Part shown: one piece after another, positions 1 to 64,000 of the stretch
Layout: every line of letters begins with the position of its first letter
Numbering within the stretch: the stretch's first letter is position 1
From: Acidimicrobiales bacterium
Lineage (GTDB): Bacteria > Actinomycetota > Acidimicrobiia > Acidimicrobiales > SZUA-35
Direction: 5' to 3'
DNA length: 64,000 nucleotides
Assembly: GCA_020630065.1 (NCBI GenBank)
Contig: JAHDCC010000009.1
Location: forward strand, 1-64,000
Made by a program: the position numbers and the translations under genes
The notes under the pieces: generated by a model
Seen by the model: the letters and a program-made list of their open reading frames with translations, nothing else
What the model was told of the DNA's origin: nothing
The model's database searches: none

Positions 1-1719
1 ATCTTCGGCGAAACCCCACCAGAGCTACCGGTTGAGCCGACGCAGCCGATCGATGGCGAAGATTTCGGGGGCAACCCACCAAACACGGAACAGGCACCGG
101 CCGAAGTCGCCGAAGCGCAACCGTTTGACCCTATTGCTCCCCCTCCGATCGCAGAACAAACAGCGCCGTCTGCGACAACTAATGAATCTCAGGAAGAAGA
201 TTCCACTATTTTGAACGATACACCCCCTCCACCACCTAGCTCAAACAGCGGACAGAACCCAACGCCTCCAACCCCGGCGACCAACCAGCCTCCGGCTGCC
301 CAACCATTCGTTAATTCTCCAACCCCGGACCAGAGCAATGAGGCCCCTACCGCCTGGAATCAGCCAGCACAGCCTCCTGGACCGCCCGCTTCAATCCAAA
401 ATGTGCCTCCACAACCCGTCACTGCGGGAGCAAACCCAAACCCTGGCGGCCACTGGGCTTCTCAACCATCAGCAACGGTGGTACAAGACAACTCGCTCCG
501 GGTCGAGGTCGACGGCGAGCATCAGGTCTTCCAACCTCACCAAGAAGTCACGATTGGGCGAGATCAAAACTGCACAATCGTGCTCGACAAACGACACTCG
601 CTTGCGTCTCGACAACACGTCCGAATTACGTTTCGCGACGGCGCCTGGTGGATGGAAGATTTTTCTTCCAAGGGAACCTTCGTCGATGGCGCCCAAATCA
701 AAAATCCTTATCAGGCTAACGGAGGGTTCAAGGCGCTTCTTGGCAACAAACAGGCTGGAACCGAAGTCAAGATTGTTGCTCCTGGCGAACACAAAATAAA
801 CGCTAAGCGACGTTGGCCCTTATTCGCTGCAATCGCAGGAGCAGCAGTTCTTTTGGCCTTCATCATTGGTATCGGGGTTGTTGCTACTCGAGGCGACGAT
901 ACCGCCGCAACTACTACCGTGTCGCCCGAGCAAATGGAAGCAGCGTTCTTAGATCAGGCGAAAAGGTCAACCGTACTGATCGTCTCTGGAGATGATCAAG
1001 GCGTTTCTACCGGAAGCGGGTTCTTTGTCAGCGAGACCTTGATCGTCACGAACCAGCATGTGGTCGACGGAGACGATCTGCTCGAGATCGCAGTGTCAAA
1101 CGGAAATGATGACCCAGTTGAGTTGACCTACGTCGGCCAAATCCTCGACCGTCATCCGTTCCTAGACATTGCCGTTGTTCAGTTGACCGGCGAACTCATA
1201 CCAGCAGCGACGCCTGCCGACGAAGACCCAGGCCTGTCGGCTCCAGGGTTCTCAATCGGACCACTCCAATCCGGCAACGATTCATCGGTTGAAGTCGGTT
1301 CGTCAGACGGACTGGTTTTAGGAACCACAGTCTTTAGCACTGGCTTTCCTGGAAGCTTCAACACTATCGGTGCGAACAATGAGGGTGGTCTACAACTTCC
1401 GCCAGTGGGAACCGATTCGGGCGGGGCTAGCAGCTTTGCGATATGGCCTGGTTGTAACAACCCGACAGCAGAAGCAGCCATTCCTCAAGGCAGCCCGGCC
1501 GGTGTGCAATGTAACGAGGCTGGAGATGTCAAGAACGCAGTAGTGACAACGTCGTTCACGAGCGGACCCGGAGCATCGGGAAGCCCCGTGTATCAAGACG
1601 GGAAAGTAATCGCAGTAGTTTTTGCCGGTGCAGCTGGCGAGGCGGAAACCAATAGTGGTCGCTCGATTACTTCTTCTTCGTTCAAGGATTGGCTAGACCC
1701 AATCATCGCAGCAAACTAA
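1..1719 (+). CDS. FHA domain-TM-trypsin-like serine protease (5' partial)
   Basis: The reading frame is open from the first base, so this protein begins outside the window; the TTG at 211 is only an internal codon. The visible part starts with a long Pro/Ala/Gln-rich linker (to about base 470). A forkhead-associated domain follows (about 480-790, with GRDQNC and SRQHVRI-type motifs), which in this family binds phosphothreonine. A short basic stretch and one membrane helix come next (about 808-888). The outer part is a trypsin/DegP-like protease with His at 1057-1059 (TNQHVV), Asp at 1165-1167 (LDIAVV) and Ser at 1576-1578 (GASGSP). The topology suggests a cytoplasmic FHA sensor and an extracytoplasmic protease. 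A link to the Ser/Thr kinase-like proteins in this window is inference. Confidence 0.85.
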   Translation: MFGETPPELPVEPTQPIDGEDFGGNPPNTEQAPAEVAEAQPFDPIAPPPIAEQTAPSATTNESQEEDSTILNDTPPPPPSSNSGQNPTPPTPATNQPPAAQPFVNSPTPDQSNEAPTAWNQPAQPPGPPASIQNVPPQPVTAGANPNPGGHWASQPSATVVQDNSLRVEVDGEHQVFQPHQEVTIGRDQNCTIVLDKRHSLASRQHVRITFRDGAWWMEDFSSKGTFVDGAQIKNPYQANGGFKALLGNKQAGTEVKIVAPGEHKINAKRRWPLFAAIAGAAVLLAFIIGIGVVATRGDDTAATTTVSPEQMEAAFLDQAKRSTVLIVSGDDQGVSTGSGFFVSETLIVTNQHVVDGDDLLEIAVSNGNDDPVELTYVGQILDRHPFLDIAVVQLTGELIPAATPADEDPGLSAPGFSIGPLQSGNDSSVEVGSSDGLVLGTTVFSTGFPGSFNTIGANNEGGLQLPPVGTDSGGASSFAIWPGCNNPTAEAAIPQGSPAGVQCNEAGDVKNAVVTTSFTSGPGASGSPVYQDGKVIAVVFAGAAGEAETNSGRSITSSSFKDWLDPIIAAN

Positions 1720-1763
1720 CTCTACAGGTTGTTTAACGTAAATAAAAGAATTTAAGGTAAACT

Positions 1764-2615
1764 GTGTGCATGTTTGATTGCACGCAGCCACCTGACGCTC
1801 ACGCCGTCTCTGTATCGAAGTTCCGTATTGTTGTTGAGCGGGCAGCGCGATCAACATTCGGTGAGCACTACAAATTCGACTCCGACCTGGAAGCGTTAAC
1901 GTTTGATGGCCTTGTTGTACCATTGTCAAACCTGTACCGGACAGTCAAGCCGGCAGATCAAAGTAAATGGTTTGATCTGGTCTGTCGCCGGCTAGAAGAT
2001 GCACTGCTAACAAGCCACAAGCTCGCTTCTACTCCCGGCAACTGGCCGACGTCTCGCCCGAATGTCTATATTTGCGTTCGAACGAGATGCCTGCCAAACC
2101 AGGTCGGCAAAGCTTTGCTCGACGGCCTATTCCACGTCCTAATCTTGAACGCTGAGCCGTTCTGCGTTCATATCACGTATAACCAACTTAGCGAATGGGG
2201 CGTTTCGGCTGAAACCGCTTGGAACACCGCACTGGAAAATAACTCGCATCGCCTTCAAGTGAAATCCCAAACAATCACGCATCGTGGAGTCGACATAGAA
2301 ATGATTAGCGGCGACATGTGCACCTCCGGAATAATCACCGACCTAACGTCGCATTCAACAACTGCCAAATCGAATAAACAAGTAGTACTAGCCCTACCCA
2401 CAAACGAGGAGGCGATCGTTCTCACGGACCGGCTGCCGCCGACAACGGCACAACAGATTGTTAGATCGTTATCGTTGTGGTCGGAGAACGCTCAGCATCC
2501 ACTGTCGCCAGAACTATTCAAGTTCGATATAGAACAAGGCCTCATTTCGACAGACACCATCGATTTGCCACAAAGGTCGAGAAGGTACCAAAATTGCCCA
2601 ACTTCTCAATACTAA
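1764..2615 (+). CDS. hypothetical protein, 283 aa
   Basis: I do not recognise this family. The protein is soluble, with no signal peptide or clear membrane helix. It starts at GTG 1764 or, two codons later, at ATG 1770; an AAGG lies at 1754-1757. The N-terminal part contains a short stretch (FDGLVVPLSNLYR) faintly like proteins of the DUF1444 type, but I would not assign it on that. It sits 44 bp after the FHA-protease and only 3 bp before the SNF2 helicase, so it is probably co-transcribed with both. Confidence 0.6.
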   Translation: MCMFDCTQPPDAHAVSVSKFRIVVERAARSTFGEHYKFDSDLEALTFDGLVVPLSNLYRTVKPADQSKWFDLVCRRLEDALLTSHKLASTPGNWPTSRPNVYICVRTRCLPNQVGKALLDGLFHVLILNAEPFCVHITYNQLSEWGVSAETAWNTALENNSHRLQVKSQTITHRGVDIEMISGDMCTSGIITDLTSHSTTAKSNKQVVLALPTNEEAIVLTDRLPPTTAQQIVRSLSLWSENAQHPLSPELFKFDIEQGLISTDTIDLPQRSRRYQNCPTSQY

Positions 2616-2618
2616 TCT

Positions 2619-5552
2619 GTGCGTAAAGCGTCTAGAGTTGATGGGATGCCACTCCGCCCGTCACCAGATGAAATCTTCAAGGTAGGCATCGAGGCAACCT
2701 TCGTTCCAGCTGACCCTCCACGAAACTCTTGGCTCGCGCTATGGTCGACAGACCCCAAAGCCTCGAAGACCCTCGGCCAACTCCAGTTAGAGACCGAACA
2801 GGTTGAACTGGTGCTACCTAACGGTGACGGCGTCGCCAAAACCACTGCTTCAGTAAAAAAGTTGCCACTGAGATCTGCTATCGACCCACTGGTCGCGCTC
2901 GACATCAGAGCAAAAGCTAACACAGGTGAAGAGATCACTACTGGCATATCACCATCTGTTCTGGCATGGTCTCGGGCGGTCGGGTTTAGTCTAAACCTGA
3001 TTGGCAAAGGCCGCCTCCAACCGGGTCTGTCTGATAGCGGCGTCGATACGTGGCGACTTGGCCCATTCGATCAGGATGACACCGCATGGCAAACGGCAAT
3101 GGCTCAAGCTTTACCAGCAGCGGCCCGGGCGACCACAAGCAACGAACCCGAAGGTGGCGACGGCCCCCTGCTCACAGCGGCAGCCCCACTAGTACATGCC
3201 TTTGGTGACGCTATAGCTGATACGTTCGTCCGCACTGCGGCGGCCCATATCGCTAGTGGACATGATGCATTCTCATCGAATCGGCAAACCGTGGTCGATC
3301 CAAGCGCACAAGTACCACTTCTTCTCGACATGTTCGAAAGCTCGGGCGTGCCAGTCCTCACGCTTAGGATCGACTGGCCTCCGTTCGAGCGGCAAACCGG
3401 CCCGGAACAGTTTCTGGCCTCCCTCACATTTCAGGATCGAGCCGATCCGACTCGGCGAGTAGCGGCTACCACGTTGTGGGCAGCATCACCATCGGATAGA
3501 AAACGCCTTCATCTCGCTGAAAGCACCCTGGTGCGAAACCTCAGACGAGCTGTCCGTGTAGAGCCAAATTTGAAGCCACTATTAGACCAACAGCTCCCTT
3601 CAGAGATAGTACTCGACGAGGAACAAGTAGCTGATCTTCTCAGACCTGAGATCAGCCAACGTCTTGCCATGGCCGGGCTTCCCCCCGTTTTGCCAGATAA
3701 CCTTTTTAGATCTGTCGACCTTCAACCGATTCTCGGTTCGGCGCAAGAAAACTATCTTGGTCACGCCCATGCAAACCCAGACCAGCCGACCCTAGAGATC
3801 CCAAACCGTATCGACTTGAATGAGCTGGTGGAACTCCGCTGGCAAGGTTCACTCGACGGGAGTGAACTGACCGAAGAGGAACTGGATGACCTGATTGCTT
3901 CGAAGCGAAGCCTTGTCCGACTTCGGGGCGAGTGGGTTCAGCTCAACGACATTGATCGCAGTAAACTCACCGAACGCAAAGAGGTCGAGAAGTCGACGGC
4001 TTTAGCCGCCTCACTTGGTGGACCTGTTTCCATCGACGGCGAACTCCTTGACATCGAGGTCGTTGGCCCCTTAGCCGCCTTAGGAGATCGCCTTCGTAAT
4101 CGAGATTCGACCGTCACTCTCGAAACGCCGTCCAATCTTGATGCTGTGTTGCGCCCGTACCAACAGCGCGGCTTGGCGTGGCTTAACGAAATGGACCAAC
4201 TCGGCCTCGGAGGAATTCTCGCTGACGATATGGGTCTTGGCAAAACTGTTCAGGTCCTTGCGTTACACCTACAACGTCAAACCACAGAGCCAGGTCCTAC
4301 GCTCGTGGTTTGCCCAGCATCGGTAGTCGGCAACTGGGAACGTGAGGCTAACAAGTTCGCGCCGCTGTCAAAGGTCCACCGTTACCACAGTTCCTCCCGG
4401 TCTATCGACGACATCAAAGACGGAGACTTGGTAGTCACCACCTACGGAATCGTGCGGCAAGATGCCGAAGAGTTAGCGTCAATCCAATGGGGGTTGGTCG
4501 TAGCTGACGAAGCACAAGCAATTAAAAACCCATATTCTCGATCCGCTCAGGCGATACGGCGAATACCGGCCGAAACCAGGCTTGCTCTGACCGGAACGCC
4601 GGTGCAGAATCAGCTTTCTGATCTCTGGGCGTTACTCGATTGGACAACACCCGGCCTTCTCGGCACACTGACTAGGTTCAGACGCGAGATCGCAGCTCCA
4701 ATCGAAAAAAACGGGGATGAAGATGCAGCACGCAGGCTCAACCGGCAATTACGCCCGTTCCTTCTTCGGCGACAGAAATCGGATCCCGATATCGCTCCAG
4801 AACTTCCGCCCAAAACACAAACCGACGAGATAGTACCGCTCACAAGTGAGCAGGCCGCTTTGTACCAAGCGGTCGTATCCGAGACAATGGCCGAAATCCG
4901 TTCAACGAAGGGCATCGAACGAAAAGGACTCGTGCTCAGATTGCTGACCCAGCTCAAACAGATCTGCAATCATCCGGCCCAGTTCCTCCGGGAGACAGAC
5001 GACCTGGCGGGACGCTCAGGTAAACTCCGAGCGACAACCGATCTTCTACGGGTGATCAAAGAGGAGGGCCAAGCGGCTTTAGTCTTTACCCAATATGTTT
5101 CCATGGGCGACCTTCTGGTGAAACATCTAGCTTCGGAAAACATCAGCACCAGCTTCTTAAATGGCTCACTTTCGTTGCCTGAGCGTGACCGCATGGTGAA
5201 TGATTTTCAGAATGGAAACACCGACGTTTTTATCGTTTCGCTCCGGGCCGGCGGCGTAGGACTAAACCTGACCCATGCCAGCCATGTCATCCACTACGAC
5301 CGGTGGTGGAACCCGGCGGTCGAAGATCAAGCATCGGATCGAGCGTGGCGAATCGGTCAGACCAAACCGGTGCAGGTTCATCGACTCATCTCAGAAGGCA
5401 CGGTAGAAGACCGAATTGCGGCGCTACTACAAAGTAAGCGACAGTTGGCGGAATCAGTCGTCGGTTCCGGCGAAAGCTGGCTGTCTGACCTGACAGATGA
5501 AGACTTAGCTGAGCTCGTGACGTTATCTGGTGAAGGGGTTGAGCAGTGGTAG
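2619..5552 (+). CDS. SNF2/HepA-family DNA-dependent ATPase/helicase
   Basis: This is a superfamily 2 helicase of the bacterial SNF2 type, 977 residues. It has an N-terminal SNF2-associated region (about 1-470) and then the two RecA-like lobes. Walker A is DDMGLGKT, motif II is DEAQ, motif III is LTGTPVQN, and motif VI is DRAWRIGQ with QASDRAWRIG context. Such proteins translocate on duplex DNA and remodel protein-DNA complexes; the specific bacterial role is mostly unsettled. The start is GTG 2619, 3 bp after the preceding stop. Its last seven bases overlap the GTG start of the SWIM zinc-finger gene, a pairing also seen in other actinobacteria, so the two products probably act together. Confidence 0.9.
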   Translation: MRKASRVDGMPLRPSPDEIFKVGIEATFVPADPPRNSWLALWSTDPKASKTLGQLQLETEQVELVLPNGDGVAKTTASVKKLPLRSAIDPLVALDIRAKANTGEEITTGISPSVLAWSRAVGFSLNLIGKGRLQPGLSDSGVDTWRLGPFDQDDTAWQTAMAQALPAAARATTSNEPEGGDGPLLTAAAPLVHAFGDAIADTFVRTAAAHIASGHDAFSSNRQTVVDPSAQVPLLLDMFESSGVPVLTLRIDWPPFERQTGPEQFLASLTFQDRADPTRRVAATTLWAASPSDRKRLHLAESTLVRNLRRAVRVEPNLKPLLDQQLPSEIVLDEEQVADLLRPEISQRLAMAGLPPVLPDNLFRSVDLQPILGSAQENYLGHAHANPDQPTLEIPNRIDLNELVELRWQGSLDGSELTEEELDDLIASKRSLVRLRGEWVQLNDIDRSKLTERKEVEKSTALAASLGGPVSIDGELLDIEVVGPLAALGDRLRNRDSTVTLETPSNLDAVLRPYQQRGLAWLNEMDQLGLGGILADDMGLGKTVQVLALHLQRQTTEPGPTLVVCPASVVGNWEREANKFAPLSKVHRYHSSSRSIDDIKDGDLVVTTYGIVRQDAEELASIQWGLVVADEAQAIKNPYSRSAQAIRRIPAETRLALTGTPVQNQLSDLWALLDWTTPGLLGTLTRFRREIAAPIEKNGDEDAARRLNRQLRPFLLRRQKSDPDIAPELPPKTQTDEIVPLTSEQAALYQAVVSETMAEIRSTKGIERKGLVLRLLTQLKQICNHPAQFLRETDDLAGRSGKLRATTDLLRVIKEEGQAALVFTQYVSMGDLLVKHLASENISTSFLNGSLSLPERDRMVNDFQNGNTDVFIVSLRAGGVGLNLTHASHVIHYDRWWNPAVEDQASDRAWRIGQTKPVQVHRLISEGTVEDRIAALLQSKRQLAESVVGSGESWLSDLTDEDLAELVTLSGEGVEQW

Positions 5553-6463
5553 GGCAAGGAACCAGCACATGGCAACAACTGTGGTTTGATCACCTCGAAG
5601 AATCCAAAATCGATGCTTCCGCGCTGCGGCCGGGTCAGATGTTCGTCGAACGAAATGATGAGCTAGAGATCGACATTTCTGCTGGGAAAATCGAAATGGA
5701 GATTCGCTCAGGCCCCAGAATGGTCTACGACGTCTCGATTGAGGCCCCGAGGGCTTCCCAACAAGCTTGGGACCTATTCGACAAAAACATTGAAACCAAC
5801 CCAACACTGTTAAGCGATGTAAGTCACGGCAGACTTCCAGTCGAGGCCGGGATCTACGCCCAATCTGAAGCAATTGGCATCTTGCCTCATTGGTCTGAGT
5901 TCACATCTTCGTGTTCGTGCCCAAGTCCGAGCCGGTGTAAACACATTTACGCGTTGTTGTACTTCCTCGGAGAACATTTTGAACAGGACCCGTTTGAACT
6001 GATGAGGTTCCTTGGCCGTTCACGAGAACAGTTCTTGGCTTCGATAACCTCGTCCACGACATCGTTCGAGTACCGACCACAGCTAGCAACCGACGCATGG
6101 GGTGCAGAACAGCCTCCTCTACCCGATAGCCCAACGTTCGTTGATAAAGCCCACGAGTTAACGACCTGGCCGACAGATCCACCTAACACACCGTTGTTCG
6201 ATGCTGATGGTTTACGATCGATCGGCGAAGATGCTTGCCAACGGGCTGTCGACGTTCTAAACGGTGGCCATAGCCAGTTGGATCTCGACGAACGCACAGA
6301 CCTGGCCCGTCGGGCAGCCACAAACGCCAACGTAGATCATCTTGCCTGCAACTCTGATCTTTCCCCCGATGCACTTGCGACGCTCGCCGAGACCTGGAAG
6401 AATGCTGGTGAGGACGGTATCGAGGCGTATATCTCCTCATCTTCCACTGTGGTTGTTGACTAA
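5546..6463 (+). CDS. SWIM zinc-finger protein
   Basis: The 305-residue protein contains a SWIM-type zinc finger of the form CxC...CxH: Cys123, Cys125, Cys131 and His133. SWIM domains bind DNA or proteins and are typical companions of bacterial SNF2 enzymes. GTG 5546 overlaps the end of the helicase gene, indicating translational coupling. The C-terminal half (about 180-305) has no recognisable domain. The partner relation with the helicase is inferred from the overlap and from the known family association. Confidence 0.85.
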   Translation: MVGQGTSTWQQLWFDHLEESKIDASALRPGQMFVERNDELEIDISAGKIEMEIRSGPRMVYDVSIEAPRASQQAWDLFDKNIETNPTLLSDVSHGRLPVEAGIYAQSEAIGILPHWSEFTSSCSCPSPSRCKHIYALLYFLGEHFEQDPFELMRFLGRSREQFLASITSSTTSFEYRPQLATDAWGAEQPPLPDSPTFVDKAHELTTWPTDPPNTPLFDADGLRSIGEDACQRAVDVLNGGHSQLDLDERTDLARRAATNANVDHLACNSDLSPDALATLAETWKNAGEDGIEAYISSSSTVVVD

Positions 6464-6564
6464 CATTCGGCGTTTCAACAAAACCCTCAGTGAAACTCAG
6501 TACCCGTTTACTTGACCAAACATGGCCTCAAGTTGACTGGAACAGACCCTTAAAGGCGTTATAA

Positions 6565-6583
6565 ATACACCTAAAAGGTGTAT
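6565..6583. other. inverted repeat in the 279-bp gap before the pseudokinase gene
   Basis: ATACACCT and AGGTGTAT flank a 3-base spacer, with a further GGCG (6555-6558) and CCGCC (6585-6589) that could close the base of the stem. No T-run follows on either strand. It may be a terminator for the SWIM gene or an operator for the next gene; the sequence does not decide. Confidence 0.35.
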
Positions 6584-6742
6584 ACCGCCTACAAATCCCG
6601 AGACGAACACCACAGTACGACTTTATTACAGAACAACGCCACAACTGCACGCGTGGCGAACTTACCATCCGATTTCTAGCGCCGGTTAGATATGCTTGTA
6701 GCTGCGTGTACCAGCGCAACGTTGAACCCATAAGGTATTTCG

Positions 6743-8782
6743 ATGTCGGCGAATTCACAGACAGATTTAGGAATAGCAGGCATCGACGACATAAAGCCGT
6801 TGGACGAAAACCGCAGTCCGGTCTTTTCTGCCCGTCAAAGCGTGATCGGCAGAACCGTTGCCGTCAAGATTCTAAACCCGCACAACGACCCTCTTTTACC
6901 TCGTCGCTTCGATCGACGCCGGAAAGATTTCGTCAAGTACACGAGCAGCTCGCACGTGGTACCTCTCTATGACAGCGGCGAGACGGCGAGCGGCAAACCC
7001 TATATCGTCATGCCGTATTTTAAGATCGGCTCACTCCAGGATCAGATCAACCACGGAAAAATGCCTTGGCATTTGGCAGCTCGGATCGTTCAACGAGCTA
7101 CCGAGTCAGTGGCGCTAGCCCATGCAAGCAACATTGCGCTTGGCGATATCAAACCCTCGTCCATCCTGCTAAGCGACCCAGAGACACCTCGAATCGCCGT
7201 CTACGGCATGGCGACGAGAAGATTCGACGATGGCGGCCCCTCTTTCATCGCTCCGGAAGTCGACAAAGACAGCGAACCACAGCCAGCTAGCGACGTCTAC
7301 AGCCTGGCCATGACCTTGGGTGCGTTGATAACTGGAGAGACACCCAACCGTTCGACACCTACCGAACAGTATCTGGAGAAGGTCAAACCTCTAGTTCCAC
7401 CGCGAATCTACGAGGTTATCGAACACGGCACCTCCCCCGCCCTATCCAATCGATATGGGTCGGCTAAACATTTGGCCAACGTTCTAACTGGAGCCATTTC
7501 CGCCGAGACGACATCGCGAATAACAGCAAAATCGTCGACGTTGATCGAGAGTAAGCCTTCGGATTCCGAGCCGGATACGAACAAGACCGAGAATTTTTTC
7601 ATCGATAACGGGCCGATCACGGTCGATGAGCTACTCGGGCCAGCAACAGCGGAATCAAAGAACTCAAACGGGCAATCAAAGCAGAAAATTGCTTCTGGAT
7701 CGCTTCCGACGGTCGGCTTGTCCGACCAGGTAAATTCGCCTACAACACCAGACAATGATGGCAACACACTGGTACATTTAGGTTCGGAAGCAGTCTCGCA
7801 GGCAGTGAGTCAATTCAAAACTACAGCTGAGATCGCCGGCGTGGACAAAGGTCCCAAGCCATCGGTGGGCGATTCTGAGCTTTCCGACGACGTTGTCGAT
7901 GGGAAGCCCGAAAGTGCTTCAGCTAAAGGATCGGGGTCTATAATTTCTATATCTGAAGAATCGATGCGAGGGCCTAACCCCTCTTTTCCTCCCGAGAACC
8001 CGGCAAACGGCCACGCTAGCGCTACCGAACAAGTCGACATCACGTCTTTAAACGCGCCGATCGAAATGCCAAAGCCAGCGGCCGGAAATCCAGATTCAGA
8101 TATCTTTCGTCAGACAAGAGTATTCGGAGCTTCTGACACGCCAGCCGAAGACCCATGGGCAGCGAACTCGTCCGCCTCAGAGGCAGGCCAACTATCTAGC
8201 TCAGCCGCCAGCTCAGCACCATTAGCCGCTGGCGGGGCCGCCCCGTATCGCAGTGGGCCACGCAACCGTCCTTCAGAGGCTCGACTTCACGCCCATCAGG
8301 CCGAATCTGACAGCGTATGGCTCTCAGTCCAGGACAGCTGGCAGTCCAATCGCCAATGGCTCACCTTGACTCTAGCCGGGGGCGTCATCGTAGCCATTTC
8401 TCTCATCACGCTAAGTTTCGTTAACCGAGGTGGCGATGACTCAACGAGTACCGGGGCCGACCTTCCGCCTTTAACAACTCAGCCTCAGGAATCATCAACA
8501 CCTGAATTTAATCCCCCACCAGCGGCTAGCCCAAGCAACACAGAGGGCGAGTCAGAGTCTGAACCGGCATCACCAGCGTCCCCTAAGGCAACCACCAAGA
8601 GCACGCCTAAAACGACTGCTCGGCCAGCAACCACCGCCAGTCCGACCACCACTGTGGCTGAGCCAACTACGACTAACCCACCAGAACCATCTACTACCGT
8701 CGCCCCAACCACTACGGTTGCCCCAACGACAACCGCGGCACCGCCTCCTGCGCCCGCTAACAGAAACAACAATAATAACTGA
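6743..8782 (+). CDS. membrane-anchored Ser/Thr kinase-like protein, probable pseudokinase
   Basis: Residues 25-250 follow the fold order of a bacterial Ser/Thr kinase: a VAVK segment with Lys42 kept, the APE motif (IAPEVD) and DVYSLAM. Key catalytic elements are altered. The Gly-rich loop is not recognisable, HRD reads LGD (Asp135 kept), the metal-binding Asn is Ser140, and DFG reads VYG at 153-155, so the Mg-binding Asp is lost. After a long low-complexity cytoplasmic linker comes one membrane helix (539-561) and an outer tail rich in Thr, Pro and Ala ending in Asn repeats. The start ATG 6743 has an AAGG about 9 bases upstream. The likely role is scaffolding or regulation rather than phosphotransfer; that is inference from the residues. 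Confidence 0.8.
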   Translation: MSANSQTDLGIAGIDDIKPLDENRSPVFSARQSVIGRTVAVKILNPHNDPLLPRRFDRRRKDFVKYTSSSHVVPLYDSGETASGKPYIVMPYFKIGSLQDQINHGKMPWHLAARIVQRATESVALAHASNIALGDIKPSSILLSDPETPRIAVYGMATRRFDDGGPSFIAPEVDKDSEPQPASDVYSLAMTLGALITGETPNRSTPTEQYLEKVKPLVPPRIYEVIEHGTSPALSNRYGSAKHLANVLTGAISAETTSRITAKSSTLIESKPSDSEPDTNKTENFFIDNGPITVDELLGPATAESKNSNGQSKQKIASGSLPTVGLSDQVNSPTTPDNDGNTLVHLGSEAVSQAVSQFKTTAEIAGVDKGPKPSVGDSELSDDVVDGKPESASAKGSGSIISISEESMRGPNPSFPPENPANGHASATEQVDITSLNAPIEMPKPAAGNPDSDIFRQTRVFGASDTPAEDPWAANSSASEAGQLSSSAASSAPLAAGGAAPYRSGPRNRPSEARLHAHQAESDSVWLSVQDSWQSNRQWLTLTLAGGVIVAISLITLSFVNRGGDDSTSTGADLPPLTTQPQESSTPEFNPPPAASPSNTEGESESEPASPASPKATTKSTPKTTARPATTASPTTTVAEPTTTNPPEPSTTVAPTTTVAPTTTAAPPPAPANRNNNNN

Positions 8783-8792
8783 TTGCTCTTGT

Positions 8793-9500
8793 TTAGCCGT
8801 CGATCTCTAACTCACCCTGCTCTGGGGGTGCCTCAACCGGGGGGTCGATGACAGTTGGAGTTTGACTTGCGGTCGGTGTCGGTATGGTCGGACGTGGAGC
8901 CGTAACCGGGACAGTAGGTTTGGTTGTTGGCTTGGGTTTGTTGGTTGTTGTAGGTTTTGTTGACTTGGGTTTGGTTGTCTGGGGCGACCTTTTAGTAGTC
9001 GTAGGTTTTGCCTTAGTGGTTTGAGGCTTCGATTTAGTTGTTGATGTAGATTTCTTCGTAGTGGAAGTCGAGCGCAGCGGAATCGTTGTCGACGATGCCG
9101 GATCGTCAATCGCTGGTCCCGATGGGGAGATGATAGGTCCAACATTTCTTGTTGATCTTCGCTGGAGCGTTGTGACCGCCAAACCTGGGTCGGGATGGGC
9201 AACCGAGTCTGGTTTGTCGATTGATGGACCTTGAGGAACCGGTTCGCTCCTGCGACCTGAAGTACCCTCCTCCCCTGTTCGGATTCCAAAATCTAGATCA
9301 CGAGTGACTGGAGGGGCATTACCATCGACCACTGTCACCCCTGTTCGTAATTCAACCTGGGGCTTGGACAACTCCTGATAAAGCAATGTTCCAGCCGGGA
9401 CGCATATCATCCCGGTGAGCAGGAGCCATCCCAGCGTCGGGCGAACCCGATCGAACATTTGCCATGCAGCTTCGCTGTCTTTATTTAACATCACACCCAC
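8793..9500 (-). CDS. membrane protein with Thr/Lys/Pro-rich extracellular tail
   Basis: I recognise no domain. One membrane helix lies near the N-terminus (about residues 23-42, LGWLLLTG...). The rest is a low-complexity outer region with many TTK and KPTT units and a Pro-rich end. The start is uncertain: GTG 9500 or ATG 9491 (MLNKDSE); neither has a strong ribosome site. It is convergent with the pseudokinase gene, 10 bp apart, and both encode Thr-rich outer tails. It may be a cell-wall-spanning or glycosylated stalk protein. Confidence 0.6.
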   Translation of the reverse strand: MGVMLNKDSEAAWQMFDRVRPTLGWLLLTGMICVPAGTLLYQELSKPQVELRTGVTVVDGNAPPVTRDLDFGIRTGEEGTSGRRSEPVPQGPSIDKPDSVAHPDPGLAVTTLQRRSTRNVGPIISPSGPAIDDPASSTTIPLRSTSTTKKSTSTTKSKPQTTKAKPTTTKRSPQTTKPKSTKPTTTNKPKPTTKPTVPVTAPRPTIPTPTASQTPTVIDPPVEAPPEQGELEIDG

Positions 9501-9973
9501 GGGACGAAACTGACCGAATCACCCGAGACGATCAAAGACACTTCGTTATGCATTCGTCACTCCCTAAACCCCTGTCCGGGATCAATCTTTGTGGAACGCA
9601 GACCACCCACACGGTCATTGGAGCATTTTTACCTAGACACGAAGTAATCAACTGGTAACAGTCACAACCTAAGTATCTTCGACTCGCTCCAGTACGATAC
9701 TTGTACATAAGGTTTTAGATCGAGCGACTTTCGGCGGCGCGGATAGTAACCTCAGCGGTTCTTCATGCGTTTGCCCCGTCAGCAAGGTCGGGACGTGGCT
9801 GATGCGCGGCGGCATGGCCACGTCCCTCCGCCGGCCGTCTATAGATGGCTCGCCGACTATAACGACCATGCAATTTGTTGCCCCTCGACACGCCGTTCAG
9901 TTGAATGGTGCGGTATCGTCTCGATGTCAGCTAAGAGGCGCTTTGCTGGCTCTGATTTGAACGGAGAATACAG
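9501..9973. other. 473-bp divergent intergenic region with GC-rich foldable core
   Basis: No convincing gene lies here. The region separates the minus-strand Thr-rich membrane protein from fumC and must hold both promoters. The centre (9733-9832) is GC-rich and self-complementary: GGGACGTGGC (9790-9799) pairs perfectly with GCCACGTCCC (9817-9826), and GGCGG (9733-9737) can pair with CCGCC (9828-9832). It could be a structured leader, a small RNA or only a terminator-like element. No tRNA signature was seen. The fumC ribosome site GGAG is at 9963-9966. Confidence 0.5.
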
Positions 9974-11383
9974 TTGTCTAACGACGGTGCATTTCGGACT
10001 GAGACCGATTCGATGGGACCAATTGAGGTTCCAGCCGACCGATATTGGGGTGCGCAAACTCAGAGAAGTATCACAAACTTTCCGATCGGCCGAGATCGTT
10101 TTATCTGGGGCCGGGCGATTATCGAAGGTTTAGGCCTTTTAAAATCTTGTGCCGCTACCGCTAATGGAGAACTTGGTCAGCTCCCCGAAGATGTGGTTTC
10201 GCTCGCAGTTCAAGCAGCTGATGAAGTTGCCGCTGGCGACCACGATGACCACTTCCCTCTCGTTGTTTTCCAAACCGGCTCTGGCACCCAGTCAAACATG
10301 AACTCAAACGAGGTGATCGCTAATCGGGCGATCGAGATCGCTGGAGGAACTTTAGGCTCAAAGACTCCGGTACACCCAAACGACCACGTGAATCGGGGTC
10401 AGTCTTCCAATGACACATTCCCGACCGCAATGTATGTTGCTACCCGACTTGAGCTGGAACGGGAACTGTTCCCCAAAGTAGGCAAACTCCGGGACACGCT
10501 ACATGCGAAAGCTGAAGAGTACAAAGATCTGGTAAAGGTCGGCCGTACCCACCTGCAAGATGCGACCCCAATTACTCTCGGTCAAGAAATCGGATCGTGG
10601 GTCGCCCAAATCGACCAAGCCCTCGACGGAGTCACCGCAGCATCCAAAGGACTTTGTGAACTCGCCATCGGTGGCACTGCGGTAGGAACCGGCCTTAACG
10701 CACATCCAGAGTTCGGTGACCGAGTAGCAGCGTTACTAGCAGAACGCACCGGCCATCCATTCCGTTCGGCCGACAATAAGTTCGCTGCATTAGCCGCCCA
10801 CGATGCCCTGGTAGCAACGTCTGCTTCTCTTCGCACCTTGGCCGGGGTACTGCTGAAAATGGCGAACGATGTTAGGTGGTTGGCGAGTGGACCTAGGAAC
10901 GGCATCGGAGAATTGGTAATTCCCGCAAACGAACCGGGTTCCTCAATCATGCCTGGAAAGGTAAACCCTACACAGTGCGAGGCGATGACTATGGTCGCAG
11001 CACAAATCTTTGGTAACGACGCTGCTGTGGCGTTTGCTGGCAGCCAAGGCAACTTCCAACTCAACGTGTTCAAACCAGTGATGGTCCATAACGTGATCGA
11101 AAGTATCCGACTGTTAGGCGATACCTGTGTGGCGTTTAACGACAACGCGGCGATTGGTATCGAACCCAACCACGAACGCATCAAACAAAACCTGGACCAG
11201 AACTTGATGCTTGTGACCGCTCTCAACCGAGCAATCGGCTACGATAAGGCCGCCGAGATCGCCAAGTTTGCCCACAAGAATGGGCTTAGTCTGCGCGATG
11301 CTTCTCTCCAGCTCGGGTTTGTGACAGCTGAGGAGTACGACGAACTTGTTGTACCGATCAAGATGACAGCGCCTACGGCATAA
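9974..11383 (+). CDS. fumC: class II fumarate hydratase
   Basis: It catalyses the reversible hydration of fumarate to malate in the TCA cycle, as a cytosolic homotetramer without an iron-sulfur cluster. The family signature [11 protein letters not shown] is present, as are SSNDTFP and [10 protein letters not shown]. The length, 469 residues, is normal. The start is TTG 9974, chosen because GGAG (9963-9966) stands seven bases upstream and the N-terminal motif [13 protein letters not shown] begins at the usual distance. It is transcribed alone, with a strong hairpin just after the stop. Confidence 0.97.
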
Positions 11384-11389
11384 CATTTT

Positions 11390-11425
11390 CGGGAGATGGC
11401 GGCTTGCTAGGTCCGCTATCTCCCG
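11390..11425 (+). terminator. probable fumC terminator hairpin
   Basis: CGGGAGATGGCGG (11390-11402) pairs with CCGCTATCTCCCG (11413-11425), 13 pairs including one G-U, around a 10-base loop. It starts six bases after the fumC stop. There is no T-run, which is common for actinobacterial terminators. Confidence 0.65.
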
Positions 11426-11465
11426 GCAGTATCATTTCGATTCGCCCGGACCAGCCAGGGCTAAC

Positions 11466-13199
11466 ATGCGCTGGTTTGTTGCCGATTGGTACGGCGTGAA
11501 TGTTAAAGCGCCTCCCGTCGAGGGCCAAAAGTGGTTCAACGCCGAAATTCCGCCGTGGGAAGACCTACTTGGCCGCGTCACCGTTCTAGTTTTTTGGGCT
11601 ATCGGTGACGAGGCTTCTCTGGCCAGGATTGCGCAAGTGCAAAGCCTCGCCAAGAAACATCCAAACCTGGTCTGCATCGGGGTTCACACCCCTAGGTTGC
11701 CCTTCGAGGACTCGGTAGAGAATGTAGCTTCGGTCATCGACCAACATAACATCACGATTCCGGTTGTCCATGACCCAGATTTCGCAACCTGGAAGCGATA
11801 CAACCCTGAAGGGTGGCCGACAACCGTCGTCATCGGCGACCGGCTAAATGTTGTTGGTGTTCAAGCAGGCGTCGACTATTTCGACACGTTAGAAGAAGCC
11901 GTGTGGCTTTCAGTAAACGTCGCCGACCGGCGACGAACCAGCCCCCTACGACGGCTCCATATCCGACCTGTTACGAAAGAACCACAAACAACCGAACCGA
12001 TTAGCCATCCGAGTTGTGTCCGAACCGTCGATGACGATGAGATCGTAGTCGTCGACTCGGGTAACAATCGTTTGTTGTTCGCTGAACTTAATCCAGAACG
12101 CACGGCAGCTCGTGTTACATCGGTGGTCGAAGGGTTCGATGGCCCATCAGCTGTCGCAGTTACCAATAGACCCCAGTACCGAGATCAAATATTTGTTAGC
12201 GAACCTGCGAACGGGACCGTCATCCGGTACGACCGCAGCTCGGGGGAACGCTTTGTCGTCGCCGACCAACTCATCCGACCGACCGGGCTAACCATCGATC
12301 ATGACGGATCGCTGGTCGTAGCAGACTCAGCTTCAGAACAGCTCCTGCGTATTACGAACCCTCACGCCAACGAGGCAATTCAGCTTGGCCTTATTGGAGG
12401 TAACGGGGTTACGGGAAGCGAAGACGGACGTTCTTCTTCGGCTTCGCTTGCCCAGCCGACCGCTCTTGCGAGAACCGAGGTCGGGTTAGTGTTCTGTGAT
12501 GCCGCCGCTAGCAGCCTTCGTCTGCTCACAGATTCCGGCAAGATTACCACCATCATCGGTGACGAATTTGAGTGGGGTCACGTTGATGGGCCAGCCCACC
12601 AGGCCCGTCTACAACGCCCTAGTGACCTCGCCATCTTAGGAGATGGGTCAATCATCATCACCGATACGGGCAATAACCGGCTTAGGAGGCTTTCTAAACG
12701 TCGTGTAACAACCGTCGGCCCTCAAAACCTGAATCGAGTATCCAGCGTCTGTGTGATGCCATCAGGACATGTCGTTGTAGCAGACACAGGCAGCAATCGA
12801 TTGTTGACCATGAATTCATCGTTTAAGTCAATCTCAACGTTGGTGATTGAAGGGTTCGAGACCGCTTCGACCTCCTCGATCAAACCAGTCGAATCAGATA
12901 TCGAAGAAGACGCGGCGGTCGCTGAGCAGCTTGACGGAACCGAAGGAGAGCAACTCACTGTCGGATATCCCGCTCCTGCGTCGGGACCGTGGCATATTTC
13001 AATTCACGCTGAACCAGCGTCGCTGTTAGCTGAACCCGTATCGGCCACCAGGAACAGTTCTGCGGGCAAAGTCCAGATAACTCTGGGCAAAGCGGGCCAA
13101 GGGCACGTGCTGGTCCGGTCGACACTCGAACGGGACTCAACGGTAACCGCGTTAGAGAAACGGGCGTTGGTGGTTGTCAACCAGACGGTCGACGCGTAA
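11466..13199 (+). CDS. NHLRC2-like protein: thioredoxin-fold domain plus NHL beta-propeller
   Basis: Residues 1-150 form a thioredoxin/TlpA-like fold (VLVFWAIGDEAS, GWPTTVVIG), but the redox CxxC is absent: the site reads AIGD. About 165-440 carry repeated NHL-type strands (VVDSGNNRLL, VADSASEQLL, ITDTGNNRLRRL, VADTGSNRLL). This is the order found in NHLRC2, a widespread protein of unclear biochemical role. A short beta-rich tail follows. ATG 11466 begins 82 bp after fumC. The protein has no signal peptide and is probably cytoplasmic. Confidence 0.85.
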   Translation: MRWFVADWYGVNVKAPPVEGQKWFNAEIPPWEDLLGRVTVLVFWAIGDEASLARIAQVQSLAKKHPNLVCIGVHTPRLPFEDSVENVASVIDQHNITIPVVHDPDFATWKRYNPEGWPTTVVIGDRLNVVGVQAGVDYFDTLEEAVWLSVNVADRRRTSPLRRLHIRPVTKEPQTTEPISHPSCVRTVDDDEIVVVDSGNNRLLFAELNPERTAARVTSVVEGFDGPSAVAVTNRPQYRDQIFVSEPANGTVIRYDRSSGERFVVADQLIRPTGLTIDHDGSLVVADSASEQLLRITNPHANEAIQLGLIGGNGVTGSEDGRSSSASLAQPTALARTEVGLVFCDAAASSLRLLTDSGKITTIIGDEFEWGHVDGPAHQARLQRPSDLAILGDGSIIITDTGNNRLRRLSKRRVTTVGPQNLNRVSSVCVMPSGHVVVADTGSNRLLTMNSSFKSISTLVIEGFETASTSSIKPVESDIEEDAAVAEQLDGTEGEQLTVGYPAPASGPWHISIHAEPASLLAEPVSATRNSSAGKVQITLGKAGQGHVLVRSTLERDSTVTALEKRALVVVNQTVDA

Positions 13200-13210
13200 G
13201 TTGCCGCAAG

Positions 13211-14488
13211 CTAGCAGTTCGTGAAACTCACACCAAAGGTGTCGGAATCCGAAAGAGTTACCGATGACCGTCCAGGTTGTTCAGCCTTCCAGTTCTCTAA
13301 CGCCGCGGTTAGTTCGTTGAGGTCTTGTTCCGTTTCGACCAGAATGTCAGCTGCAATACAAGCTTTTCCTTCTTGGGACCAGACCACGTAAGAGTCACCC
13401 TCCCAACCGGCTGCTGGTTCAGCCCCAAACAGCTGCCTGATAACGACCTCGCCAAGTTTGCCATCGTCGACAACATTCGGACGATCTGGAGGGTCAACCG
13501 TTACCTGTGGGTCCTGTTGTTCAGAAATTTCGGGATGCAGAATTCGTTCAGAAGTTACAGGGGGTTCAGTTAGTAGCGAGTCGATATCGGCTTCGGTGGC
13601 TGAGATTGCGTTCAAGAAATTGGGTCCATCGGTGTACGGAGAAGTTTGCAACTCGATGATCGCTCGAGGAAAGGACTGTAATCGTTGAAGGTCTTCCAGA
13701 CTAAACGACGACGCTCGGTCGCGTTCGAACTGGGCACGATCATCATCGGATAGCTGTGCTTCCCATGCTTGATCTACTCGGGTGGCATTCCCTTCGGCTA
13801 TAGCGGCAAACCCGTAAGCTTGCTCATCATCGTCATAGTCTCTATCTAGATCAAACCACTGGTCGTCGAATGCGTGCACCAGTTCATGGACCAGAACAGA
13901 ACGCACATACAGGTTCAGGTCCTCGCCTCGCACGACGAGTCGAGAAGTTTCTGGATCATAGAAACCCACCACGTTAACTGAAAGCACATTTCTGAATTCA
14001 TCGAACAGATCGACTTCGGGTTCAATCATCCCAAGGGCCTTAAAGGCCAACTCGGCATGCTCGATATCTTCGCGCCCCTCATCGTAGTCTTCCAACAGCG
14101 CTTCGTTAAAGGCGGCCGATTCTAATAGTTCGACCTCGGGGAACGTTTTGAAGGGCCGCTGGCGTACATTCTGCACAAAAGCGGCGGCTTCACAAATTGC
14201 TTCTTCGGTGCCGGCCGGACACTCGACGAGCTCAAAGTCGTTAGGTTGTGACGTCGTCGGGTCTGAACCGTCAGCTTCTTGTTCAGCCTGCTCTACCGGT
14301 TGGCTAGCTGCGTCGTCTGTGTCTCGCCGTTGGTACCAGGTAATTCCGATCACGGCACCTGCGACCATGGTAACCGCCATCAGAATCGCGATTCCGATTA
14401 CAACACCGTCTGGTACCCAGGGGCCTTTGGCGCCTCCCGGTGTAGTGCTGTTATGAGGCGGTCGATTCTGTGGCCCGTCGATATCCAT
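13211..14488 (-). CDS. membrane-anchored HExxH metallopeptidase-like protein
   Basis: One membrane helix (about residues 26-50) follows a short Pro/Gly-rich cytoplasmic start. The outer domain has a zincin motif HELVH (His201, Glu202, His205, counted from ATG 14488), with AIAEGNA about 25 residues later offering a third ligand. I cannot name the peptidase family. ATG 14488 is preferred over TTG 14497. The gene is convergent with the NHLRC2-like gene (11 bp) and divergent from the otsB-GH15 gene. Activity is inferred from the motif only. Confidence 0.7.
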   Translation of the reverse strand: MDIDGPQNRPPHNSTTPGGAKGPWVPDGVVIGIAILMAVTMVAGAVIGITWYQRRDTDDAASQPVEQAEQEADGSDPTTSQPNDFELVECPAGTEEAICEAAAFVQNVRQRPFKTFPEVELLESAAFNEALLEDYDEGREDIEHAELAFKALGMIEPEVDLFDEFRNVLSVNVVGFYDPETSRLVVRGEDLNLYVRSVLVHELVHAFDDQWFDLDRDYDDDEQAYGFAAIAEGNATRVDQAWEAQLSDDDRAQFERDRASSFSLEDLQRLQSFPRAIIELQTSPYTDGPNFLNAISATEADIDSLLTEPPVTSERILHPEISEQQDPQVTVDPPDRPNVVDDGKLGEVVIRQLFGAEPAAGWEGDSYVVWSQEGKACIAADILVETEQDLNELTAALENWKAEQPGRSSVTLSDSDTFGVSFTNC

Positions 14489-14634
14489 AATTGCCAAGGT
14501 AGCCAGATTTGCGCTTTAATAGCCAGTCGTATACAGATCGACGAAACTTAACATTGCTCATACGGTTGGATTCGATCGGTTTAAGATAACCTTCGGAAAA
14601 CACGAACGTATCGATTCCAAACGAGGGCTGGTGA

Positions 14635-17181
14635 ATGTCAATGGCAGGTGGGAATTTAGGCAACTTAGGCGACCACATCCGCCAACTTTCACGGACTCCC
14701 AATCTCTTGGTGGCCTGTGACTATGACGGCACGCTCGCTCCTCTAGTCGACGACCCAATGGACGCTCGGCCAAATCGCGACTCTGTCGCGGCGTTACGCC
14801 AATTGGCCGAACTTTCTAACACACACGTTGCCGTGATCTCCGGACGCAGTCTTCGTGACTTGGCGACACTATCGAGATTCCCGGAAGAGATCCGCCTTGT
14901 CGGCAGTCACGGCAGCGAGTTCGAACTGGGATTTGCATCCAAGTTGAACCCGGACTTGATCCGGCTTCGCACACAAATCACGCAAGCCATTTCAGAACTA
15001 GCGGAAAAATACGGAGCAATTTCAGAGGAGAAGCCAACCGGGGTCACATTTCATACACGCAACTTTGACGAAGAGACAGCGGCTAGAGCCATGTCCGAGA
15101 TCCACGAAAAGTTGGCAACTTTTGAAGGGATCCATACTCGAACCGGCCACAACGTGATCGAAATGTCGGTTATCGATACCAATAAAGGCACAGCGATCGA
15201 AACTATCCGATCACAAGTCGGCGCCTCAGCTGTTCTTTTTATTGGCGACGACGTGACCGACGAAGACGGCTTTGCCGTGTTGGCTGGACCAGACATGGGC
15301 ATCAAAGTCGGCCCCGCTGCCACGGCCGCCCAGTTCAGGGTTGCCAGCACTGACACTGTCGCCGAAATCCTGGCGCTTGTCGCTGAGCTCAGAGGAAACT
15401 GGCTACGAGGCGCCGGGCTTATCCCAATCGAAAACCATTCTGTTCTCTCTGATTTGAGAACTGTCGCCGTTCTCGCTCCCGACACCAACGTGACGTGGAT
15501 GTGCGCCCCGAGGATCGATTCGGCGTCAATCTTTGCGGAGCTGCTCGGTGGCCCAACTGCAGGTCATTTCAGAATAAAACCAGCAGATGATTCACAACCG
15601 CTGAGCCAACGCTATATCTCGAACACGATGCACACCAAGACCGAGTTCGAGAACTTTTCGGTCACCGACTTCTTGGACGTATCAAGCGGACGTACTCGCC
15701 GTATGGCTGGTCGTTCCGATCTCGTTCGAACCATCGAAGGCACCGGTGAAATCCAAATCGACTTCGCTCCTCGTATCAACTTCGGACGGTCCCCTACGCT
15801 GCTAGAAGTCAAAGACGACGGCATCGTCGTAAGCGGCGGCGCCGACCTAATGGTTTTACGTTCAGAGGGCGTCAGCTGGGAAATCATTAAGGACGGAGTC
15901 CACGAGACCGCCCATGGAACCGCCACATTGGGCGAAGACCCACTCGTTTTAGAACTTCGCTGTGGAAGCGGCACGCTCAAACCGGCCGCCAAACTAGCGA
16001 TAGACCGGCAAACCGACAGCGAGGAATACTGGTCTAACTGGATAGCGAAACTCACATTGCCTTCGCTTGAACAAGAACGCGTCGCCCGTAGTGCCCTCGT
16101 ACTTAAATCGTTGTGCCACGGACCGACCGGAGCGATTTTAGCGGCTGCGACAACCAGTCTCCCCGAACATCTCGGCGGCGTGCGAAACTGGGACTACCGG
16201 TACTGTTGGCTACGAGACGCCGCCCTGACGGCTGCGAGCCTAGTTCGCCTTGGGTCCAACGGTGAAGCAATGAGCTACCTGGACTGGGTTCTTAGAATAT
16301 TGGAGACTGGCAAAGAACCGGAACGCCTGTCACCGCTGTACAACGTCACCGGACATCACCTACCGCCGGAAGCAGAGATCGCTGAGCTTCCTGGCTATGG
16401 AAGCTCGAGGCCGGTTCGCATCGGTAACGCCGCAGACGGCCAAGTCCAGCTTGACGTTTTTGGCCCAATCGTCGACTTGGTATATGTCCTACTACGCAGC
16501 GGCGAAGAGCTCTCAACCGAACATTGGCGCCTAGTCGAAGCGATGGTTCTTGCGGTATCTCGTCGCTGGAAAGAGCCTGATCACGGCATCTGGGAGATCC
16601 GTAAACCAGCTCGCCATCACGTCTACACCAAGGTTATGTGTTGGGTGACCGTTGATCGAGCAATCGCGATAGCTCGAGAGTTCTTAGATCGTGAACCCAA
16701 AGCGTGGATTACATTACGTGAAGAGATAGCTGATGATGTATTGTCCAACGGCTGGAAAACTGAGCTGAATAGCTTCAGCGCCGCCTACGACGGCGTCGAT
16801 CTGGATGCGTCGGTGCTCGCAATCGGTATGTGGGGTCTCGTCGACCCTAAAGATCCGAGATTTGTTTCGACGGTTGAAGCCGTCGCTAAAGGTCTCCAAG
16901 ATGGGCCGACCGTCTATCGATACCTGGACGATGATGGTCTTCCTGGTAAAGAGGGCGGTTTCCACCTTATGACGACGTGGCTTATCGAATCGCTTGCGTT
17001 GATAGGGCGTACAGCCGACGCCAACAATCTGTTCCGAGAGTTTTGTGATCTAACGGGCGCTACAGGTTTGCTGAGCGAAGAGTACGATCCCGAGAGTGGA
17101 CAAGCGCTAGGTAACTTACCGCAGGCCTACTCGCATCTTGGTCTTATCAACAACGCTATTCTTCTTGAGCAACTTTCGTAG
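14635..17181 (+). CDS. trehalose-6-phosphate phosphatase / GH15 glycoside hydrolase fusion
   Basis: The N-terminal 250 residues are an OtsB-type HAD phosphatase: ACDYDGTLAPL with Asp29 and Asp31, VISGR, and GDDVTDEDGF for Mg binding. The rest (about 258-848) is a GH15 domain: LSDLRTVAVLAPDTNVTW, NWDYRYCWLRDA, a candidate general acid Glu in HGIWEIR and a candidate base in LLSEEYDP. GH15 includes glucoamylases and mycobacterial trehalase, so the second half may cleave trehalose or another alpha-glucan. ATG 14635 has GAGGG at 14623-14627 seven bases upstream. The partner synthase otsA lies 9 kb away at 26179. This fused order is known in related actinobacteria; the physiological logic is open. 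Confidence 0.92.
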   Translation: MSMAGGNLGNLGDHIRQLSRTPNLLVACDYDGTLAPLVDDPMDARPNRDSVAALRQLAELSNTHVAVISGRSLRDLATLSRFPEEIRLVGSHGSEFELGFASKLNPDLIRLRTQITQAISELAEKYGAISEEKPTGVTFHTRNFDEETAARAMSEIHEKLATFEGIHTRTGHNVIEMSVIDTNKGTAIETIRSQVGASAVLFIGDDVTDEDGFAVLAGPDMGIKVGPAATAAQFRVASTDTVAEILALVAELRGNWLRGAGLIPIENHSVLSDLRTVAVLAPDTNVTWMCAPRIDSASIFAELLGGPTAGHFRIKPADDSQPLSQRYISNTMHTKTEFENFSVTDFLDVSSGRTRRMAGRSDLVRTIEGTGEIQIDFAPRINFGRSPTLLEVKDDGIVVSGGADLMVLRSEGVSWEIIKDGVHETAHGTATLGEDPLVLELRCGSGTLKPAAKLAIDRQTDSEEYWSNWIAKLTLPSLEQERVARSALVLKSLCHGPTGAILAAATTSLPEHLGGVRNWDYRYCWLRDAALTAASLVRLGSNGEAMSYLDWVLRILETGKEPERLSPLYNVTGHHLPPEAEIAELPGYGSSRPVRIGNAADGQVQLDVFGPIVDLVYVLLRSGEELSTEHWRLVEAMVLAVSRRWKEPDHGIWEIRKPARHHVYTKVMCWVTVDRAIAIAREFLDREPKAWITLREEIADDVLSNGWKTELNSFSAAYDGVDLDASVLAIGMWGLVDPKDPRFVSTVEAVAKGLQDGPTVYRYLDDDGLPGKEGGFHLMTTWLIESLALIGRTADANNLFREFCDLTGATGLLSEEYDPESGQALGNLPQAYSHLGLINNAILLEQLS

Positions 17182-19092
17182 TTAACTTTCGAGTTTTTCA
17201 ACCGCAGCTTCCCATTGTTCTAGCAACGTCTCAGCTTTCTTCTGAGCAGCAGCATGCTCGCTTAGAAGCTCGTTCATCAGATCAGGATCTTGATAGATCT
17301 CGGGGTCTGCTAGTTTTTCTGCAAGTTGATTGGCTACTTCCTCGGCTTTGTCAGCTTTTCGTTCAAGTTTGGCGGCCTCTTTTTGGAGAGAACGTTGTTG
17401 CTGGTTCGAACGTCGGGGTTTTGGGTTCGCCTCGGTTTCCTTCTTCTGGGCTGGGCTCTTCGTTGGTTTGCGACTACTTTTTGTCGGCTTCCGGTCGGTG
17501 CCGGGAAACATCGCTTGTTCTACATCTTCTCGAGCGTTTACCACTCCATCTCGAACTTCGAAAATTTGTTCGACTGTGTTGCGGACCAAATACCGGTCAT
17601 GGCTCACCAGAAGAATTGTCCCTGGGTAGGCCAGCAACGCGTCTTCTAGGACGTCACAACTCGGAAGGTCAAGGTGGTTGGTCGGCTCATCCAGAATCAG
17701 CAGATTCACTGGGTTGCACATGACTTCAGCGAGTGAGAGCCTGGTCCGCTCCCCTCCCGAAAGATCTCGAACTTTGCGATCTACTGCATCACCGGAAAAT
17801 CCGAACGAACCCAGTACCGACCGTATGTTGCGGTTTTTTGGTTGATCACCAATGGCAGCTCTAAACTCTTGTTCTACCGTTTTGTCAAGGTCTAATGCAT
17901 CGACCTGATGCTGCGCAAAGTAGGCGACGTCTACATTCGAACCGATTTCGACTTCGCCAGCTATCGGGGTCAGCTGACCTAAGATAAGTTTTAGTAGGGT
18001 TGACTTACCAGCCCCGTTTGGACCGACTAGACCGATTTTGTCGCCACGTTCAACAACAAGGTTGACGTCAGACAACAACGCTTCACCGTCATAACCCACC
18101 GAAACTGAGGTTAAATCCAGAACCGTTCGGGATGATCGAGGAGGATCAGGGAAACTGAATTTTACTTTAAGGTCAGCAATCTTAGGGACTTCGATCGTTT
18201 CTAGTTTTTCTAGTGCTTTGATTCGCGATTGCACCTGTTTTGCTTTAGTTGCCTTGTACCGAAATCGGTCAACGAAACGTTCGACCCGTTCAACTTCTTT
18301 AGCTTGGCGACGTGCAGTGGCCTCCAAGATCGCTATACGCTCTTGACGAGCCACAATAAACTCGACGAACCCGCCGACGTATTCAGAGGCGGTTCCCCAA
18401 GCTATTTCGACGACACGTTCAGCTACTGCGTCTATGAAGTCACGGTCGTGAGAGACGAATAAGACTGCGCCTGACCAGCTACTGAGTTGAGCCTCCAGCC
18501 ATGCTACAGAGTCTACGTCAAGGTGGTTAGTTGGTTCGTCGAGTACCAGCACGTCGGGTTTTTGGAGGAGCAGCCTCGCTAACGCGGCCCGCATCTGCCA
18601 GCCGCCTGACATTTCTTTCAACGGGCGATCCATATCTTCCGAAGTGAACCCGAGGCCTCCCAAAATCCGGCGGGCGTCTGCCTCAAGCTGGTAGCCTCCG
18701 AGAGTTTCGAACTGGCTTTGAGCCTCGCCATAGGCTTCGATCAGGGCGTCGTCTGTATTTGCACCTGCCGCAGTTATTTTGTCGCCTAGGGCGGCGAGTT
18801 TATCTCGCAACGCAATCACGTCGCCGGCCCCAAGCATGACTTCATCAAGCACCGTGCCGTGCCACGCTTCGAGAAGTTCTTGGGGAAGGTATCCGATCCG
18901 GTAATCGGTTGGCGTCGATACTTGACCGGCGTCAGGTTCCTGGAGCCCTACAACTATCTCTAGCAGTGTTGACTTCCCTACACCGTTTCCTCCGAGAAGG
19001 GCAATTCGCCTTCCGGGTGACAGCCTGAATGTGACATCGGAAAAAAGGGTTCGACCTCCGAATGACTTCGAAAGTGATGAAACGGTGAGCAC
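17182..19092 (-). CDS. ABC-F family ATPase
   Basis: Two ABC ATPase domains lie in tandem with no membrane segment: Walker A GGNGVGKST and GPNGAGKST, signatures KEMSGGWQMR and RDLSGGERTR, and two VLDEPTNHLD/ILDEPTNHLD Walker B motifs. A coiled linker lies between them, and the C-terminal tail is a Lys/Glu-rich coiled coil. ABC-F proteins act on ribosomes (translation factors or antibiotic resistance). Start GTG 19092 is seven bases after the sodX stop, so it may be read from the sodN promoter. The subfamily cannot be fixed by eye. Confidence 0.93.
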   Translation of the reverse strand: MLTVSSLSKSFGGRTLFSDVTFRLSPGRRIALLGGNGVGKSTLLEIVVGLQEPDAGQVSTPTDYRIGYLPQELLEAWHGTVLDEVMLGAGDVIALRDKLAALGDKITAAGANTDDALIEAYGEAQSQFETLGGYQLEADARRILGGLGFTSEDMDRPLKEMSGGWQMRAALARLLLQKPDVLVLDEPTNHLDVDSVAWLEAQLSSWSGAVLFVSHDRDFIDAVAERVVEIAWGTASEYVGGFVEFIVARQERIAILEATARRQAKEVERVERFVDRFRYKATKAKQVQSRIKALEKLETIEVPKIADLKVKFSFPDPPRSSRTVLDLTSVSVGYDGEALLSDVNLVVERGDKIGLVGPNGAGKSTLLKLILGQLTPIAGEVEIGSNVDVAYFAQHQVDALDLDKTVEQEFRAAIGDQPKNRNIRSVLGSFGFSGDAVDRKVRDLSGGERTRLSLAEVMCNPVNLLILDEPTNHLDLPSCDVLEDALLAYPGTILLVSHDRYLVRNTVEQIFEVRDGVVNAREDVEQAMFPGTDRKPTKSSRKPTKSPAQKKETEANPKPRRSNQQQRSLQKEAAKLERKADKAEEVANQLAEKLADPEIYQDPDLMNELLSEHAAAQKKAETLLEQWEAAVEKLES

Positions 19093-19099
19093 TGAATTC

Positions 19100-19498
19100 C
19101 TATCGTTGGAGTCGGCGAGCTACGCTCGTCGGTGCGTCATCTTGCAACGCTCGGTTGATGTGAAGGGTCACAACCCCTTCGATGTTTGATACTGGCACTG
19201 GTCCCCATACGGCGCTATCAGTCCCGTGCTGAGGGTTGTCGCTACGAAGATCGACCGTCGTTGTCGGACCAAACCCGGCCAGCCGTTTAATGATCCGCTG
19301 GTCTGGAAGTCTCGGATGCCTCGCTACTACGATGTCGTCGACCTTCAGCTCGGCATCGACGTCGACAAAAACGTAGTCTCCGGAGTACAGGGTCGGTTCC
19401 ATAGAACGTCCCGTAACGCGAACACGCCTTCGGCGACGAATGACCCACAGGCCAATCTCGCCGAAGGCGTGAACTTGTTTCTTCGAGAAACGAATCAT
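19100..19498 (-). CDS. sodX: nickel superoxide dismutase maturation protease (S26 family)
   Basis: This is a small signal-peptidase-like serine protease of 132 residues. The Ser/Lys dyad is Ser32 (GRSMEPTL) and Lys71 (QRIIKRL). In this family SodX removes the SodN propeptide so that the new N-terminal His can bind nickel. I place the start at ATG 19498, not the upstream GTG 19513, because GGAGG lies seven bases before the ATG. It follows sodN by 41 bp on the same strand, which supports the assignment. A Trp/Ile-rich stretch and a run of five Arg precede the catalytic Ser. Confidence 0.93.
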   Translation of the reverse strand: MIRFSKKQVHAFGEIGLWVIRRRRRVRVTGRSMEPTLYSGDYVFVDVDAELKVDDIVVARHPRLPDQRIIKRLAGFGPTTTVDLRSDNPQHGTDSAVWGPVPVSNIEGVVTLHINRALQDDAPTSVARRLQR

Positions 19499-19539
19499 CT
19501 TTTCGCCTCCCACAGCATTACTGACGCCAGATACGCCGA

Positions 19540-19998
19540 CTAGCTAGCCGTGTACCATGGGATGTCGCGGCCTTTGCTCTTCCAGAACATGTTGTGAATC
19601 GCTTCGATCTGGGTCATGAGTTCTTCTGCCGCAGCAACATCAACGGTAGTTTTGCATTTAGAAGCCTGCTTAGCGGCCTTCCAGAACGTGGTGTGTAGCT
19701 CTGGGAACGCTTCGAGGTGATCCGGCTTGAAGTAGTCGTGCCACAAGATATTAAGCTGACGTTTTGCCTCTTCGGCTTCTTGTTCTTTGATAGCTACGAA
19801 TCGAGAGTAGGTGTTGTGAGCACCTGCAGCGCTCATGTCCAGTCCAACCAGTTTCTTGGTCATCGACAAGACCGCCTCACCGGCGATACGAGCGCTAGCA
19901 GGGTCATATACGCCACAAGGGCCGTCGCAGTGAGCAGAAGCTTCAGGAGCTGGGCTGCAAACATCAACTACATCAAACAAGCGGGCAAGAAAGTTCAT
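19540..19998 (-). CDS. sodN: nickel-containing superoxide dismutase
   Basis: It disproportionates superoxide. The precursor has a 22-residue leader ending ASA, followed by HCDGPCGVYDP. This is the nickel hook, with ligands His23, Cys24 and Cys28, which become residues 1, 2 and 6 after cleavage. The remainder is the four-helix-bundle subunit. The length, 152 residues, is normal. ATG 19998 has GGAGG eight bases upstream. sodX follows directly. The divergent 137-bp gap to glnA holds the promoter. No iron or manganese SOD was seen in the window. Confidence 0.97.
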   Translation of the reverse strand: MNFLARLFDVVDVCSPAPEASAHCDGPCGVYDPASARIAGEAVLSMTKKLVGLDMSAAGAHNTYSRFVAIKEQEAEEAKRQLNILWHDYFKPDHLEAFPELHTTFWKAAKQASKCKTTVDVAAAEELMTQIEAIHNMFWKSKGRDIPWYTAS

Positions 19999-20135
19999 TT
20001 AGAATTCCTCCAACATTGAACACCAGTAGATATGGGGCGTTCGGTCCACGGTTACTGCGAATCGTACCCGAAAAGCAGAACTAAATTTCAGGTTAGACGG
20101 TGGTTAGTCATCATAGTTGTGATGTACTCATATAT

Positions 20136-21467
20136 GTGGAACGACAAATTTCGTATGTACTGAGAACAGTTGAAGAACGGAAAGTCAAACTAATCCGGTT
20201 CTGGTTCACCGATGTGCAAGGTCAGCTCAAGTCGATGGCCATTTCGCCGGTTGAGCTGGAGGTCGCACTATCGGAGGGTGTTCACTTTGATGGTTCAGCG
20301 ATCGATGGCTTTAGCCGAGTTCAAGAATCAGATGTTTTGGCTCGCCCTGATCCGGCTACGTTTCAAATCCTGCCATGGGCCGATGGTGGCACAACGGCTC
20401 GAATGTTCTGCGACATTTATAACCCTTCGGGAACGCCGTTCGAGGGGGATCCGCGGAATATTTTGAGACGAAACTTGGTCAAGGCCCAGGAGAAGGGTCA
20501 CTCGTTTTATGTGGCACCGGAGATGGAGTTCTTCTATTTTAAAGATGGGAATAGCCCTCGCCCCGAACCGATCGATTCGGGAGGGTACTTTGATCTGACC
20601 ACGGCTGATGTTGCATCTGATCTCCGACGGAAGACTATTTCGGTTCTGGAATCTATGGGTATCCCGGTCGAATATTCCTTCCATGAAGACGCGCCAAGCC
20701 AACATGAGATCGATCTTCGGTATACCGACGCCATGTCTATGGCAGACAAGATAATGACGTTCCGTTTAGTCGTACGCGAATTAGCGCTTGAGCAGGGCCT
20801 GTTCGCCAGCTTTTTACCAAAGCCGATCGAAGACGTTCAGGGTTCAGGCATGCATCTACACCTGTCGTTGTTCGACAACGACGACAAGAACTTGTTTCAT
20901 GACCCTGAAGCTCAATACGGGCTTTCTGAAACCGGACAACAGTTCATGGCCGGGTTGCTACATCACGCACCCGAGTTAACCGCTATCACTAACCCGTTGG
21001 TCAACTCGTATAAACGTCTTGTCCCCGGGTTCGAAGCTCCGGGCTGGATCACATGGGCACAAAATAATCGCTCGTCGCTTATTAGAGTCCCAATCACCAA
21101 ACGAGACAAAGAATCTTCGACCCGGATCGAATATCGGTCCCCCGATCCGACCTGCAACCCGTATCTAGCATTCGCAGTGCTTATGGCCGCCGGCTCTAAA
21201 GGGATCGAAGAAGGCTACGACCTACCTAAAGAAGTTGCACAAAACACATCTAAGCTCTCTAACGGGGAAATCGATACACTCGGAGTCAAATCTTTGCCCC
21301 GTTCGCTCAACGAAGCGTTAGAGGCAATGGAAAAATCTGAGCTAGTACACAATGCCGTGGGCGAGCACGTATTTGAATGGTTCCTACGCAACAAACGCAG
21401 TGAGTGGCAGGCATACAAGTCGCATGTCACACAGTGGGAACTCGACACGTATCTTCCTAACTGGTAG
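20136..21467 (+). CDS. glnA: glutamine synthetase, type I, GlnA2-like
   Basis: It makes glutamine from glutamate, ammonia and ATP. Family motifs include VEERKVKLIRFWFTDVQG, GSAIDGFSRVQESD, and the metal and substrate segments EMEFFYF and GSGMHLHLSLF. The protein matches the actinobacterial GlnA2 branch, in which the sequence begins MDRQ...VLRT; here that is MERQISYVLRT. I therefore prefer GTG 20136 to GTG 20100, which would add 12 atypical residues. The C-terminal region EGYDLPKEVAQN lacks the usual NLYDLP adenylylation site. A response regulator of GlnR type follows after 5 bp. Confidence 0.93.
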   Translation: MERQISYVLRTVEERKVKLIRFWFTDVQGQLKSMAISPVELEVALSEGVHFDGSAIDGFSRVQESDVLARPDPATFQILPWADGGTTARMFCDIYNPSGTPFEGDPRNILRRNLVKAQEKGHSFYVAPEMEFFYFKDGNSPRPEPIDSGGYFDLTTADVASDLRRKTISVLESMGIPVEYSFHEDAPSQHEIDLRYTDAMSMADKIMTFRLVVRELALEQGLFASFLPKPIEDVQGSGMHLHLSLFDNDDKNLFHDPEAQYGLSETGQQFMAGLLHHAPELTAITNPLVNSYKRLVPGFEAPGWITWAQNNRSSLIRVPITKRDKESSTRIEYRSPDPTCNPYLAFAVLMAAGSKGIEEGYDLPKEVAQNTSKLSNGEIDTLGVKSLPRSLNEALEAMEKSELVHNAVGEHVFEWFLRNKRSEWQAYKSHVTQWELDTYLPNW

Positions 21468-21472
21468 GCCTT

Positions 21473-22138
21473 GTGACCGAATCTTTTCTTCTATTTCCAG
21501 ACCCTGCTCCTCCCGAAGTAGTCAGGTGCTTGGACCTTGCCGACTACCCTTGGACCGCCCAAGATCTAACCGGTGCTTCCCAGCTTGACGACAACTGGAC
21601 TGGGGCCATCATCGACTTGAGCAACGATCCTGAAGACGGGTGGCAACTTTGTAAACGCCTTAAGCGGGGTGACCTTCCAGTCGAACCTGTCTTAGTGCTA
21701 GTTTCGGGCAATCAATTGCCCGATATGCAACTCCGGGACGATCTGTACGACGATTTCATGATCACGCCTTTTCATCCGCTTGAACTCGAAGCTAGGCTGC
21801 GACATCTTCTTTGGAGGGCTGGCAGAGGCGCCCGACCAGAGGTTCTCTCCTATGGTCCACTCACAATAAATATCGACACGTACCAGGCTGAAGTCGACAA
21901 TCGCAAGATGGATCTGACGTTCATGGAATATGAACTGCTCAAGTTTTTAACGTCGAATCCAGGCAGAGTCTTTAACCGGGAGACACTACTTAGCCGGGTG
22001 TGGGGTTACGAGTATTATGGCGGAGCGCGGACGGTCGATGTGCATATTAGGCGGCTACGAACCAAACTTGGCGAAGAGCACGCCCACCTCATCCAGACTG
22101 TTCGCAGTGTCGGATATAAGCTCGGCCAAGCACGGTAG
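21473..22138 (+). CDS. GlnR-like OmpR-family transcriptional regulator
   Basis: The C-terminal half is a clear winged-helix OmpR DNA-binding domain (LTFMEYELLKFL, GRVFNRETLLSRVWGYEYYGGARTVDVHIRRLR). The N-terminal receiver is degenerate: the paired acidic residues near the start are missing, and the usual KPF reads TPF. That is the pattern of actinobacterial GlnR, an orphan regulator of nitrogen genes that works without phosphorylation. It starts at GTG 21473, five bases after glnA, so it is co-transcribed with a probable target gene. GlnR is my best reading; another orphan regulator of the family is possible. Confidence 0.8.
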   Translation: MTESFLLFPDPAPPEVVRCLDLADYPWTAQDLTGASQLDDNWTGAIIDLSNDPEDGWQLCKRLKRGDLPVEPVLVLVSGNQLPDMQLRDDLYDDFMITPFHPLELEARLRHLLWRAGRGARPEVLSYGPLTINIDTYQAEVDNRKMDLTFMEYELLKFLTSNPGRVFNRETLLSRVWGYEYYGGARTVDVHIRRLRTKLGEEHAHLIQTVRSVGYKLGQAR

Positions 22139-22168
22139 CACCAGCGCCTAACCAGTACCGCCGGTTTG

Positions 22169-25100
22169 TTAGGTTTCGTCTTGCTCTGACGTTCTCAGAA
22201 CAATGGTGGATATGCGGTAGCCGTTATCGGTTTCGACTAGCCAAAGCGCACTGCGGCGGCGCTCAAACGGACAGGATTGCAACTTTTTGCCGTCACGGTC
22301 GAGCACCACATACGGCGGATGGGCAACAACCACTTCGAGCCGTACTGGAGCGTCGTCGTTAATTACGTCGACTTGTAAGACGATCGGCTGGTCTCCAACG
22401 ATCTGGTGCCCAAGTTCTAGATATTGGTTTCTCACTCTGCTTGCGACGTCGTAAACTTCGGTTCCTGGAAAGTACACTTCGTCGACTTGATGAGACGCGG
22501 GCGATGATGCAAGGTGATAATCTGCCAGAATCAGGCGACTTGCCTCAGCCGACCAGTCCACTTTTGGCTGATTATTGGGCGCCGTTTGGTGGTCTGTCTG
22601 CTGTACGGGTTTCGCGTTAACTGATGTGGCGGAGCCTGTTACCGGGTTGGCGGACGTGGGCTTGTGCTCCTCGAAGAGATCGGACATATCTGGCTGGCGG
22701 CGAGCAAAAAGATCACCAAAACCGATCTTCGGTTGGTTCCGTATCCGACGTTTTAGTGAGGCTCCGTAGCTGCTGTTCTGATCTTTCTGTTCTGTTTCGG
22801 GGTCCGACAACAGTGACCTGGTCACTAACGCTGTATGCATTTCCGCTACCGAACCGAAACGGTCTGATGGGTTCTTCTCAATCGCCTTTTCGACAATCTG
22901 TTTGAACCATAAAGGGACGCCAACTAGTGGTTCGAGTTTTTGTGTAGCCACCCGATTGAATACCATTGGCATCTCTTCGTTCGCTGATTTGTCGGAAACA
23001 AAAGGGCGACGTCCAGCAACCATCGACCAAAGCAAGATACCTAAGCCATACACGTCGACGAGTCCACTATCAGCACCTTTGTTGCCCACTACAAGAACCT
23101 CAGGAGGGCAATAGTTCGGGGTGAAAGCGGCCCTTGTGGACAGAGAGCGTCCGTCAACGATTTGGGTGGACCCGAAGTCGAGTAGATGTGGTTTGTCTCC
23201 ATCGGCCAACAATACGTTGCTGGGTTTAAGATCTCGGTGGAACACTCCTTTCCGATGGCAGATCGCTAGAGTTTCCGCCAGTTGGCATCCAAGCTCATAG
23301 GCTTCGTGCCAGTTGTATGGTCGGTTTCGGATTCGCCGAGCGATCGTACCTCCTTCGATGTAGGTCAACGCAAGATAGGGCGCACCGGCAGTCGTCTGGC
23401 CGAAACCTAAGAGTTCGACGACTCCGTCCACGTCAGCAAGGGTCTGCAGCGCTTCCTTTTCGCGGTCGAACCGGCGACGCTCGTTCTCATCGTTGACCGC
23501 AGTGAGTACTTTGATGGCGACCGGGTTACCGGACGAATCAACTGCTCGATAGACAACGGCGAAACCGCCTTCGCCCGCAACACTCAGATCAGAGAACCCT
23601 TCGATTACCACTGGCGGCTCTTCGCTGATCAATGAATCGTCGACACCAGCTTCTGTTCCCTCAGCCTTAGCCTCCAAATGTGCTTCATCACCATCAACCG
23701 AAATTTCGACGTCGGCATTCGAACTCTGTTCATCTACCAGCTCAGTTGAAGATCGGCCCTCCTCGAGGTCACTCGGGGCCTCTTGAACAGAAGGCTCTGA
23801 TTGGCCCTCCTCGACGTCACTAGAAGCCTCTTGAACAGAAGGCTCTGATTGGCCCTCCTCGACGTCACTAGAAGCCTCTTGAACAGAAGGCTCTGATTGG
23901 CCGTCTTCGACTTCGACCTGATCGGGTTTACGAGTAACAGTTTCTAAAGGTTTCGATGGAACAAGAAGACGAAGCCGCGGTACCACAACCTGGCGGCTGC
24001 GTCCGAAAGGAAGGCCATCGAAAGATGGCATAGCCATCCTGAGGCCTGGCCTTTTAAGGGTGCTATTTCGCCCGACCATATCGCTCGACTCGAATTCGTG
24101 GGCGTAGCTAAACACAGATGGCAACAAGACGTTGATCGCTGCAGTTACCACGATCGGAACCACAACCAAGGCCATACCCATTGGCCTCAAAAAGGGAGCG
24201 TCGGCGAACATCCACGTAAGCCCGACCGCGCTTAGAGCGACCAACCCGACGCTGGATGAACGGATAGGTGTACGCATGCGAAGATTCGAAGAAACATTGA
24301 CCGGTATCGCCGATGATCGGCGACTAGAAAGACCCGGCTCTAAATACGTCCAATAAGACACTTCAAACCAAGCAAGAATTATCGCCACCGCCAACACGAT
24401 GAGAATAATCTCGTCAACAGATCCTCCAGTGATCAGCGACGACCCGATACCGACCACGCCCAACAACAGAAAGAGTCGAACTACTAAGAATGACAGGGCC
24501 ACAGCCAGATCGCCGCCAACTACGAGAGCGGCAATTAGTCCTGCCAAACATGTCAGAAAAATCACGGAAACGAGGAGCCATCCTTGCCGCGCTTCGAACT
24601 CAACATCGCGTAGCCGTTCAGTCTCTACAGTTGCATCCTGCAGAATATTTTGGGCTTGTAGATCTAACACCAGCTGCTGGGTGGAATTTGATCGCTCGGC
24701 GCCAATCGGCACCACCAGAACAAGCTGACTATCATCTGTTTTTAAGGCGGTGAAGGGTCTCTCCCGCTCGACCTGGTTGTTGTCAGTACCTATTCCTTCA
24801 ACGGCGACAAGTGTCGAAGTTTGGACCAATCTGACTGCTGGCCACGTCGATATTTCCAAAGCGAACTGATCAACGGATTCTTGGTCAGCTCCGGCGGCGG
24901 CGTTAACTGCTACTGCCTCAGTCAAGTCTCCGTTTGCCCGCAAAACGCTAGCGGCCGACGACTGAGTATTGAGTGCGCTCTGGTCGAGGGACCCCGCCGT
25001 AGGACGACCGAACGAATTTAATACACCAACAACGGTTACCAGGACGCACAAAGCCACAATGCCAAGTCCGATTGTCTGGGCCATTTCGTGTTCGCGAAGA

Positions 25101-26080
25101 ATATAGCGAAGACGTTGAGAGGGGCGGTCGAAACTAACTCCTCCCATTTGGACAAGCAACGGCACCAAGAAAAGTCCGACAATCGAGCCTGCGACGATTC
25201 CAACGAGTGAGCTGGTTACCGGATTCGACGACGGGAACAGCAGTTCAACTACGAACCAAACCAAAATGAGTTGGCCGCCAACAAAAGCCACTGGGCGGCC
25301 AAGTTTGCGGACCACGTCAACACTGGCATCAAGGGTTGATCGCAGATCATCAGATGCGGCAGAAACCGGCGCTGTTCGCGTCACGTGGTATCCCATCATT
25401 GCAACCACAACGAGGCTAGCGACAACGGCTGGCAGATTAGTTGACAACACCGAACCGTTGAACCTCGTGTCAAACAACGTGCCTAGACCGGTTGCCAGAA
25501 TTGCCGACATACCCAAGATCGCTGCGATACCTACTCCGACCTGCCAGCTGTACAGCAATGCCAGGATCGCTCCGGCAACTAAAGCAACAAGACCAACAGC
25601 TAACAAGGCCTCCCGTTCAATAGAACGTTGCAGACGAATGTCTGCGGCGCCGGATCCTTGGACCGAGATTGAGGTAGTTGTGGAGTTGGAATCAGCAATC
25701 CGTTCAACGGTGTCAAGCAGCGTATGTTCAGATGGCGTTCGGGGAATGATGTAAATGACAGAGGTGTCAACCGCTGTTGGCACCACCGCAAAGTTGGAAG
25801 TATCCGGATTGTTTCGAAACGCTCCAGACAGTGTGAGAACATCCTGGCTAAGCGCATTGGGCTGACCTTGAAGTACTACAGCAATCTCAGCTGATCGCCC
25901 AGTACTCCACGAAGTCACCGATGACTGGGCAAACGCTGTGTGTGCAGAACTAACTATTCCGCATACTCCGAGCAAACCAGCGATGAGTACCTGCAACACT
26001 CGAGGCGAGACAGACCAGCTAGCTATGGTCCGGCTGTTCAACCGCCTATCGACACTACTCGCACCCGCACTGCGTCTCAC
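22169..26080 (-). CDS. MMPL/RND-like 12-TM protein fused to a Ser/Thr protein kinase
   Basis: The 1303-residue protein has three parts. Residues 29-660 have the MMPL/RND layout: one helix (29-50), an outer loop (51-155), six helices (about 158-355), a second outer loop (356-498) and five more helices (500-657). A linker (about 661-825) carries three 16-residue repeats. Residues 828-1090 form a complete Hanks kinase: Gly loop GEGGFAVVY, Lys857 in VAIK, HRD 948-950, LKPSN and DFG 968-970. The tail (1165-1303) contains a beta-rich domain I do not recognise. The kinase should be cytoplasmic and active. It might sense or gate transport through the membrane module, but this is inference. otsA is divergent, 98 bp away. 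Confidence 0.88.
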   Translation of the reverse strand: MRRSAGASSVDRRLNSRTIASWSVSPRVLQVLIAGLLGVCGIVSSAHTAFAQSSVTSWSTGRSAEIAVVLQGQPNALSQDVLTLSGAFRNNPDTSNFAVVPTAVDTSVIYIIPRTPSEHTLLDTVERIADSNSTTTSISVQGSGAADIRLQRSIEREALLAVGLVALVAGAILALLYSWQVGVGIAAILGMSAILATGLGTLFDTRFNGSVLSTNLPAVVASLVVVAMMGYHVTRTAPVSAASDDLRSTLDASVDVVRKLGRPVAFVGGQLILVWFVVELLFPSSNPVTSSLVGIVAGSIVGLFLVPLLVQMGGVSFDRPSQRLRYILREHEMAQTIGLGIVALCVLVTVVGVLNSFGRPTAGSLDQSALNTQSSAASVLRANGDLTEAVAVNAAAGADQESVDQFALEISTWPAVRLVQTSTLVAVEGIGTDNNQVERERPFTALKTDDSQLVLVVPIGAERSNSTQQLVLDLQAQNILQDATVETERLRDVEFEARQGWLLVSVIFLTCLAGLIAALVVGGDLAVALSFLVVRLFLLLGVVGIGSSLITGGSVDEIILIVLAVAIILAWFEVSYWTYLEPGLSSRRSSAIPVNVSSNLRMRTPIRSSSVGLVALSAVGLTWMFADAPFLRPMGMALVVVPIVVTAAINVLLPSVFSYAHEFESSDMVGRNSTLKRPGLRMAMPSFDGLPFGRSRQVVVPRLRLLVPSKPLETVTRKPDQVEVEDGQSEPSVQEASSDVEEGQSEPSVQEASSDVEEGQSEPSVQEAPSDLEEGRSSTELVDEQSSNADVEISVDGDEAHLEAKAEGTEAGVDDSLISEEPPVVIEGFSDLSVAGEGGFAVVYRAVDSSGNPVAIKVLTAVNDENERRRFDREKEALQTLADVDGVVELLGFGQTTAGAPYLALTYIEGGTIARRIRNRPYNWHEAYELGCQLAETLAICHRKGVFHRDLKPSNVLLADGDKPHLLDFGSTQIVDGRSLSTRAAFTPNYCPPEVLVVGNKGADSGLVDVYGLGILLWSMVAGRRPFVSDKSANEEMPMVFNRVATQKLEPLVGVPLWFKQIVEKAIEKNPSDRFGSVAEMHTALVTRSLLSDPETEQKDQNSSYGASLKRRIRNQPKIGFGDLFARRQPDMSDLFEEHKPTSANPVTGSATSVNAKPVQQTDHQTAPNNQPKVDWSAEASRLILADYHLASSPASHQVDEVYFPGTEVYDVASRVRNQYLELGHQIVGDQPIVLQVDVINDDAPVRLEVVVAHPPYVVLDRDGKKLQSCPFERRRSALWLVETDNGYRISTIVLRTSEQDET
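23768..23911 (-). repeat. three tandem 48-bp repeats in the kinase linker
   Basis: Three in-frame units encode residues 724-739, 740-755 and 756-771, each of the form xExGQSEPSVQEAxSD. The DNA copies are almost identical, which points to recent duplication and possible length variation between strains. Confidence 0.9.
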
Positions 26081-26178
26081 TGGTTTGTCCTGGATCTAGG
26101 TCGGTGTGCAACAATAGTAGCTGACAGAACACACCCATCTTCAATGAAAATTCCAAATTTATTCGGCAAGAACACCAG

Positions 26179-27699
26179 GTGAACGTGACAGAATGCGCTT
26201 TGTCACACGAAATCTATGAGATGAATGGCCAGGTCCGACGTATCTACGGCGCTGACTGGTCTATGGTGAAGGGCATGGAACAACAGGGGATACAAAACCT
26301 CGTTGTCGCTGCAAACCGTCTGCCGGTTCGAAAAGTTACCGCTCCCAATGGGGAAGAGACTTGGAAAACGAGCCCCGGTGGGCTTGTCTCTGCTTTAGCG
26401 CCATCGATATCAAACACCGAACGACTCCAATGGGTTGGATGGGCGGGAGACGTCATCGACCCAGACGACCAACATGCCGGCCATATAGATCCGTTTCACG
26501 TTGACGGCATCGAACTTCAACCTGTGGCTTTGACTGAGGAAGAAAAGAACCTTCACTACGACGGCATGTCCAACGGAACTCTGTGGCCTCTATACCACGA
26601 CAAGGTTGGACCAGTAGCCTTTCACCGCCACTGGTATCTGGGATACAAAGCCGTCAATCAACGATTTGCAGACGCTATCTCTAAGATTGCGCCGCCGGAT
26701 GCAACGGTGTGGATTCACGACTATCAGCTGCAGCTGGTCCCGGCGATGATCAAGGAAACCAGACCTGATCTCCGAGTCGGATTCTTCCTACATGTACCGT
26801 TCCCACCAGAAGAGCTCTTTATGCAGCTACCTTGGCGGCGATCCCTGGCCAAAGGGATACTCGGCAGCGACTTAGTTGGATTCCAAACCCCAGACGGCGC
26901 TGACAACTTCAGAAGACTCATCAGAGCCATTGACCTCGTTGAAGATGACGGCAACGACAACGTCGTCTACGAAGGCCGAGAAGTAGCTATTGGCACATTC
27001 CCTATCGGTATCGTCGGGGAACGATACGAGTCGGTCGCCCGTAGCGACGACACTACGATGCGCACCCAGGATCTACGAGCTCGCCTCGGACAGCCTCACG
27101 TCGTTCTTCTAGGTGTTGATCGCTTGGACTATACAAAAGGTATAGATGTCAGGCTGCGTGCGTTCAAAGAACTACTTGCTGAGGGACGAATCAGCCCTTC
27201 TCGGGTATCCATGGTTCAGGTGGCGGAACCATCTCGTGACAACGTCAAAGCCTACATTGCTCTTCGATCCAAAGTAGAACAACTCGTTGGCGAGATTAAC
27301 GGCGACTACGGCCGAGTTGGATTCCCGGTCGTAAACTACATCCATCAAACCCATGGCCTCCAAGAGTTGATTTCGCTATACCGGGCCGCCGACGTCATGG
27401 TGGTGACACCGTTTAGGGACGGCATGAACCTGGTCGCAAAAGAGTATGTTTCGTGCCGGTACGACAACACTGGGGTTCTTGTGTTGTCTGAGTTCGCTGG
27501 TGCCGCCCATGACTTAGATGGCGCCCTCTTGGTGAATCCGCATGATATTGATGGACTCAAGGATGCACTTGTCAGAGCGATTGAGATGGCTTCCACTGAG
27601 GCGGAGGAACGCATGGCCAAAATGCGCATCACCGTGCAAGAGAACGATGCTGTCAGTTGGGCCAATAGTTTTATGCAAGCGATCCCGCAGGGGACCTAG
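26179..27699 (+). CDS. otsA: trehalose-6-phosphate synthase
   Basis: This GT20 glycosyltransferase joins UDP-glucose (or another NDP-glucose) and glucose-6-phosphate to give trehalose-6-phosphate. Motifs: VAANRLPV, WVGWAGD, WIHDYQLQLVP, FFLHVPFPPEELF, GVDRLDYTKGID and FRDGMNLVAKEYV. The family-typical sequence begins near NLVVAANRLP. The start may be GTG 26179, ATG 26221 or ATG 26263; I give the longest because none has a clear ribosome site. The phosphatase half of the pathway is at 14635, outside this transcript. Confidence 0.95.
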   Translation: MNVTECALSHEIYEMNGQVRRIYGADWSMVKGMEQQGIQNLVVAANRLPVRKVTAPNGEETWKTSPGGLVSALAPSISNTERLQWVGWAGDVIDPDDQHAGHIDPFHVDGIELQPVALTEEEKNLHYDGMSNGTLWPLYHDKVGPVAFHRHWYLGYKAVNQRFADAISKIAPPDATVWIHDYQLQLVPAMIKETRPDLRVGFFLHVPFPPEELFMQLPWRRSLAKGILGSDLVGFQTPDGADNFRRLIRAIDLVEDDGNDNVVYEGREVAIGTFPIGIVGERYESVARSDDTTMRTQDLRARLGQPHVVLLGVDRLDYTKGIDVRLRAFKELLAEGRISPSRVSMVQVAEPSRDNVKAYIALRSKVEQLVGEINGDYGRVGFPVVNYIHQTHGLQELISLYRAADVMVVTPFRDGMNLVAKEYVSCRYDNTGVLVLSEFAGAAHDLDGALLVNPHDIDGLKDALVRAIEMASTEAEERMAKMRITVQENDAVSWANSFMQAIPQGT

Positions 27700-27701
27700 A
27701 T

Positions 27702-28964
27702 CTATCGCAGTTGATCCAACACTTCAAAGAAGTTGGGAAATGTCTTGGCTACGCAGCCAGGATTTGATATTTCGATGCCATCGTGGACGAGCCCAAGCAA
27801 GGCAAAACTCATCGCCATTCGATGGTCGTCGTAGGTTTCGACTGTTCCGCCTGAAGTAGTACCTGGCCATATTTTCATTTCGTCGTCGAATTCCTGTGCC
27901 CGGATACCCAATGCCGACAACTGGGTCACCACGGCGTTGACGCGGTCGGTCTCTTTGAGACGTATGAACCCGATTCCCGAGATGGTGGTTGGGGTCGATG
28001 CGAAGGTCGCAACGATTGCAAGCGTTTGGGCTGTGTCGGAGATATCTGCCATGTTGATTTCGATTCCCTCCAACTGCTCGGGTCCAACAACTTCTGTCCA
28101 ACCGTCACCACGGGTGACGTCGGCACCCATCTGGGCCAGCGCATCTACAAACGCCAAGTCGCCCTGCACAGTTGACTCATCAAGTCCGTTTATTCGAACT
28201 CGGCCTCCGGTTATTGCGGCTGCGGCAAAAAAGTAGGATGCGGCTGACGCGTCCGGTTCGATGACACTGGAGACAGCTTTGTACGGCTGGGGCATAATTT
28301 CGAAGCGACGATAGTCATTGTTCTCAACGTTGACCCCAAACGTCGCCATCGTCGACAGTGTGAGGTCAACGTATGGTTTGGATACCAGTTCGCCGGTGAT
28401 CTCAATGGTGGTTGGTCCTGAGAACAGCGGGGCAGAAAGCAACAGACCTGAGAGAAATTGGCTTGAGGCCGAACCGGGTATAGAGACCGAACCACCGACC
28501 ATTGCCCCCTGTCGAACAGTTGTCGGCAAACGATCCTCGTCAATGGTTGCGCCTAGTACTCTCAGGGCTTCCACCAAGGTGTCAAACGGTCGACTCTTTA
28601 GTTGGCTGTCAGCATCTAGGACGTATGGGCCTTCCCCAAGGGTGAGAAGCGGCAAGATAAATCGGCCAGTCGTTCCTGACTGGTTTACGTTAAGGGTCCT
28701 GGGCCCGGTGGGTAGACGCCCACCACAGCCATCGATAGTGATGTTGTGGTCTGTGTCCATGTCGGCTTGAATGTCGAGTGATCGAAGCGCACCTAGCATC
28801 GCTTGGGTGTCTTTGGCGTCGAGCGCTCCAGACAGTGTCGAGCGACCTGCGGCTAAGGCGGCACAAACCAACGCTCGATTGGTGTGGCTTTTGGAGCCAG
28901 GAACCTGCACTTCAGCGCTAGGTGGCCTACGAAGCGGGGTTACTAGGTGTTTTAGTGAGCTCAT
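27702..28964 (-). CDS. aroA: 3-phosphoshikimate 1-carboxyvinyltransferase (EPSP synthase)
   Basis: It transfers the enolpyruvyl group from PEP to shikimate-3-phosphate in aromatic amino acid synthesis. Motifs: PGSKSHTNRAL near the start, NQSGTTGRF, the RLKETDR signature, and the C-terminal DDHRMAMSFALLGL. The length, 420 residues, is normal for the family. It ends two bases from the end of otsA (convergent). A short gap of 28 bp separates it from the upstream coiled-coil membrane protein on the same strand, so the two may share a transcript. Confidence 0.97.
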   Translation of the reverse strand: MSSLKHLVTPLRRPPSAEVQVPGSKSHTNRALVCAALAAGRSTLSGALDAKDTQAMLGALRSLDIQADMDTDHNITIDGCGGRLPTGPRTLNVNQSGTTGRFILPLLTLGEGPYVLDADSQLKSRPFDTLVEALRVLGATIDEDRLPTTVRQGAMVGGSVSIPGSASSQFLSGLLLSAPLFSGPTTIEITGELVSKPYVDLTLSTMATFGVNVENNDYRRFEIMPQPYKAVSSVIEPDASAASYFFAAAAITGGRVRINGLDESTVQGDLAFVDALAQMGADVTRGDGWTEVVGPEQLEGIEINMADISDTAQTLAIVATFASTPTTISGIGFIRLKETDRVNAVVTQLSALGIRAQEFDDEMKIWPGTTSGGTVETYDDHRMAMSFALLGLVHDGIEISNPGCVAKTFPNFFEVLDQLR

Positions 28965-28992
28965 TATTGACCAGCTTAAGCTAGTCGATGGT

Positions 28993-29493
28993 TCATCGCT
29001 GCAAGTTTATTTCACCGGTAACATCTTCGAGTGACGCTAGTCGGTCCCCCACGAACTCGGCTTCCGACTGGTCTAGCTGGTCCCCTGGCCCGACACGTAT
29101 CGAGGTTGATCCTTCGATTCGTTGACGAATTTCTTGGATAGTTACTCTTGCTACCCGCATTGCCTCATCTCGTTCAGCGAGTCGTTCTCTCAGAACGGCC
29201 AGTTCTGAAGTTAGCTTTTCAACCTCAGCTAGGGCCTCGCTATGTTCTCGAAACTCTGACTGATCCGTATTTCCAGTGTCTTGCTGCGCAAGCTGGTACC
29301 GAAGCTTACGATTGGTTTTTTTGTCCTCGGACAACTCGTGTCGAAGTTCTTCTATAGAACCTTCTTTTAACACCAGCTTCTCTTCGTGAAGACGTAAAGC
29401 AGGACGAAGGCGCGACTGCGCAACCATGTACCCAACCGTTAAACCCAAAAGCAGCACAACAACCAGCAGTCCAGGATTGACCACGGCACCCAT
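28993..29493 (-). CDS. membrane-anchored coiled-coil protein
   Basis: I recognise no family. The protein begins MGAVVNPG, has one N-terminal membrane helix (about residues 6-23), and continues as a charged helix rich in Glu, Leu and Arg that should form a coiled coil (about 30-125). The tail is acidic. ATG 29493 is chosen because GGAAGG stands a few bases upstream; an in-frame ATG at 29511 is possible. It precedes aroA on the same strand. Confidence 0.65.
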   Translation of the reverse strand: MGAVVNPGLLVVVLLLGLTVGYMVAQSRLRPALRLHEEKLVLKEGSIEELRHELSEDKKTNRKLRYQLAQQDTGNTDQSEFREHSEALAEVEKLTSELAVLRERLAERDEAMRVARVTIQEIRQRIEGSTSIRVGPGDQLDQSEAEFVGDRLASLEDVTGEINLQR

Positions 29494-30216
29494 ACCCTTG
29501 CCTTCCATCAATGTCTAGTAGAACATCGCATCATTTCGTTGACTAGCTCGGCGACGAACCGCTAGCACCTGTTACCAGATGATTGTCAGTCTATATCCAT
29601 CATTAGACAGATGGCACAGAGTAAAAATCTCAGAGGCCCGTTAGCGCAAGATAGGCGGTTACCTTGCGCTAACGGGGCTTTTTCTGAGCGCTAGCCCCCC
29701 CAATTAAGAGCTGATGAGGCGCCCACATTTCGAGAACTGAAGCTTCCCACCCCAAATCAGGACAGGACGTCGGATCTCTTGCAGGTCTTACCCGCGCTTA
29801 CCTGGACTCCATCTAAGCAACAATGAGATCCATTCGTCAACACGCAACCCAACTACGAATACACGATGTGACGCCGATCACTTTCGACGATGTAAGGTCG
29901 CTTCTGGCCGCCAGACAGATACCGGGCCCGCCAGCGACATACATCCGTCATATTCAAAACCGACTACAAATACCCCAATACAACGTTAACTATTTTAATA
30001 TCCTCATATAACGTCAAACAGCTAACGAATACGTATTACCTAGCCCGATTATGACGTTGAAACGACATTGATGTAGTTTGATCACGACGAATTTCTACCC
30101 ATATATTTGGTTCGCGCTTTACTTTTGTACAAACATCCCCAGTTCGGTTCAAACAGCGCGACTTTAATGGTAGTTTCACATGAAAGATAGAGGGCTAACG
30201 GGGGGCTGAACGAACG
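29494..30216. other. AT-rich intergenic region of about 0.7 kb with one strong terminator
   Basis: It lies between two divergent genes. The only clear element is the hairpin at 29636-29683. From about 29820 to 30180 it is AT-rich with no supported gene; a 62-codon frame at 29823-30011 has no ribosome site or recognisable product and I leave it out. The region should hold promoters for both neighbours. No tRNA or known riboswitch was recognised. Confidence 0.5.
29636..29683 (+). terminator. strong intrinsic terminator without an upstream gene
   Basis: CCCGTTAGCGCAAG (29637-29650) pairs perfectly with CTTGCGCTAACGGG around a 12-base loop, and five T follow (29679-29683) on the plus strand. CTCAG (29630-29634) and CTGAG (29684-29688) extend the symmetry. 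No plus-strand gene ends nearby: the previous plus-strand gene is otsA, 1.9 kb upstream. It may end a small untranslated RNA starting after about 29510. Confidence 0.75.
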
Positions 30217-32772
30217 GTGACTGACATGGATGAGACTCCAACTTCACGAACAAGATGGTTTGGTTTTGAACGGGTGCGTGTTGACTACAAGAACCACGCT
30301 GTCGACATTACCGTCGGCTCAGAGTCAACCTGGGACCGCTCCCATCTACGGCGACTTCGCCAGTCAAGCGACCTCCCCGGCCATGTTCCCGTCATCGACG
30401 CCGACGTATCCTCAGAAGGTCGACCCTACGTTGTAACGGCAGCAGTCGAAGAGCCAACACTTGCCGACAAGCTGGCCTCAGAGGATGGTGTCAGCTGGAA
30501 CGACAGCACAGGCATCACCGAAGCAGTAGCTCGTGCCTGCCACGAAGCCCACGAACGAGGACTCTTCCACGGTTCACTTTCCCCAGAAGATGTTTACATC
30601 ATCGACGACGAGATCGCCGTCGACGGTTTAGGTCTCACTCGAGGCGGAGATATCCCCACCGAACGCAATCAGTGGGTCGCCCCAGAGGTCCTAGCCGGAG
30701 ACACCCCCTCAGCTCGTTCCGACGTTTACTCTCTTGGAAAATTGTTAGAGGCATCGCTTGGCGACTCGATCGAACTCGTTCCCCGGTCAGTAAAACGCCT
30801 AATAATGTGGTCGAGTTCTGACACCCCTGAAGCTCGACCAAGATCAGCATCAGAATTTGCGGAAATTCTAAGCGACGGACTCGGCGAGACGAAAAACTCA
30901 TTCCGACCGGCGTTCATACCCACAATTCGGGCCAACAACCTAACCGCCGATGCCGAAAAGGCCGTGGCTGACACCCAATCCGATATCCCACTCGCATCGG
31001 TCACTACCGGCGAAGTCGAAATCGACCCTGAAACCCTCACGCTAGACGAGACGGTTGATGACCTCGACGACATCGAGATCGACGAAGACACCACCGAGCA
31101 ACTCGAAATCATTGACCTTGACGATGTCGAGTCGGACGAGGTCAAAGATTCTGAAGACACCACCGAAGAACTCGCGGCTGAAGACGATCTCGTCGAGCTA
31201 GTCAGCGAAGACGATGACGATGTTGACACTGCTGAAGTCGATGCTAGTGATACCGCAGAAGATTCTAACTCAACATCCAAGAAGGCCGCCGCAGCTACGA
31301 TTGGAGCCGCTGGTGCCGCTGCGCTAGCAGCCAAGAAATTCGGCGACAACAAAGACAAAACGGACAAAGGCGACTCCGACAAGGGCGACTCCGACAAAGA
31401 CAAGCCAGAAGACAAAAAAGCAAAGGTTACGTCTTCCGCATCCAAGATTTCTAACAAAACCACGGGCGCAGCCGCGACCGCTAGTGCAGCAGCCACTAAG
31501 AAGATTGGCGACGTCGACAAAGCGAAGTCATCGTTCTCCTACAAAGAGGCGACCGAAAAAGACGATCGGGGTATGTCTCGTTTCCTCGTCCCAGCTTTGA
31601 TCTTGCTCGCGATTCCGCTGTTACTGTGGGCTCTTCTCCGCTCAGGAGGCAGCGAAGACCAGACCGCAACCTCCTCGTCTGACACAACGATCGAGTCTGG
31701 GGCGACTGGTGCCGACACGACTGGTCCAGACACAACTGACGAACCATCTGACGTCGAGAGTGCTGTTCCCGAAACTGAAGCTTCAGAACCTACTGAAGAC
31801 TCTGCCCCTACAGCAGACACCGAAGCGGTCGCCGCACCAGAGGTAACAGAACCAGAGCCAGCGACAACAGAAGCTCCTGAAACGACAGAAGCCCCCGAAA
31901 CAACTGAGGCCCCGGCAACGACGGAAGCTCCTGAAACGACGGAAGCTCCTAAAACGACTGAAGCTCCGGCGTCTCCAGCCGCAACCGACGACGCTGCCAA
32001 CCCAGACAAGGCCATCAAGTCATCTGAAGCGGCGATACAAGTCATTCACGGCATACCGGCAACACCAGTAGACGTATACGTTGATGGGTCGTTAACGGCG
32101 GCCGCTTTCCAACCTGAAAGCATCGCCGGACCTGTCGACCTGCCTGCAGGTAGCCATGACGTTGCGATATTTGCAGCAGAAGACAACCCAGCAGAATCAT
32201 CTGATGACCGTACCGATGACGCTGTCCTCGACGAGACCATTTCAGCATCCGGTAACCCCACGGCGCTTATCGCCCACCTGGACGAAACTGGTGCACCAGC
32301 TTTAAGCGCCTTCGTTGAAAGCCTTGATGAGCTAGAAGCCGGTGAAACACGAGTAGCAGTACGAAACCTGACAGCAGGTGCCGGAGATGCAACAGTCACA
32401 GTCGATGGCAAAGAGCAGACTGCACCACTCTCAAACGGTGACGAACTCGAGATCGTGCTCTCAGCTGGAGAACACACGATTGCGTTACTCGACGACAACG
32501 GTGACGAGGTATTCAGTTCGGATCTAGACCTCGTAGAAGGTGAACTGACTACGGTTGGTTTCATTGGCTCCACCGAAGATTCGTCTCAGAGCGTAGTAAT
32601 CCAACGCTACTCAGGACTCTCATCTGCTCCAACTGCGGTTCCAACTGGTGATTCCGGTCTCCTAGACGCTGGTCCAGGCTCCGGGGGAGCTCGCACAATA
32701 CTTGGGCTAACCGTCATGTTGGTTCTTAGCGGGGCAATGATCGCCTTTAAACGTCGCCGTAACTTGGTATGA
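30217..32772 (+). CDS. pseudokinase-TM-stalk-DUF4397 surface protein with C-terminal sorting-like tail
   Basis: Residues 12-220 keep the outline of a Ser/Thr kinase C-lobe (HGSLSPEDVYI, VAPEVLAGD, ARSDVYSLGKLL), but HRD reads HGS, the Lys and Asn of the loop are Ser122 and Asp125, DFG reads GLG, and no VAIK lysine is visible. It is therefore almost surely a pseudokinase. Then come a highly acidic linker (270-350), a Lys/Ala-rich stretch, one membrane helix (455-473) and an outer Thr/Glu/Pro stalk with six TTEAPx repeats. A DUF4397 domain (about 603-800, starting AIQVIHGIPATPVDVYVDG) follows. The end has PTGDSG (809-814), a hydrophobic segment (828-844) and KRRR, resembling a sortase sorting signal. 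GTG 30217 or ATG 30226 is the start. The sortase gene overlaps by four bases. Confidence 0.85.
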   Translation: MTDMDETPTSRTRWFGFERVRVDYKNHAVDITVGSESTWDRSHLRRLRQSSDLPGHVPVIDADVSSEGRPYVVTAAVEEPTLADKLASEDGVSWNDSTGITEAVARACHEAHERGLFHGSLSPEDVYIIDDEIAVDGLGLTRGGDIPTERNQWVAPEVLAGDTPSARSDVYSLGKLLEASLGDSIELVPRSVKRLIMWSSSDTPEARPRSASEFAEILSDGLGETKNSFRPAFIPTIRANNLTADAEKAVADTQSDIPLASVTTGEVEIDPETLTLDETVDDLDDIEIDEDTTEQLEIIDLDDVESDEVKDSEDTTEELAAEDDLVELVSEDDDDVDTAEVDASDTAEDSNSTSKKAAAATIGAAGAAALAAKKFGDNKDKTDKGDSDKGDSDKDKPEDKKAKVTSSASKISNKTTGAAATASAAATKKIGDVDKAKSSFSYKEATEKDDRGMSRFLVPALILLAIPLLLWALLRSGGSEDQTATSSSDTTIESGATGADTTGPDTTDEPSDVESAVPETEASEPTEDSAPTADTEAVAAPEVTEPEPATTEAPETTEAPETTEAPATTEAPETTEAPKTTEAPASPAATDDAANPDKAIKSSEAAIQVIHGIPATPVDVYVDGSLTAAAFQPESIAGPVDLPAGSHDVAIFAAEDNPAESSDDRTDDAVLDETISASGNPTALIAHLDETGAPALSAFVESLDELEAGETRVAVRNLTAGAGDATVTVDGKEQTAPLSNGDELEIVLSAGEHTIALLDDNGDEVFSSDLDLVEGELTTVGFIGSTEDSSQSVVIQRYSGLSSAPTAVPTGDSGLLDAGPGSGGARTILGLTVMLVLSGAMIAFKRRRNLV
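31864..31971 (+). repeat. six 18-bp tandem repeats encoding a TTEAPx stalk
   Basis: Six in-frame units encode residues 550-585 of the pseudokinase-DUF4397 protein. They form the outer stalk between the membrane helix and DUF4397, a plausible cell-wall spacer whose length may vary. Confidence 0.85.
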
Positions 32773-33386
32773 ACCGGAAGTTGCTATCAGGAACATTCGG
32801 GCTGCTAGCCACCGTTGGAATGGTGGCAGCGGCAGGAACCAGTGGCGCTGTTGTCTCTGGGGACTCCGACACCCCAAAACTACAGATTGACTATGGTTCA
32901 ACCGTCCCGATTCGGTCCGGTAACCCTTTGGATGTTCAACCATCCAAAGGGCCTAGGCCAGTGAGCATTCGAGTCGGAGATCTAGATCTAGAGGCATCAG
33001 TAATACCGGTGGGTGTTGATGAGGAAAAACAGTTAGATGTTCCCTCTGCTGATTTGGTTGGCTGGTATCAATACAGCCCAACACCAGGCAATGCGGGTGC
33101 AACCGTCTTGGCCGCTCACGTAGATTACGGCGGCGAGCAAGGAGCGTTCTTCAATCTTCACCAACTAGAGATTGGTGAGCTCTTCGAAGTTGAACTTGAG
33201 GACGGAACGGTAAAAAGCTACGAGGTTACCGCTAACTCGACCTACAACAAGGTTGATCTTCCTGACGATGAGCTATTCCGTAAAGACGGCAAACCGGTAT
33301 TACAACTGGTGACTTGCGGCGGAACGTTTGACCCTGAGGAACGTTCATATGAAGCGAACGTGGTAGTTAGCGCCGTTCCCGTATAG
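32769..33386 (+). CDS. class F sortase-like transpeptidase
   Basis: The protein has an N-terminal signal/anchor helix (about residues 7-28) and a sortase fold. The catalytic His is in LAAHVDYGG, the Cys in LQLVTCGG and the Arg in ERSYEANVVV. The short length (205 residues) and the AHVDY...TCGG spacing match the actinobacterial class F branch. Sortases cut a C-terminal sorting signal and attach the protein to another amine. Its ATG overlaps the TGA of the DUF4397 protein (ATGA), so that protein is its likely substrate. DUF4397 genes next to class F sortases are known in other actinobacteria; the kinase-like part is the unusual addition here. Confidence 0.88.
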   Translation: MNRKLLSGTFGLLATVGMVAAAGTSGAVVSGDSDTPKLQIDYGSTVPIRSGNPLDVQPSKGPRPVSIRVGDLDLEASVIPVGVDEEKQLDVPSADLVGWYQYSPTPGNAGATVLAAHVDYGGEQGAFFNLHQLEIGELFEVELEDGTVKSYEVTANSTYNKVDLPDDELFRKDGKPVLQLVTCGGTFDPEERSYEANVVVSAVPV

Positions 33387-33399
33387 ACGTTAACTAGAG

Positions 33400-33445
33400 A
33401 AGGTGCGCTCCCCTAGCCCTCGACCTGCTTGGGGAGACGCACCTT
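33400..33445 (+). terminator. hairpin after the sortase gene
   Basis: AAGGTGCGCTCCCC (33400-33413) pairs with GGGGAG plus CGCACCTT (33431-33436, 33438-33445), 14 pairs with one bulged A, starting 14 bases after the stop. A second small stem, CAGCC/GGCTG (33451-33455, 33460-33464), is followed by TTTT at 33466-33469. Together they probably end the pseudokinase-sortase transcript. Confidence 0.7.
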
Positions 33446-33686
33446 GAGTACAGCCAGACGGCTGCTTTTAGCATTGACCCGCACGTACTGAACCTGACAA
33501 CAGTATTCGGCGTAGTCAACAAAGGGGATTATTCTTATGTTTGTCGGATGCACGTTTCCCGACAAATAAGAACCTAGGTGATTTTCTCTAGTTTGTGAAA
33601 TGAAACAAGCGTTATTTATTGATATAGAACTTTATGGATGGTGTTTATTGCTTGTCGCATGAACGACTCCCTGACCGCTATCTAAG

Positions 33687-33709
33687 CGAAAAACGATGAT
33701 CGTTTTTCG
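33687..33709. promoter_or_regulatory. perfect 11+1+11 inverted repeat
   Basis: The half-site CGAAAAACGAT (33687-33697) is mirrored exactly after a single central G. It could be an operator for a dimeric regulator. As RNA it would fold only with a larger loop and ends in GTTTTT, so a terminator role is also possible. Confidence 0.45.
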
Positions 33710-33857
33710 GTTCGGAACGCGAGCCATTAGTAACAGAAAAAAATATAAAAATATTTTCCACATAGGGGTTTCCGCCCAAATTTTGCCAACACCATTCCAA
33801 ACCAACACCGCCAAAAATAGACAACAACTATCAGACTCTGACAGGGGCCTCAAGAAG

Positions 33858-33876
33858 GTTATGTCGTCGACATAAC
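33858..33876. promoter_or_regulatory. perfect 9+1+9 inverted repeat upstream of the M1 aminopeptidase
   Basis: GTTATGTCG, one central T, then CGACATAAC. It ends 63 bases before the GTG start at 33940, a position suited to an operator in the promoter or leader. The regulator is unknown. Confidence 0.45.
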
Positions 33877-33939
33877 AAACGAGACAGAGATTAGAGTTCC
33901 ACTGGCCAACGTCGCCTACGAAACGGTAGCCTCGACAAC

Positions 33940-36495
33940 GTGACCGAATCATCTCGCCTACCGCTCCATACCGTTCCGTCTCACTATGATCTAACGCTTC
34001 AGCCCAATTTGGAAACCGATACGTTTTCTGGGTCAGTCTTGATCAAAGCGGAAACAACTACCGCCACCACTGAACTCGTCTTAAATAGTGACGGTCTCGA
34101 CATAGAGGCCGCTTCGGTAACCAATGCCGGAACAGTTCACGAACCACGCATCGAGATTCAGGTCAAAGAAGAGCGGGTCACGCTATATTTCGATCAAGCG
34201 TTACAACCTGGCGATACCTTGGTTGAACTTCGTTTTTCTGGCCAGTTCAACGATCAGCTTGTCGGCCTCTATGCCAGCCAGTTCGATACCGACGGCGAAT
34301 CACATAAACTGGCAACCACCCAGTTCGAGGCGACTCATGCCAGGAAGTGTTTTCCATGCTGGGATGAGCCCGCTTTTAAGGCCACCTTCTCACTTTCTCT
34401 AACGGTAAACGACGGCCATAATGCTATAGCAAACAGCGCTGAGCGATCTCGTGCGGTAAACGACGACGGCACATCAACCATTGTTTTTGAGCCGACGATC
34501 AAGATGAGCACCTACCTGGTTGCCTTTGTAGTTGGGCCTCTTGAAATTACCGATCCGGTGATGGTTGGTGATGTCCCGCTCCGCATAGTTCACGTTCCGG
34601 GCAAAGCAGACCTGACTCCATTTGCGTTAGAGGTAGGAGCGTTCGCACTCGAGTACTTCACAGACTACTTCGGCATTGCGTACCCGGGCGACAAACTTGA
34701 TCTAGTAGCAATACCCGACTTCGCGTTTGGGGCGATGGAAAACCTCGGGTGTGTCACCTTTCGAGAAGTACTTCTCCTTATCGACCCTGATTCAGCGACC
34801 CAACCCGAACTTCAGCGTTCAGTAGATGTCATAAACCACGAGATCGCTCACATGTGGTTCGGAGATCTCGTCACCATGAAATGGTGGAACGGGTTGTGGC
34901 TAAACGAGGCATTCGCCACGTTCATGGAAATGAAGTGCACCGACGCCTTTCGTCCTGAATGGAAACGTTGGGTCGATTTCGGGGTTTCAAGATCTGACGC
35001 GTTCTCAACCGATTCGTTGCAAAACACTAGACCGATCGAATTCGAGGTCATTCACCCCGAAGACGCCGAAGGCATGTTCGACGTCTTGACCTACGAAAAG
35101 GGCGCGGCTGTAGTTCGCATGGCCGAACAGTTCCTCGGAGAGAAAGAATTTCAAGCTGGCATCGGCCGGTACATGAACGAACATTCCTACGGAAACGCTG
35201 AAACTACCGACCTCTGGGACGCACTAGAAACAGAAACCGGTCAACCTGTTCGCAAGATGATGGACACCTGGATATTCCAGGGCGGATTTCCAACCATTAC
35301 GAGTGACGTCAAAGACACAACCTTGACGCTTGTTCAGAAACGAGTTTCCTTACCGTCAGGCGAGGCAGAGACTCACGATAACCAACGCTGGTCCGTACCA
35401 GTGCAATACCGCTGGCTACCGGAAGGCGCAGACGAACCTATCACATCATGGGCCTTGCTCGACGAGGAGTCGCTTTCCATCGACCTTGGAACAGCGCCTG
35501 AGTGGGTGATTCTAAACGCAGAGGCCGCTAGCTTTGTGCGAGTGGGACACAGCCCATCCCAACTCGACACCTTAGCCAACATTGCCGACGCTCATCTTTC
35601 CGCAATCGAGCGCTACAACCTGATTGACGACACCTGGGCCTCAGTGCAATCAGGCGAAATTTCAACGATCAGTTTCCTCACGCTCTTAGAAGCGTTGTCG
35701 GGTGAATCCGACCGTTCGGTTTGGCTTCGAATTATTCGAGGACTTCATCAACTGCGTCGGTTAGTCAGCGGCGATGCAAGAAACGCTCTTCAAGACATCG
35801 CCCACGACATTATTTCCCCTGCTCTGGCAAATCTGGGCCTCGGCCCAGTCGAAGGTGAAGGCGATCGAACCAAGCAGCTTCGAGGCGACCTAATTCGAGC
35901 ATTCGGCATAATCGCCGACAACGACGAGATCCAGAAAGAAGCAAAACGTGCAGTCGCTTCTGAGATCCGCAACCCCGGTCTAGTGGACGCCTCGGTGGTA
36001 GCCGCAGCAGTCGATGTTGCAGCCCATCACGGCGACGAGGTCGACTTCGATGAATTCGTGGTCCAGTGGAAGTCGGCGAGTAGCCCTCAAACAGAGCAAC
36101 GATATCTCGGGGCGTTATGCGACTTCCCCGACGATGAGCTGGTTGGCCGACTACGCGACCGAGTCCTTTCCGGGGATGTTCGTTCACAGAACGGACCGTA
36201 CATGCTGCGCCGGGCCCTCACCAACGAACATGCCGGACCTCAAACCTGGGACTTTATCAAATCCAACTGGACACAACTGAACAACCAGTTCCCGACTGCT
36301 TCGATAGTGCGCATGATCTCTGGAGTCACTTCGCTGGTGTCGCAACAACAAGTCGATGACTGCGCTGAGTTCTTCGCGAATAACCCCGTAAGTACGGGGC
36401 AACTTACACTAGCCCAGGTCTTAGAACGACAGCGGGTTCAGTCGGCGCTTGCGGCCAGAGAACGCGACCGTCTTAGCCAGTTCCTCGCTGGTTGA
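33940..36495 (+). CDS. pepN: M1 family zinc aminopeptidase
   Basis: It removes N-terminal residues from peptides in the cytoplasm. The 851-residue protein has the exopeptidase motif GAMENLG, the zinc site HEIAH (His300, Glu301, His304) with the third ligand Glu in LNEAFATFME, and the C-terminal ERAP1-like helical domain (about 530-845). Sequence style and length match the actinobacterial PepN/ERAP branch. Start GTG 33940 gives MTESSRLPLHTVPSHYDLTL, with the conserved HYDL at the usual place. The phosphoesterase gene follows almost immediately. Confidence 0.93.
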   Translation: MTESSRLPLHTVPSHYDLTLQPNLETDTFSGSVLIKAETTTATTELVLNSDGLDIEAASVTNAGTVHEPRIEIQVKEERVTLYFDQALQPGDTLVELRFSGQFNDQLVGLYASQFDTDGESHKLATTQFEATHARKCFPCWDEPAFKATFSLSLTVNDGHNAIANSAERSRAVNDDGTSTIVFEPTIKMSTYLVAFVVGPLEITDPVMVGDVPLRIVHVPGKADLTPFALEVGAFALEYFTDYFGIAYPGDKLDLVAIPDFAFGAMENLGCVTFREVLLLIDPDSATQPELQRSVDVINHEIAHMWFGDLVTMKWWNGLWLNEAFATFMEMKCTDAFRPEWKRWVDFGVSRSDAFSTDSLQNTRPIEFEVIHPEDAEGMFDVLTYEKGAAVVRMAEQFLGEKEFQAGIGRYMNEHSYGNAETTDLWDALETETGQPVRKMMDTWIFQGGFPTITSDVKDTTLTLVQKRVSLPSGEAETHDNQRWSVPVQYRWLPEGADEPITSWALLDEESLSIDLGTAPEWVILNAEAASFVRVGHSPSQLDTLANIADAHLSAIERYNLIDDTWASVQSGEISTISFLTLLEALSGESDRSVWLRIIRGLHQLRRLVSGDARNALQDIAHDIISPALANLGLGPVEGEGDRTKQLRGDLIRAFGIIADNDEIQKEAKRAVASEIRNPGLVDASVVAAAVDVAAHHGDEVDFDEFVVQWKSASSPQTEQRYLGALCDFPDDELVGRLRDRVLSGDVRSQNGPYMLRRALTNEHAGPQTWDFIKSNWTQLNNQFPTASIVRMISGVTSLVSQQQVDDCAEFFANNPVSTGQLTLAQVLERQRVQSALAARERDRLSQFLAG

Positions 36496-36497
36496 TA

Positions 36498-37649
36498 ATG
36501 GGGCGACCCAGAAACCGGTTTTTCCCGGCGTCACCATTGCAGGTCTTCGCAGTTGAAACCGATGCTGTACAACTTTCGTGGGGCAACCTAACAGCTAGCC
36601 ACATTACCGTTTCGGCAGGACCGACCACAGCATCGGTCGACCATCCCGGAGGCCCGGGTTGTCTAGAAATCCAAGGTTTAGAACCCGCAACCTCCTATGT
36701 GGTTCATATTGAGGTTCGACGATCCGGCGGTATCGACCAATTCGAACTCGCCACAACAACCCTCCCCCAACCCGAGGGTCGTTTGTTGTCAAAGTTCGCA
36801 ACTGTCAGCGACCTGCATATCGGAGCGCGTAGCTTTGGGGCTCTCAGCACGATGACAGATATCGAACTTGGCAAAGAACCGTTCGCCTATCGATGTGCCC
36901 GATCAGCGATCGCCGACGCTATCGACTGGGGAGCAGACCTTCTCATCATCAAAGGCGACGCCGTACATGCCCAATCAAACGCCAATATGGATGAACTTGG
37001 ACGGCTCTTAGACGAATTCAGCGACCTACCTATGATGCTCCTACCCGGGAATCACGATGTCGACCAACGTGGCGACCTAACTGACTTACCGGAGTCGATC
37101 GGGAAACGACGCCTCTCCTACGTTGAGAATGTAGCGACCCATGAACTTCCTGGGATACGAGTGGTTGGCGCAAACACCACCATTGTTGGCAAAGGAGTCG
37201 GGACGTTACAAGAGGTCAATGACAAGATTCTTGACGCAGTTAGCCCGGACGCCCCCTGCGTTGTCGCTCTCCATCAGCAACTTCAACGCCACACCCGAAA
37301 TCGGTATTGGCCTCCCGGCATTCCGTATCACGAGTCACAGCATTTTCTTGACCAACTCGCAGACATCAGATCCGACTCGTTTGTGACCAGCGGCCACACA
37401 CACCGAAACCGAATCAGAATGCACAACCAGGTGACGATCTCAGAAGTGGCATCGACACGAGACTGGCCCGGCGTTTGGGGCGGTTACACCGTGTATGAAA
37501 ACGGCATCACTCAGACGGTACGGCGAATTTCTTCGCCGTCTGCTTTGCGCTGGCACGAATACAGCCGCCAGGCTGTCGGGGGCCTCTGGAGCCTATGGTC
37601 ACCCGGGAAACTGGCCGACCGCTGTGTCAGTCGACAATGGCAAGACTAA
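36498..37649 (+). CDS. calcineurin-like metallophosphoesterase with N-terminal Fn3-like domain
   Basis: Residues 10-85 look like a fibronectin type III fold (ETDAVQLSWGNL, LEPATSYVVHIEV). The rest is a metallophosphoesterase with the metal motifs SDLHIG, KGDAVH, GNHDVD and SGHTHRNR. It is related in style to 3',5'-cyclic-nucleotide phosphodiesterases and similar Icc-like enzymes, but the substrate cannot be told. ATG 36498 is preferred to the in-frame TTG 36492, which overlaps the pepN stop. There is no signal peptide, so it is probably cytoplasmic. Confidence 0.85.
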   Translation: MGRPRNRFFPASPLQVFAVETDAVQLSWGNLTASHITVSAGPTTASVDHPGGPGCLEIQGLEPATSYVVHIEVRRSGGIDQFELATTTLPQPEGRLLSKFATVSDLHIGARSFGALSTMTDIELGKEPFAYRCARSAIADAIDWGADLLIIKGDAVHAQSNANMDELGRLLDEFSDLPMMLLPGNHDVDQRGDLTDLPESIGKRRLSYVENVATHELPGIRVVGANTTIVGKGVGTLQEVNDKILDAVSPDAPCVVALHQQLQRHTRNRYWPPGIPYHESQHFLDQLADIRSDSFVTSGHTHRNRIRMHNQVTISEVASTRDWPGVWGGYTVYENGITQTVRRISSPSALRWHEYSRQAVGGLWSLWSPGKLADRCVSRQWQD

Positions 37650-37753
37650 CCATCAATAGTTGAACTTCGAGCACCGGGGTTCACTGGTCAGATGCTGTCA
37701 CAAACCCCCTGGTGCGCTACCTGTTCTGTTTATGTCCGAGATAAGATCTGGTC

Positions 37754-38509
37754 ATGCCACATCTCGGCACCGTGTCCGTAACCGATTCACTAACTACTGC
37801 CTCTCAAGACGAGCTTAAGGTAGCGTTTTTTGCCGCTGTAGTGCTTTCTGTTGTCCTTCCCCGTATCCCTTATGGCCGGAAGGTTCTATACCCGTTTGCG
37901 CTTCTGGCGACTTGGGCCCACGAACTTGGGCACGGCATCGCCGCAATACTAATGGGAGGCCGGTTCACCAAACTAGAGGTGTACCCCAACCTGGGCGGCA
38001 CTGCGTATTCATCCGGGGTCAGAAATAGCTTTGGTCGTGCCTTTGTATCAGCTGGCGGCCTGCTCGGACCAGCGTTCGTTGGTGGACTCATAATCATCGC
38101 TGGCTCGCGAGAAGAAACCGCCCCGTTTGTTTTAGCCGCTGTGGCCATATCGGTTTTGATCTCGGTGGTGCTGGTGCTTCGAAATCAGTTCGGGTTGCTA
38201 GCTATGAGCGCAATCGGGATCACGTTAGCTTTGCTCGCGTGGCGCGGCCCCGAACTTGGGCGTCTTCTGATCGCTCAACTTATTGGCATCCAATTCTGCC
38301 TAGCCAGCTGGGGAACCCTCGATTACATGTTTACCAAAAATTTTGTGCGTGGGGGTCAGGTCATAAACTCCGATACGCAGAATATTTCAGAAGAACTCAT
38401 TCTCCCATACTGGTTTTGGGGTGGCTGCATCGCTGGCATTTCGGCGTTGATCTTAGCCAGCTCATTCTATATTGCGTGGGTACGACCCGAGTTTGCGCCG
38501 CCAAGTTAG
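37754..38509 (+). CDS. M50B-like membrane metallopeptidase
   Basis: This is a polytopic membrane protein with an HELGH zinc motif early (about residue 56, in ATWAHELGHG), followed by GGRFTKLEVYPNLGG. This matches the small M50B-like (DUF3267/PF13398-type) family related to site-2 proteases. Five to six hydrophobic segments are visible. The third metal ligand is not obvious to me. It lies alone between the phosphoesterase and the aldehyde dehydrogenase (19 bp downstream). The substrate is unknown. Confidence 0.8.
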   Translation: MPHLGTVSVTDSLTTASQDELKVAFFAAVVLSVVLPRIPYGRKVLYPFALLATWAHELGHGIAAILMGGRFTKLEVYPNLGGTAYSSGVRNSFGRAFVSAGGLLGPAFVGGLIIIAGSREETAPFVLAAVAISVLISVVLVLRNQFGLLAMSAIGITLALLAWRGPELGRLLIAQLIGIQFCLASWGTLDYMFTKNFVRGGQVINSDTQNISEELILPYWFWGGCIAGISALILASSFYIAWVRPEFAPPS

Positions 38510-38528
38510 CGGATGCTAACAGGTTAGT

Positions 38529-39908
38529 ATGGTCGTTGTGGATGCAATTGAGACCGTCAGATCATGCTTCGAGTCCGGGTTAACTCGTTCTCTGGATTGG
38601 CGCAAACGGCAGCTGTCAAACCTCGAATCGCTCATAACAGAAAACCGAGATGCCCTGTGTGAAGCGTTGGCATTAGATCTAGGTAAACCCCATCTGGAGT
38701 CGTGGGGAACCGACCTCCATCCGGCCCTCGCCCATACGCGGTTTCTTCGGAAAAATATTGATTCCTGGGCCAAACCTCAAAAGGTTCGCCTACCTTTACT
38801 CGGGCAGCCAGCAAAGGCATACACGGTTGCCGAACCGTTGGGGGTATGTCTTATCATGTCACCCTGGAACTACCCCATCCTGGTTACACTCACCCCGTTA
38901 GCTTCGGCTCTCGCTGCGGGCAACACCGCAGTTGTTAAACCGTCTGAGTTGTCACCAACAACTTCTGAACTACTAGGCTCCCTCGCTACGTCCTATCTTG
39001 ACGATGAAGCAGTCCAGTTTTGTCAAGGCGGCAGTGAAGTGGCTGAGGAACTACTTCGACACCGGTTTGACCACATCTTTTTTACCGGATCCAGCCGAGT
39101 AGGCCGCATAGTCGCTCAAGCAGCTGCCACTTCCCTTACCCCATTAACGCTGGAGTTGGGCGGCAAAAGCCCAACCTATGTTGACCGTTCGGCAGATATC
39201 TCCGCCGCAGCAAAACGGATCGCATGGGGGAAGTTTCTCAATGCCGGACAAAGCTGTATCGCTCCAGACTATGTGTTAGTTCACGGAGATGTCAGGGAGC
39301 ATTTCATAGATGAATTAGCAACTACCGTCGACTCCTTTTTTGGGAATGACGCCCGAACAAGTTCAGACTTTGGCCGTATCGTGTCGCCAACCCACGTCGA
39401 ACGACTCGAGTCTATGATTACAGCCGAAGACTGCGGCGACGTCGTCGTTGGGGGCAGCGTCGACCGCGAAGCCCGTTACGTTGACCCAACAGTTCTCGTC
39501 GAGCCGGCACCAACTTCAAAGGTCATGACCGACGAAGTATTCGGTCCCATACTTCCAGTGTTGTCGGTGCCGTCAGTCAGCGAAGCCGTAGCGTTTATCA
39601 AAGGTAAACCAAAACCACTAGCGCTGTATCTGTTTGCCACCGACCAGTCGGTCAAAGCCTCGATACTAAACCAGACCAGCTCTGGTACGGTTCTGATCAA
39701 CCACACAATGTTTCAAATCGCTATGCCCGATCTACCGTTCGGTGGTGTAGGCGACTCTGGATATGGCAGAAACCATGGGCGTCAGGGTTTTGAGACATTC
39801 TCCAACATCAAATCGGTTATGCACAAACCATCGGGCTATGAACTTGATGTGATTTATCCACCGACCAGCAAGTTCAAGAAATCTGTTCTAAAACGCCTTC
39901 TTCGGTGA
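38529..39908 (+). CDS. NAD(P)-dependent aldehyde dehydrogenase, class 3-like
   Basis: It oxidises an aldehyde to the acid. Motifs: PWNYPILVTLTPLASALAAGN, ELGGKSP, catalytic Cys243 in NAGQSCIAPDY, EVFGPILPVL and LPFGGVGDSGYGR. The 459-residue length and the short N-terminus without the usual extra strands fit the class 3/fatty aldehyde (ALDH3) group. The C-terminal residues include LDVIYPPTSKFKK. ATG 38529 is 19 bp after the M50-like gene. The physiological substrate cannot be inferred here. Confidence 0.92.
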   Translation: MVVVDAIETVRSCFESGLTRSLDWRKRQLSNLESLITENRDALCEALALDLGKPHLESWGTDLHPALAHTRFLRKNIDSWAKPQKVRLPLLGQPAKAYTVAEPLGVCLIMSPWNYPILVTLTPLASALAAGNTAVVKPSELSPTTSELLGSLATSYLDDEAVQFCQGGSEVAEELLRHRFDHIFFTGSSRVGRIVAQAAATSLTPLTLELGGKSPTYVDRSADISAAAKRIAWGKFLNAGQSCIAPDYVLVHGDVREHFIDELATTVDSFFGNDARTSSDFGRIVSPTHVERLESMITAEDCGDVVVGGSVDREARYVDPTVLVEPAPTSKVMTDEVFGPILPVLSVPSVSEAVAFIKGKPKPLALYLFATDQSVKASILNQTSSGTVLINHTMFQIAMPDLPFGGVGDSGYGRNHGRQGFETFSNIKSVMHKPSGYELDVIYPPTSKFKKSVLKRLLR

Positions 39909-39929
39909 GGAAGCCGCACTTTCGGCGGC

Positions 39930-40022
39930 GGCGGCACGCTGTTTCGCCCGCAGAGAGAAACAGCTGAGCCGCCCTAAGTCCGCCTGAAGGTACGGACGGA
40001 CCATACGCCAATCCGCCGTACC
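39930..40022. other. structured GC-rich element in the convergent gap ahead of selD
   Basis: The 209-bp gap 39909-40117 is highly foldable. GGCGGC (39930-39935) pairs with GCCGCC (39968-39973) and, inside, CTGTTTC (39939-39945) with GAAACAG (39957-39963). GTCCG (39978-39982) pairs with CGGAC (39993-39997), or alternatively GGTACGG (39989-39995) with CCGTACC (40016-40022). It may be a two-way terminator for the aldehyde dehydrogenase and selD genes, or an RNA. I tested it by eye for tRNA-Sec and found no T-arm or UCA anticodon loop of proper size. Confidence 0.45.
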
Positions 40023-40117
40023 CACAACCGCCATGATAGGGAACACGGCTACGCACACACATAGTTCGTCCTACCCATTTATGATGGTGAAAGCCGCACC
40101 CGAGTATCGCTTAGCGG

Positions 40118-41158
40118 CTATACCAGACGGAAACGCGGTGTTCGTTCCGAAGTTGTACCTATGATGGCGGCTTGATGCCCCTCTTCTACAAGTTGAGCGA
40201 GAGCTGCGCTGCTCTCCCCCGGATCGACACCAAAAACTAGCCCGCCCGAGGTCTGAGCGTCCGCTACCAACAACCGGTTACGTTCGCTATGGGTACCGGC
40301 TTCTAGAAGCTCTTCCCCCCACGCTAGGTTTCGGCGGCTGCCACCCGGCATGATCCCGTCAGCAGCTAATTCAACCGCACCATCAAGAAACGGCAGAGAG
40401 TCAAACATTACTTCGACTTCGACTTCTGATTCGATAGCCATGCGTCCGAGATGGCCAAGTAATCCGAATCCGGTGATATCTGTACAACCGGTCGCTCCTG
40501 CTGCAATAGCGACCCGTGATCCCAGGTCGTTTAGTCGGGTCATCGAATCGACTGCACCTGCGGTCACCTCTTCGGATGCGACGTCGGCTTTGATGGCGGT
40601 AGTTATTACACCGATACCTAACGGTTTTGTCAAGATCAAGTCTTGACCTGGTTCAAGTCCAGCGTTGGTCAAAACCCGATCTGGGTGAACTTCGCCGGTC
40701 ACCGACATACCGTATTTAGGTTCTGGGTCGTCAATCGTATGCCCACCGACGATCGCAAAACCACCTTTTGTCGCTATATCTTGGCCGCCAGCTAGCAGCT
40801 CGCGTAACAACGCGGTGGGTAACGCGTCGGTGTTCCAACCCACCAAGTTGAGTGCGAACAACGGACGGGCGCCCATAGCGTAAATATCGGAGACACTATT
40901 TGCCGCTGCCACGCGACCCCACGTTCTGGCGTCATCGACAACCGGCGTTATGAAATCAGCGGTCGACACAACAGCTCGATCGTCGTCGAGTTTCCATACC
41001 GCTGCGTCATCACCGGTTGAGGTTCCAACCAATAGCTCTTTGGGGTTACTTGCTCCTAAATCGCGCACAACGTGCGCGAGCTCGCCTGGTGCGAGCTTGC
41101 AGCCTCAACCAGCACCGTGGCTGAACTGAGTAAGCCTAAAGGTCGTTGGTTCGTTCAT
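40118..41158 (-). CDS. selD: selenide, water dikinase, itself a selenoprotein (Sec18)
   Basis: SelD makes selenophosphate from selenide and ATP. The uninterrupted frame begins only at GTG 41068, but upstream, in frame and across one TGA (41105-41107), the sequence continues as FRLTQFSHGAG-U-GCKLAPGELAHVV. That is the conserved SelD N-terminus with selenocysteine at the catalytic Cys position, the lysine two residues further on. The true start is ATG 41158, giving 346 residues. Downstream motifs fit: GDDAAVW, STADFITPVVDD, AANSVSDIYAMG, GGHTIDD and TKPLGIG. A hairpin follows the UGA (41079-41097). It lies downstream of the selenate-type ABC transporter on the same strand. Sec-containing SelD is known in other bacteria and archaea. 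Confidence 0.95.
41079..41097 (-). promoter_or_regulatory. SECIS-like hairpin after the selD UGA
   Basis: In the mRNA, AGCUCGC pairs perfectly with GCGAGCU around the 5-base loop ACCAG. The stem begins seven bases after the UGA, so the loop starts 14 bases after it. A second perfect stem, GCGCAC/GUGCGC, follows (41063-41077). Bacterial SECIS elements, bound by SelB, sit at this place inside the coding region. Their sequence varies between lineages, so the function is inferred from position and fold. Confidence 0.7.
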
Positions 41159-41320
41159 CGTTTTCTTTCGCTACCTCTGGTACAACACCTAATGGAACTA
41201 ACCTCACCGACACGCACGCTGTTCCCTGACGTGACGCTAGTTGTTGAACTGTTAGATGTTTGATGCACCGTCACTTTACTATCAAAAGTCAACAGGTTCA
41301 CAACGATGTCACTCATCGGG

Positions 41321-43021
41321 TTAGCGTAAATTTCTCCGCATCGAGGCGGACACCAAATCGACCAGGATCGTAACTAACAGCAACGCTAAGACGGTGGCTA
41401 GGATTCCGTCATAGTCGAATGATGAGGTCTGTTCATCGAGGCGACGGCCTAGACCAGCAGCACCAACTACGCCAACGATGACGGTTTCGCGAATGGCGAC
41501 CTCCCACCGGTACAACGACAGAGCCACAAATCGACTTGCGAGAGCTGGAACCGTTGCGTAGAGGAGAGCACCAGGGGTTGTCGCTCCCATGGCGGCTAGT
41601 GTTTCAGCCGGACGATGGTCATGGTTTTCGATCACTTCAGCTTGTAGCCGTCCAAGTATTCCGGCGTTGTAGATACCTAATGCCACTACTCCTGGCCAAA
41701 GACCTGGGAACAACACAAAAACTACTACAAACGCCCAGACTGGCGGCGGAACCGATCTAGAGATAAGCATCAGAAGTCGAACAAAGCTGGAAACAACCCA
41801 AGGGCCCTTGGCGTTACCTAAAGATACGTTTGGCCGTTTTGCTAATGATGCCAGTAGCGAACCTAGGACGGCTGCAATTACGATCGATAACACCGCTAGC
41901 GCGACCGTATCTAGCGCATCGTTGAACAGCTCTTTAAAGCCTCCAATACCTACCTGCGGAGGCCACGACTCGGCGACGATTTTATTTGATAGTGTTCGTG
42001 CCCGAGGCGCCCAAAGTGACGAGAAGTCAAGATCGAGTCTCCAGATTGATATCGGGACACCTATCGCACAAATCAAGGCGCTCAATCTCAGAGCCCGGTC
42101 CTGTGTTGATTGGACCGGGCTCGGTTCACCGTGGTCGAGGGCGGGTATCTTGGAGACCGATCGCATTTCGACGGCGACAGCGTTGCGTCTTCTCCGCAAC
42201 GCTGATGACCACCGGTCTCCAATCCCGCTGAGAAGAACTAGCGCCCATAGAAACGTCCACATCTGATCGTAACGCAACGACTGAAACGACAAAGCCAACT
42301 GGAAACCAAGACCTCCAGCTCCGACTATCCCCAATACGGCGGCGCTTCGCAGACTGCATTCAAACCGGTAGAACGCATACGAAACCAGATCGGCAAAAGC
42401 GTGAGGAACCGTCGCAAACAAAACCGCTGTCGTCCGTCCGGCTCCGGATGCTCGCAGAACTTCTTCGGGACCTGTCGGGGCTTCATCTAAAAGATCGGCG
42501 AAAACCTTGGCAGTGACCGCTCCGAAAGGAATACCGATCGACAGAACAGCGACCAACGGGTTAAGCCCCAAAATATTGACCAAAACGAGACCAAAGACAA
42601 CCTCGTGCATAGAACGGGGAACAGCAAAAGCTACTCGACCGATGAGCCAACCTACTCTGCCTCGCCTCATCGGACCATGGATAGGACGCCAGATACGTTC
42701 AGTCAGCAAAATTCCGCCAAACGATCCGATAAGCAACGCAAGTGCTGTGCCCACTAGCGCATAACCCACGGTCACCGCTGACTCTCGAACCGTAAGCGCA
42801 AGCATGTCTCGGCTCAGGTCGGGGTTGAACATCGCGCTAAAGAACGCCCGCACTTGCGACCAGCCACCCGGATTAACTAGCTCTGTTGGGTCGATGCCGT
42901 CTTTAGTGACTGACCATCCAACCACGATGACCACCGCGATCATCCACCCTTGACGCCCCCTATGCCGTGGTTTTACCGGCAGGTCAAAGGTATCGTCGGC
43001 TTCGGAGCCAATCGTTGTCAT
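41321..43021 (-). CDS. ABC transporter permease, two PhnE-like domains fused (putative selenium oxyanion uptake)
   Basis: The 566-residue protein is two PhnE-type permeases in one chain: residues about 20-280 and 300-566, each with a run of membrane helices and an EAA-type cytoplasmic loop (EEVLRASGAGRTTAVLFATVP; AETLAAMGATTPGALLYATVP). It therefore supplies both halves of the channel. Its ATG overlaps the end of the ATPase gene by four bases (ATGA). Related systems carry phosphonate, phosphite or phosphate. The selenium assignment rests on the binding protein and on selD, 162 bp downstream. Confidence 0.85.
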   Translation of the reverse strand: MTTIGSEADDTFDLPVKPRHRGRQGWMIAVVIVVGWSVTKDGIDPTELVNPGGWSQVRAFFSAMFNPDLSRDMLALTVRESAVTVGYALVGTALALLIGSFGGILLTERIWRPIHGPMRRGRVGWLIGRVAFAVPRSMHEVVFGLVLVNILGLNPLVAVLSIGIPFGAVTAKVFADLLDEAPTGPEEVLRASGAGRTTAVLFATVPHAFADLVSYAFYRFECSLRSAAVLGIVGAGGLGFQLALSFQSLRYDQMWTFLWALVLLSGIGDRWSSALRRRRNAVAVEMRSVSKIPALDHGEPSPVQSTQDRALRLSALICAIGVPISIWRLDLDFSSLWAPRARTLSNKIVAESWPPQVGIGGFKELFNDALDTVALAVLSIVIAAVLGSLLASLAKRPNVSLGNAKGPWVVSSFVRLLMLISRSVPPPVWAFVVVFVLFPGLWPGVVALGIYNAGILGRLQAEVIENHDHRPAETLAAMGATTPGALLYATVPALASRFVALSLYRWEVAIRETVIVGVVGAAGLGRRLDEQTSSFDYDGILATVLALLLVTILVDLVSASMRRNLR

Positions 43022-43770
43022 TGACTGTCATCGAGTTGATAGAGCTCGTCGAGCAGCTCGGACGACACGTGTGAAGCTGGCAGGTCAAACTGAATACGAC
43101 CAGACCGCAAACCAACTATCCGGTCACAGTGACGTAGGGCTAGCGGGGCATCATGCATGCTGGTGACAACCGCTTTGGTCGAAGAAAACATGATCGGCTC
43201 CGTCAGCACGCTCATTACCGAGTCGGAGCGTGCCGGGTCTAACGCACTTACTGGTTCGTCAGCCAACAGAAGGTCTGGCTTCTGGAACAGAGCCCGCGCT
43301 ATCGCGGTGCGTTGTTGCTGTCCGCCTGAAAGACGGTCAGTGCGTTCCCAGATTTTGTCGGCAATTCCTACCTGACGTAGCGCTCCAGCAATATCGTCTG
43401 TTGGTCCTGGACGAAATAGCGTTTGTACCGCTCGAATCCCAGACCAGGTACCCAACCGACCTGAGGCCACATTGCTTGCAACCTTTAGTGGACCGACGAG
43501 GGTGTAATCTTGGCTAATGATTCCAATACGTGACCGTTCTGGTCGGTGGTTTCTTCGACCCAGCTGGCCCGAGTCGACACCAAATACCTTGACTGAACCC
43601 GAGGTAGGTGACGCCAACCCTGCCGCCAGGCGAAGAATGGTGGACTTCCCTGCACCTGAAGGGCCGATAAGGGCGACCCGTTCACCTGCGTCGATAGTGA
43701 GCGTCAGCTCTGCGACCGCCTCGACGCCACCGGCGCTGTAGCGCACCGTGACGTCGTCGAACGACAGCAC
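43018..43770 (-). CDS. ABC transporter ATPase, PhnC-like (putative selenium oxyanion uptake)
   Basis: The ATP-binding subunit has Walker A GPSGAGKST, signature LSGGQQQRTAIARAL, Walker B LLADEPVSALD and a switch His in TSMHDAP. The start is GTG 43770, four bases after the binding-protein stop. The longest frame, from ATG 43833, would run 59 bp into that gene and adds residues unlike the family. It overlaps the permease gene by four bases. Confidence 0.9.
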   Translation of the reverse strand: MLSFDDVTVRYSAGGVEAVAELTLTIDAGERVALIGPSGAGKSTILRLAAGLASPTSGSVKVFGVDSGQLGRRNHRPERSRIGIISQDYTLVGPLKVASNVASGRLGTWSGIRAVQTLFRPGPTDDIAGALRQVGIADKIWERTDRLSGGQQQRTAIARALFQKPDLLLADEPVSALDPARSDSVMSVLTEPIMFSSTKAVVTSMHDAPLALRHCDRIVGLRSGRIQFDLPASHVSSELLDELYQLDDSQ

Positions 43771-43774
43771 CTGC

Positions 43775-44725
43775 TCAGCCGTCAATCTTGCCGATCTCAC
43801 GTCCAACAGCTTCAATGCTGTCATAGTTTCCACTCACCGTGTCGATGAAGGACTCTGCCCCGAAGAACTCAAGAATTACGGCGTGTTCTGGGTCCTCGGG
43901 ATCGAGTTTTTTCAACGCATCAACAATTCGGGTTTGGAGGTCTGAGCCGACCTCTGGTCGAGCCACCCAATGGTAGTTGTAGTACGTTGGCGTCTCGAAA
44001 ATGAGCTGAACCTTGTCGAGGTCGACTTCGCCAGCTTCAACTCGGGCATCCCAGACTTGAGAACTCAACACTCCTACTTCGAACGTTCCGGCTTCGACCA
44101 GTTCAATTGTGGCGTCATGAGAGCCACTGAACCCAGATTCGCCTTTCAGATCGTCGAGAGAAACGCCTGCTTCGGTCAAGAACGCTTGGGGCATCAGTCG
44201 ACCAGAGGTGCTTAGTTCTGAGCCGAAGGTTAGTGTGCGGCCTGCGACTACGTCTAGCCCGGCTATATCCTCGACCGGTTCGATCCCTGAGTCAGTTGTT
44301 GCGATAAACACCGAGGTGAAGTCCTGGTCAATGTCGCGCTGGGCGATCGCTTCAGCTCCGTCGACTTGCAGACGTGCCTGTACCCCGGTGAGAGCGCCGA
44401 ACCAAACCAGATCGAGATCACCTACGCCGAAGGCGGTTACGGCGGCGTCGTATTCTGTGACCGGTTCGAACACAACTTCGATATCGAGTTCTTCGGCCAG
44501 ATAGTTAGCGACGAGTTCGTAGTTCCGGGCCAGCAATTCTGGGTCCTGATCCGGAATTGCCCCAATCACTAACGGACCTTCAAATGCCTCGGTGTCAGAG
44601 TTGGTACCCGGCGCTTCGTTATCCTCCGTTCCAGACGTATCGTTTGAGGCCTCTGATTGGGTTGAAGAACCACAGGCCGCTGTGACAAATACAAGAATCG
44701 AGAACACTATCGCTAGGCGTCGCAT
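43775..44725 (-). CDS. putative selenate/selenium ABC transporter substrate-binding lipoprotein
   Basis: A lipoprotein signal ends TAAC (Cys18), followed by an Asp/Glu/Thr-rich linker and a PhnD-superfamily periplasmic-binding fold. The motifs IPDQDPELLARN, WFGALTGVQARL, GAEAIAQRD, FGSELSTSGRLMP, GFSGSHDAT, YYNYHWVARP and FFGAESFI resemble, from memory, the clade described as a putative selenate ABC transporter binding protein (TIGR04553), whose genes commonly sit near selD. Here selD is four genes along on the same strand. Ligand identity (selenate, selenite or other) is not proven; plain phosphonate binding is the alternative. The ribosome site GGAAGG stands nine bases before ATG 44725. Confidence 0.82.
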   Translation of the reverse strand: MRRLAIVFSILVFVTAACGSSTQSEASNDTSGTEDNEAPGTNSDTEAFEGPLVIGAIPDQDPELLARNYELVANYLAEELDIEVVFEPVTEYDAAVTAFGVGDLDLVWFGALTGVQARLQVDGAEAIAQRDIDQDFTSVFIATTDSGIEPVEDIAGLDVVAGRTLTFGSELSTSGRLMPQAFLTEAGVSLDDLKGESGFSGSHDATIELVEAGTFEVGVLSSQVWDARVEAGEVDLDKVQLIFETPTYYNYHWVARPEVGSDLQTRIVDALKKLDPEDPEHAVILEFFGAESFIDTVSGNYDSIEAVGREIGKIDG

Positions 44726-44740
44726 AACGCGGAACCTTCC

Positions 44741-44753
44741 ATTTCTTAGAAAT
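44741..44753. promoter_or_regulatory. short dyad just upstream of the binding-protein ribosome site
   Basis: ATTTCT, one T, AGAAAT, in the 160-bp gap between the histidine kinase gene and the transporter. Its position next to the ribosome site of the binding-protein gene allows a regulatory role, but short AT-rich dyads also arise by chance. Confidence 0.3.
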
Positions 44754-44885
44754 TTTCTGAAGTACTACTGCAGATTCAACCCTGTGTGGGCTGTATCTGT
44801 TCCCGAATGGTATTGAGATCACAGCAGAATCGCTCGGCCCTAACCGTAGTAGTCATCAACAAGCGAAAAGACCAAACCACGACAC

Positions 44886-46019
44886 TCAGCGGGTGCATGG
44901 CAAACAGACCCTAACTCTGCCACCAGGCCCTTCAAACAGCTCCACAACGCCGCCGTGGGCGCTAGCGAGTGCATTGGTAATGGACAGACCTAAACCTGCT
45001 CCCCCATGGCGTGAGTCGTCCGCCTGGGTGAACCGTTCAAGTGCCGACGCTATGAATGTCGGAGGGAAACCTTCGCCTTGATCAAGCACTTCGATTGTTA
45101 CTCTCTCCGGAATGTCGGTATCTTCAGACGCTGAGACAGCCGACGACACTACCACGATCGAGTTGTTAGGGGCATGACGTACTGCGTTATCGAGCAGGTT
45201 CCGCCAAACTCGGCCGAGAGCGACATGGTCTCCGTCTACCAAGAGTGGACCATGTACCTCTGAACGGATCTCGACTGCCTTTTTGGCTGCTACAGGAGCG
45301 ACAGCGTCTATGGCTTCGTCCACCAGTTCCGCAAGGTCCAACGGTTCGAACCTGAGTGCAAGACTGCCTGAATCGGCCCTAGCAAGCAGGAACAAATCGT
45401 CGACCAGCCGTTCGAGTGCGATTACGTTTCGACGAATCGCCCGAAGGTGCGTCTCTGACGAGCCTACCCCATCTTGGAGAGCGTCGACTGATACCAACAA
45501 CGCAGCCAACGGTGTTCGGAGGTCGTGACTTAACGCGGTCACGACCGCTAGACGTTCTTGGTCTGCGATCTCCCGCTCTTGTTCAGCCTCTACCAATGAT
45601 TGAGACAGTCCATCTACCGACGAAACGAGGTGCCCAATCTCGCCTTTTCGTTCGATCCCGGTAGGGCTACGATCACCGGCCGCGACCCTGTTGATCGAAG
45701 CCACTACTGTCTGGAGGTCTCTGGCCAGGGGCCTAGAAACCCGCAAACCGACCCATAACATCGCTAATGCCGTTATGCCAGAAACAAAGAATGTGTAACG
45801 GACTTCGCGACCTGACAGGGTCATTGCTCCTGCGCCGAGAAGGGCACCGATGATTCCCAAGATCGGGCCCACAAATCCTATCGCCAGGACCGAGGCTGAC
45901 AAAGAAAAACGACGGAGCAGCGCAGGCAGCGTGACTGCGATTGCGATACAAATACCGACCATAAGCAGAATAAAAAGTGCTACGGACGGACCTTCCTCCA
46001 TCGGTGCGGCGACGATCAT
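44886..46019 (-). CDS. sensor histidine kinase
   Basis: This is an integral membrane sensor. Three membrane helices (about 13-35, 41-66, 73-92) have almost no extracytoplasmic loop, followed by a HAMP-like linker, a HisKA domain with His165 in ALSHDLRTPL and an HATPase domain (NLLDNAVRHAPNN, LDQGEGFPP, GGAGLGLSI). The lack of a large outer sensor domain suggests it senses a membrane or transporter-borne signal. The ATG overlaps the regulator stop (ATGA). It lies between the regulator and the putative selenium transporter on the same strand, so regulation of that transporter is a reasonable guess. Confidence 0.92.
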   Translation of the reverse strand: MIVAAPMEEGPSVALFILLMVGICIAIAVTLPALLRRFSLSASVLAIGFVGPILGIIGALLGAGAMTLSGREVRYTFFVSGITALAMLWVGLRVSRPLARDLQTVVASINRVAAGDRSPTGIERKGEIGHLVSSVDGLSQSLVEAEQEREIADQERLAVVTALSHDLRTPLAALLVSVDALQDGVGSSETHLRAIRRNVIALERLVDDLFLLARADSGSLALRFEPLDLAELVDEAIDAVAPVAAKKAVEIRSEVHGPLLVDGDHVALGRVWRNLLDNAVRHAPNNSIVVVSSAVSASEDTDIPERVTIEVLDQGEGFPPTFIASALERFTQADDSRHGGAGLGLSITNALASAHGGVVELFEGPGGRVRVCLPCTR

Positions 46020-46744
46020 CTGTCAAATCTGTACCCCACGCCATACACCGTCACGATATGACGGGGGGCAGCAGGGCTTTCTTCAATTAGTCGACGCAGA
46101 CGACGTATATGAACGGTGACGGTTCCTGGATCTTGCCACTCTGGACTCGACCCCCACACTTGACGCAACAAATCGGATCTAGTCATCACTTCACCGGGCT
46201 TCGACGCCAACTCGACGAGAAGGTCGAACTCTTTCGGTCGAAGCGAAACGGCGTTACCGTTGCGGGTGACCGTTCTGGCGGTGACGTCGATCTCGATGTC
46301 GGCAAAGGACAACACGGTCACGGCTTCGGTCTTAGAGCGACGCAAAACGGCTCTAACCCTGGCCGATATCTCTCGAGGCGATGCCGGCTTGGCTACATAG
46401 TCGTCAGCCCCAAGGTCGAGGCCAGCGACCCTATCGGGTTCACCTCCTCGAGCACTCAGAACTATTACTGGCGTCTCGGCGCCACTGCTACGCAGCTCTG
46501 ACAGTACTTCGATCCCATTCTTTTCTGGCAACATGAGGTCGAGGACAACAACGTCGGGGCCTTCGGCGTAAAACTTTAAGAGAGCCTCTTTGCCGTTTCC
46601 GGCAGTCACTACACGAAACCCATCGCGTTCGAGATAACTGGCAACAACCGAACACACTTGTTCTTCATCATCTACAACGAGTACGCAGCGACGCGTTTTC
46701 AGGTCAATGGTGTTACTGGCGATCTGTTGGTTGTCTAGCTCCAT
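46016..46744 (-). CDS. OmpR-family response regulator
   Basis: The receiver domain has the acidic pair DD (25-26), phospho-acceptor Asp69 (VVVLDLMLP) and Lys in AKPASPRE, then a winged-helix DNA-binding domain (LRPKEFDLLVELA, VTVHIRRLRRLIE). It is translationally coupled to the histidine kinase by a four-base overlap. The start ATG 46744 adds a 17-residue extension before the receiver. Target genes are unknown; the nearest candidates are the transporter and selD downstream. Confidence 0.95.
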   Translation of the reverse strand: MELDNQQIASNTIDLKTRRCVLVVDDEEQVCSVVASYLERDGFRVVTAGNGKEALLKFYAEGPDVVVLDLMLPEKNGIEVLSELRSSGAETPVIVLSARGGEPDRVAGLDLGADDYVAKPASPREISARVRAVLRRSKTEAVTVLSFADIEIDVTARTVTRNGNAVSLRPKEFDLLVELASKPGEVMTRSDLLRQVWGSSPEWQDPGTVTVHIRRLRRLIEESPAAPRHIVTVYGVGYRFDR

Positions 46745-46770
46745 TATTTACCTAACAAACGTACCGGGTC

Positions 46771-47319
46771 TCAAATTTCACTACCTTGGATTGTTTTTAC
46801 AAACTCAGGTATTTTAGGGATAACTAGGGCCATCGAGTCGGCGCAAACTTGCCGGTTTTCGAACCATTCACCTATTTCTTGCAGCGGCACTCGTTGACTT
46901 CGTTGAACTTCTCCATCTGTGAAGGTAATCGGGCCATCATATTTCAGTCCATAGACGTGGCCTACAACCGCCAGGTCTTCGTTTTGATAGAACCCGCCGC
47001 CTAGAAAGGTCAGGGTTTGTCCGCTTATACCGGCTTCTTCAGCTAGCTCCCGCTCGGCGGCATCCAACCATTCTTCTCCAACATCACATACACCTCCAAA
47101 CGCTACATCCCAAAAGTCGGGGTTGTAGTCTTTAGCGGGTGAACGTTGGTGTGTGACCAGGGACAGGGTCGATGAATCACCGGTGAGAACCACCACGTAA
47201 ACCGAACGGTGGGCCAAATTCTGGCTCCTCATCTCTGCCCGGGTAGCGATATCTAGTACGGACCCATCCGGTCGAACGACTTCTACAAGTTCCGCCGACG
47301 GGTCCGTACTCTTATTCAC
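46771..47319 (-). CDS. NUDIX hydrolase
   Basis: The NUDIX box is complete: GGVCDVGEEWLDAAERELAEEAG. Length and the N-terminal EVVRPDGSVLD resemble the YfcD/isopentenyl-diphosphate-isomerase-like NUDIX group, but the substrate cannot be read. It starts at ATG 47319, 17 bp after the selenocysteine lipoprotein gene, and ends 26 bp before the response regulator, so it is part of the same minus-strand run. Confidence 0.88.
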   Translation of the reverse strand: MNKSTDPSAELVEVVRPDGSVLDIATRAEMRSQNLAHRSVYVVVLTGDSSTLSLVTHQRSPAKDYNPDFWDVAFGGVCDVGEEWLDAAERELAEEAGISGQTLTFLGGGFYQNEDLAVVGHVYGLKYDGPITFTDGEVQRSQRVPLQEIGEWFENRQVCADSMALVIPKIPEFVKTIQGSEI

Positions 47320-47336
47320 GCGTTCCTTAGTTACGG

Positions 47337-47900
47337 TTAGCCAACGGCGGCCGCAACAGCGTTAGGGTCGAAATTGCTCCAACGTTGGATTTCGGCACCG
47401 CTTGAATCTAGCAGAATCGTCGTATGTTGGCTGTTGACGTCATACGCCTCCCAAACATCTCGACTATCTGACCAAACAAGGTCGGCGGCATCGGTTTGTG
47501 CCTCTTGCTGAAACTGTTCTGCTAACTCTTGGTTGTCTAAGATTCCGACACCAACTACTTGAATTGCGTCTGCGTTAAGGGAAGCCAACTGCTCCACCTG
47601 GGGCGCTTGCGCCCGGCAGCTTGGTCAATGCGGGAAGTAGAACCACAACAGCACTGGCGTGTCGCCGCCAGAAACCAACTCACTGAACGCAACCGTGGTG
47701 TCGTCGTTCAAACTCAGCACTTCAGCGTCAGGAAACGACGCTGCGCCAGCACCAGCATCTGCGGTAGTTGAATCACCACCACAGCTTGCGACCAACAACA
47801 TAGTAGCCACGAGCAGTGCAGCGAATGCACCCAATCTGGATCTCGCTGGCCCACCAGGCTGGCGGACACCCTGGGATCTATAGTTCATAGAAAAGTCCAT
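47337..47900 (-). CDS. TlpA-like thioredoxin-fold lipoprotein with selenocysteine (U-P-S-C)
   Basis: Two adjacent frames join into one protein of 187 residues if the TGA at 47625-47627 is read as selenocysteine. The first part has a lipoprotein signal (lipobox LVASC, Cys40), a short linker and the thioredoxin strand PVLLWFYFPH. The TGA follows, then PSCRAQAPQVEQLASL. The site is Sec92-Pro-Ser-Cys95, exactly where TlpA/ResA proteins have CPxC, followed by the usual RAxxPxxExLA helix. The remainder (VVGVGILDN, TTILLDSSG) completes the fold. A GC-rich hairpin follows the UGA. It should be a membrane-anchored thiol or selenol redox protein outside the cell membrane. Neither half makes sense as a separate gene. 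Confidence 0.92.
47598..47619 (-). promoter_or_regulatory. SECIS-like hairpin after the UGA of the TlpA-like gene
   Basis: In the mRNA, GGGCG and CGCCC close the tetraloop CAAG, with an outer CUG/CAG stem below a CC bulge. The loop begins 15 bases after the UGA, against 14 in selD. The shared geometry supports both as SelB-binding sites. Confidence 0.68.
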
Positions 47901-48043
47901 TCTTTAGCTAACTCTAGTATCGTCCGTCAAATTCCTAAAGAGAACAAGAACTTATTAACGTCCAGTAAACCTCAAATGCCCGGCTTAGAGAATAATCGTG
48001 AGACGAGTAAAGTTGAACATAGCGACAGAACCATGATGAGGAT

Positions 48044-49618
48044 ATGGCCAAGAAACCCCTACTGCTCGATGCAAGACTAGCTGGTGCAACCGCGGCTATC
48101 GTTTCGATGGGGGCTGCCGAGCTCTTGGCCGGAGCCCTACGTCCAAACCCAGGACCCGTGGAGGCAGTCAGCACTCGAGTCGTCGCCTACGCCCCGACAT
48201 GGTTCGTCGAACTGGGCAAAACGCTCTTTGGCTTCTCAGACAAGATAGCGCTCCTGGTCGGAACAGCCGTTCTGACTACGCTGATCGGCGCACTTTTGGG
48301 CAAACTGGCTCGGGAACGGATGGGTTTCGCACTCGCCGGGATCGTTGCGATGCAGGCCATAGGTTTTGTCGCGATGGTGAGCGACGACAACGGCCACGCC
48401 GGCGCATCCATGTTCTTGACGATCGCTGGAACCTTGCTCGGCTTCGTAGTTTTTATTGTTCTGATGGGTTTGATCACGCCAGTACCCAAAACGTCTCAAG
48501 ATAAAGACTCCGACATTTCACCGACAAATCCACCGGTTCGGCGTCGGACATTTCTGGCGGCCACAGGCGTCGTAGCTGCGTCTGGGGCCTTGATGGGGGT
48601 AGGCGGAAACCGGCTTCGAGACCGGGGAGGCGACAACGCCACAGCCGCCAAGGTCACTTTTCCACCGTCGCCCGACGCAGAAAAAATCGACTCTCTGGTC
48701 GACAAAGCTAACAGCAGTCCAGTAGCGGCAACCGAACAAATCACACCGGCGGTAGTGCCGAATGAGGATTACTACCGGATCGACACATCACTTTTTGTTC
48801 CGAACATCAATGCCGATGACTGGTCGTTAACCATCGACGGCTTGGTTGACAATCCAATGACCCTGACCTACGACGAACTGGTCAAACGGTCCACCACGAT
48901 CGCCCCCGTCACGTTGTCATGTGTCTCGAACGAAGTTGGCGGACCGTTGGTTGGCAACGCCGTATGGCAAGGCGTACCCCTTCAGGAACTGCTAGAAGAA
49001 GCTGGAGTGAAACCCGAAGCAAGCCAGGTAGCGAGCTATGCCGATAACTGGTCCTGTGGGTTCCCGACGGCGGCGCTCGACGACAATCGGACGGCGCTGG
49101 TCGCGGTGGGAATGAATGGAGAGCCGCTGCCTAATCTGCACGGATTTCCGGCCAGGCTCGTGGTCTCAGGTCTCTACGGGTACGTTTCTGCTACCAAGTG
49201 GCTTCGACGGATAGAGCTCACAACACTAGAAGATTTCGATGGGTTCTGGATCGACAAAGGCTGGGCCAAAATAGCCCCAGTTAAAACGCAGGCCCGCATC
49301 GATAAACCTTTGCCGTTGGAGGAGTTCGATTCATCACAGCCAATTGATATTGCTGGCGTCGCGTGGGCACCCAGTATCGGTATCGAACGAGTAGAGGTGC
49401 AAGTCGACTCTGGCCCTTGGCTCGAAGCTGAGCTCGGGGAAAGCCTCGGACCCGATGCGTGGCGTCAGTGGCGTGTCAAATGGGAAGGCGACAAAGGCGA
49501 ACACACCGTGCAAGTTCGTGCCACGACAAGTAACGGCGAGGTACAGACTGACGAACGCACAGCTCCCGCACCAAACGGCGCTAGTGGACGTCACACCCGT
49601 CGGTTCATATCGCTGTAG
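48044..49618 (+). CDS. membrane-anchored molybdopterin oxidoreductase, sulfite oxidase family
   Basis: The N-terminal part has four or so membrane helices (about residues 12-145), then a twin-arginine-like segment (RRRTFLAATG) and an outer catalytic domain. That domain shows the sulfite oxidase/YedY-type molybdopterin fold (DDWSLTIDGLVDNPMTLTYDEL) with the molybdenum-ligand Cys in TLSCVSNEVGG and GFPARLVVSGLYGYVSATKWL. An Ig-like dimerisation domain ends it (about 425-520). This TM-plus-catalytic layout is common in actinobacteria. The substrate is unknown. It is divergent from the selenolipoprotein gene, 143 bp away. Its cofactor could be supplied by the moaA-moaC-moeA genes at 57.6-60.5 kb. 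Confidence 0.88.
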   Translation: MAKKPLLLDARLAGATAAIVSMGAAELLAGALRPNPGPVEAVSTRVVAYAPTWFVELGKTLFGFSDKIALLVGTAVLTTLIGALLGKLARERMGFALAGIVAMQAIGFVAMVSDDNGHAGASMFLTIAGTLLGFVVFIVLMGLITPVPKTSQDKDSDISPTNPPVRRRTFLAATGVVAASGALMGVGGNRLRDRGGDNATAAKVTFPPSPDAEKIDSLVDKANSSPVAATEQITPAVVPNEDYYRIDTSLFVPNINADDWSLTIDGLVDNPMTLTYDELVKRSTTIAPVTLSCVSNEVGGPLVGNAVWQGVPLQELLEEAGVKPEASQVASYADNWSCGFPTAALDDNRTALVAVGMNGEPLPNLHGFPARLVVSGLYGYVSATKWLRRIELTTLEDFDGFWIDKGWAKIAPVKTQARIDKPLPLEEFDSSQPIDIAGVAWAPSIGIERVEVQVDSGPWLEAELGESLGPDAWRQWRVKWEGDKGEHTVQVRATTSNGEVQTDERTAPAPNGASGRHTRRFISL

Positions 49619-49974
49619 GCGTTACCGAAAATCCCTACAAAGACTCGCCACAGATTACACGTACTCATATCATTCAATTCCGAACTTGGTGACGGGATCA
49701 TTTACCTGTTGTACTATCAATAATCTCCAGCAGTCCCCTACTGAATAGAGGTGCTCCTACAAGCAGATAGACCTCTTTCCACCGAATAGGATTTGAATTT
49801 TGGGGACCTAGAAAACTTTTCTTCCCCCAAAACCACCGCTCCCGTGAACCGAATACCCTACAAACAGAGGCCTAAACTGGGCTGTTTATAGAACCTTCAT
49901 CAGCGATGGAAAATACGTTCCATGATTTCAAAGGCCTTTCACTATAAGATTCGTTTTATGGGAAAGGTCCTCAG
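49619..49974. other. 356-bp intergenic region with two hairpins
   Basis: No gene seen. AGAGGT (49747-49752) can pair with ACCTCT (49771-49776), and TTTTGGGG (49798-49805) with CCCCAAAA (49825-49832); either may end the molybdoenzyme transcript. The promoter for the next gene should lie in the AT-rich 49880-49960 part; AAGG near 49965 is its ribosome site. Confidence 0.45.
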
Positions 49975-51333
49975 ATGAAACGAATCATATCGCCTGTATT
50001 AGCAGGTTTCAGCTTGCTGATTGTTGGAGCGATAATCACAAACTCCATCATCGATGGCGAGCAGCTGGTGATCAAGTTTCTGGCGACCGTAGTAGTGGCA
50101 GCAATAGGGCTATATATCATCAGCGATCTCCGACTTCGCCAATCCGAAAACTCGGCGATCTTGTCAAATCAGTCAGCATCCATAGGCGCTTTACAACAGA
50201 CAGAATCAGGACAACCCAACATGCCGATTATCAGATCTAAGAGTGCAGAGCAGTCAACACCGTCTTCTCCCCCTTCGAACAGCACTGCCGCCTTCATGGC
50301 CAAAATCAACAAGCGTCAAGCGGACGAGGCAGCCAAAGCAACTGATAACCGAAGTTACTCGGCCATGGGACGGATCAAACAGAAGCGCCGAAACCAGCCT
50401 GCTACTAACGACAAGCAACTTGTGGATGTCGCTACCAAAAGCGCAACGGAAGTCGATTCAGCACCGTTGTCTCCATCACCAGTTATAGCCGAGCGGTTGG
50501 ATGTAGAGGAGACAACAATAGACGCAGCGCCGTTAGAGACGCTTCGAGTAGAGGGGCCTATCGACGGTTTACTTCCGAGCCAGGGAAATTCGGCGGACAC
50601 CATGCCTCCTGGCGTCTACGGCATTGGCCACGACTCCGGCGCCAACCTAACCTCAATCCTGCAAATTCCAGCCGAAGCAGATATCCCGTCGAACGACGAT
50701 ACACCAGAGGACATCAGCGATATCGAGGACCTCCCTGCGCCATTCGATATTGATGACATTGACAGCGCCGACGAAAAAACAGACGAACCAGCAAATCAAG
50801 ATTCGTCGGAAACCGATACCGCCGACCGTGCCGAAGAACTTGTTGCCGCCACTAACCCTGAACGGCGTCGGTTCACTCCAGAAGATATCAATATCGCAGA
50901 CCTCAGGGCCGTCGACCTTGAAGAGGTACGCGAACAGCTAACTAAACCGGCACCGACTTCACCAAAGAAGACGCAGTCCAAATCCAGTACTCAAATCGCT
51001 GAAACCCAAACAGCATCTGCGCTCGACGCTATCAATGATGCTATCGCCGATGGAGAACGTTCAATTATTGGATCGTTGATCGAACGGGGGGTCCTTTCAG
51101 AGGAAGGTCCGATCACTGATGACGACGTCACAACTATGATTTATGTCGCGTTCACGTCTTCCGAACTACGAAAAATTCTCCAAGATGGCGGCACTATGGA
51201 CACCAACAACGGTGAAATCAGCCTCGAAGGTCTCGGCATCTACACCACCGATGACCTCGCTTCCGACGACAAATTTCTTGTCGTCGGACCTGACGAGGCT
51301 GTTAGCCAACTCGCAAACAACACGAGCACGTAG
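49975..51333 (+). CDS. acidic membrane protein of unknown function
   Basis: I do not recognise the family. Two close membrane helices (about residues 8-26 and 33-50) form a hairpin, so both ends are probably cytoplasmic. A long disordered region follows, rich in Asp, Glu, Ser and Pro with a basic patch near 105-140. The last 110 residues look folded (DAINDAIADGERSIIGSLIERGVLSEEGP...), perhaps a small helical domain with a two-strand end. It is convergent with metH, 25 bp apart. Confidence 0.65.
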   Translation: MKRIISPVLAGFSLLIVGAIITNSIIDGEQLVIKFLATVVVAAIGLYIISDLRLRQSENSAILSNQSASIGALQQTESGQPNMPIIRSKSAEQSTPSSPPSNSTAAFMAKINKRQADEAAKATDNRSYSAMGRIKQKRRNQPATNDKQLVDVATKSATEVDSAPLSPSPVIAERLDVEETTIDAAPLETLRVEGPIDGLLPSQGNSADTMPPGVYGIGHDSGANLTSILQIPAEADIPSNDDTPEDISDIEDLPAPFDIDDIDSADEKTDEPANQDSSETDTADRAEELVAATNPERRRFTPEDINIADLRAVDLEEVREQLTKPAPTSPKKTQSKSSTQIAETQTASALDAINDAIADGERSIIGSLIERGVLSEEGPITDDDVTTMIYVAFTSSELRKILQDGGTMDTNNGEISLEGLGIYTTDDLASDDKFLVVGPDEAVSQLANNTST

Positions 51334-51358
51334 CTAACAGAACGGCCAGTTAATCGGC

Positions 51359-54300
51359 TCACAACATTACTGGGGCAAGCCAACGACGGGTCTCATCTAC
51401 CGACGAACCTTTCCGTTGGGCATAGTCGATCAGTTGGTCTTCTCCGACTCGACGAACACCGAAGTACCGGCTTTCAGGGTGCGAAAAGTATAGTCCGCTA
51501 ACAGCGGCGGCGGGAAACATCGCAAAGCTTTCCGTCAACGTAAGACCGATACGCGACTCGGCTTCAAGCATCTCAAAGATCGTACCCTTTTCAGTATGGT
51601 CGGGGCAGGCCGGGTAGCCGGGAGCGGGGCGAATACCCTGATATTTTTCTTTGATCAGTTCTTCGTTCGTAAACCGTTGAGATTGATATCCCCATAACTC
51701 GGTTCGTACCCGATGATGCATATATTCGGCGCTCGCCTCAGCTAAGCGATCGGCGATCGACTTGACCATAATCGAACGATAGTCATCGTCGTCATCCTCG
51801 TACCGTTTGGCCTCAACGTCAACTCCTTTGCCGGTGGTAACCGCAAAAGCTCCGATGTAGTCGACAGGTCCGGTCTCTGACGGGGCGATGTAGTCGGCCA
51901 ACGCATAATTCGGGCGACCACCTTTTTGTTCAACCTGTTGACGTAACGTGTGAATAGTTCTGAATGGCTTACCGTCACCGTCGAATAGTTGGATGTCGTC
52001 GCCTTTGGCTGCCGCTGGCCAAAATCCCACGACGGCTCTAGATTCAAGCCAGTCACTAGCCAGCATCTGGTCTAACATCGCTTTGCCATCTGCAAAAACG
52101 TTGGTAGCCGCTTCGCCGACAACTTCATCGGTTAAAATTTTCGGATACGAACCAGCCAAGTCCCAGGTCCGGAAAAACGGAGACCAGTCGATGTAGTCGA
52201 CCAACTCGTGGACGTCTATATCGAAGGTCTTCACGCCGGTGAAACTCGGTTTCGTCGGTTCGAAACTGTCCCAATCGATGGGAACCCGGTTGGCTCGGGC
52301 GTCTTCAAGGGACGTCGTTTTAGTGCCAGCCCCATTTTTGCGGGCAACTCGGACTTTTTCGTAATCGTCCGAGACCGTTGTTTTGAATGTGTCGCTGTTT
52401 TCGCCAACTAGATCAGAGATGACACCAACGGCAAGTGAAGCGTCGGCGACATGAACAACGCTTTCGCTGTACGCCTCGTCTATTCGAACCGCGGTATGGA
52501 CTCGACTGGTCGTCGCACCCCCAATTAAGAGAGGGATTTTCATGCCACGAGATTCCATCCGTTCAGCCACGTGCACCATCTCATCTAAGCTTGGAGTGAT
52601 AAGACCGGAAACGCCGATGATGTCGGCATTGTGCTCTTCGGCGGCGTCGAGAATAGTGTCTGCGGGGACCATAACACCGAGATCGATTACTTCGTAATTG
52701 TTGCAGCGCAGCACTACCCCAACGATATTTTTTCCGATGTCGTGCACGTCGCCTTTGGCTGTAGCCATAATAACCACAGCTGCTGAGTCAGCTGATGATC
52801 CTTCTGAAGCAACAAACGGCTCCAAATGTGCGACCGCTTTTTTCATCACTCGAGCACTTTTCACGACCTGAGGCAGAAACATCTTTCCGGCACCGAACAG
52901 CTCACCGACCTCGTTCATGCCGTCCATCAACGGGCCTTCGATAACGTCTAAGGCTCGCGATGATGCTAGGCGGGCTTCTTCGGTGTCTTCGACTACATAT
53001 GTGTCGAGACCTTTGACCAGCGCGTGGGCTATACGCTTCTCGACTGACGCCTCTCGCCAGCTCAGATCTTTAGCTTGAGCTTTGGCCGACGATTTAGCTT
53101 CGCTCGCAATATCGATTAGCCGCTCGGTTGCATCGTCTCGACGATTGAATAAAACATCCTCGATGCGTCCCCGCAATTCTCCAGGCACGTCTTCATAGAC
53201 GGGTAGCCGACCGGCATTTACGATCGCCATCGACATTTTGGATTTAACTGCGTGATAGAGAAACACAGCGTTCATGGCTTCTCGAAGCGGATTGTTACCT
53301 CGGAACGAGAAAGATAAATTACTGACTCCACCCGAAACTTGGGTTAGCGGCATCTCCGTTCTGATTCGCTCCGTAGCGTCTAGAAACGCCTTTCCATAGT
53401 TGGCGTGTTCTTCGATTCCAGTAGCAACCGCGAATATATTAGGGTCGAAGATAATGTCCTCTGGGGCGAAGTCGAGTTCCTCAACTAACAGGTCGTGAGA
53501 TCGTTTACAAATTTCGTATTTGTGTTCTGCGGTTTCGGCCTGACCCGATTCGTCAAACGCCATAACAACCACGGCGGCGCCATAGCGTTGAGCTTTCTTT
53601 GCCTGCGCTAAAAACGATTCTTCGCCTTCTTTAAGGCTAATCGAGTTGACAATCGCTTTACCTTGAACACATTGAAGACCTGCTTCGATTACCGACCACT
53701 TTGACGAGTCAATCATGAACGGGACTCGAGCAATATCTGGTTCGGTAGCGATCAAGTTGCAGTAGTGACGCATCGCTGCTTCTGAGTCAAGCAGCCCCTC
53801 ATCCATGTTTATGTCGATAACCTGAGCGCCGTTGTCCACTTGGTCTCGAGCAACATCAACAGCGGCGTCATAGTCTTCCTCTTTGATGAGACGGGCAAAT
53901 TTCGCTGACCCTGTGACGTTGGTTCTTTCACCAACGTTTACCAACAGTGAGTCTTCGTCGATCGTCATCGGCTCCAGACCAGAAAGCCTGGTGGCCCGTG
54001 GAAGCGTCGGTATCTCACGAGTCGGGTAAAGGCCTGCGACGCGGGCTATTGCCGAGATGTGATCTGGAACGGTTCCGCAACAACCACCAACCAGATTAAG
54101 AATGCCATTAGCCGCAAGCTCGTCGAGTATCGATGCCATCTCATCGGCACCCAGGTCATACCCGCCGAGGTCGTTTGGGAGTCCGGCGTTTGGGTGACAG
54201 CTGATGGGCACATTAGCGACTCTCGACAGTTCGGTAATGTGAGCCTTGATTTCACTTGGTCCAAGAGCACAGTTCAATCCGACTGCGATCGGTTTAGCGT

Positions 54301-55021
54301 GCGCAATTGAGTTCCAGAACGCTTCTGGCGTTTGGCCCGATAAGAGACGCCCAGCTTGATCGGTGATGGTTCCTGAGATCATTACCGGAACCTGATTACC
54401 TGTTTGTTCGACGTATTCGGCGTGGGCATAAATAGCAGCTTTGGCGTTGAGTGTGTCAAACACCGTTTCGATGAGAATGACGTCTGCGCCGCCGTCAACT
54501 AGCGCAGTTATCGATTCAGAATAAGTGACTACCAGCTCAGAAAACGTGATGTTTCGACTTGCCGGATCGTTGACGTCGGGGGAAAGACTACACGTTGCAC
54601 TCGTTGGCCCGACCGCTCCCAGCACCCATCGACATTGCCCATCTGAAGCGGTCAATTCATCGGCGACCTCGCGCGCGATTTTTGCCGAGTCATAGTTGAG
54701 TTCACGAACGAGATGTTGTGTCCCGTAGTCGGCTTGAGCTACCGAGTTCGAACTGAAGGTATTGGTTGAAGCAAAGTCGGCGCCCGCCTCGAAGAACGAT
54801 CGATGAATAGTTTTGATTACATCGGGGCGGGTTAACGACAATATGTCGTTGTTACCAAACAGGTCGCTTGGGTGGTCGACCAATATGGTGCCGCGAAAGT
54901 CGTCTTCTTCTAGGTCCAACAGCTGAATGTTGGTACCCATAGCGCCGTCGATCACTAAGATTCGTTCGGCTAAAGCATCGTGTAAGGCGGCGCGGCGCTG
55001 ATCAGGCGTGAACGTACTCAT
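51359..55021 (-). CDS. metH: cobalamin-dependent methionine synthase
   Basis: It transfers methyl from methyltetrahydrofolate via cobalamin to homocysteine. All four modules are present in 1220 residues: the homocysteine domain (zinc Cys in LNCALG and GGCCGT), the pterin-binding domain (about 350-620, [12 protein letters not shown]-type), the cobalamin domain with the base-off motif DVHDIGKN near residue 757, and the C-terminal SAM-binding reactivation domain. ATG 55021 overlaps metF by four bases. It is the third gene of the arsR-methyltransferase, metF, metH operon. No B12 riboswitch is seen ahead of the operon. Confidence 0.97.
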
Positions 55022-55887
55022 GCCTCAACCTTGCTCGGTCCGCCTGCTAGTTGACGCCAAACTGCAGTTGTCATCTCGCCTCGGTTCATCGTGTAGAAAT
55101 GGAATTGGCTGACGCCATGTTCGATTAGGTCACGACATTGATCGACGCATATTGTGGTGCCGATCATGTTCGCGACCGTGCTTGCCGGTTTGAGGCCTTC
55201 GAATAGTGGAGGAATCCACGACGGGATCTTAGCGCCGCATCGTTCGGCGAATATCGTGTTGCGTTCTAGATTACCGATGGGGAGAATTCCCGGAATGAGT
55301 GGGATGTCGATTCCAGCGTTGGTCACGGCTTCCCGGAATCGGTAAAAGTCGGCATTGTCCAAAAAGAACTGTGTGACAAGCGAACTCGCTCCGGCATCTA
55401 CTTTTTCTTTCAAACTTTCGATGTCAGCGGCAGCCGATGCCGCCTTGGGATGGACCTCTGGGTAGGCGGCTACCGCTATGTCGAGTTCGTCGCCTCCGGT
55501 GCGGGAGCGGAGCCCGGCAACCAGTTCGGCTGCCGTTTCGTATCCTCCAGTGACTTCTGGTTGGTCGACCGGCTTGTCACCCCGGATGGCTACTAACGAC
55601 CTGACTCCAGACCGGGCGTAGTTGTCTACCACCTGGTGAACTTCTTCTTTACTCGCACCAACGCAGGTTATGTGGCCGGCTACCGGTGGGTTTGTTTCCA
55701 CACTGAGTCGGGTAACGATTTCTTCGGTTCGATTACGGGTGCTACCCCCAGCGCCGTAGGTAACGGTGAACAGTTCTGGACCAAGCGATCGCAGGTTTGC
55801 AACCGCTTCATCTAGGTTTTTTAGGCCTTTAGGACCCTTTGGAGGGTAGAACTCACAGGAGAATGTGATCTCCGAATCGATGGTCAT
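55018..55887 (-). CDS. metF: 5,10-methylenetetrahydrofolate reductase
   Basis: This flavoprotein makes methyl-tetrahydrofolate for MetH. Motifs: [10 protein letters not shown] near the start, [30 protein letters not shown], and [13 protein letters not shown] with the catalytic-site Gln/Phe. The 289-residue length is normal for the bacterial enzyme. Four-base overlaps on both sides tie it to the regulator gene upstream and metH downstream, so it is made in step with both. Confidence 0.96.
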
Positions 55888-56873
55888 GGGGCTCCTTCTA
55901 ACAGGCGATCAGCGTCGGCTAGTTTGTTGGGTGTGGCTACGTAGGCAGACCACAGAGTAACGGTCAGTTGTTCTTCAGTCGATTCATCTGGGATAAAACT
56001 TCTGCTTGTGACGGATGAAAAACCGGCAGTAGAAAACAGCAGTTTCATTTGTTCGTCGGAGAACCCCAGACGGCGATGGTTGTAGTCGGTGCGAAGTCGT
56101 TCGATGGTGTGTGGAGCGAAGTCGACTACCAGTAGTTGTCCAGCTGGTTTGAGGACCCGGAAAGCTTCTGCGAATGCCAGCGGGGGGTCTTCAAGAAAAT
56201 GCAGGACATGATGCAACACCGCGACGTCGACGGTGTTCGATTCGACGTCGAGGGCGTATGCGCTGCCTTTACGAACGATGCAATGCCGAAGACCGGGGTC
56301 GTCAAGGTTCGTTCGCGCAACGTTTAACATCTCGGAGTTGTCGTCGACCCCGATAGCTGTTTCGACTCTGTTGGCGAAGAGTTCAATCACTCTGGCCGTT
56401 CCCGTGCCAATGTCGAGCAGGGTGGGAAATGTTGTGTGTTCGACCGAGTCCAAGAGGGCTTGTTCAACGTCGCCATCGGCAACGTGTAGGGCCCGGATCT
56501 GGTCCCAGTCATCGGCTACGGAAGAGAAATAGTTGGCCGCTTGTTCGCGGCGTTCGTGACGGACTTGTTCGAGCCGTTCCAAGTCGGATTGAACCTGGGC
56601 GTCTTCGACATCGACTAGGCCGAGCACCGACCGTACGATGTCTCCTCGTTGTCCAGTGGTAGCGATTTGATAGAAGGCTCGAGCGCCTTCTGCCCGGCGA
56701 ATCACCAGACCGTCGTCGGCCAGGAGTTTCAAATGCCGGCTGACGCGGGGCTGCGTCTGGCCGAGGATGTGACAGATCTCGGTCGTGGTGGCTTCGCATC
56801 GCTGAAGAATCACAAGAATCCGGAGCCGCGTGGGCTCTCCGGCAACCTTCAACGAATCGACGAGACTCTGCAT
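55884..56873 (-). CDS. ArsR-family regulator fused to a SAM-dependent methyltransferase
   Basis: Residues 1-95 form an ArsR winged helix (LKVAGEPTRLRILVILQRCEATTTEICHILGQ, PRVSRHLKLL) without the metal-binding Cys box. Residues 130-300 are a class I methyltransferase fold with the SAM motif DIGTGTARV and LHHVLHFLEDP. The domain may sense SAM or S-adenosylhomocysteine rather than methylate. An ArsR regulator of the methionine cycle, SahR, is described in Proteobacteria. This one heads the metF-metH operon and has a 20-bp palindrome 31 bp before its ATG 56873, strongly suggesting autoregulation of the methyl cycle. Confidence 0.9.
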   Translation of the reverse strand: MQSLVDSLKVAGEPTRLRILVILQRCEATTTEICHILGQTQPRVSRHLKLLADDGLVIRRAEGARAFYQIATTGQRGDIVRSVLGLVDVEDAQVQSDLERLEQVRHERREQAANYFSSVADDWDQIRALHVADGDVEQALLDSVEHTTFPTLLDIGTGTARVIELFANRVETAIGVDDNSEMLNVARTNLDDPGLRHCIVRKGSAYALDVESNTVDVAVLHHVLHFLEDPPLAFAEAFRVLKPAGQLLVVDFAPHTIERLRTDYNHRRLGFSDEQMKLLFSTAGFSSVTSRSFIPDESTEEQLTVTLWSAYVATPNKLADADRLLEGAP

Positions 56874-56904
56874 CCTGCCACCCTAACAGGTAGATCACAT
56901 AAAC

Positions 56905-56924
56905 ACATAAAGATATCTTTATGT
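56905..56924. promoter_or_regulatory. perfect 20-bp palindrome, probable operator of the met operon
   Basis: ACATAAAGATATCTTTATGT is fully self-complementary and lies in the 60-bp space between the GlpR-like gene and the ArsR-methyltransferase gene. ArsR-family dimers bind such even palindromes. The likely binder is the adjacent regulator. Confidence 0.8.
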
Positions 56925-56933
56925 TAACCTGAA

Positions 56934-57659
56934 CTATCTGTCGTTTGCCGCCTGATCCAGATGTGACCAATCAGACGAAACCATGTCCCGATCGTTTGAT
57001 GAACGCGAAGACCCTGTCCGTGGACGTCGAAACACTATCCGCCGTGACGGGTTCTTCGTAGCAGACCGCTTCCTACGACGAGAACCTTTAACCTTCAGCG
57101 TTGGGTCGGCCTCTTGAGAGACTGACCGCTTCTGCAAGTCCGAGGCAACTTGGACTTTCTCAGTTCCATCTTGTTCAACCGATTCAGATTCGCCAATTTG
57201 GCCAATATCCGACGCCAATGGCACCGCCAACGTCGAGGTTTGTGGCCGCTGCTGCACGTAGTTCTGCCAACGAACCAGTCGTCCACCGATCCGAACAGCA
57301 GCGTTTAGATATGCCACCAAAGCGATTGTGGCGACCGCTAGTGCCACCAAGAATGGACCGCGCAGAACGATCGCCAAACCTGCAGAAACGATCACAGTCA
57401 CCGTTAACGCAATCAGAAGCTGGCGACGGCGCGCAAAAACCGATTGCCGCTGCCATGAACGTAACGGGCGAAGAATCGGCTGAAAAACACCTGAACCCAA
57501 CGACCACAACGACGGACGAACATAGTCAATTCCGCCGTCGTTCGAACGCATCCGACGAACCAAATACGAGATCTTGGACAGCGCTGGCCGCCCTAACGCC
57601 CAAAGCCACGCCAGAACGAGTACGCCCGCTACAACAATGTTGAAGATAGAACTGTTCAT
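56934..57659 (-). CDS. GlpR/SepX-like membrane protein (putative cell-division factor)
   Basis: The protein has an N-terminal helix (about 5-22), a cytoplasmic stretch, then two close helices (about 82-100 and 103-120) preceded by FARRRQLL, and a long basic tail (RRRKRS, RRIVFRRPR). This layout and the neighbouring galU and moeA match GlpR of Corynebacterium, SepX of Streptomyces and Rv0996 of M. tuberculosis. GlpR is the membrane receptor of the MoeA-like protein Glp at the division site. Here the gene overlaps moaC by four bases. The assignment rests on topology and synteny, not on a conserved motif. Confidence 0.65.
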   Translation of the reverse strand: MNSSIFNIVVAGVLVLAWLWALGRPALSKISYLVRRMRSNDGGIDYVRPSLWSLGSGVFQPILRPLRSWQRQSVFARRRQLLIALTVTVIVSAGLAIVLRGPFLVALAVATIALVAYLNAAVRIGGRLVRWQNYVQQRPQTSTLAVPLASDIGQIGESESVEQDGTEKVQVASDLQKRSVSQEADPTLKVKGSRRRKRSATKNPSRRIVFRRPRTGSSRSSNDRDMVSSDWSHLDQAANDR

Positions 57660-58204
57660 CGAGGAAAAGACCCGAACGAGTCTCCACCTGGCTCCTCACC
57701 ATCTACGGCTTCGACCCGACGATACGGGCCCGAACGACCACCGGTTTTCTCCCACAACGCTATGTCGGCGATCACCATCGACTTATCAGCCGACTTACAC
57801 ATGTCGTAAATCGTCAGAGCGGCGACCGAACATGCAGTTAACGCTTCCATCTCGACACCGGTGCGATCGACTGTGTCAACCTCGGCTTCGACCTCGATGT
57901 AGTTGTCACGAATATCGAAACTAACGTTTACTGCGCCGACCGTGACACTATGACACAATGGCAGCAAGTCAGGAGTTTTCTTCGCCGCCTGAATTGCAGC
58001 GATACGAGCCACCGCCAGCACGTCACCTTTAGTTACAGTGCCACGGGCAACCAAGTCAGTGGTTTCGGGCCGCATATGCACGCGCCCCCGAGCCACCGCT
58101 CGTCGAAACGTAGGCTCCTTAGGCGTTACGTCGACCATGCGTGCTCGGCCAATTGGATCAAGATGAGTTAGTTTGCGATCTCCCACATGGCCAAGATAGT
58201 GCAT
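57656..58204 (-). CDS. moaC: cyclic pyranopterin monophosphate synthase
   Basis: It completes the first step of molybdenum cofactor synthesis after MoaA. Motifs: MVDVTPKEPTFRRA, KKTPDLLPLCHSV, and the active-site region VEMEALTACSVAALTIYDMCKS with Lys in ADKSM. The N-terminus MHYLGHVGDRKLTHLDPIGRA is the usual one. It lies 18 bp after moaA and overlaps the GlpR-like gene downstream. Confidence 0.96.
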   Translation of the reverse strand: MHYLGHVGDRKLTHLDPIGRARMVDVTPKEPTFRRAVARGRVHMRPETTDLVARGTVTKGDVLAVARIAAIQAAKKTPDLLPLCHSVTVGAVNVSFDIRDNYIEVEAEVDTVDRTGVEMEALTACSVAALTIYDMCKSADKSMVIADIALWEKTGGRSGPYRRVEAVDGEEPGGDSFGSFPR

Positions 58205-58222
58205 TTTGTGGCGACTGGTCGA

Positions 58223-59239
58223 CTACCCGCCCACTTGGCTCATAGATTTTGATGGACGGATGAAGTAGACCTGCCCAATATTGTGTCCGGAGCGCTTCGC
58301 TTCGACCTCCTCAACGATCGCTTTTGCCAGCTGCTCATCGGTACCTCCACCTCGCAGCAATGCCCGAAGATCCAAGTGTTCGAGCGCAAAAAGACAGTTT
58401 CGAAGTTGACCATCTGACGTCAAACGGATCCGGTCGCACGACTCACAGAACGGTTCGCTCACGCTGGCTATAATCCCAAATTCTCCCCACTGGGCATTTT
58501 CACCCAAGTCGGAAGAAACGTCAGACTTTGGTTCGAATCGGAACCGTTCGGCGGGAGATGAACCGCGCTCAAGACTCTCGGAGCGATAGTGCTCTGTAAC
58601 CTGATCCATAATTTCGGACGCCGCTACCACCCGATCTTGTGACCATTCCTCACCAGCATCCAGTGGCATAAACTCGATGAACCGAATGACCACATCTGAG
58701 GTTCTACCAAATTCCAGGAAGTCGATGATCTCGGTGTCGTTAATACCTTTCATCAGCATCACGTTGACCTTCACCGGGTCAAAACCCGCCTGCTTGGCTG
58801 CGTCGATCCCCTCGATGACCTGTTGCAGCTGATCACGGCGAGTCAGTTCCACGAACTTCTGCCGATCAAGGGTGTCCAGGCTAATGTTGATTCGAGTTAG
58901 GCCAGCTTCGAATAGGTCCACTGCGTGGCGTTCCAGAGTCGCCCCGTTGGTCGTCATCGACAACTCGACACCCAAGCTGGCTAAGCGAGATACCAACACA
59001 TGCAGCTCACGTCTGAGTGTCGGTTCACCCCCGGTCAGGCGAATCGATTCCAAACCAAACCGTTCAACTAAAATGTTCGCGATCCGATAGATCTCGTCGA
59101 ACGTCAAGATCTCTGAACGGTCGAGCCACACCATTCCCTCTTCGGGCATACAGTATTGGCAGCGAAAATTACATCGATCAGTGACCGAAATCCTCAGATC
59201 TTTGTGGACTCGGCCAAAGGTATCGATAAGTGGTTGCAC
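58223..59239 (-). CDS. moaA: GTP 3',8-cyclase
   Basis: A radical-SAM enzyme that converts GTP to the cyclic intermediate of molybdopterin. The N-terminal cluster motif is CNFRCQYC in TDRCNFRCQYCMP. The C-terminal cluster cysteines are in CESCDRIRLTSDGQLRNCLF, and the protein ends with the double Gly (QVGG) needed for activity. Position and spacing (11 bp to moeA, 18 bp to moaC) show an operon. A stretch near residue 225-255 is longer than in many homologues. Confidence 0.97.
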   Translation of the reverse strand: MQPLIDTFGRVHKDLRISVTDRCNFRCQYCMPEEGMVWLDRSEILTFDEIYRIANILVERFGLESIRLTGGEPTLRRELHVLVSRLASLGVELSMTTNGATLERHAVDLFEAGLTRINISLDTLDRQKFVELTRRDQLQQVIEGIDAAKQAGFDPVKVNVMLMKGINDTEIIDFLEFGRTSDVVIRFIEFMPLDAGEEWSQDRVVAASEIMDQVTEHYRSESLERGSSPAERFRFEPKSDVSSDLGENAQWGEFGIIASVSEPFCESCDRIRLTSDGQLRNCLFALEHLDLRALLRGGGTDEQLAKAIVEEVEAKRSGHNIGQVYFIRPSKSMSQVGG

Positions 59240-59249
59240 ATAACGAAGT

Positions 59250-60503
59250 CTACTCCACTATGAACGATGCCGAGAAAGCGGACTCGCTGGTTAACAGGAC
59301 ATTAATGCGGCCCCCAGCGGCGATCTGAGCCCCATCGGGCAGAACAGCTAAGGCATTGGACGCTGCTAGTGCGCTAAGCTGGTGAGAGCCTTGAGCGCCG
59401 GCTGAACGCACATGAATGGCACCGTCATTCTGGTACGAGGCCACCGCACGTACGAAATGGGTTTTCCCGTCGGCACGTCGCCGCATCGGCTCATCGGCGA
59501 TAGCTGATACAACGCGCCGGAACGGCTTGGAATCACCCAACATCATTCGAAGGCTAGGGCGGGCAAACAGCTCAAACGATACTGCAGCCGACACCGGGTT
59601 TCCCGGTAATCCGAATATTGGTGTGTCACGCAACAAACCAAACGAAAGCGGCTTTGCGGGTTTGATCGCGATCTGCATCCAGTTCAGATCCCCCAAACGG
59701 TTCAAGACCGCTTTGACCGGATCGTAATCACCCATCGACACCCCACCAGAGCTTATGATCACGTCGCATTCTTCGACGCCAGCTACATAAGCTGCTTCGA
59801 CCAAGGCCTCATCATCGCTTACGTGCCCTAAATCCACGGCGCTACAGCCAGCGGCTTCAACCAACGAAACCAGCATAGGCCGATTCGAGTCATAGATCTG
59901 GCCTGGACCTAACGACGCCGGAGGCCGGACTAACTCGTCGCCAGTGGAAATCACGCCAACTCGAGGCCGCGCATACACCTCGACTGTGGCAACACCAACC
60001 GATGTCAAAAGTCCGATGTGGCTCGGGTTAAATACTGTGCCAGCGGAAACTACGACGTCTCCGGGCTCAACATCGCTACCGGCTGGCCGAACGTGGTTGC
60101 CTGCTTCGACCGCACCGTGAAAGGCGACTGTCTCAGTTCCGTCGACATCTGAAACCTCGGTTAGCTCGACCATTATGACCGCATCAGCGCCATCGGGTAA
60201 TGGCGCACCCGTCATGATCCTCATGGCTTCACCAGGCTCAAGTCGCCTGGTTGCGGTCTGCCCCGCAGCAATAGTCTCGATTACAGGAACGTGAACCGGC
60301 GTCGAGCTCGACGCACCGGCTGAATCCGCAGCAACGAGCGCGAATCCGTCCATGGCCACACTGTTAAACGGCGGGATTTGAACGGCGGAAGACACCTGAT
60401 TTGCCGACACCAAGCCCAAAGCGTCAGCGACCGGAACCTCAACCACCCGGGACTGCTTGATGTCGCCAAATATGCGGGCTTGGGCGTCGCTAAGAGAAAT
60501 CAT
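59250..60503 (-). CDS. moeA: molybdopterin molybdenumtransferase (MoeA/gephyrin-like, possible Glp)
   Basis: The MoeA family inserts molybdenum into molybdopterin. Motifs: PPFNSVAMDGFAL, MTGAPLPDGADAVIMVE, VGVISTGDEL, ISSGGVSMGDYD and GLPGNPVSA. ATG 60503 is 36 bp after galU. In corynebacteria and mycobacteria the moeA copy beside galU is Glp, which binds FtsZ and the membrane receptor GlpR. The GlpR-like gene three genes downstream makes a division role possible, while moaA and moaC in between favour a cofactor role. Both may apply. Confidence 0.95.
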   Translation of the reverse strand: MISLSDAQARIFGDIKQSRVVEVPVADALGLVSANQVSSAVQIPPFNSVAMDGFALVAADSAGASSSTPVHVPVIETIAAGQTATRRLEPGEAMRIMTGAPLPDGADAVIMVELTEVSDVDGTETVAFHGAVEAGNHVRPAGSDVEPGDVVVSAGTVFNPSHIGLLTSVGVATVEVYARPRVGVISTGDELVRPPASLGPGQIYDSNRPMLVSLVEAAGCSAVDLGHVSDDEALVEAAYVAGVEECDVIISSGGVSMGDYDPVKAVLNRLGDLNWMQIAIKPAKPLSFGLLRDTPIFGLPGNPVSAAVSFELFARPSLRMMLGDSKPFRRVVSAIADEPMRRRADGKTHFVRAVASYQNDGAIHVRSAGAQGSHQLSALAASNALAVLPDGAQIAAGGRINVLLTSESAFSASFIVE

Positions 60504-60539
60504 GTACGTACCCTAGCCCCACTCCCCTGAAGGCACAGT

Positions 60540-61427
60540 CTATGAAACGAGGCCTTCACGAATTGCGATGTCTCGTAGAATCGTCCGAAACTCTGGCCCA
60601 AGATCTTCGCGCTCTAGCGCTAACTCCACTACAGCTCGCAGATAGTCGATCTTTTTGCCGGTATCAAAACGACCTTCAGTGAACGTGAATCCCAACATGC
60701 GCTGGTACGTCATCAGAGACGCCATCGCGTCGGTGATCTGAATTTCGCCCCCCGCTCCTGGCTGAGTTTTGGCAATCTCATCAAAAATCTCGGGGGTAAA
60801 AACGTATCGACCCATCACAGCCAAGTTTGACGGCGCCACCTCGGGATCTGGTTTCTCCACCAGCTCCGAGACTTGAACCAAATTGTCCGACAATGCCGTA
60901 GCCGCAGCACACCCATACGAACCGATGTCCTGTTTCGGGACTTCCATCAATGCCACAACTGAACTTTGCTCAGCTTCGTACGCCGCAATCATACCTTTCA
61001 ACACTGGCGAAGATCGGTGCATGATGTCATCACCCAGCAGAACAGCAAACGGTTCACCGCCAATATGATTCTTGGCCATTCCAATAGCGTGCCCAAGCCC
61101 TAGCGCTTCACCCTGGCGAACGAAATGGATCTGGGCCATCTCAGAAATTCGTCGAATTTCTCGAACCTCATCGGTTTTACCTTTAGCCGTCAACGCATCT
61201 TCGAGGTCGACCAGCCGGTCAAAATGATCTTCCAGGCTTTTCTTGTGACGAGACGTAATTACCAGGATGTCTTCGATTCCAGCGTCGACCGCCTCTTCGA
61301 TGATGTATTGGATTACCGGCCGATCAACTACAGGAAGCATTTCCTTCGGACTTGACTTAGTGAAGGGCAGGAAACGTGTTCCTAGACCAGCTGCAGGAAT
61401 TACGGCTTTTTTAACCTTGGCGGCCAT
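60540..61427 (-). CDS. galU: UTP-glucose-1-phosphate uridylyltransferase
   Basis: It makes UDP-glucose, a donor for cell-envelope glycans and for OtsA. Motifs: AVIPAAGLGTRFLPFTKSSPKEMLPVVDRP at the N-terminus, GLGHAI, LLGDDI and RFDTGKKIDYL. I place the start at ATG 61427 (MAAKVKKAVIP) with AGGA upstream; the longest frame to 61502 adds 25 residues unlike the family. It heads the operon galU, moeA, moaA, moaC and the GlpR-like gene. Confidence 0.96.
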   Translation of the reverse strand: MAAKVKKAVIPAAGLGTRFLPFTKSSPKEMLPVVDRPVIQYIIEEAVDAGIEDILVITSRHKKSLEDHFDRLVDLEDALTAKGKTDEVREIRRISEMAQIHFVRQGEALGLGHAIGMAKNHIGGEPFAVLLGDDIMHRSSPVLKGMIAAYEAEQSSVVALMEVPKQDIGSYGCAAATALSDNLVQVSELVEKPDPEVAPSNLAVMGRYVFTPEIFDEIAKTQPGAGGEIQITDAMASLMTYQRMLGFTFTEGRFDTGKKIDYLRAVVELALEREDLGPEFRTILRDIAIREGLVS

Positions 61428-61578
61428 CGTTGAAATCCTTTGTTCGGCTCTAGATGTAGAATAACCCACTTCTGGGGGCCACGCCTGTGAGCGATTTACC
61501 ACAGTGGGCTCAATGCCCGCTTTGGGGCGAACAGATGCTACCTTACAATAGGTTACTTGGTGGTCTTCGGGAGTTTCT

Positions 61579-61911
61579 ATGCCAACATACGATTATAAAT
61601 GCACGGTCTGTGACGAACGGTTCGAGGTTACGCAATCAATCCACGAGGATTCACTGACCACTATCGAGGACTGCGCGGTTAGCGAAGACAGCTTACATCA
61701 CGTCAAGAAAGTCTTCGGGGCAGTCAGTATCTCGTTCAAAGGTTCGGGATTTTACCGAAACGACTCTCGCGGGTCGAAATCTTCAACCGACACTGCACCA
61801 TCTTCGACATCAAACTCTTCTAGCTCTTCTAGTTCTTCCTCTACTGAGACGAAGACACCGGCTAAGTCAGAAAAACCGTCGAAGACGACGTCCGACAATT
61901 CTGCTGCTTAG
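61579..61911 (+). CDS. FmdB-like zinc-ribbon protein with Ser-rich tail, one knuckle degraded
   Basis: The N-terminus MPTYDYKCTVCDERFE and the core SFKGSGFYRND match the FmdB/Rv0991c (Ruby) family, small regulators linked to chaperone function in mycobacteria. The usual second CxxC reads IEDC, so only three of four zinc-binding cysteines remain. The tail is Ser/Thr-rich and disordered. GGGAG stands five to six bases before ATG 61579. It is divergent from galU, as Rv0991c lies near galU in mycobacteria. Confidence 0.88.
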   Translation: MPTYDYKCTVCDERFEVTQSIHEDSLTTIEDCAVSEDSLHHVKKVFGAVSISFKGSGFYRNDSRGSKSSTDTAPSSTSNSSSSSSSSSTETKTPAKSEKPSKTTSDNSAA

Positions 61912-61917
61912 CCGACT

Positions 61918-63264
61918 TTATGCTCCGGCGAGTGAGATACCTGAGATAACTACAGGTGGAGCGGTCACTCCGCTCGCCAGATAGGTGACCTCTCCCCCGA
62001 CGGCGCTCACATCGAGCAGCAATCGTTGAAGTGTCGACCCGATCGTGCATTCAGCGACCGGCTCGGCTAACTCGCCGTCTCTAACCATGCGCCCTTCAAC
62101 CCCGACCGAGAAATCTCCGGATACCGGGTTTACGCCGCTGTGCAAACCAGCCAGATTAAACACGTAGAGACCCAATTCGACGTCACCAATCAATTCGGCT
62201 AGTGAACCCGATCCAGGTGCAACCGCTAAGGCTTGGACACCCGGAGATGGCAGACCGCGAACACCACGAACCGCAGACCCGGTCGAGCCTTCACCCGATC
62301 GACGGCCGGTGTAGGAGTCATGCAAGTATCCGTTTAACACTCCGTCGGTGATCAGCGGGTTACGACGACAGGCCAAACCTTCACCATCATGGGAGTCCGC
62401 AGCCAACGAGCGATGATCGGTTGGGTCATCGATAAGCGAAATATGTTCCGAAGCTACCTTTTGACCTACTCGTCCAACGAATGGCGAACGACCTTTCAGT
62501 ATCCGGTCGCCGGATAATGTCGAGGCGATCAAACCGTAAACGGTCGCAACCATCCGGGGCTCGAGCACCAAATCGACCTTTGCACTGTCGGGCTTCTTCG
62601 CTCCGAGGAGATCAACCGAGCGACTGATTGCGTCGGTGACCACGTCATCGAGCGACAAATCCGATAGTTTACGGGCACTATCGTAACCAAATCCGGTCTG
62701 TGTGCTTTCCCCGTGTTGAGCTAACGCCTGAACCGATACGCCAGCAGAACTAGCCCTGGTAGAAGCCGCTATCCCTGACGTACTCGCCAACGCAAACGAC
62801 GCCGTCGAATCGCCGTAGGAAGCCGTTCGAACCCCAACTATCTTGTCGTGACCGGTCCTAACCCGCTTCTCGATATCCAACGCCATCTGGACTTTCGTCT
62901 CAGACGACGTGGCATCAACTTCATCAGACCAAAGATCAATATCAACCGCATCGACCCCATCGGGCTCAGCGATCCCCACATGTTCGTCGGGTTCTGAAAA
63001 CGCTGCGTTACTTCGAGCCTGGGCAAAGGTGTCAGCGACAACATCTGGATCTAACGACCCGGCGCTGGCAAAACCTTGCTTGCCGTCGATGAGGACGCGC
63101 ACCCCAAGACCCATACTTTCCGCAGACGTCATCGACTCGACTTCACCGTCGTACGCTTTCACACTGGTAGACCGACCGTGGGAACAGGCGACTTCAATTT
63201 GTTCATTCGAGGCTGCCGATTGAACGACGCCGTTGGCAATCTCAAGAAGTTTCTCAGGGGTCAT
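61918..63264 (-). CDS. tldE: TldE/PmbA-type metalloprotease-family subunit
   Basis: The partner of TldD in the TldD/TldE heterodimer, which degrades unfolded peptides and processes some peptide modifications. The 448-residue protein has the TldD/PmbA fold, with the C-terminal GLHSGVNPVSGDFSVGVEGRMVRDGE, but not the HExxxH site, as expected of TldE. ATG 63264 overlaps the tldD stop by four bases. It ends six bases from the FmdB-like gene (convergent). Confidence 0.92.
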   Translation of the reverse strand: MTPEKLLEIANGVVQSAASNEQIEVACSHGRSTSVKAYDGEVESMTSAESMGLGVRVLIDGKQGFASAGSLDPDVVADTFAQARSNAAFSEPDEHVGIAEPDGVDAVDIDLWSDEVDATSSETKVQMALDIEKRVRTGHDKIVGVRTASYGDSTASFALASTSGIAASTRASSAGVSVQALAQHGESTQTGFGYDSARKLSDLSLDDVVTDAISRSVDLLGAKKPDSAKVDLVLEPRMVATVYGLIASTLSGDRILKGRSPFVGRVGQKVASEHISLIDDPTDHRSLAADSHDGEGLACRRNPLITDGVLNGYLHDSYTGRRSGEGSTGSAVRGVRGLPSPGVQALAVAPGSGSLAELIGDVELGLYVFNLAGLHSGVNPVSGDFSVGVEGRMVRDGELAEPVAECTIGSTLQRLLLDVSAVGGEVTYLASGVTAPPVVISGISLAGA

Positions 63265-64000
63265 GACGCAGTTCCTCCAATTGTGAGTTCAGCCACTTTG
63301 AGTGTTGGCACACCATCGCCTACCGGCACCCCTTGACCATCTTTGCCACAGGTCCCTGGAGGCCCCATTTCGAAGTCGTTACCGACCGCCTCTATCTGCT
63401 GCAGAACCTTGGGCCCGTTTCCGACTAGCTGCCCATCTCGGAGAGGAGTCGAAATTTTGCCGTCTTCGATCATATAGGCCTCAACCATTCCGAATACAAA
63501 GTCGCCTGATGCGGTATTAACTTGACCGCCTCCTAGGCGGGCGACGTAGACACCGTGGTCGACGCTCGAAATAATGTCTGCTGGGCTTGAATCCCCGGCA
63601 GCCAGGTAGGTGTTAGTCATTCGCACCATTGGGAGATGTCGGTAACTTTGTCGGCGTCCGTTGCCAGAACTTGGTCGCCCCTCTTTGCGGGCCCTGATCG
63701 CATCCCACATGTAGTCGACCAGTATCCCGTTTTCGATCAGAACGTTACGGGCAGGCAGATTTCCTTCATCGTCGACCCCAAACTGACCCCACTCACCCGA
63801 CATGGTGCCATCATCGATCAAGGTGACTAACGGCGACGCCACCTGCTCACCTATCCGGCCTGCAAACGCTGACGCACCTTTTCGAACAAGATCAGCTTCC
63901 AAACCGTGACCACACGCTTCATGGAATAACACGCCACCCGAGCCGGGCCCAATGACGACCGGCAACGACCCTGAGGGGGCGGGCCGCGCCTCTAGTTTAG
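63261..64000 (-). CDS. tldD: TldD zinc metalloprotease subunit (5' partial)
   Basis: The frame stays open to the right window edge (it reads LEARPAPSGSLPVVIGPG before the first apparent start at 63965), so the N-terminal half is outside. The active site is HEACGHGLE, the family's HExxxH zinc motif. The C-terminal NTASGDFVFGMVEAYMIEDGKI and GPPGTCGKDGQGVPVG are typical. It is translationally coupled to tldE. Confidence 0.94.
   Translation of the reverse strand, partial: KLEARPAPSGSLPVVIGPGSGGVLFHEACGHGLEADLVRKGASAFAGRIGEQVASPLVTLIDDGTMSGEWGQFGVDDEGNLPARNVLIENGILVDYMWDAIRARKEGRPSSGNGRRQSYRHLPMVRMTNTYLAAGDSSPADIISSVDHGVYVARLGGGQVNTASGDFVFGMVEAYMIEDGKISTPLRDGQLVGNGPKVLQQIEAVGNDFEMGPPGTCGKDGQGVPVGDGVPTLKVAELTIGGTAS

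Follow-up and report, generated by a model that had tools for sequence, protein, structure and literature searches.

The locus at 47337-47900 on the minus strand raises the question of whether a thioredoxin-like gene interrupted by a TGA is broken, or intact with its UGA read as selenocysteine (Sec), and of what its product would do in the cell envelope. It lies in the window, the whole 64,000-nucleotide stretch analysed here from the genome of an Acidimicrobiales bacterium. The preliminary description placed a thioredoxin frame split by a TGA at these coordinates, with the UGA on the first Cys of a CPxC motif and a lipobox at Cys40, and all three features were recovered. With TGA translated as Sec (U), the minus-strand frame 47900-47337 gives a protein of 187 aa, MDFSMNYRSQGVRQPGGPARSRLGAFAALLVATMLLVASC(40)...PVLLWFYFPH-U92-PSC95-RAQAPQVEQLASL...AVG, ending at a TAA. 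The single in-frame TGA, at 47627-47625, is the codon of residue 92, the first of the U-P-S-C motif. By sequence and hydropathy, the lipobox V-A-S-C40 (47781-47792, minus strand) closes a hydrophobic signal segment formed by residues 23-41. Across the UGA, the 187-aa protein matches four Pfam families above the gathering score: Thioredoxin, AhpC-TSA, Redoxin and Thioredoxin_8. Residues 50-187 (47340-47753, minus strand) form a thioredoxin-fold domain, which AlphaFold2, supplied with 20 family sequences, predicted at a pLDDT of 91.7. Judged from the sequence, the apparently stop-broken gene is an intact selenoprotein gene, in which the UGA almost certainly codes for Sec.

The UGA column in related genomes

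The search for homologues covered 198 related genomes together with named GTDB genomes. Most of the relatives belong to the Acidimicrobiales/Acidimicrobiia (Actinomycetota), and nearly all are metagenome-assembled genomes (MAGs), Ilumatobacter nonamiensis being an isolate. Homologues with one internal TGA were found in most genomes of the window organism's family, which rules out a chance UGA. After removal of identical domains, 101 distinct homologues remained, and the column aligned with the UGA of the window holds UGA in 93 and Cys in eight; homologues without the UGA carry CPxC at the motif (e.g. L035, L037, L038). Both CPxC and UPxC relatives, for which the preliminary description had proposed to look, thus exist. 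It had also held that homologues without the second half would point to a pseudogene; instead, the second half is present and conserved, with a mean identity to the window protein of 38% upstream of the UGA and 35% downstream. The homologues are multi-copy and tandem and occur in several genomic contexts, and the window's own genome has two more UGA paralogues with hairpins of the kind described below (contigs C55 and C41). The cultured strain Ilumatobacter nonamiensis YM16-303 has a UPVC member, making selenium labelling feasible. The family tree requires at least four Sec/Cys changes and is poorly resolved, and no history was drawn from it.

A second variable site is the cis-proline that is near-universal in thioredoxin folds. 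Across the alignment of 101 members this position is Pro in 64, Ser in 25 and His in 12, the last group including the window protein (His159 in SQHTT; 47424-47426, minus strand) and its two paralogues. Tandem pairs of UxxC thioredoxin-like genes occur in many Acidimicrobiia (L095, L112, L114, L117, L122, L124, L129, L130, L131, L139 and L141), and in eight of these 11 loci His occupies the cis-Pro site of the second copy.

The SECIS hairpin and the selenocysteine machinery

Two hairpins follow the UGA. The first, a GC-rich structure right behind the codon, drops out of the consensus fold and was rejected, and the second was therefore taken as the bacterial SECIS (bSECIS). In the window it spans 47577-47599 (minus strand) and has a 5-bp upper stem, the loop AGUUG, which starts 34 nt after the UGA, and a further 3 bp below one U.C mismatch; its assignment draws on fold, covariation and a codon null. 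Across the family the hairpin occupies positions 31-47 (with the T of the UGA as 0) and reads U-Y-G-A-G-C / A-G-U-U-Y / G-C-U-C-R-A, the G of the apical loop being present in all 93 UGA members. Among 61 distinct sequences, alignment columns 32-37 and 43-48 are paired in 95.6% of cells, and in 27 cells both sides have changed. Such double changes affect four of the six pairs (for example C-G, U-A and G-C at one pair and A-U, C-G and G-C at another). None of 500 shuffles reached the observed covariation values, sliding the partners by 1-3 columns lowered pairing to 22-46%, and the RNAalifold consensus fold agrees with the covarying hairpin.

The complete 6-bp stem is found in 75 of the 93 UGA members and in none of the eight Cys members. 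As the hairpin lies in coding sequence, synonymous codons were resampled in 200 trials, which yielded a mean of two and a maximum of six complete stems. The stem in the window has the five upper pairs, with G-C where others have C-G or U-A, and resumes below its single mismatch. For its 27-mer the fold energy is -9.0 kcal/mol, a modest gain over shuffled sequences (z -1.4). Published bSECIS rules (PMC13188914) specify an apical loop of 3-9 nt with G in the first two positions, a stem of 4-16 bp, a distance of 16-37 nt from the UGA and an MFE of at most -7.5, and the window hairpin falls within them in loop, stem length, distance and energy. A third match to UGA plus hairpin in the window, at 25337 (plus strand), is antisense to a 1303-aa ORF and was discarded as chance-like.

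The preliminary description had named a genome without Sec machinery as the other sign of a pseudogene. The window's genome, however, has selA (335 bits) and selB (284 bits, above the cut-off) adjoining each other on contig C41, and selD in the window itself (40118-41158, minus strand). The selD gene is also a selenoprotein gene (HGAG-U18-GCK; UGA at 41105-41107, minus strand), with a hairpin at 41061-41079 that has the 5-nt loop CGUUG. Plain ORF calling places its start at 41068, too far downstream. In relatives, too, selD carries a covarying hairpin, whose N-G-U-N-N loop lies at a nearly equal distance from the UGA, and the loop form N-G-U-U-N is common to the window's selD and the thioredoxin-like gene, which is unrelated to it.

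The tRNA-Sec was not found in the window's assembly, which is 95.4% complete, with the Rfam model, by BLAST with the tRNA-Sec of relatives or with a clade-specific covariance model; Rfam gave no match within the window. The candidates in the genome proved to be either ordinary tRNAs or, in an array on contig C79, a tRNA-like stretch that fails as tRNA-Sec. This 18-kb contig (of G000; array at L175:447-807) holds a short array of Cys and Pro tRNAs, the tRNA-like stretch and a tRNA of undetermined type, and may be mobile-element DNA. Among relatives, a 92-nt tRNA-Sec match above 60 bits was obtained in 26 of 40, lying at a contig end in two, and ARAGORN called all 12 of the candidates examined tRNA-Sec with anticodon UCA. 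Three relatives of genus g5 (G004, G014 and G021) have no match above 60 bits, and their homologues are without UGA. The relatives' tRNA-Sec (e.g. at L050, L052, L054-L057 and L059) lies near genes read from the sequence as MinD-like and as TadA/CpaF-type secretion ATPases, and a search of the window's genome for the flanking MinD-like gene gave no match. The simplest reading of the missing tRNA-Sec would be an assembly gap.

Gene neighbourhood and readings of function

Comparison of 83 neighbourhoods of homologues identified as the commonest neighbour, at 19 loci including the window, a sulfite-oxidase-family molybdopterin protein (Oxidored_molyb) that has a membrane part at its N-terminus and whose gene invariably lies directly upstream on the opposite strand. 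In the window this divergent neighbour lies at 48044-49618 (plus strand). Downstream genes, all on the minus strand in the window, recur in many loci: a NUDIX hydrolase 17 bp away (46771-47319; family in 13 neighbourhoods), a response regulator (46016-46744; 11 neighbourhoods), assigned from its own sequence and its histidine-kinase neighbour rather than by a Pfam scan, and a sensor histidine kinase (44886-46019; 13 neighbourhoods). They follow immediately in the window; in many relatives genes for a short-chain dehydrogenase (SDR), a ferredoxin and a flavoprotein reductase, missing in the window, lie in between.

The preliminary description had also pointed to selD and a selenium transporter close by, and both are indeed encoded on the same strand, 2.6 to 7.8 kb further downstream. 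The transporter, a selenate/phosphonate-type ABC system (41321-44725, minus strand; TIGR04553 305 bits and TIGR01097 326 bits, above cut-offs), comprises a substrate-binding protein (43775-44725), an ATPase (43018-43833) and a permease (41321-43021). However, a functional link drawn from this arrangement found no support in the comparison with relatives. The window's transporter genes were not found beside the homologues in the relatives' neighbourhoods, and synteny with selD is not conserved, selD and the best homologue being on different contigs in at least 22 relatives, several of these contigs exceeding 100 kb. The arrangement is particular to the window's genome, and selD adjacency was set aside as a functional clue. 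In one relative (G010) a second, more distant paralogue lies about 18 kb from selD. Since the molybdoenzyme neighbour is conserved and the selD/transporter neighbourhood is not, guilt by association gives more ground for suspecting a shared role with the molybdoenzyme than a role in selenium uptake.

As to the protein itself, the closest solved match in both profile and structure is DsbF (E 2.5e-21; PDB 3IOS, Z 18.2, rmsd 2.0 over 129 residues), followed by DsbE/MPT53 (E 8.1e-18; Z 17.2) and then by ResA and CcmG-type reductases. Together with features established from the sequence (UGA in place of Cys, SECIS, selA/selB/selD, lipobox and a predicted thioredoxin fold), these matches suggest that the protein is probably a thiol-disulfide oxidoreductase of the TlpA/DsbE (DsbF/MPT53) type that is lipid-anchored outside the cytoplasm and uses Sec as its nucleophile. 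An envelope thiol-disulfide oxidoreductase is, with good probability, to be preferred to a peroxidase or a metal protein.

The strongest competitor is a Sec-dependent, Prx-like peroxidase, with Sec as the peroxidatic and Cys95 as the resolving residue. In its favour, the Pfam matches include AhpC-TSA and Redoxin, the list of structural matches contains peroxiredoxins at Z 15-16, and catalogues of bacterial selenoproteins have a family named 'Prx-like thiol:disulfide oxidoreductase' with UxxC (PMC1794560, PMC13188914). However, Sec takes the first position of CxxC, which is Thr in the TxxC motif of peroxiredoxins with their peroxidatic Cys; the position of the cis-Pro, where peroxiredoxins have their active-site Arg (PMC2757866), is Pro, Ser or His here; and the closest structures are those of DsbF and ResA. 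A peroxidase is on this evidence unlikely.

A metal-binding or metal-delivery protein, for example for copper, would have Sec, Cys and His159 forming a site that loosely resembles the one in Sco (Cys-Cys-His). Sco proteins use a His in the region that matches His159, and the 12 family members with His for cis-Pro include the window protein and its two paralogues. Most members have Pro or Ser there, however, the motif is UxxC and not the CxxxC of Sco, and no SCO1/SenC Pfam match was obtained for the protein, so that this role appears very improbable. Even less credence is due to a role in reducing selenium oxyanions or in handling selenium in concert with the transporter and selD. The single minus-strand gene run that joins the three in the window's genome favours it; the homologues, by contrast, are found in several contexts and in multiple, tandem copies, and the reduction of selenium oxyanions that the preliminary description had suggested is unsupported because relatives do not share the selD/transporter neighbourhood. 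That a genuine stop splits a pseudogene or the remnant of two genes, a reading to which the missing tRNA-Sec might point, has a negligible chance of being correct: 93 homologues keep their frame intact, with the UGA in the same column and a SECIS hairpin that covaries, and the genome contains selA, selB and selD as well as two more UGA paralogues with hairpins.

For a thiol-disulfide oxidoreductase, the following mechanism may be proposed. The UGA would be decoded as Sec through the in-frame SECIS hairpin, placing Sec92 where the N-terminal nucleophilic Cys would be. In the cell envelope, Sec92 would attack oxidised sulfur, such as disulfides, and could be resolved by Cys95 via a selenenylsulfide. 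The protein may belong to an envelope redox-repair pathway with the divergent, membrane-anchored molybdoenzyme, under putative control of the adjacent two-component system. A complete Acidimicrobiales envelope redox system, with electron exchange between Sec lipoprotein and molybdoenzyme, dedicated two-component control and, in the window's lineage, a Sec-Cys-His site whose His stands in for the cis-proline, is a speculative extension that is rather doubtful as a whole. The conserved molybdoenzyme neighbour is a candidate redox partner that is directly testable.

Comparison with described selenoproteins and oxidoreductases

The preliminary description regarded this as an undescribed actinobacterial system, which is correct in part. 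Proteins of this kind are not new: TlpA-like UxxC selenoproteins have been catalogued (PMC13188914, PMC2398784, PMC1794560). However, no paper on Acidimicrobiia selenoproteins was found in the open-access literature, nor a description there of the lineage-wide Acidimicrobiales family or its conserved molybdoenzyme neighbour. A large Acidimicrobiales group, known mostly from metagenome-assembled genomes, appears to make several cell-surface selenoproteins that current NCBIfam models miss and plain ORF calling splits in two, and the covariation-supported SECIS form can be used to mine the selenoproteome of the lineage.

A second DsbF-like family was observed among the relatives, with two UGAs in the motif WAPW-U-P-[F/H]-U-R, such that both active-site Cys are replaced by Sec (UxxU). 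Its loci are L092 (minus strand, two copies), L102, L166, L167, L168, L170 and L172, and a single hairpin with the loop GGUC and a covarying stem lies past both UGAs. UxxU has been catalogued for Prx-like proteins (PMC13188914, PMC2398784); no description of UxxU in this second group was found in the open-access literature.

The catalogued families closest in kind are the 'thiol-disulfide isomerase-like protein' (cd02966, UxxC; PMC13188914 Table 1) and the GOS family 'Trx-like 1' (COG0526, UxxC; PMC2398784 Table 2). Both have the superfamily and the UxxC replacement in common with the window family; the window protein, judged by fold and motif rather than by the cd02966 profile, has a TlpA/DsbE-type thioredoxin fold with UxxC. 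Compared by the catalogue descriptions, the Acidimicrobiales group differs in being lineage-wide, in the form of its SECIS and in its gene neighbourhood. None of the NCBIfam models for selenoproteins identifies the window protein. Among the thioredoxin-fold (seleno)protein models that match weakly, redoxin_TUGYCR (NF053656) and SelL_rel_redox (NF040769) score it at 20-22 bits against cut-offs of 100-120, and WAxxUGC_long (NF041054) matches one other family member only.

The cytochrome-c-maturation reductases ResA, CcmG and TlpA share the fold, a membrane tether and CxxC with the window protein, but no cytochrome-c maturation genes were seen adjacent to the homologues and no CcdA was found in the window's genome. 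The closest solved relatives by profile and fold are M. tuberculosis DsbF (Rv1677, PDB 3IOS) and DsbE/MPT53 (Rv2878c, PDB 1LU4), which are extracytoplasmic actinobacterial thioredoxin-fold oxidoreductases with CPxC. Searches of the window's incomplete genome for the standard membrane partners VKOR and DsbD_TM (DsbD/CcdA) gave no match at E <= 0.001. The DsbF/MPT53 type is marked by CPxC, with Cys or Sec in first place, and by cis-Pro; the window protein has UPSC, with Sec for the nucleophilic Cys, and His159 for the cis-Pro. Because of this His it was placed as a relative with the DsbF fold and not filed as DsbF, and its catalysis may differ accordingly. By profile and predicted structure, it is a Sec-containing relative of the actinobacterial extracytoplasmic thioredoxin-fold oxidoreductases.
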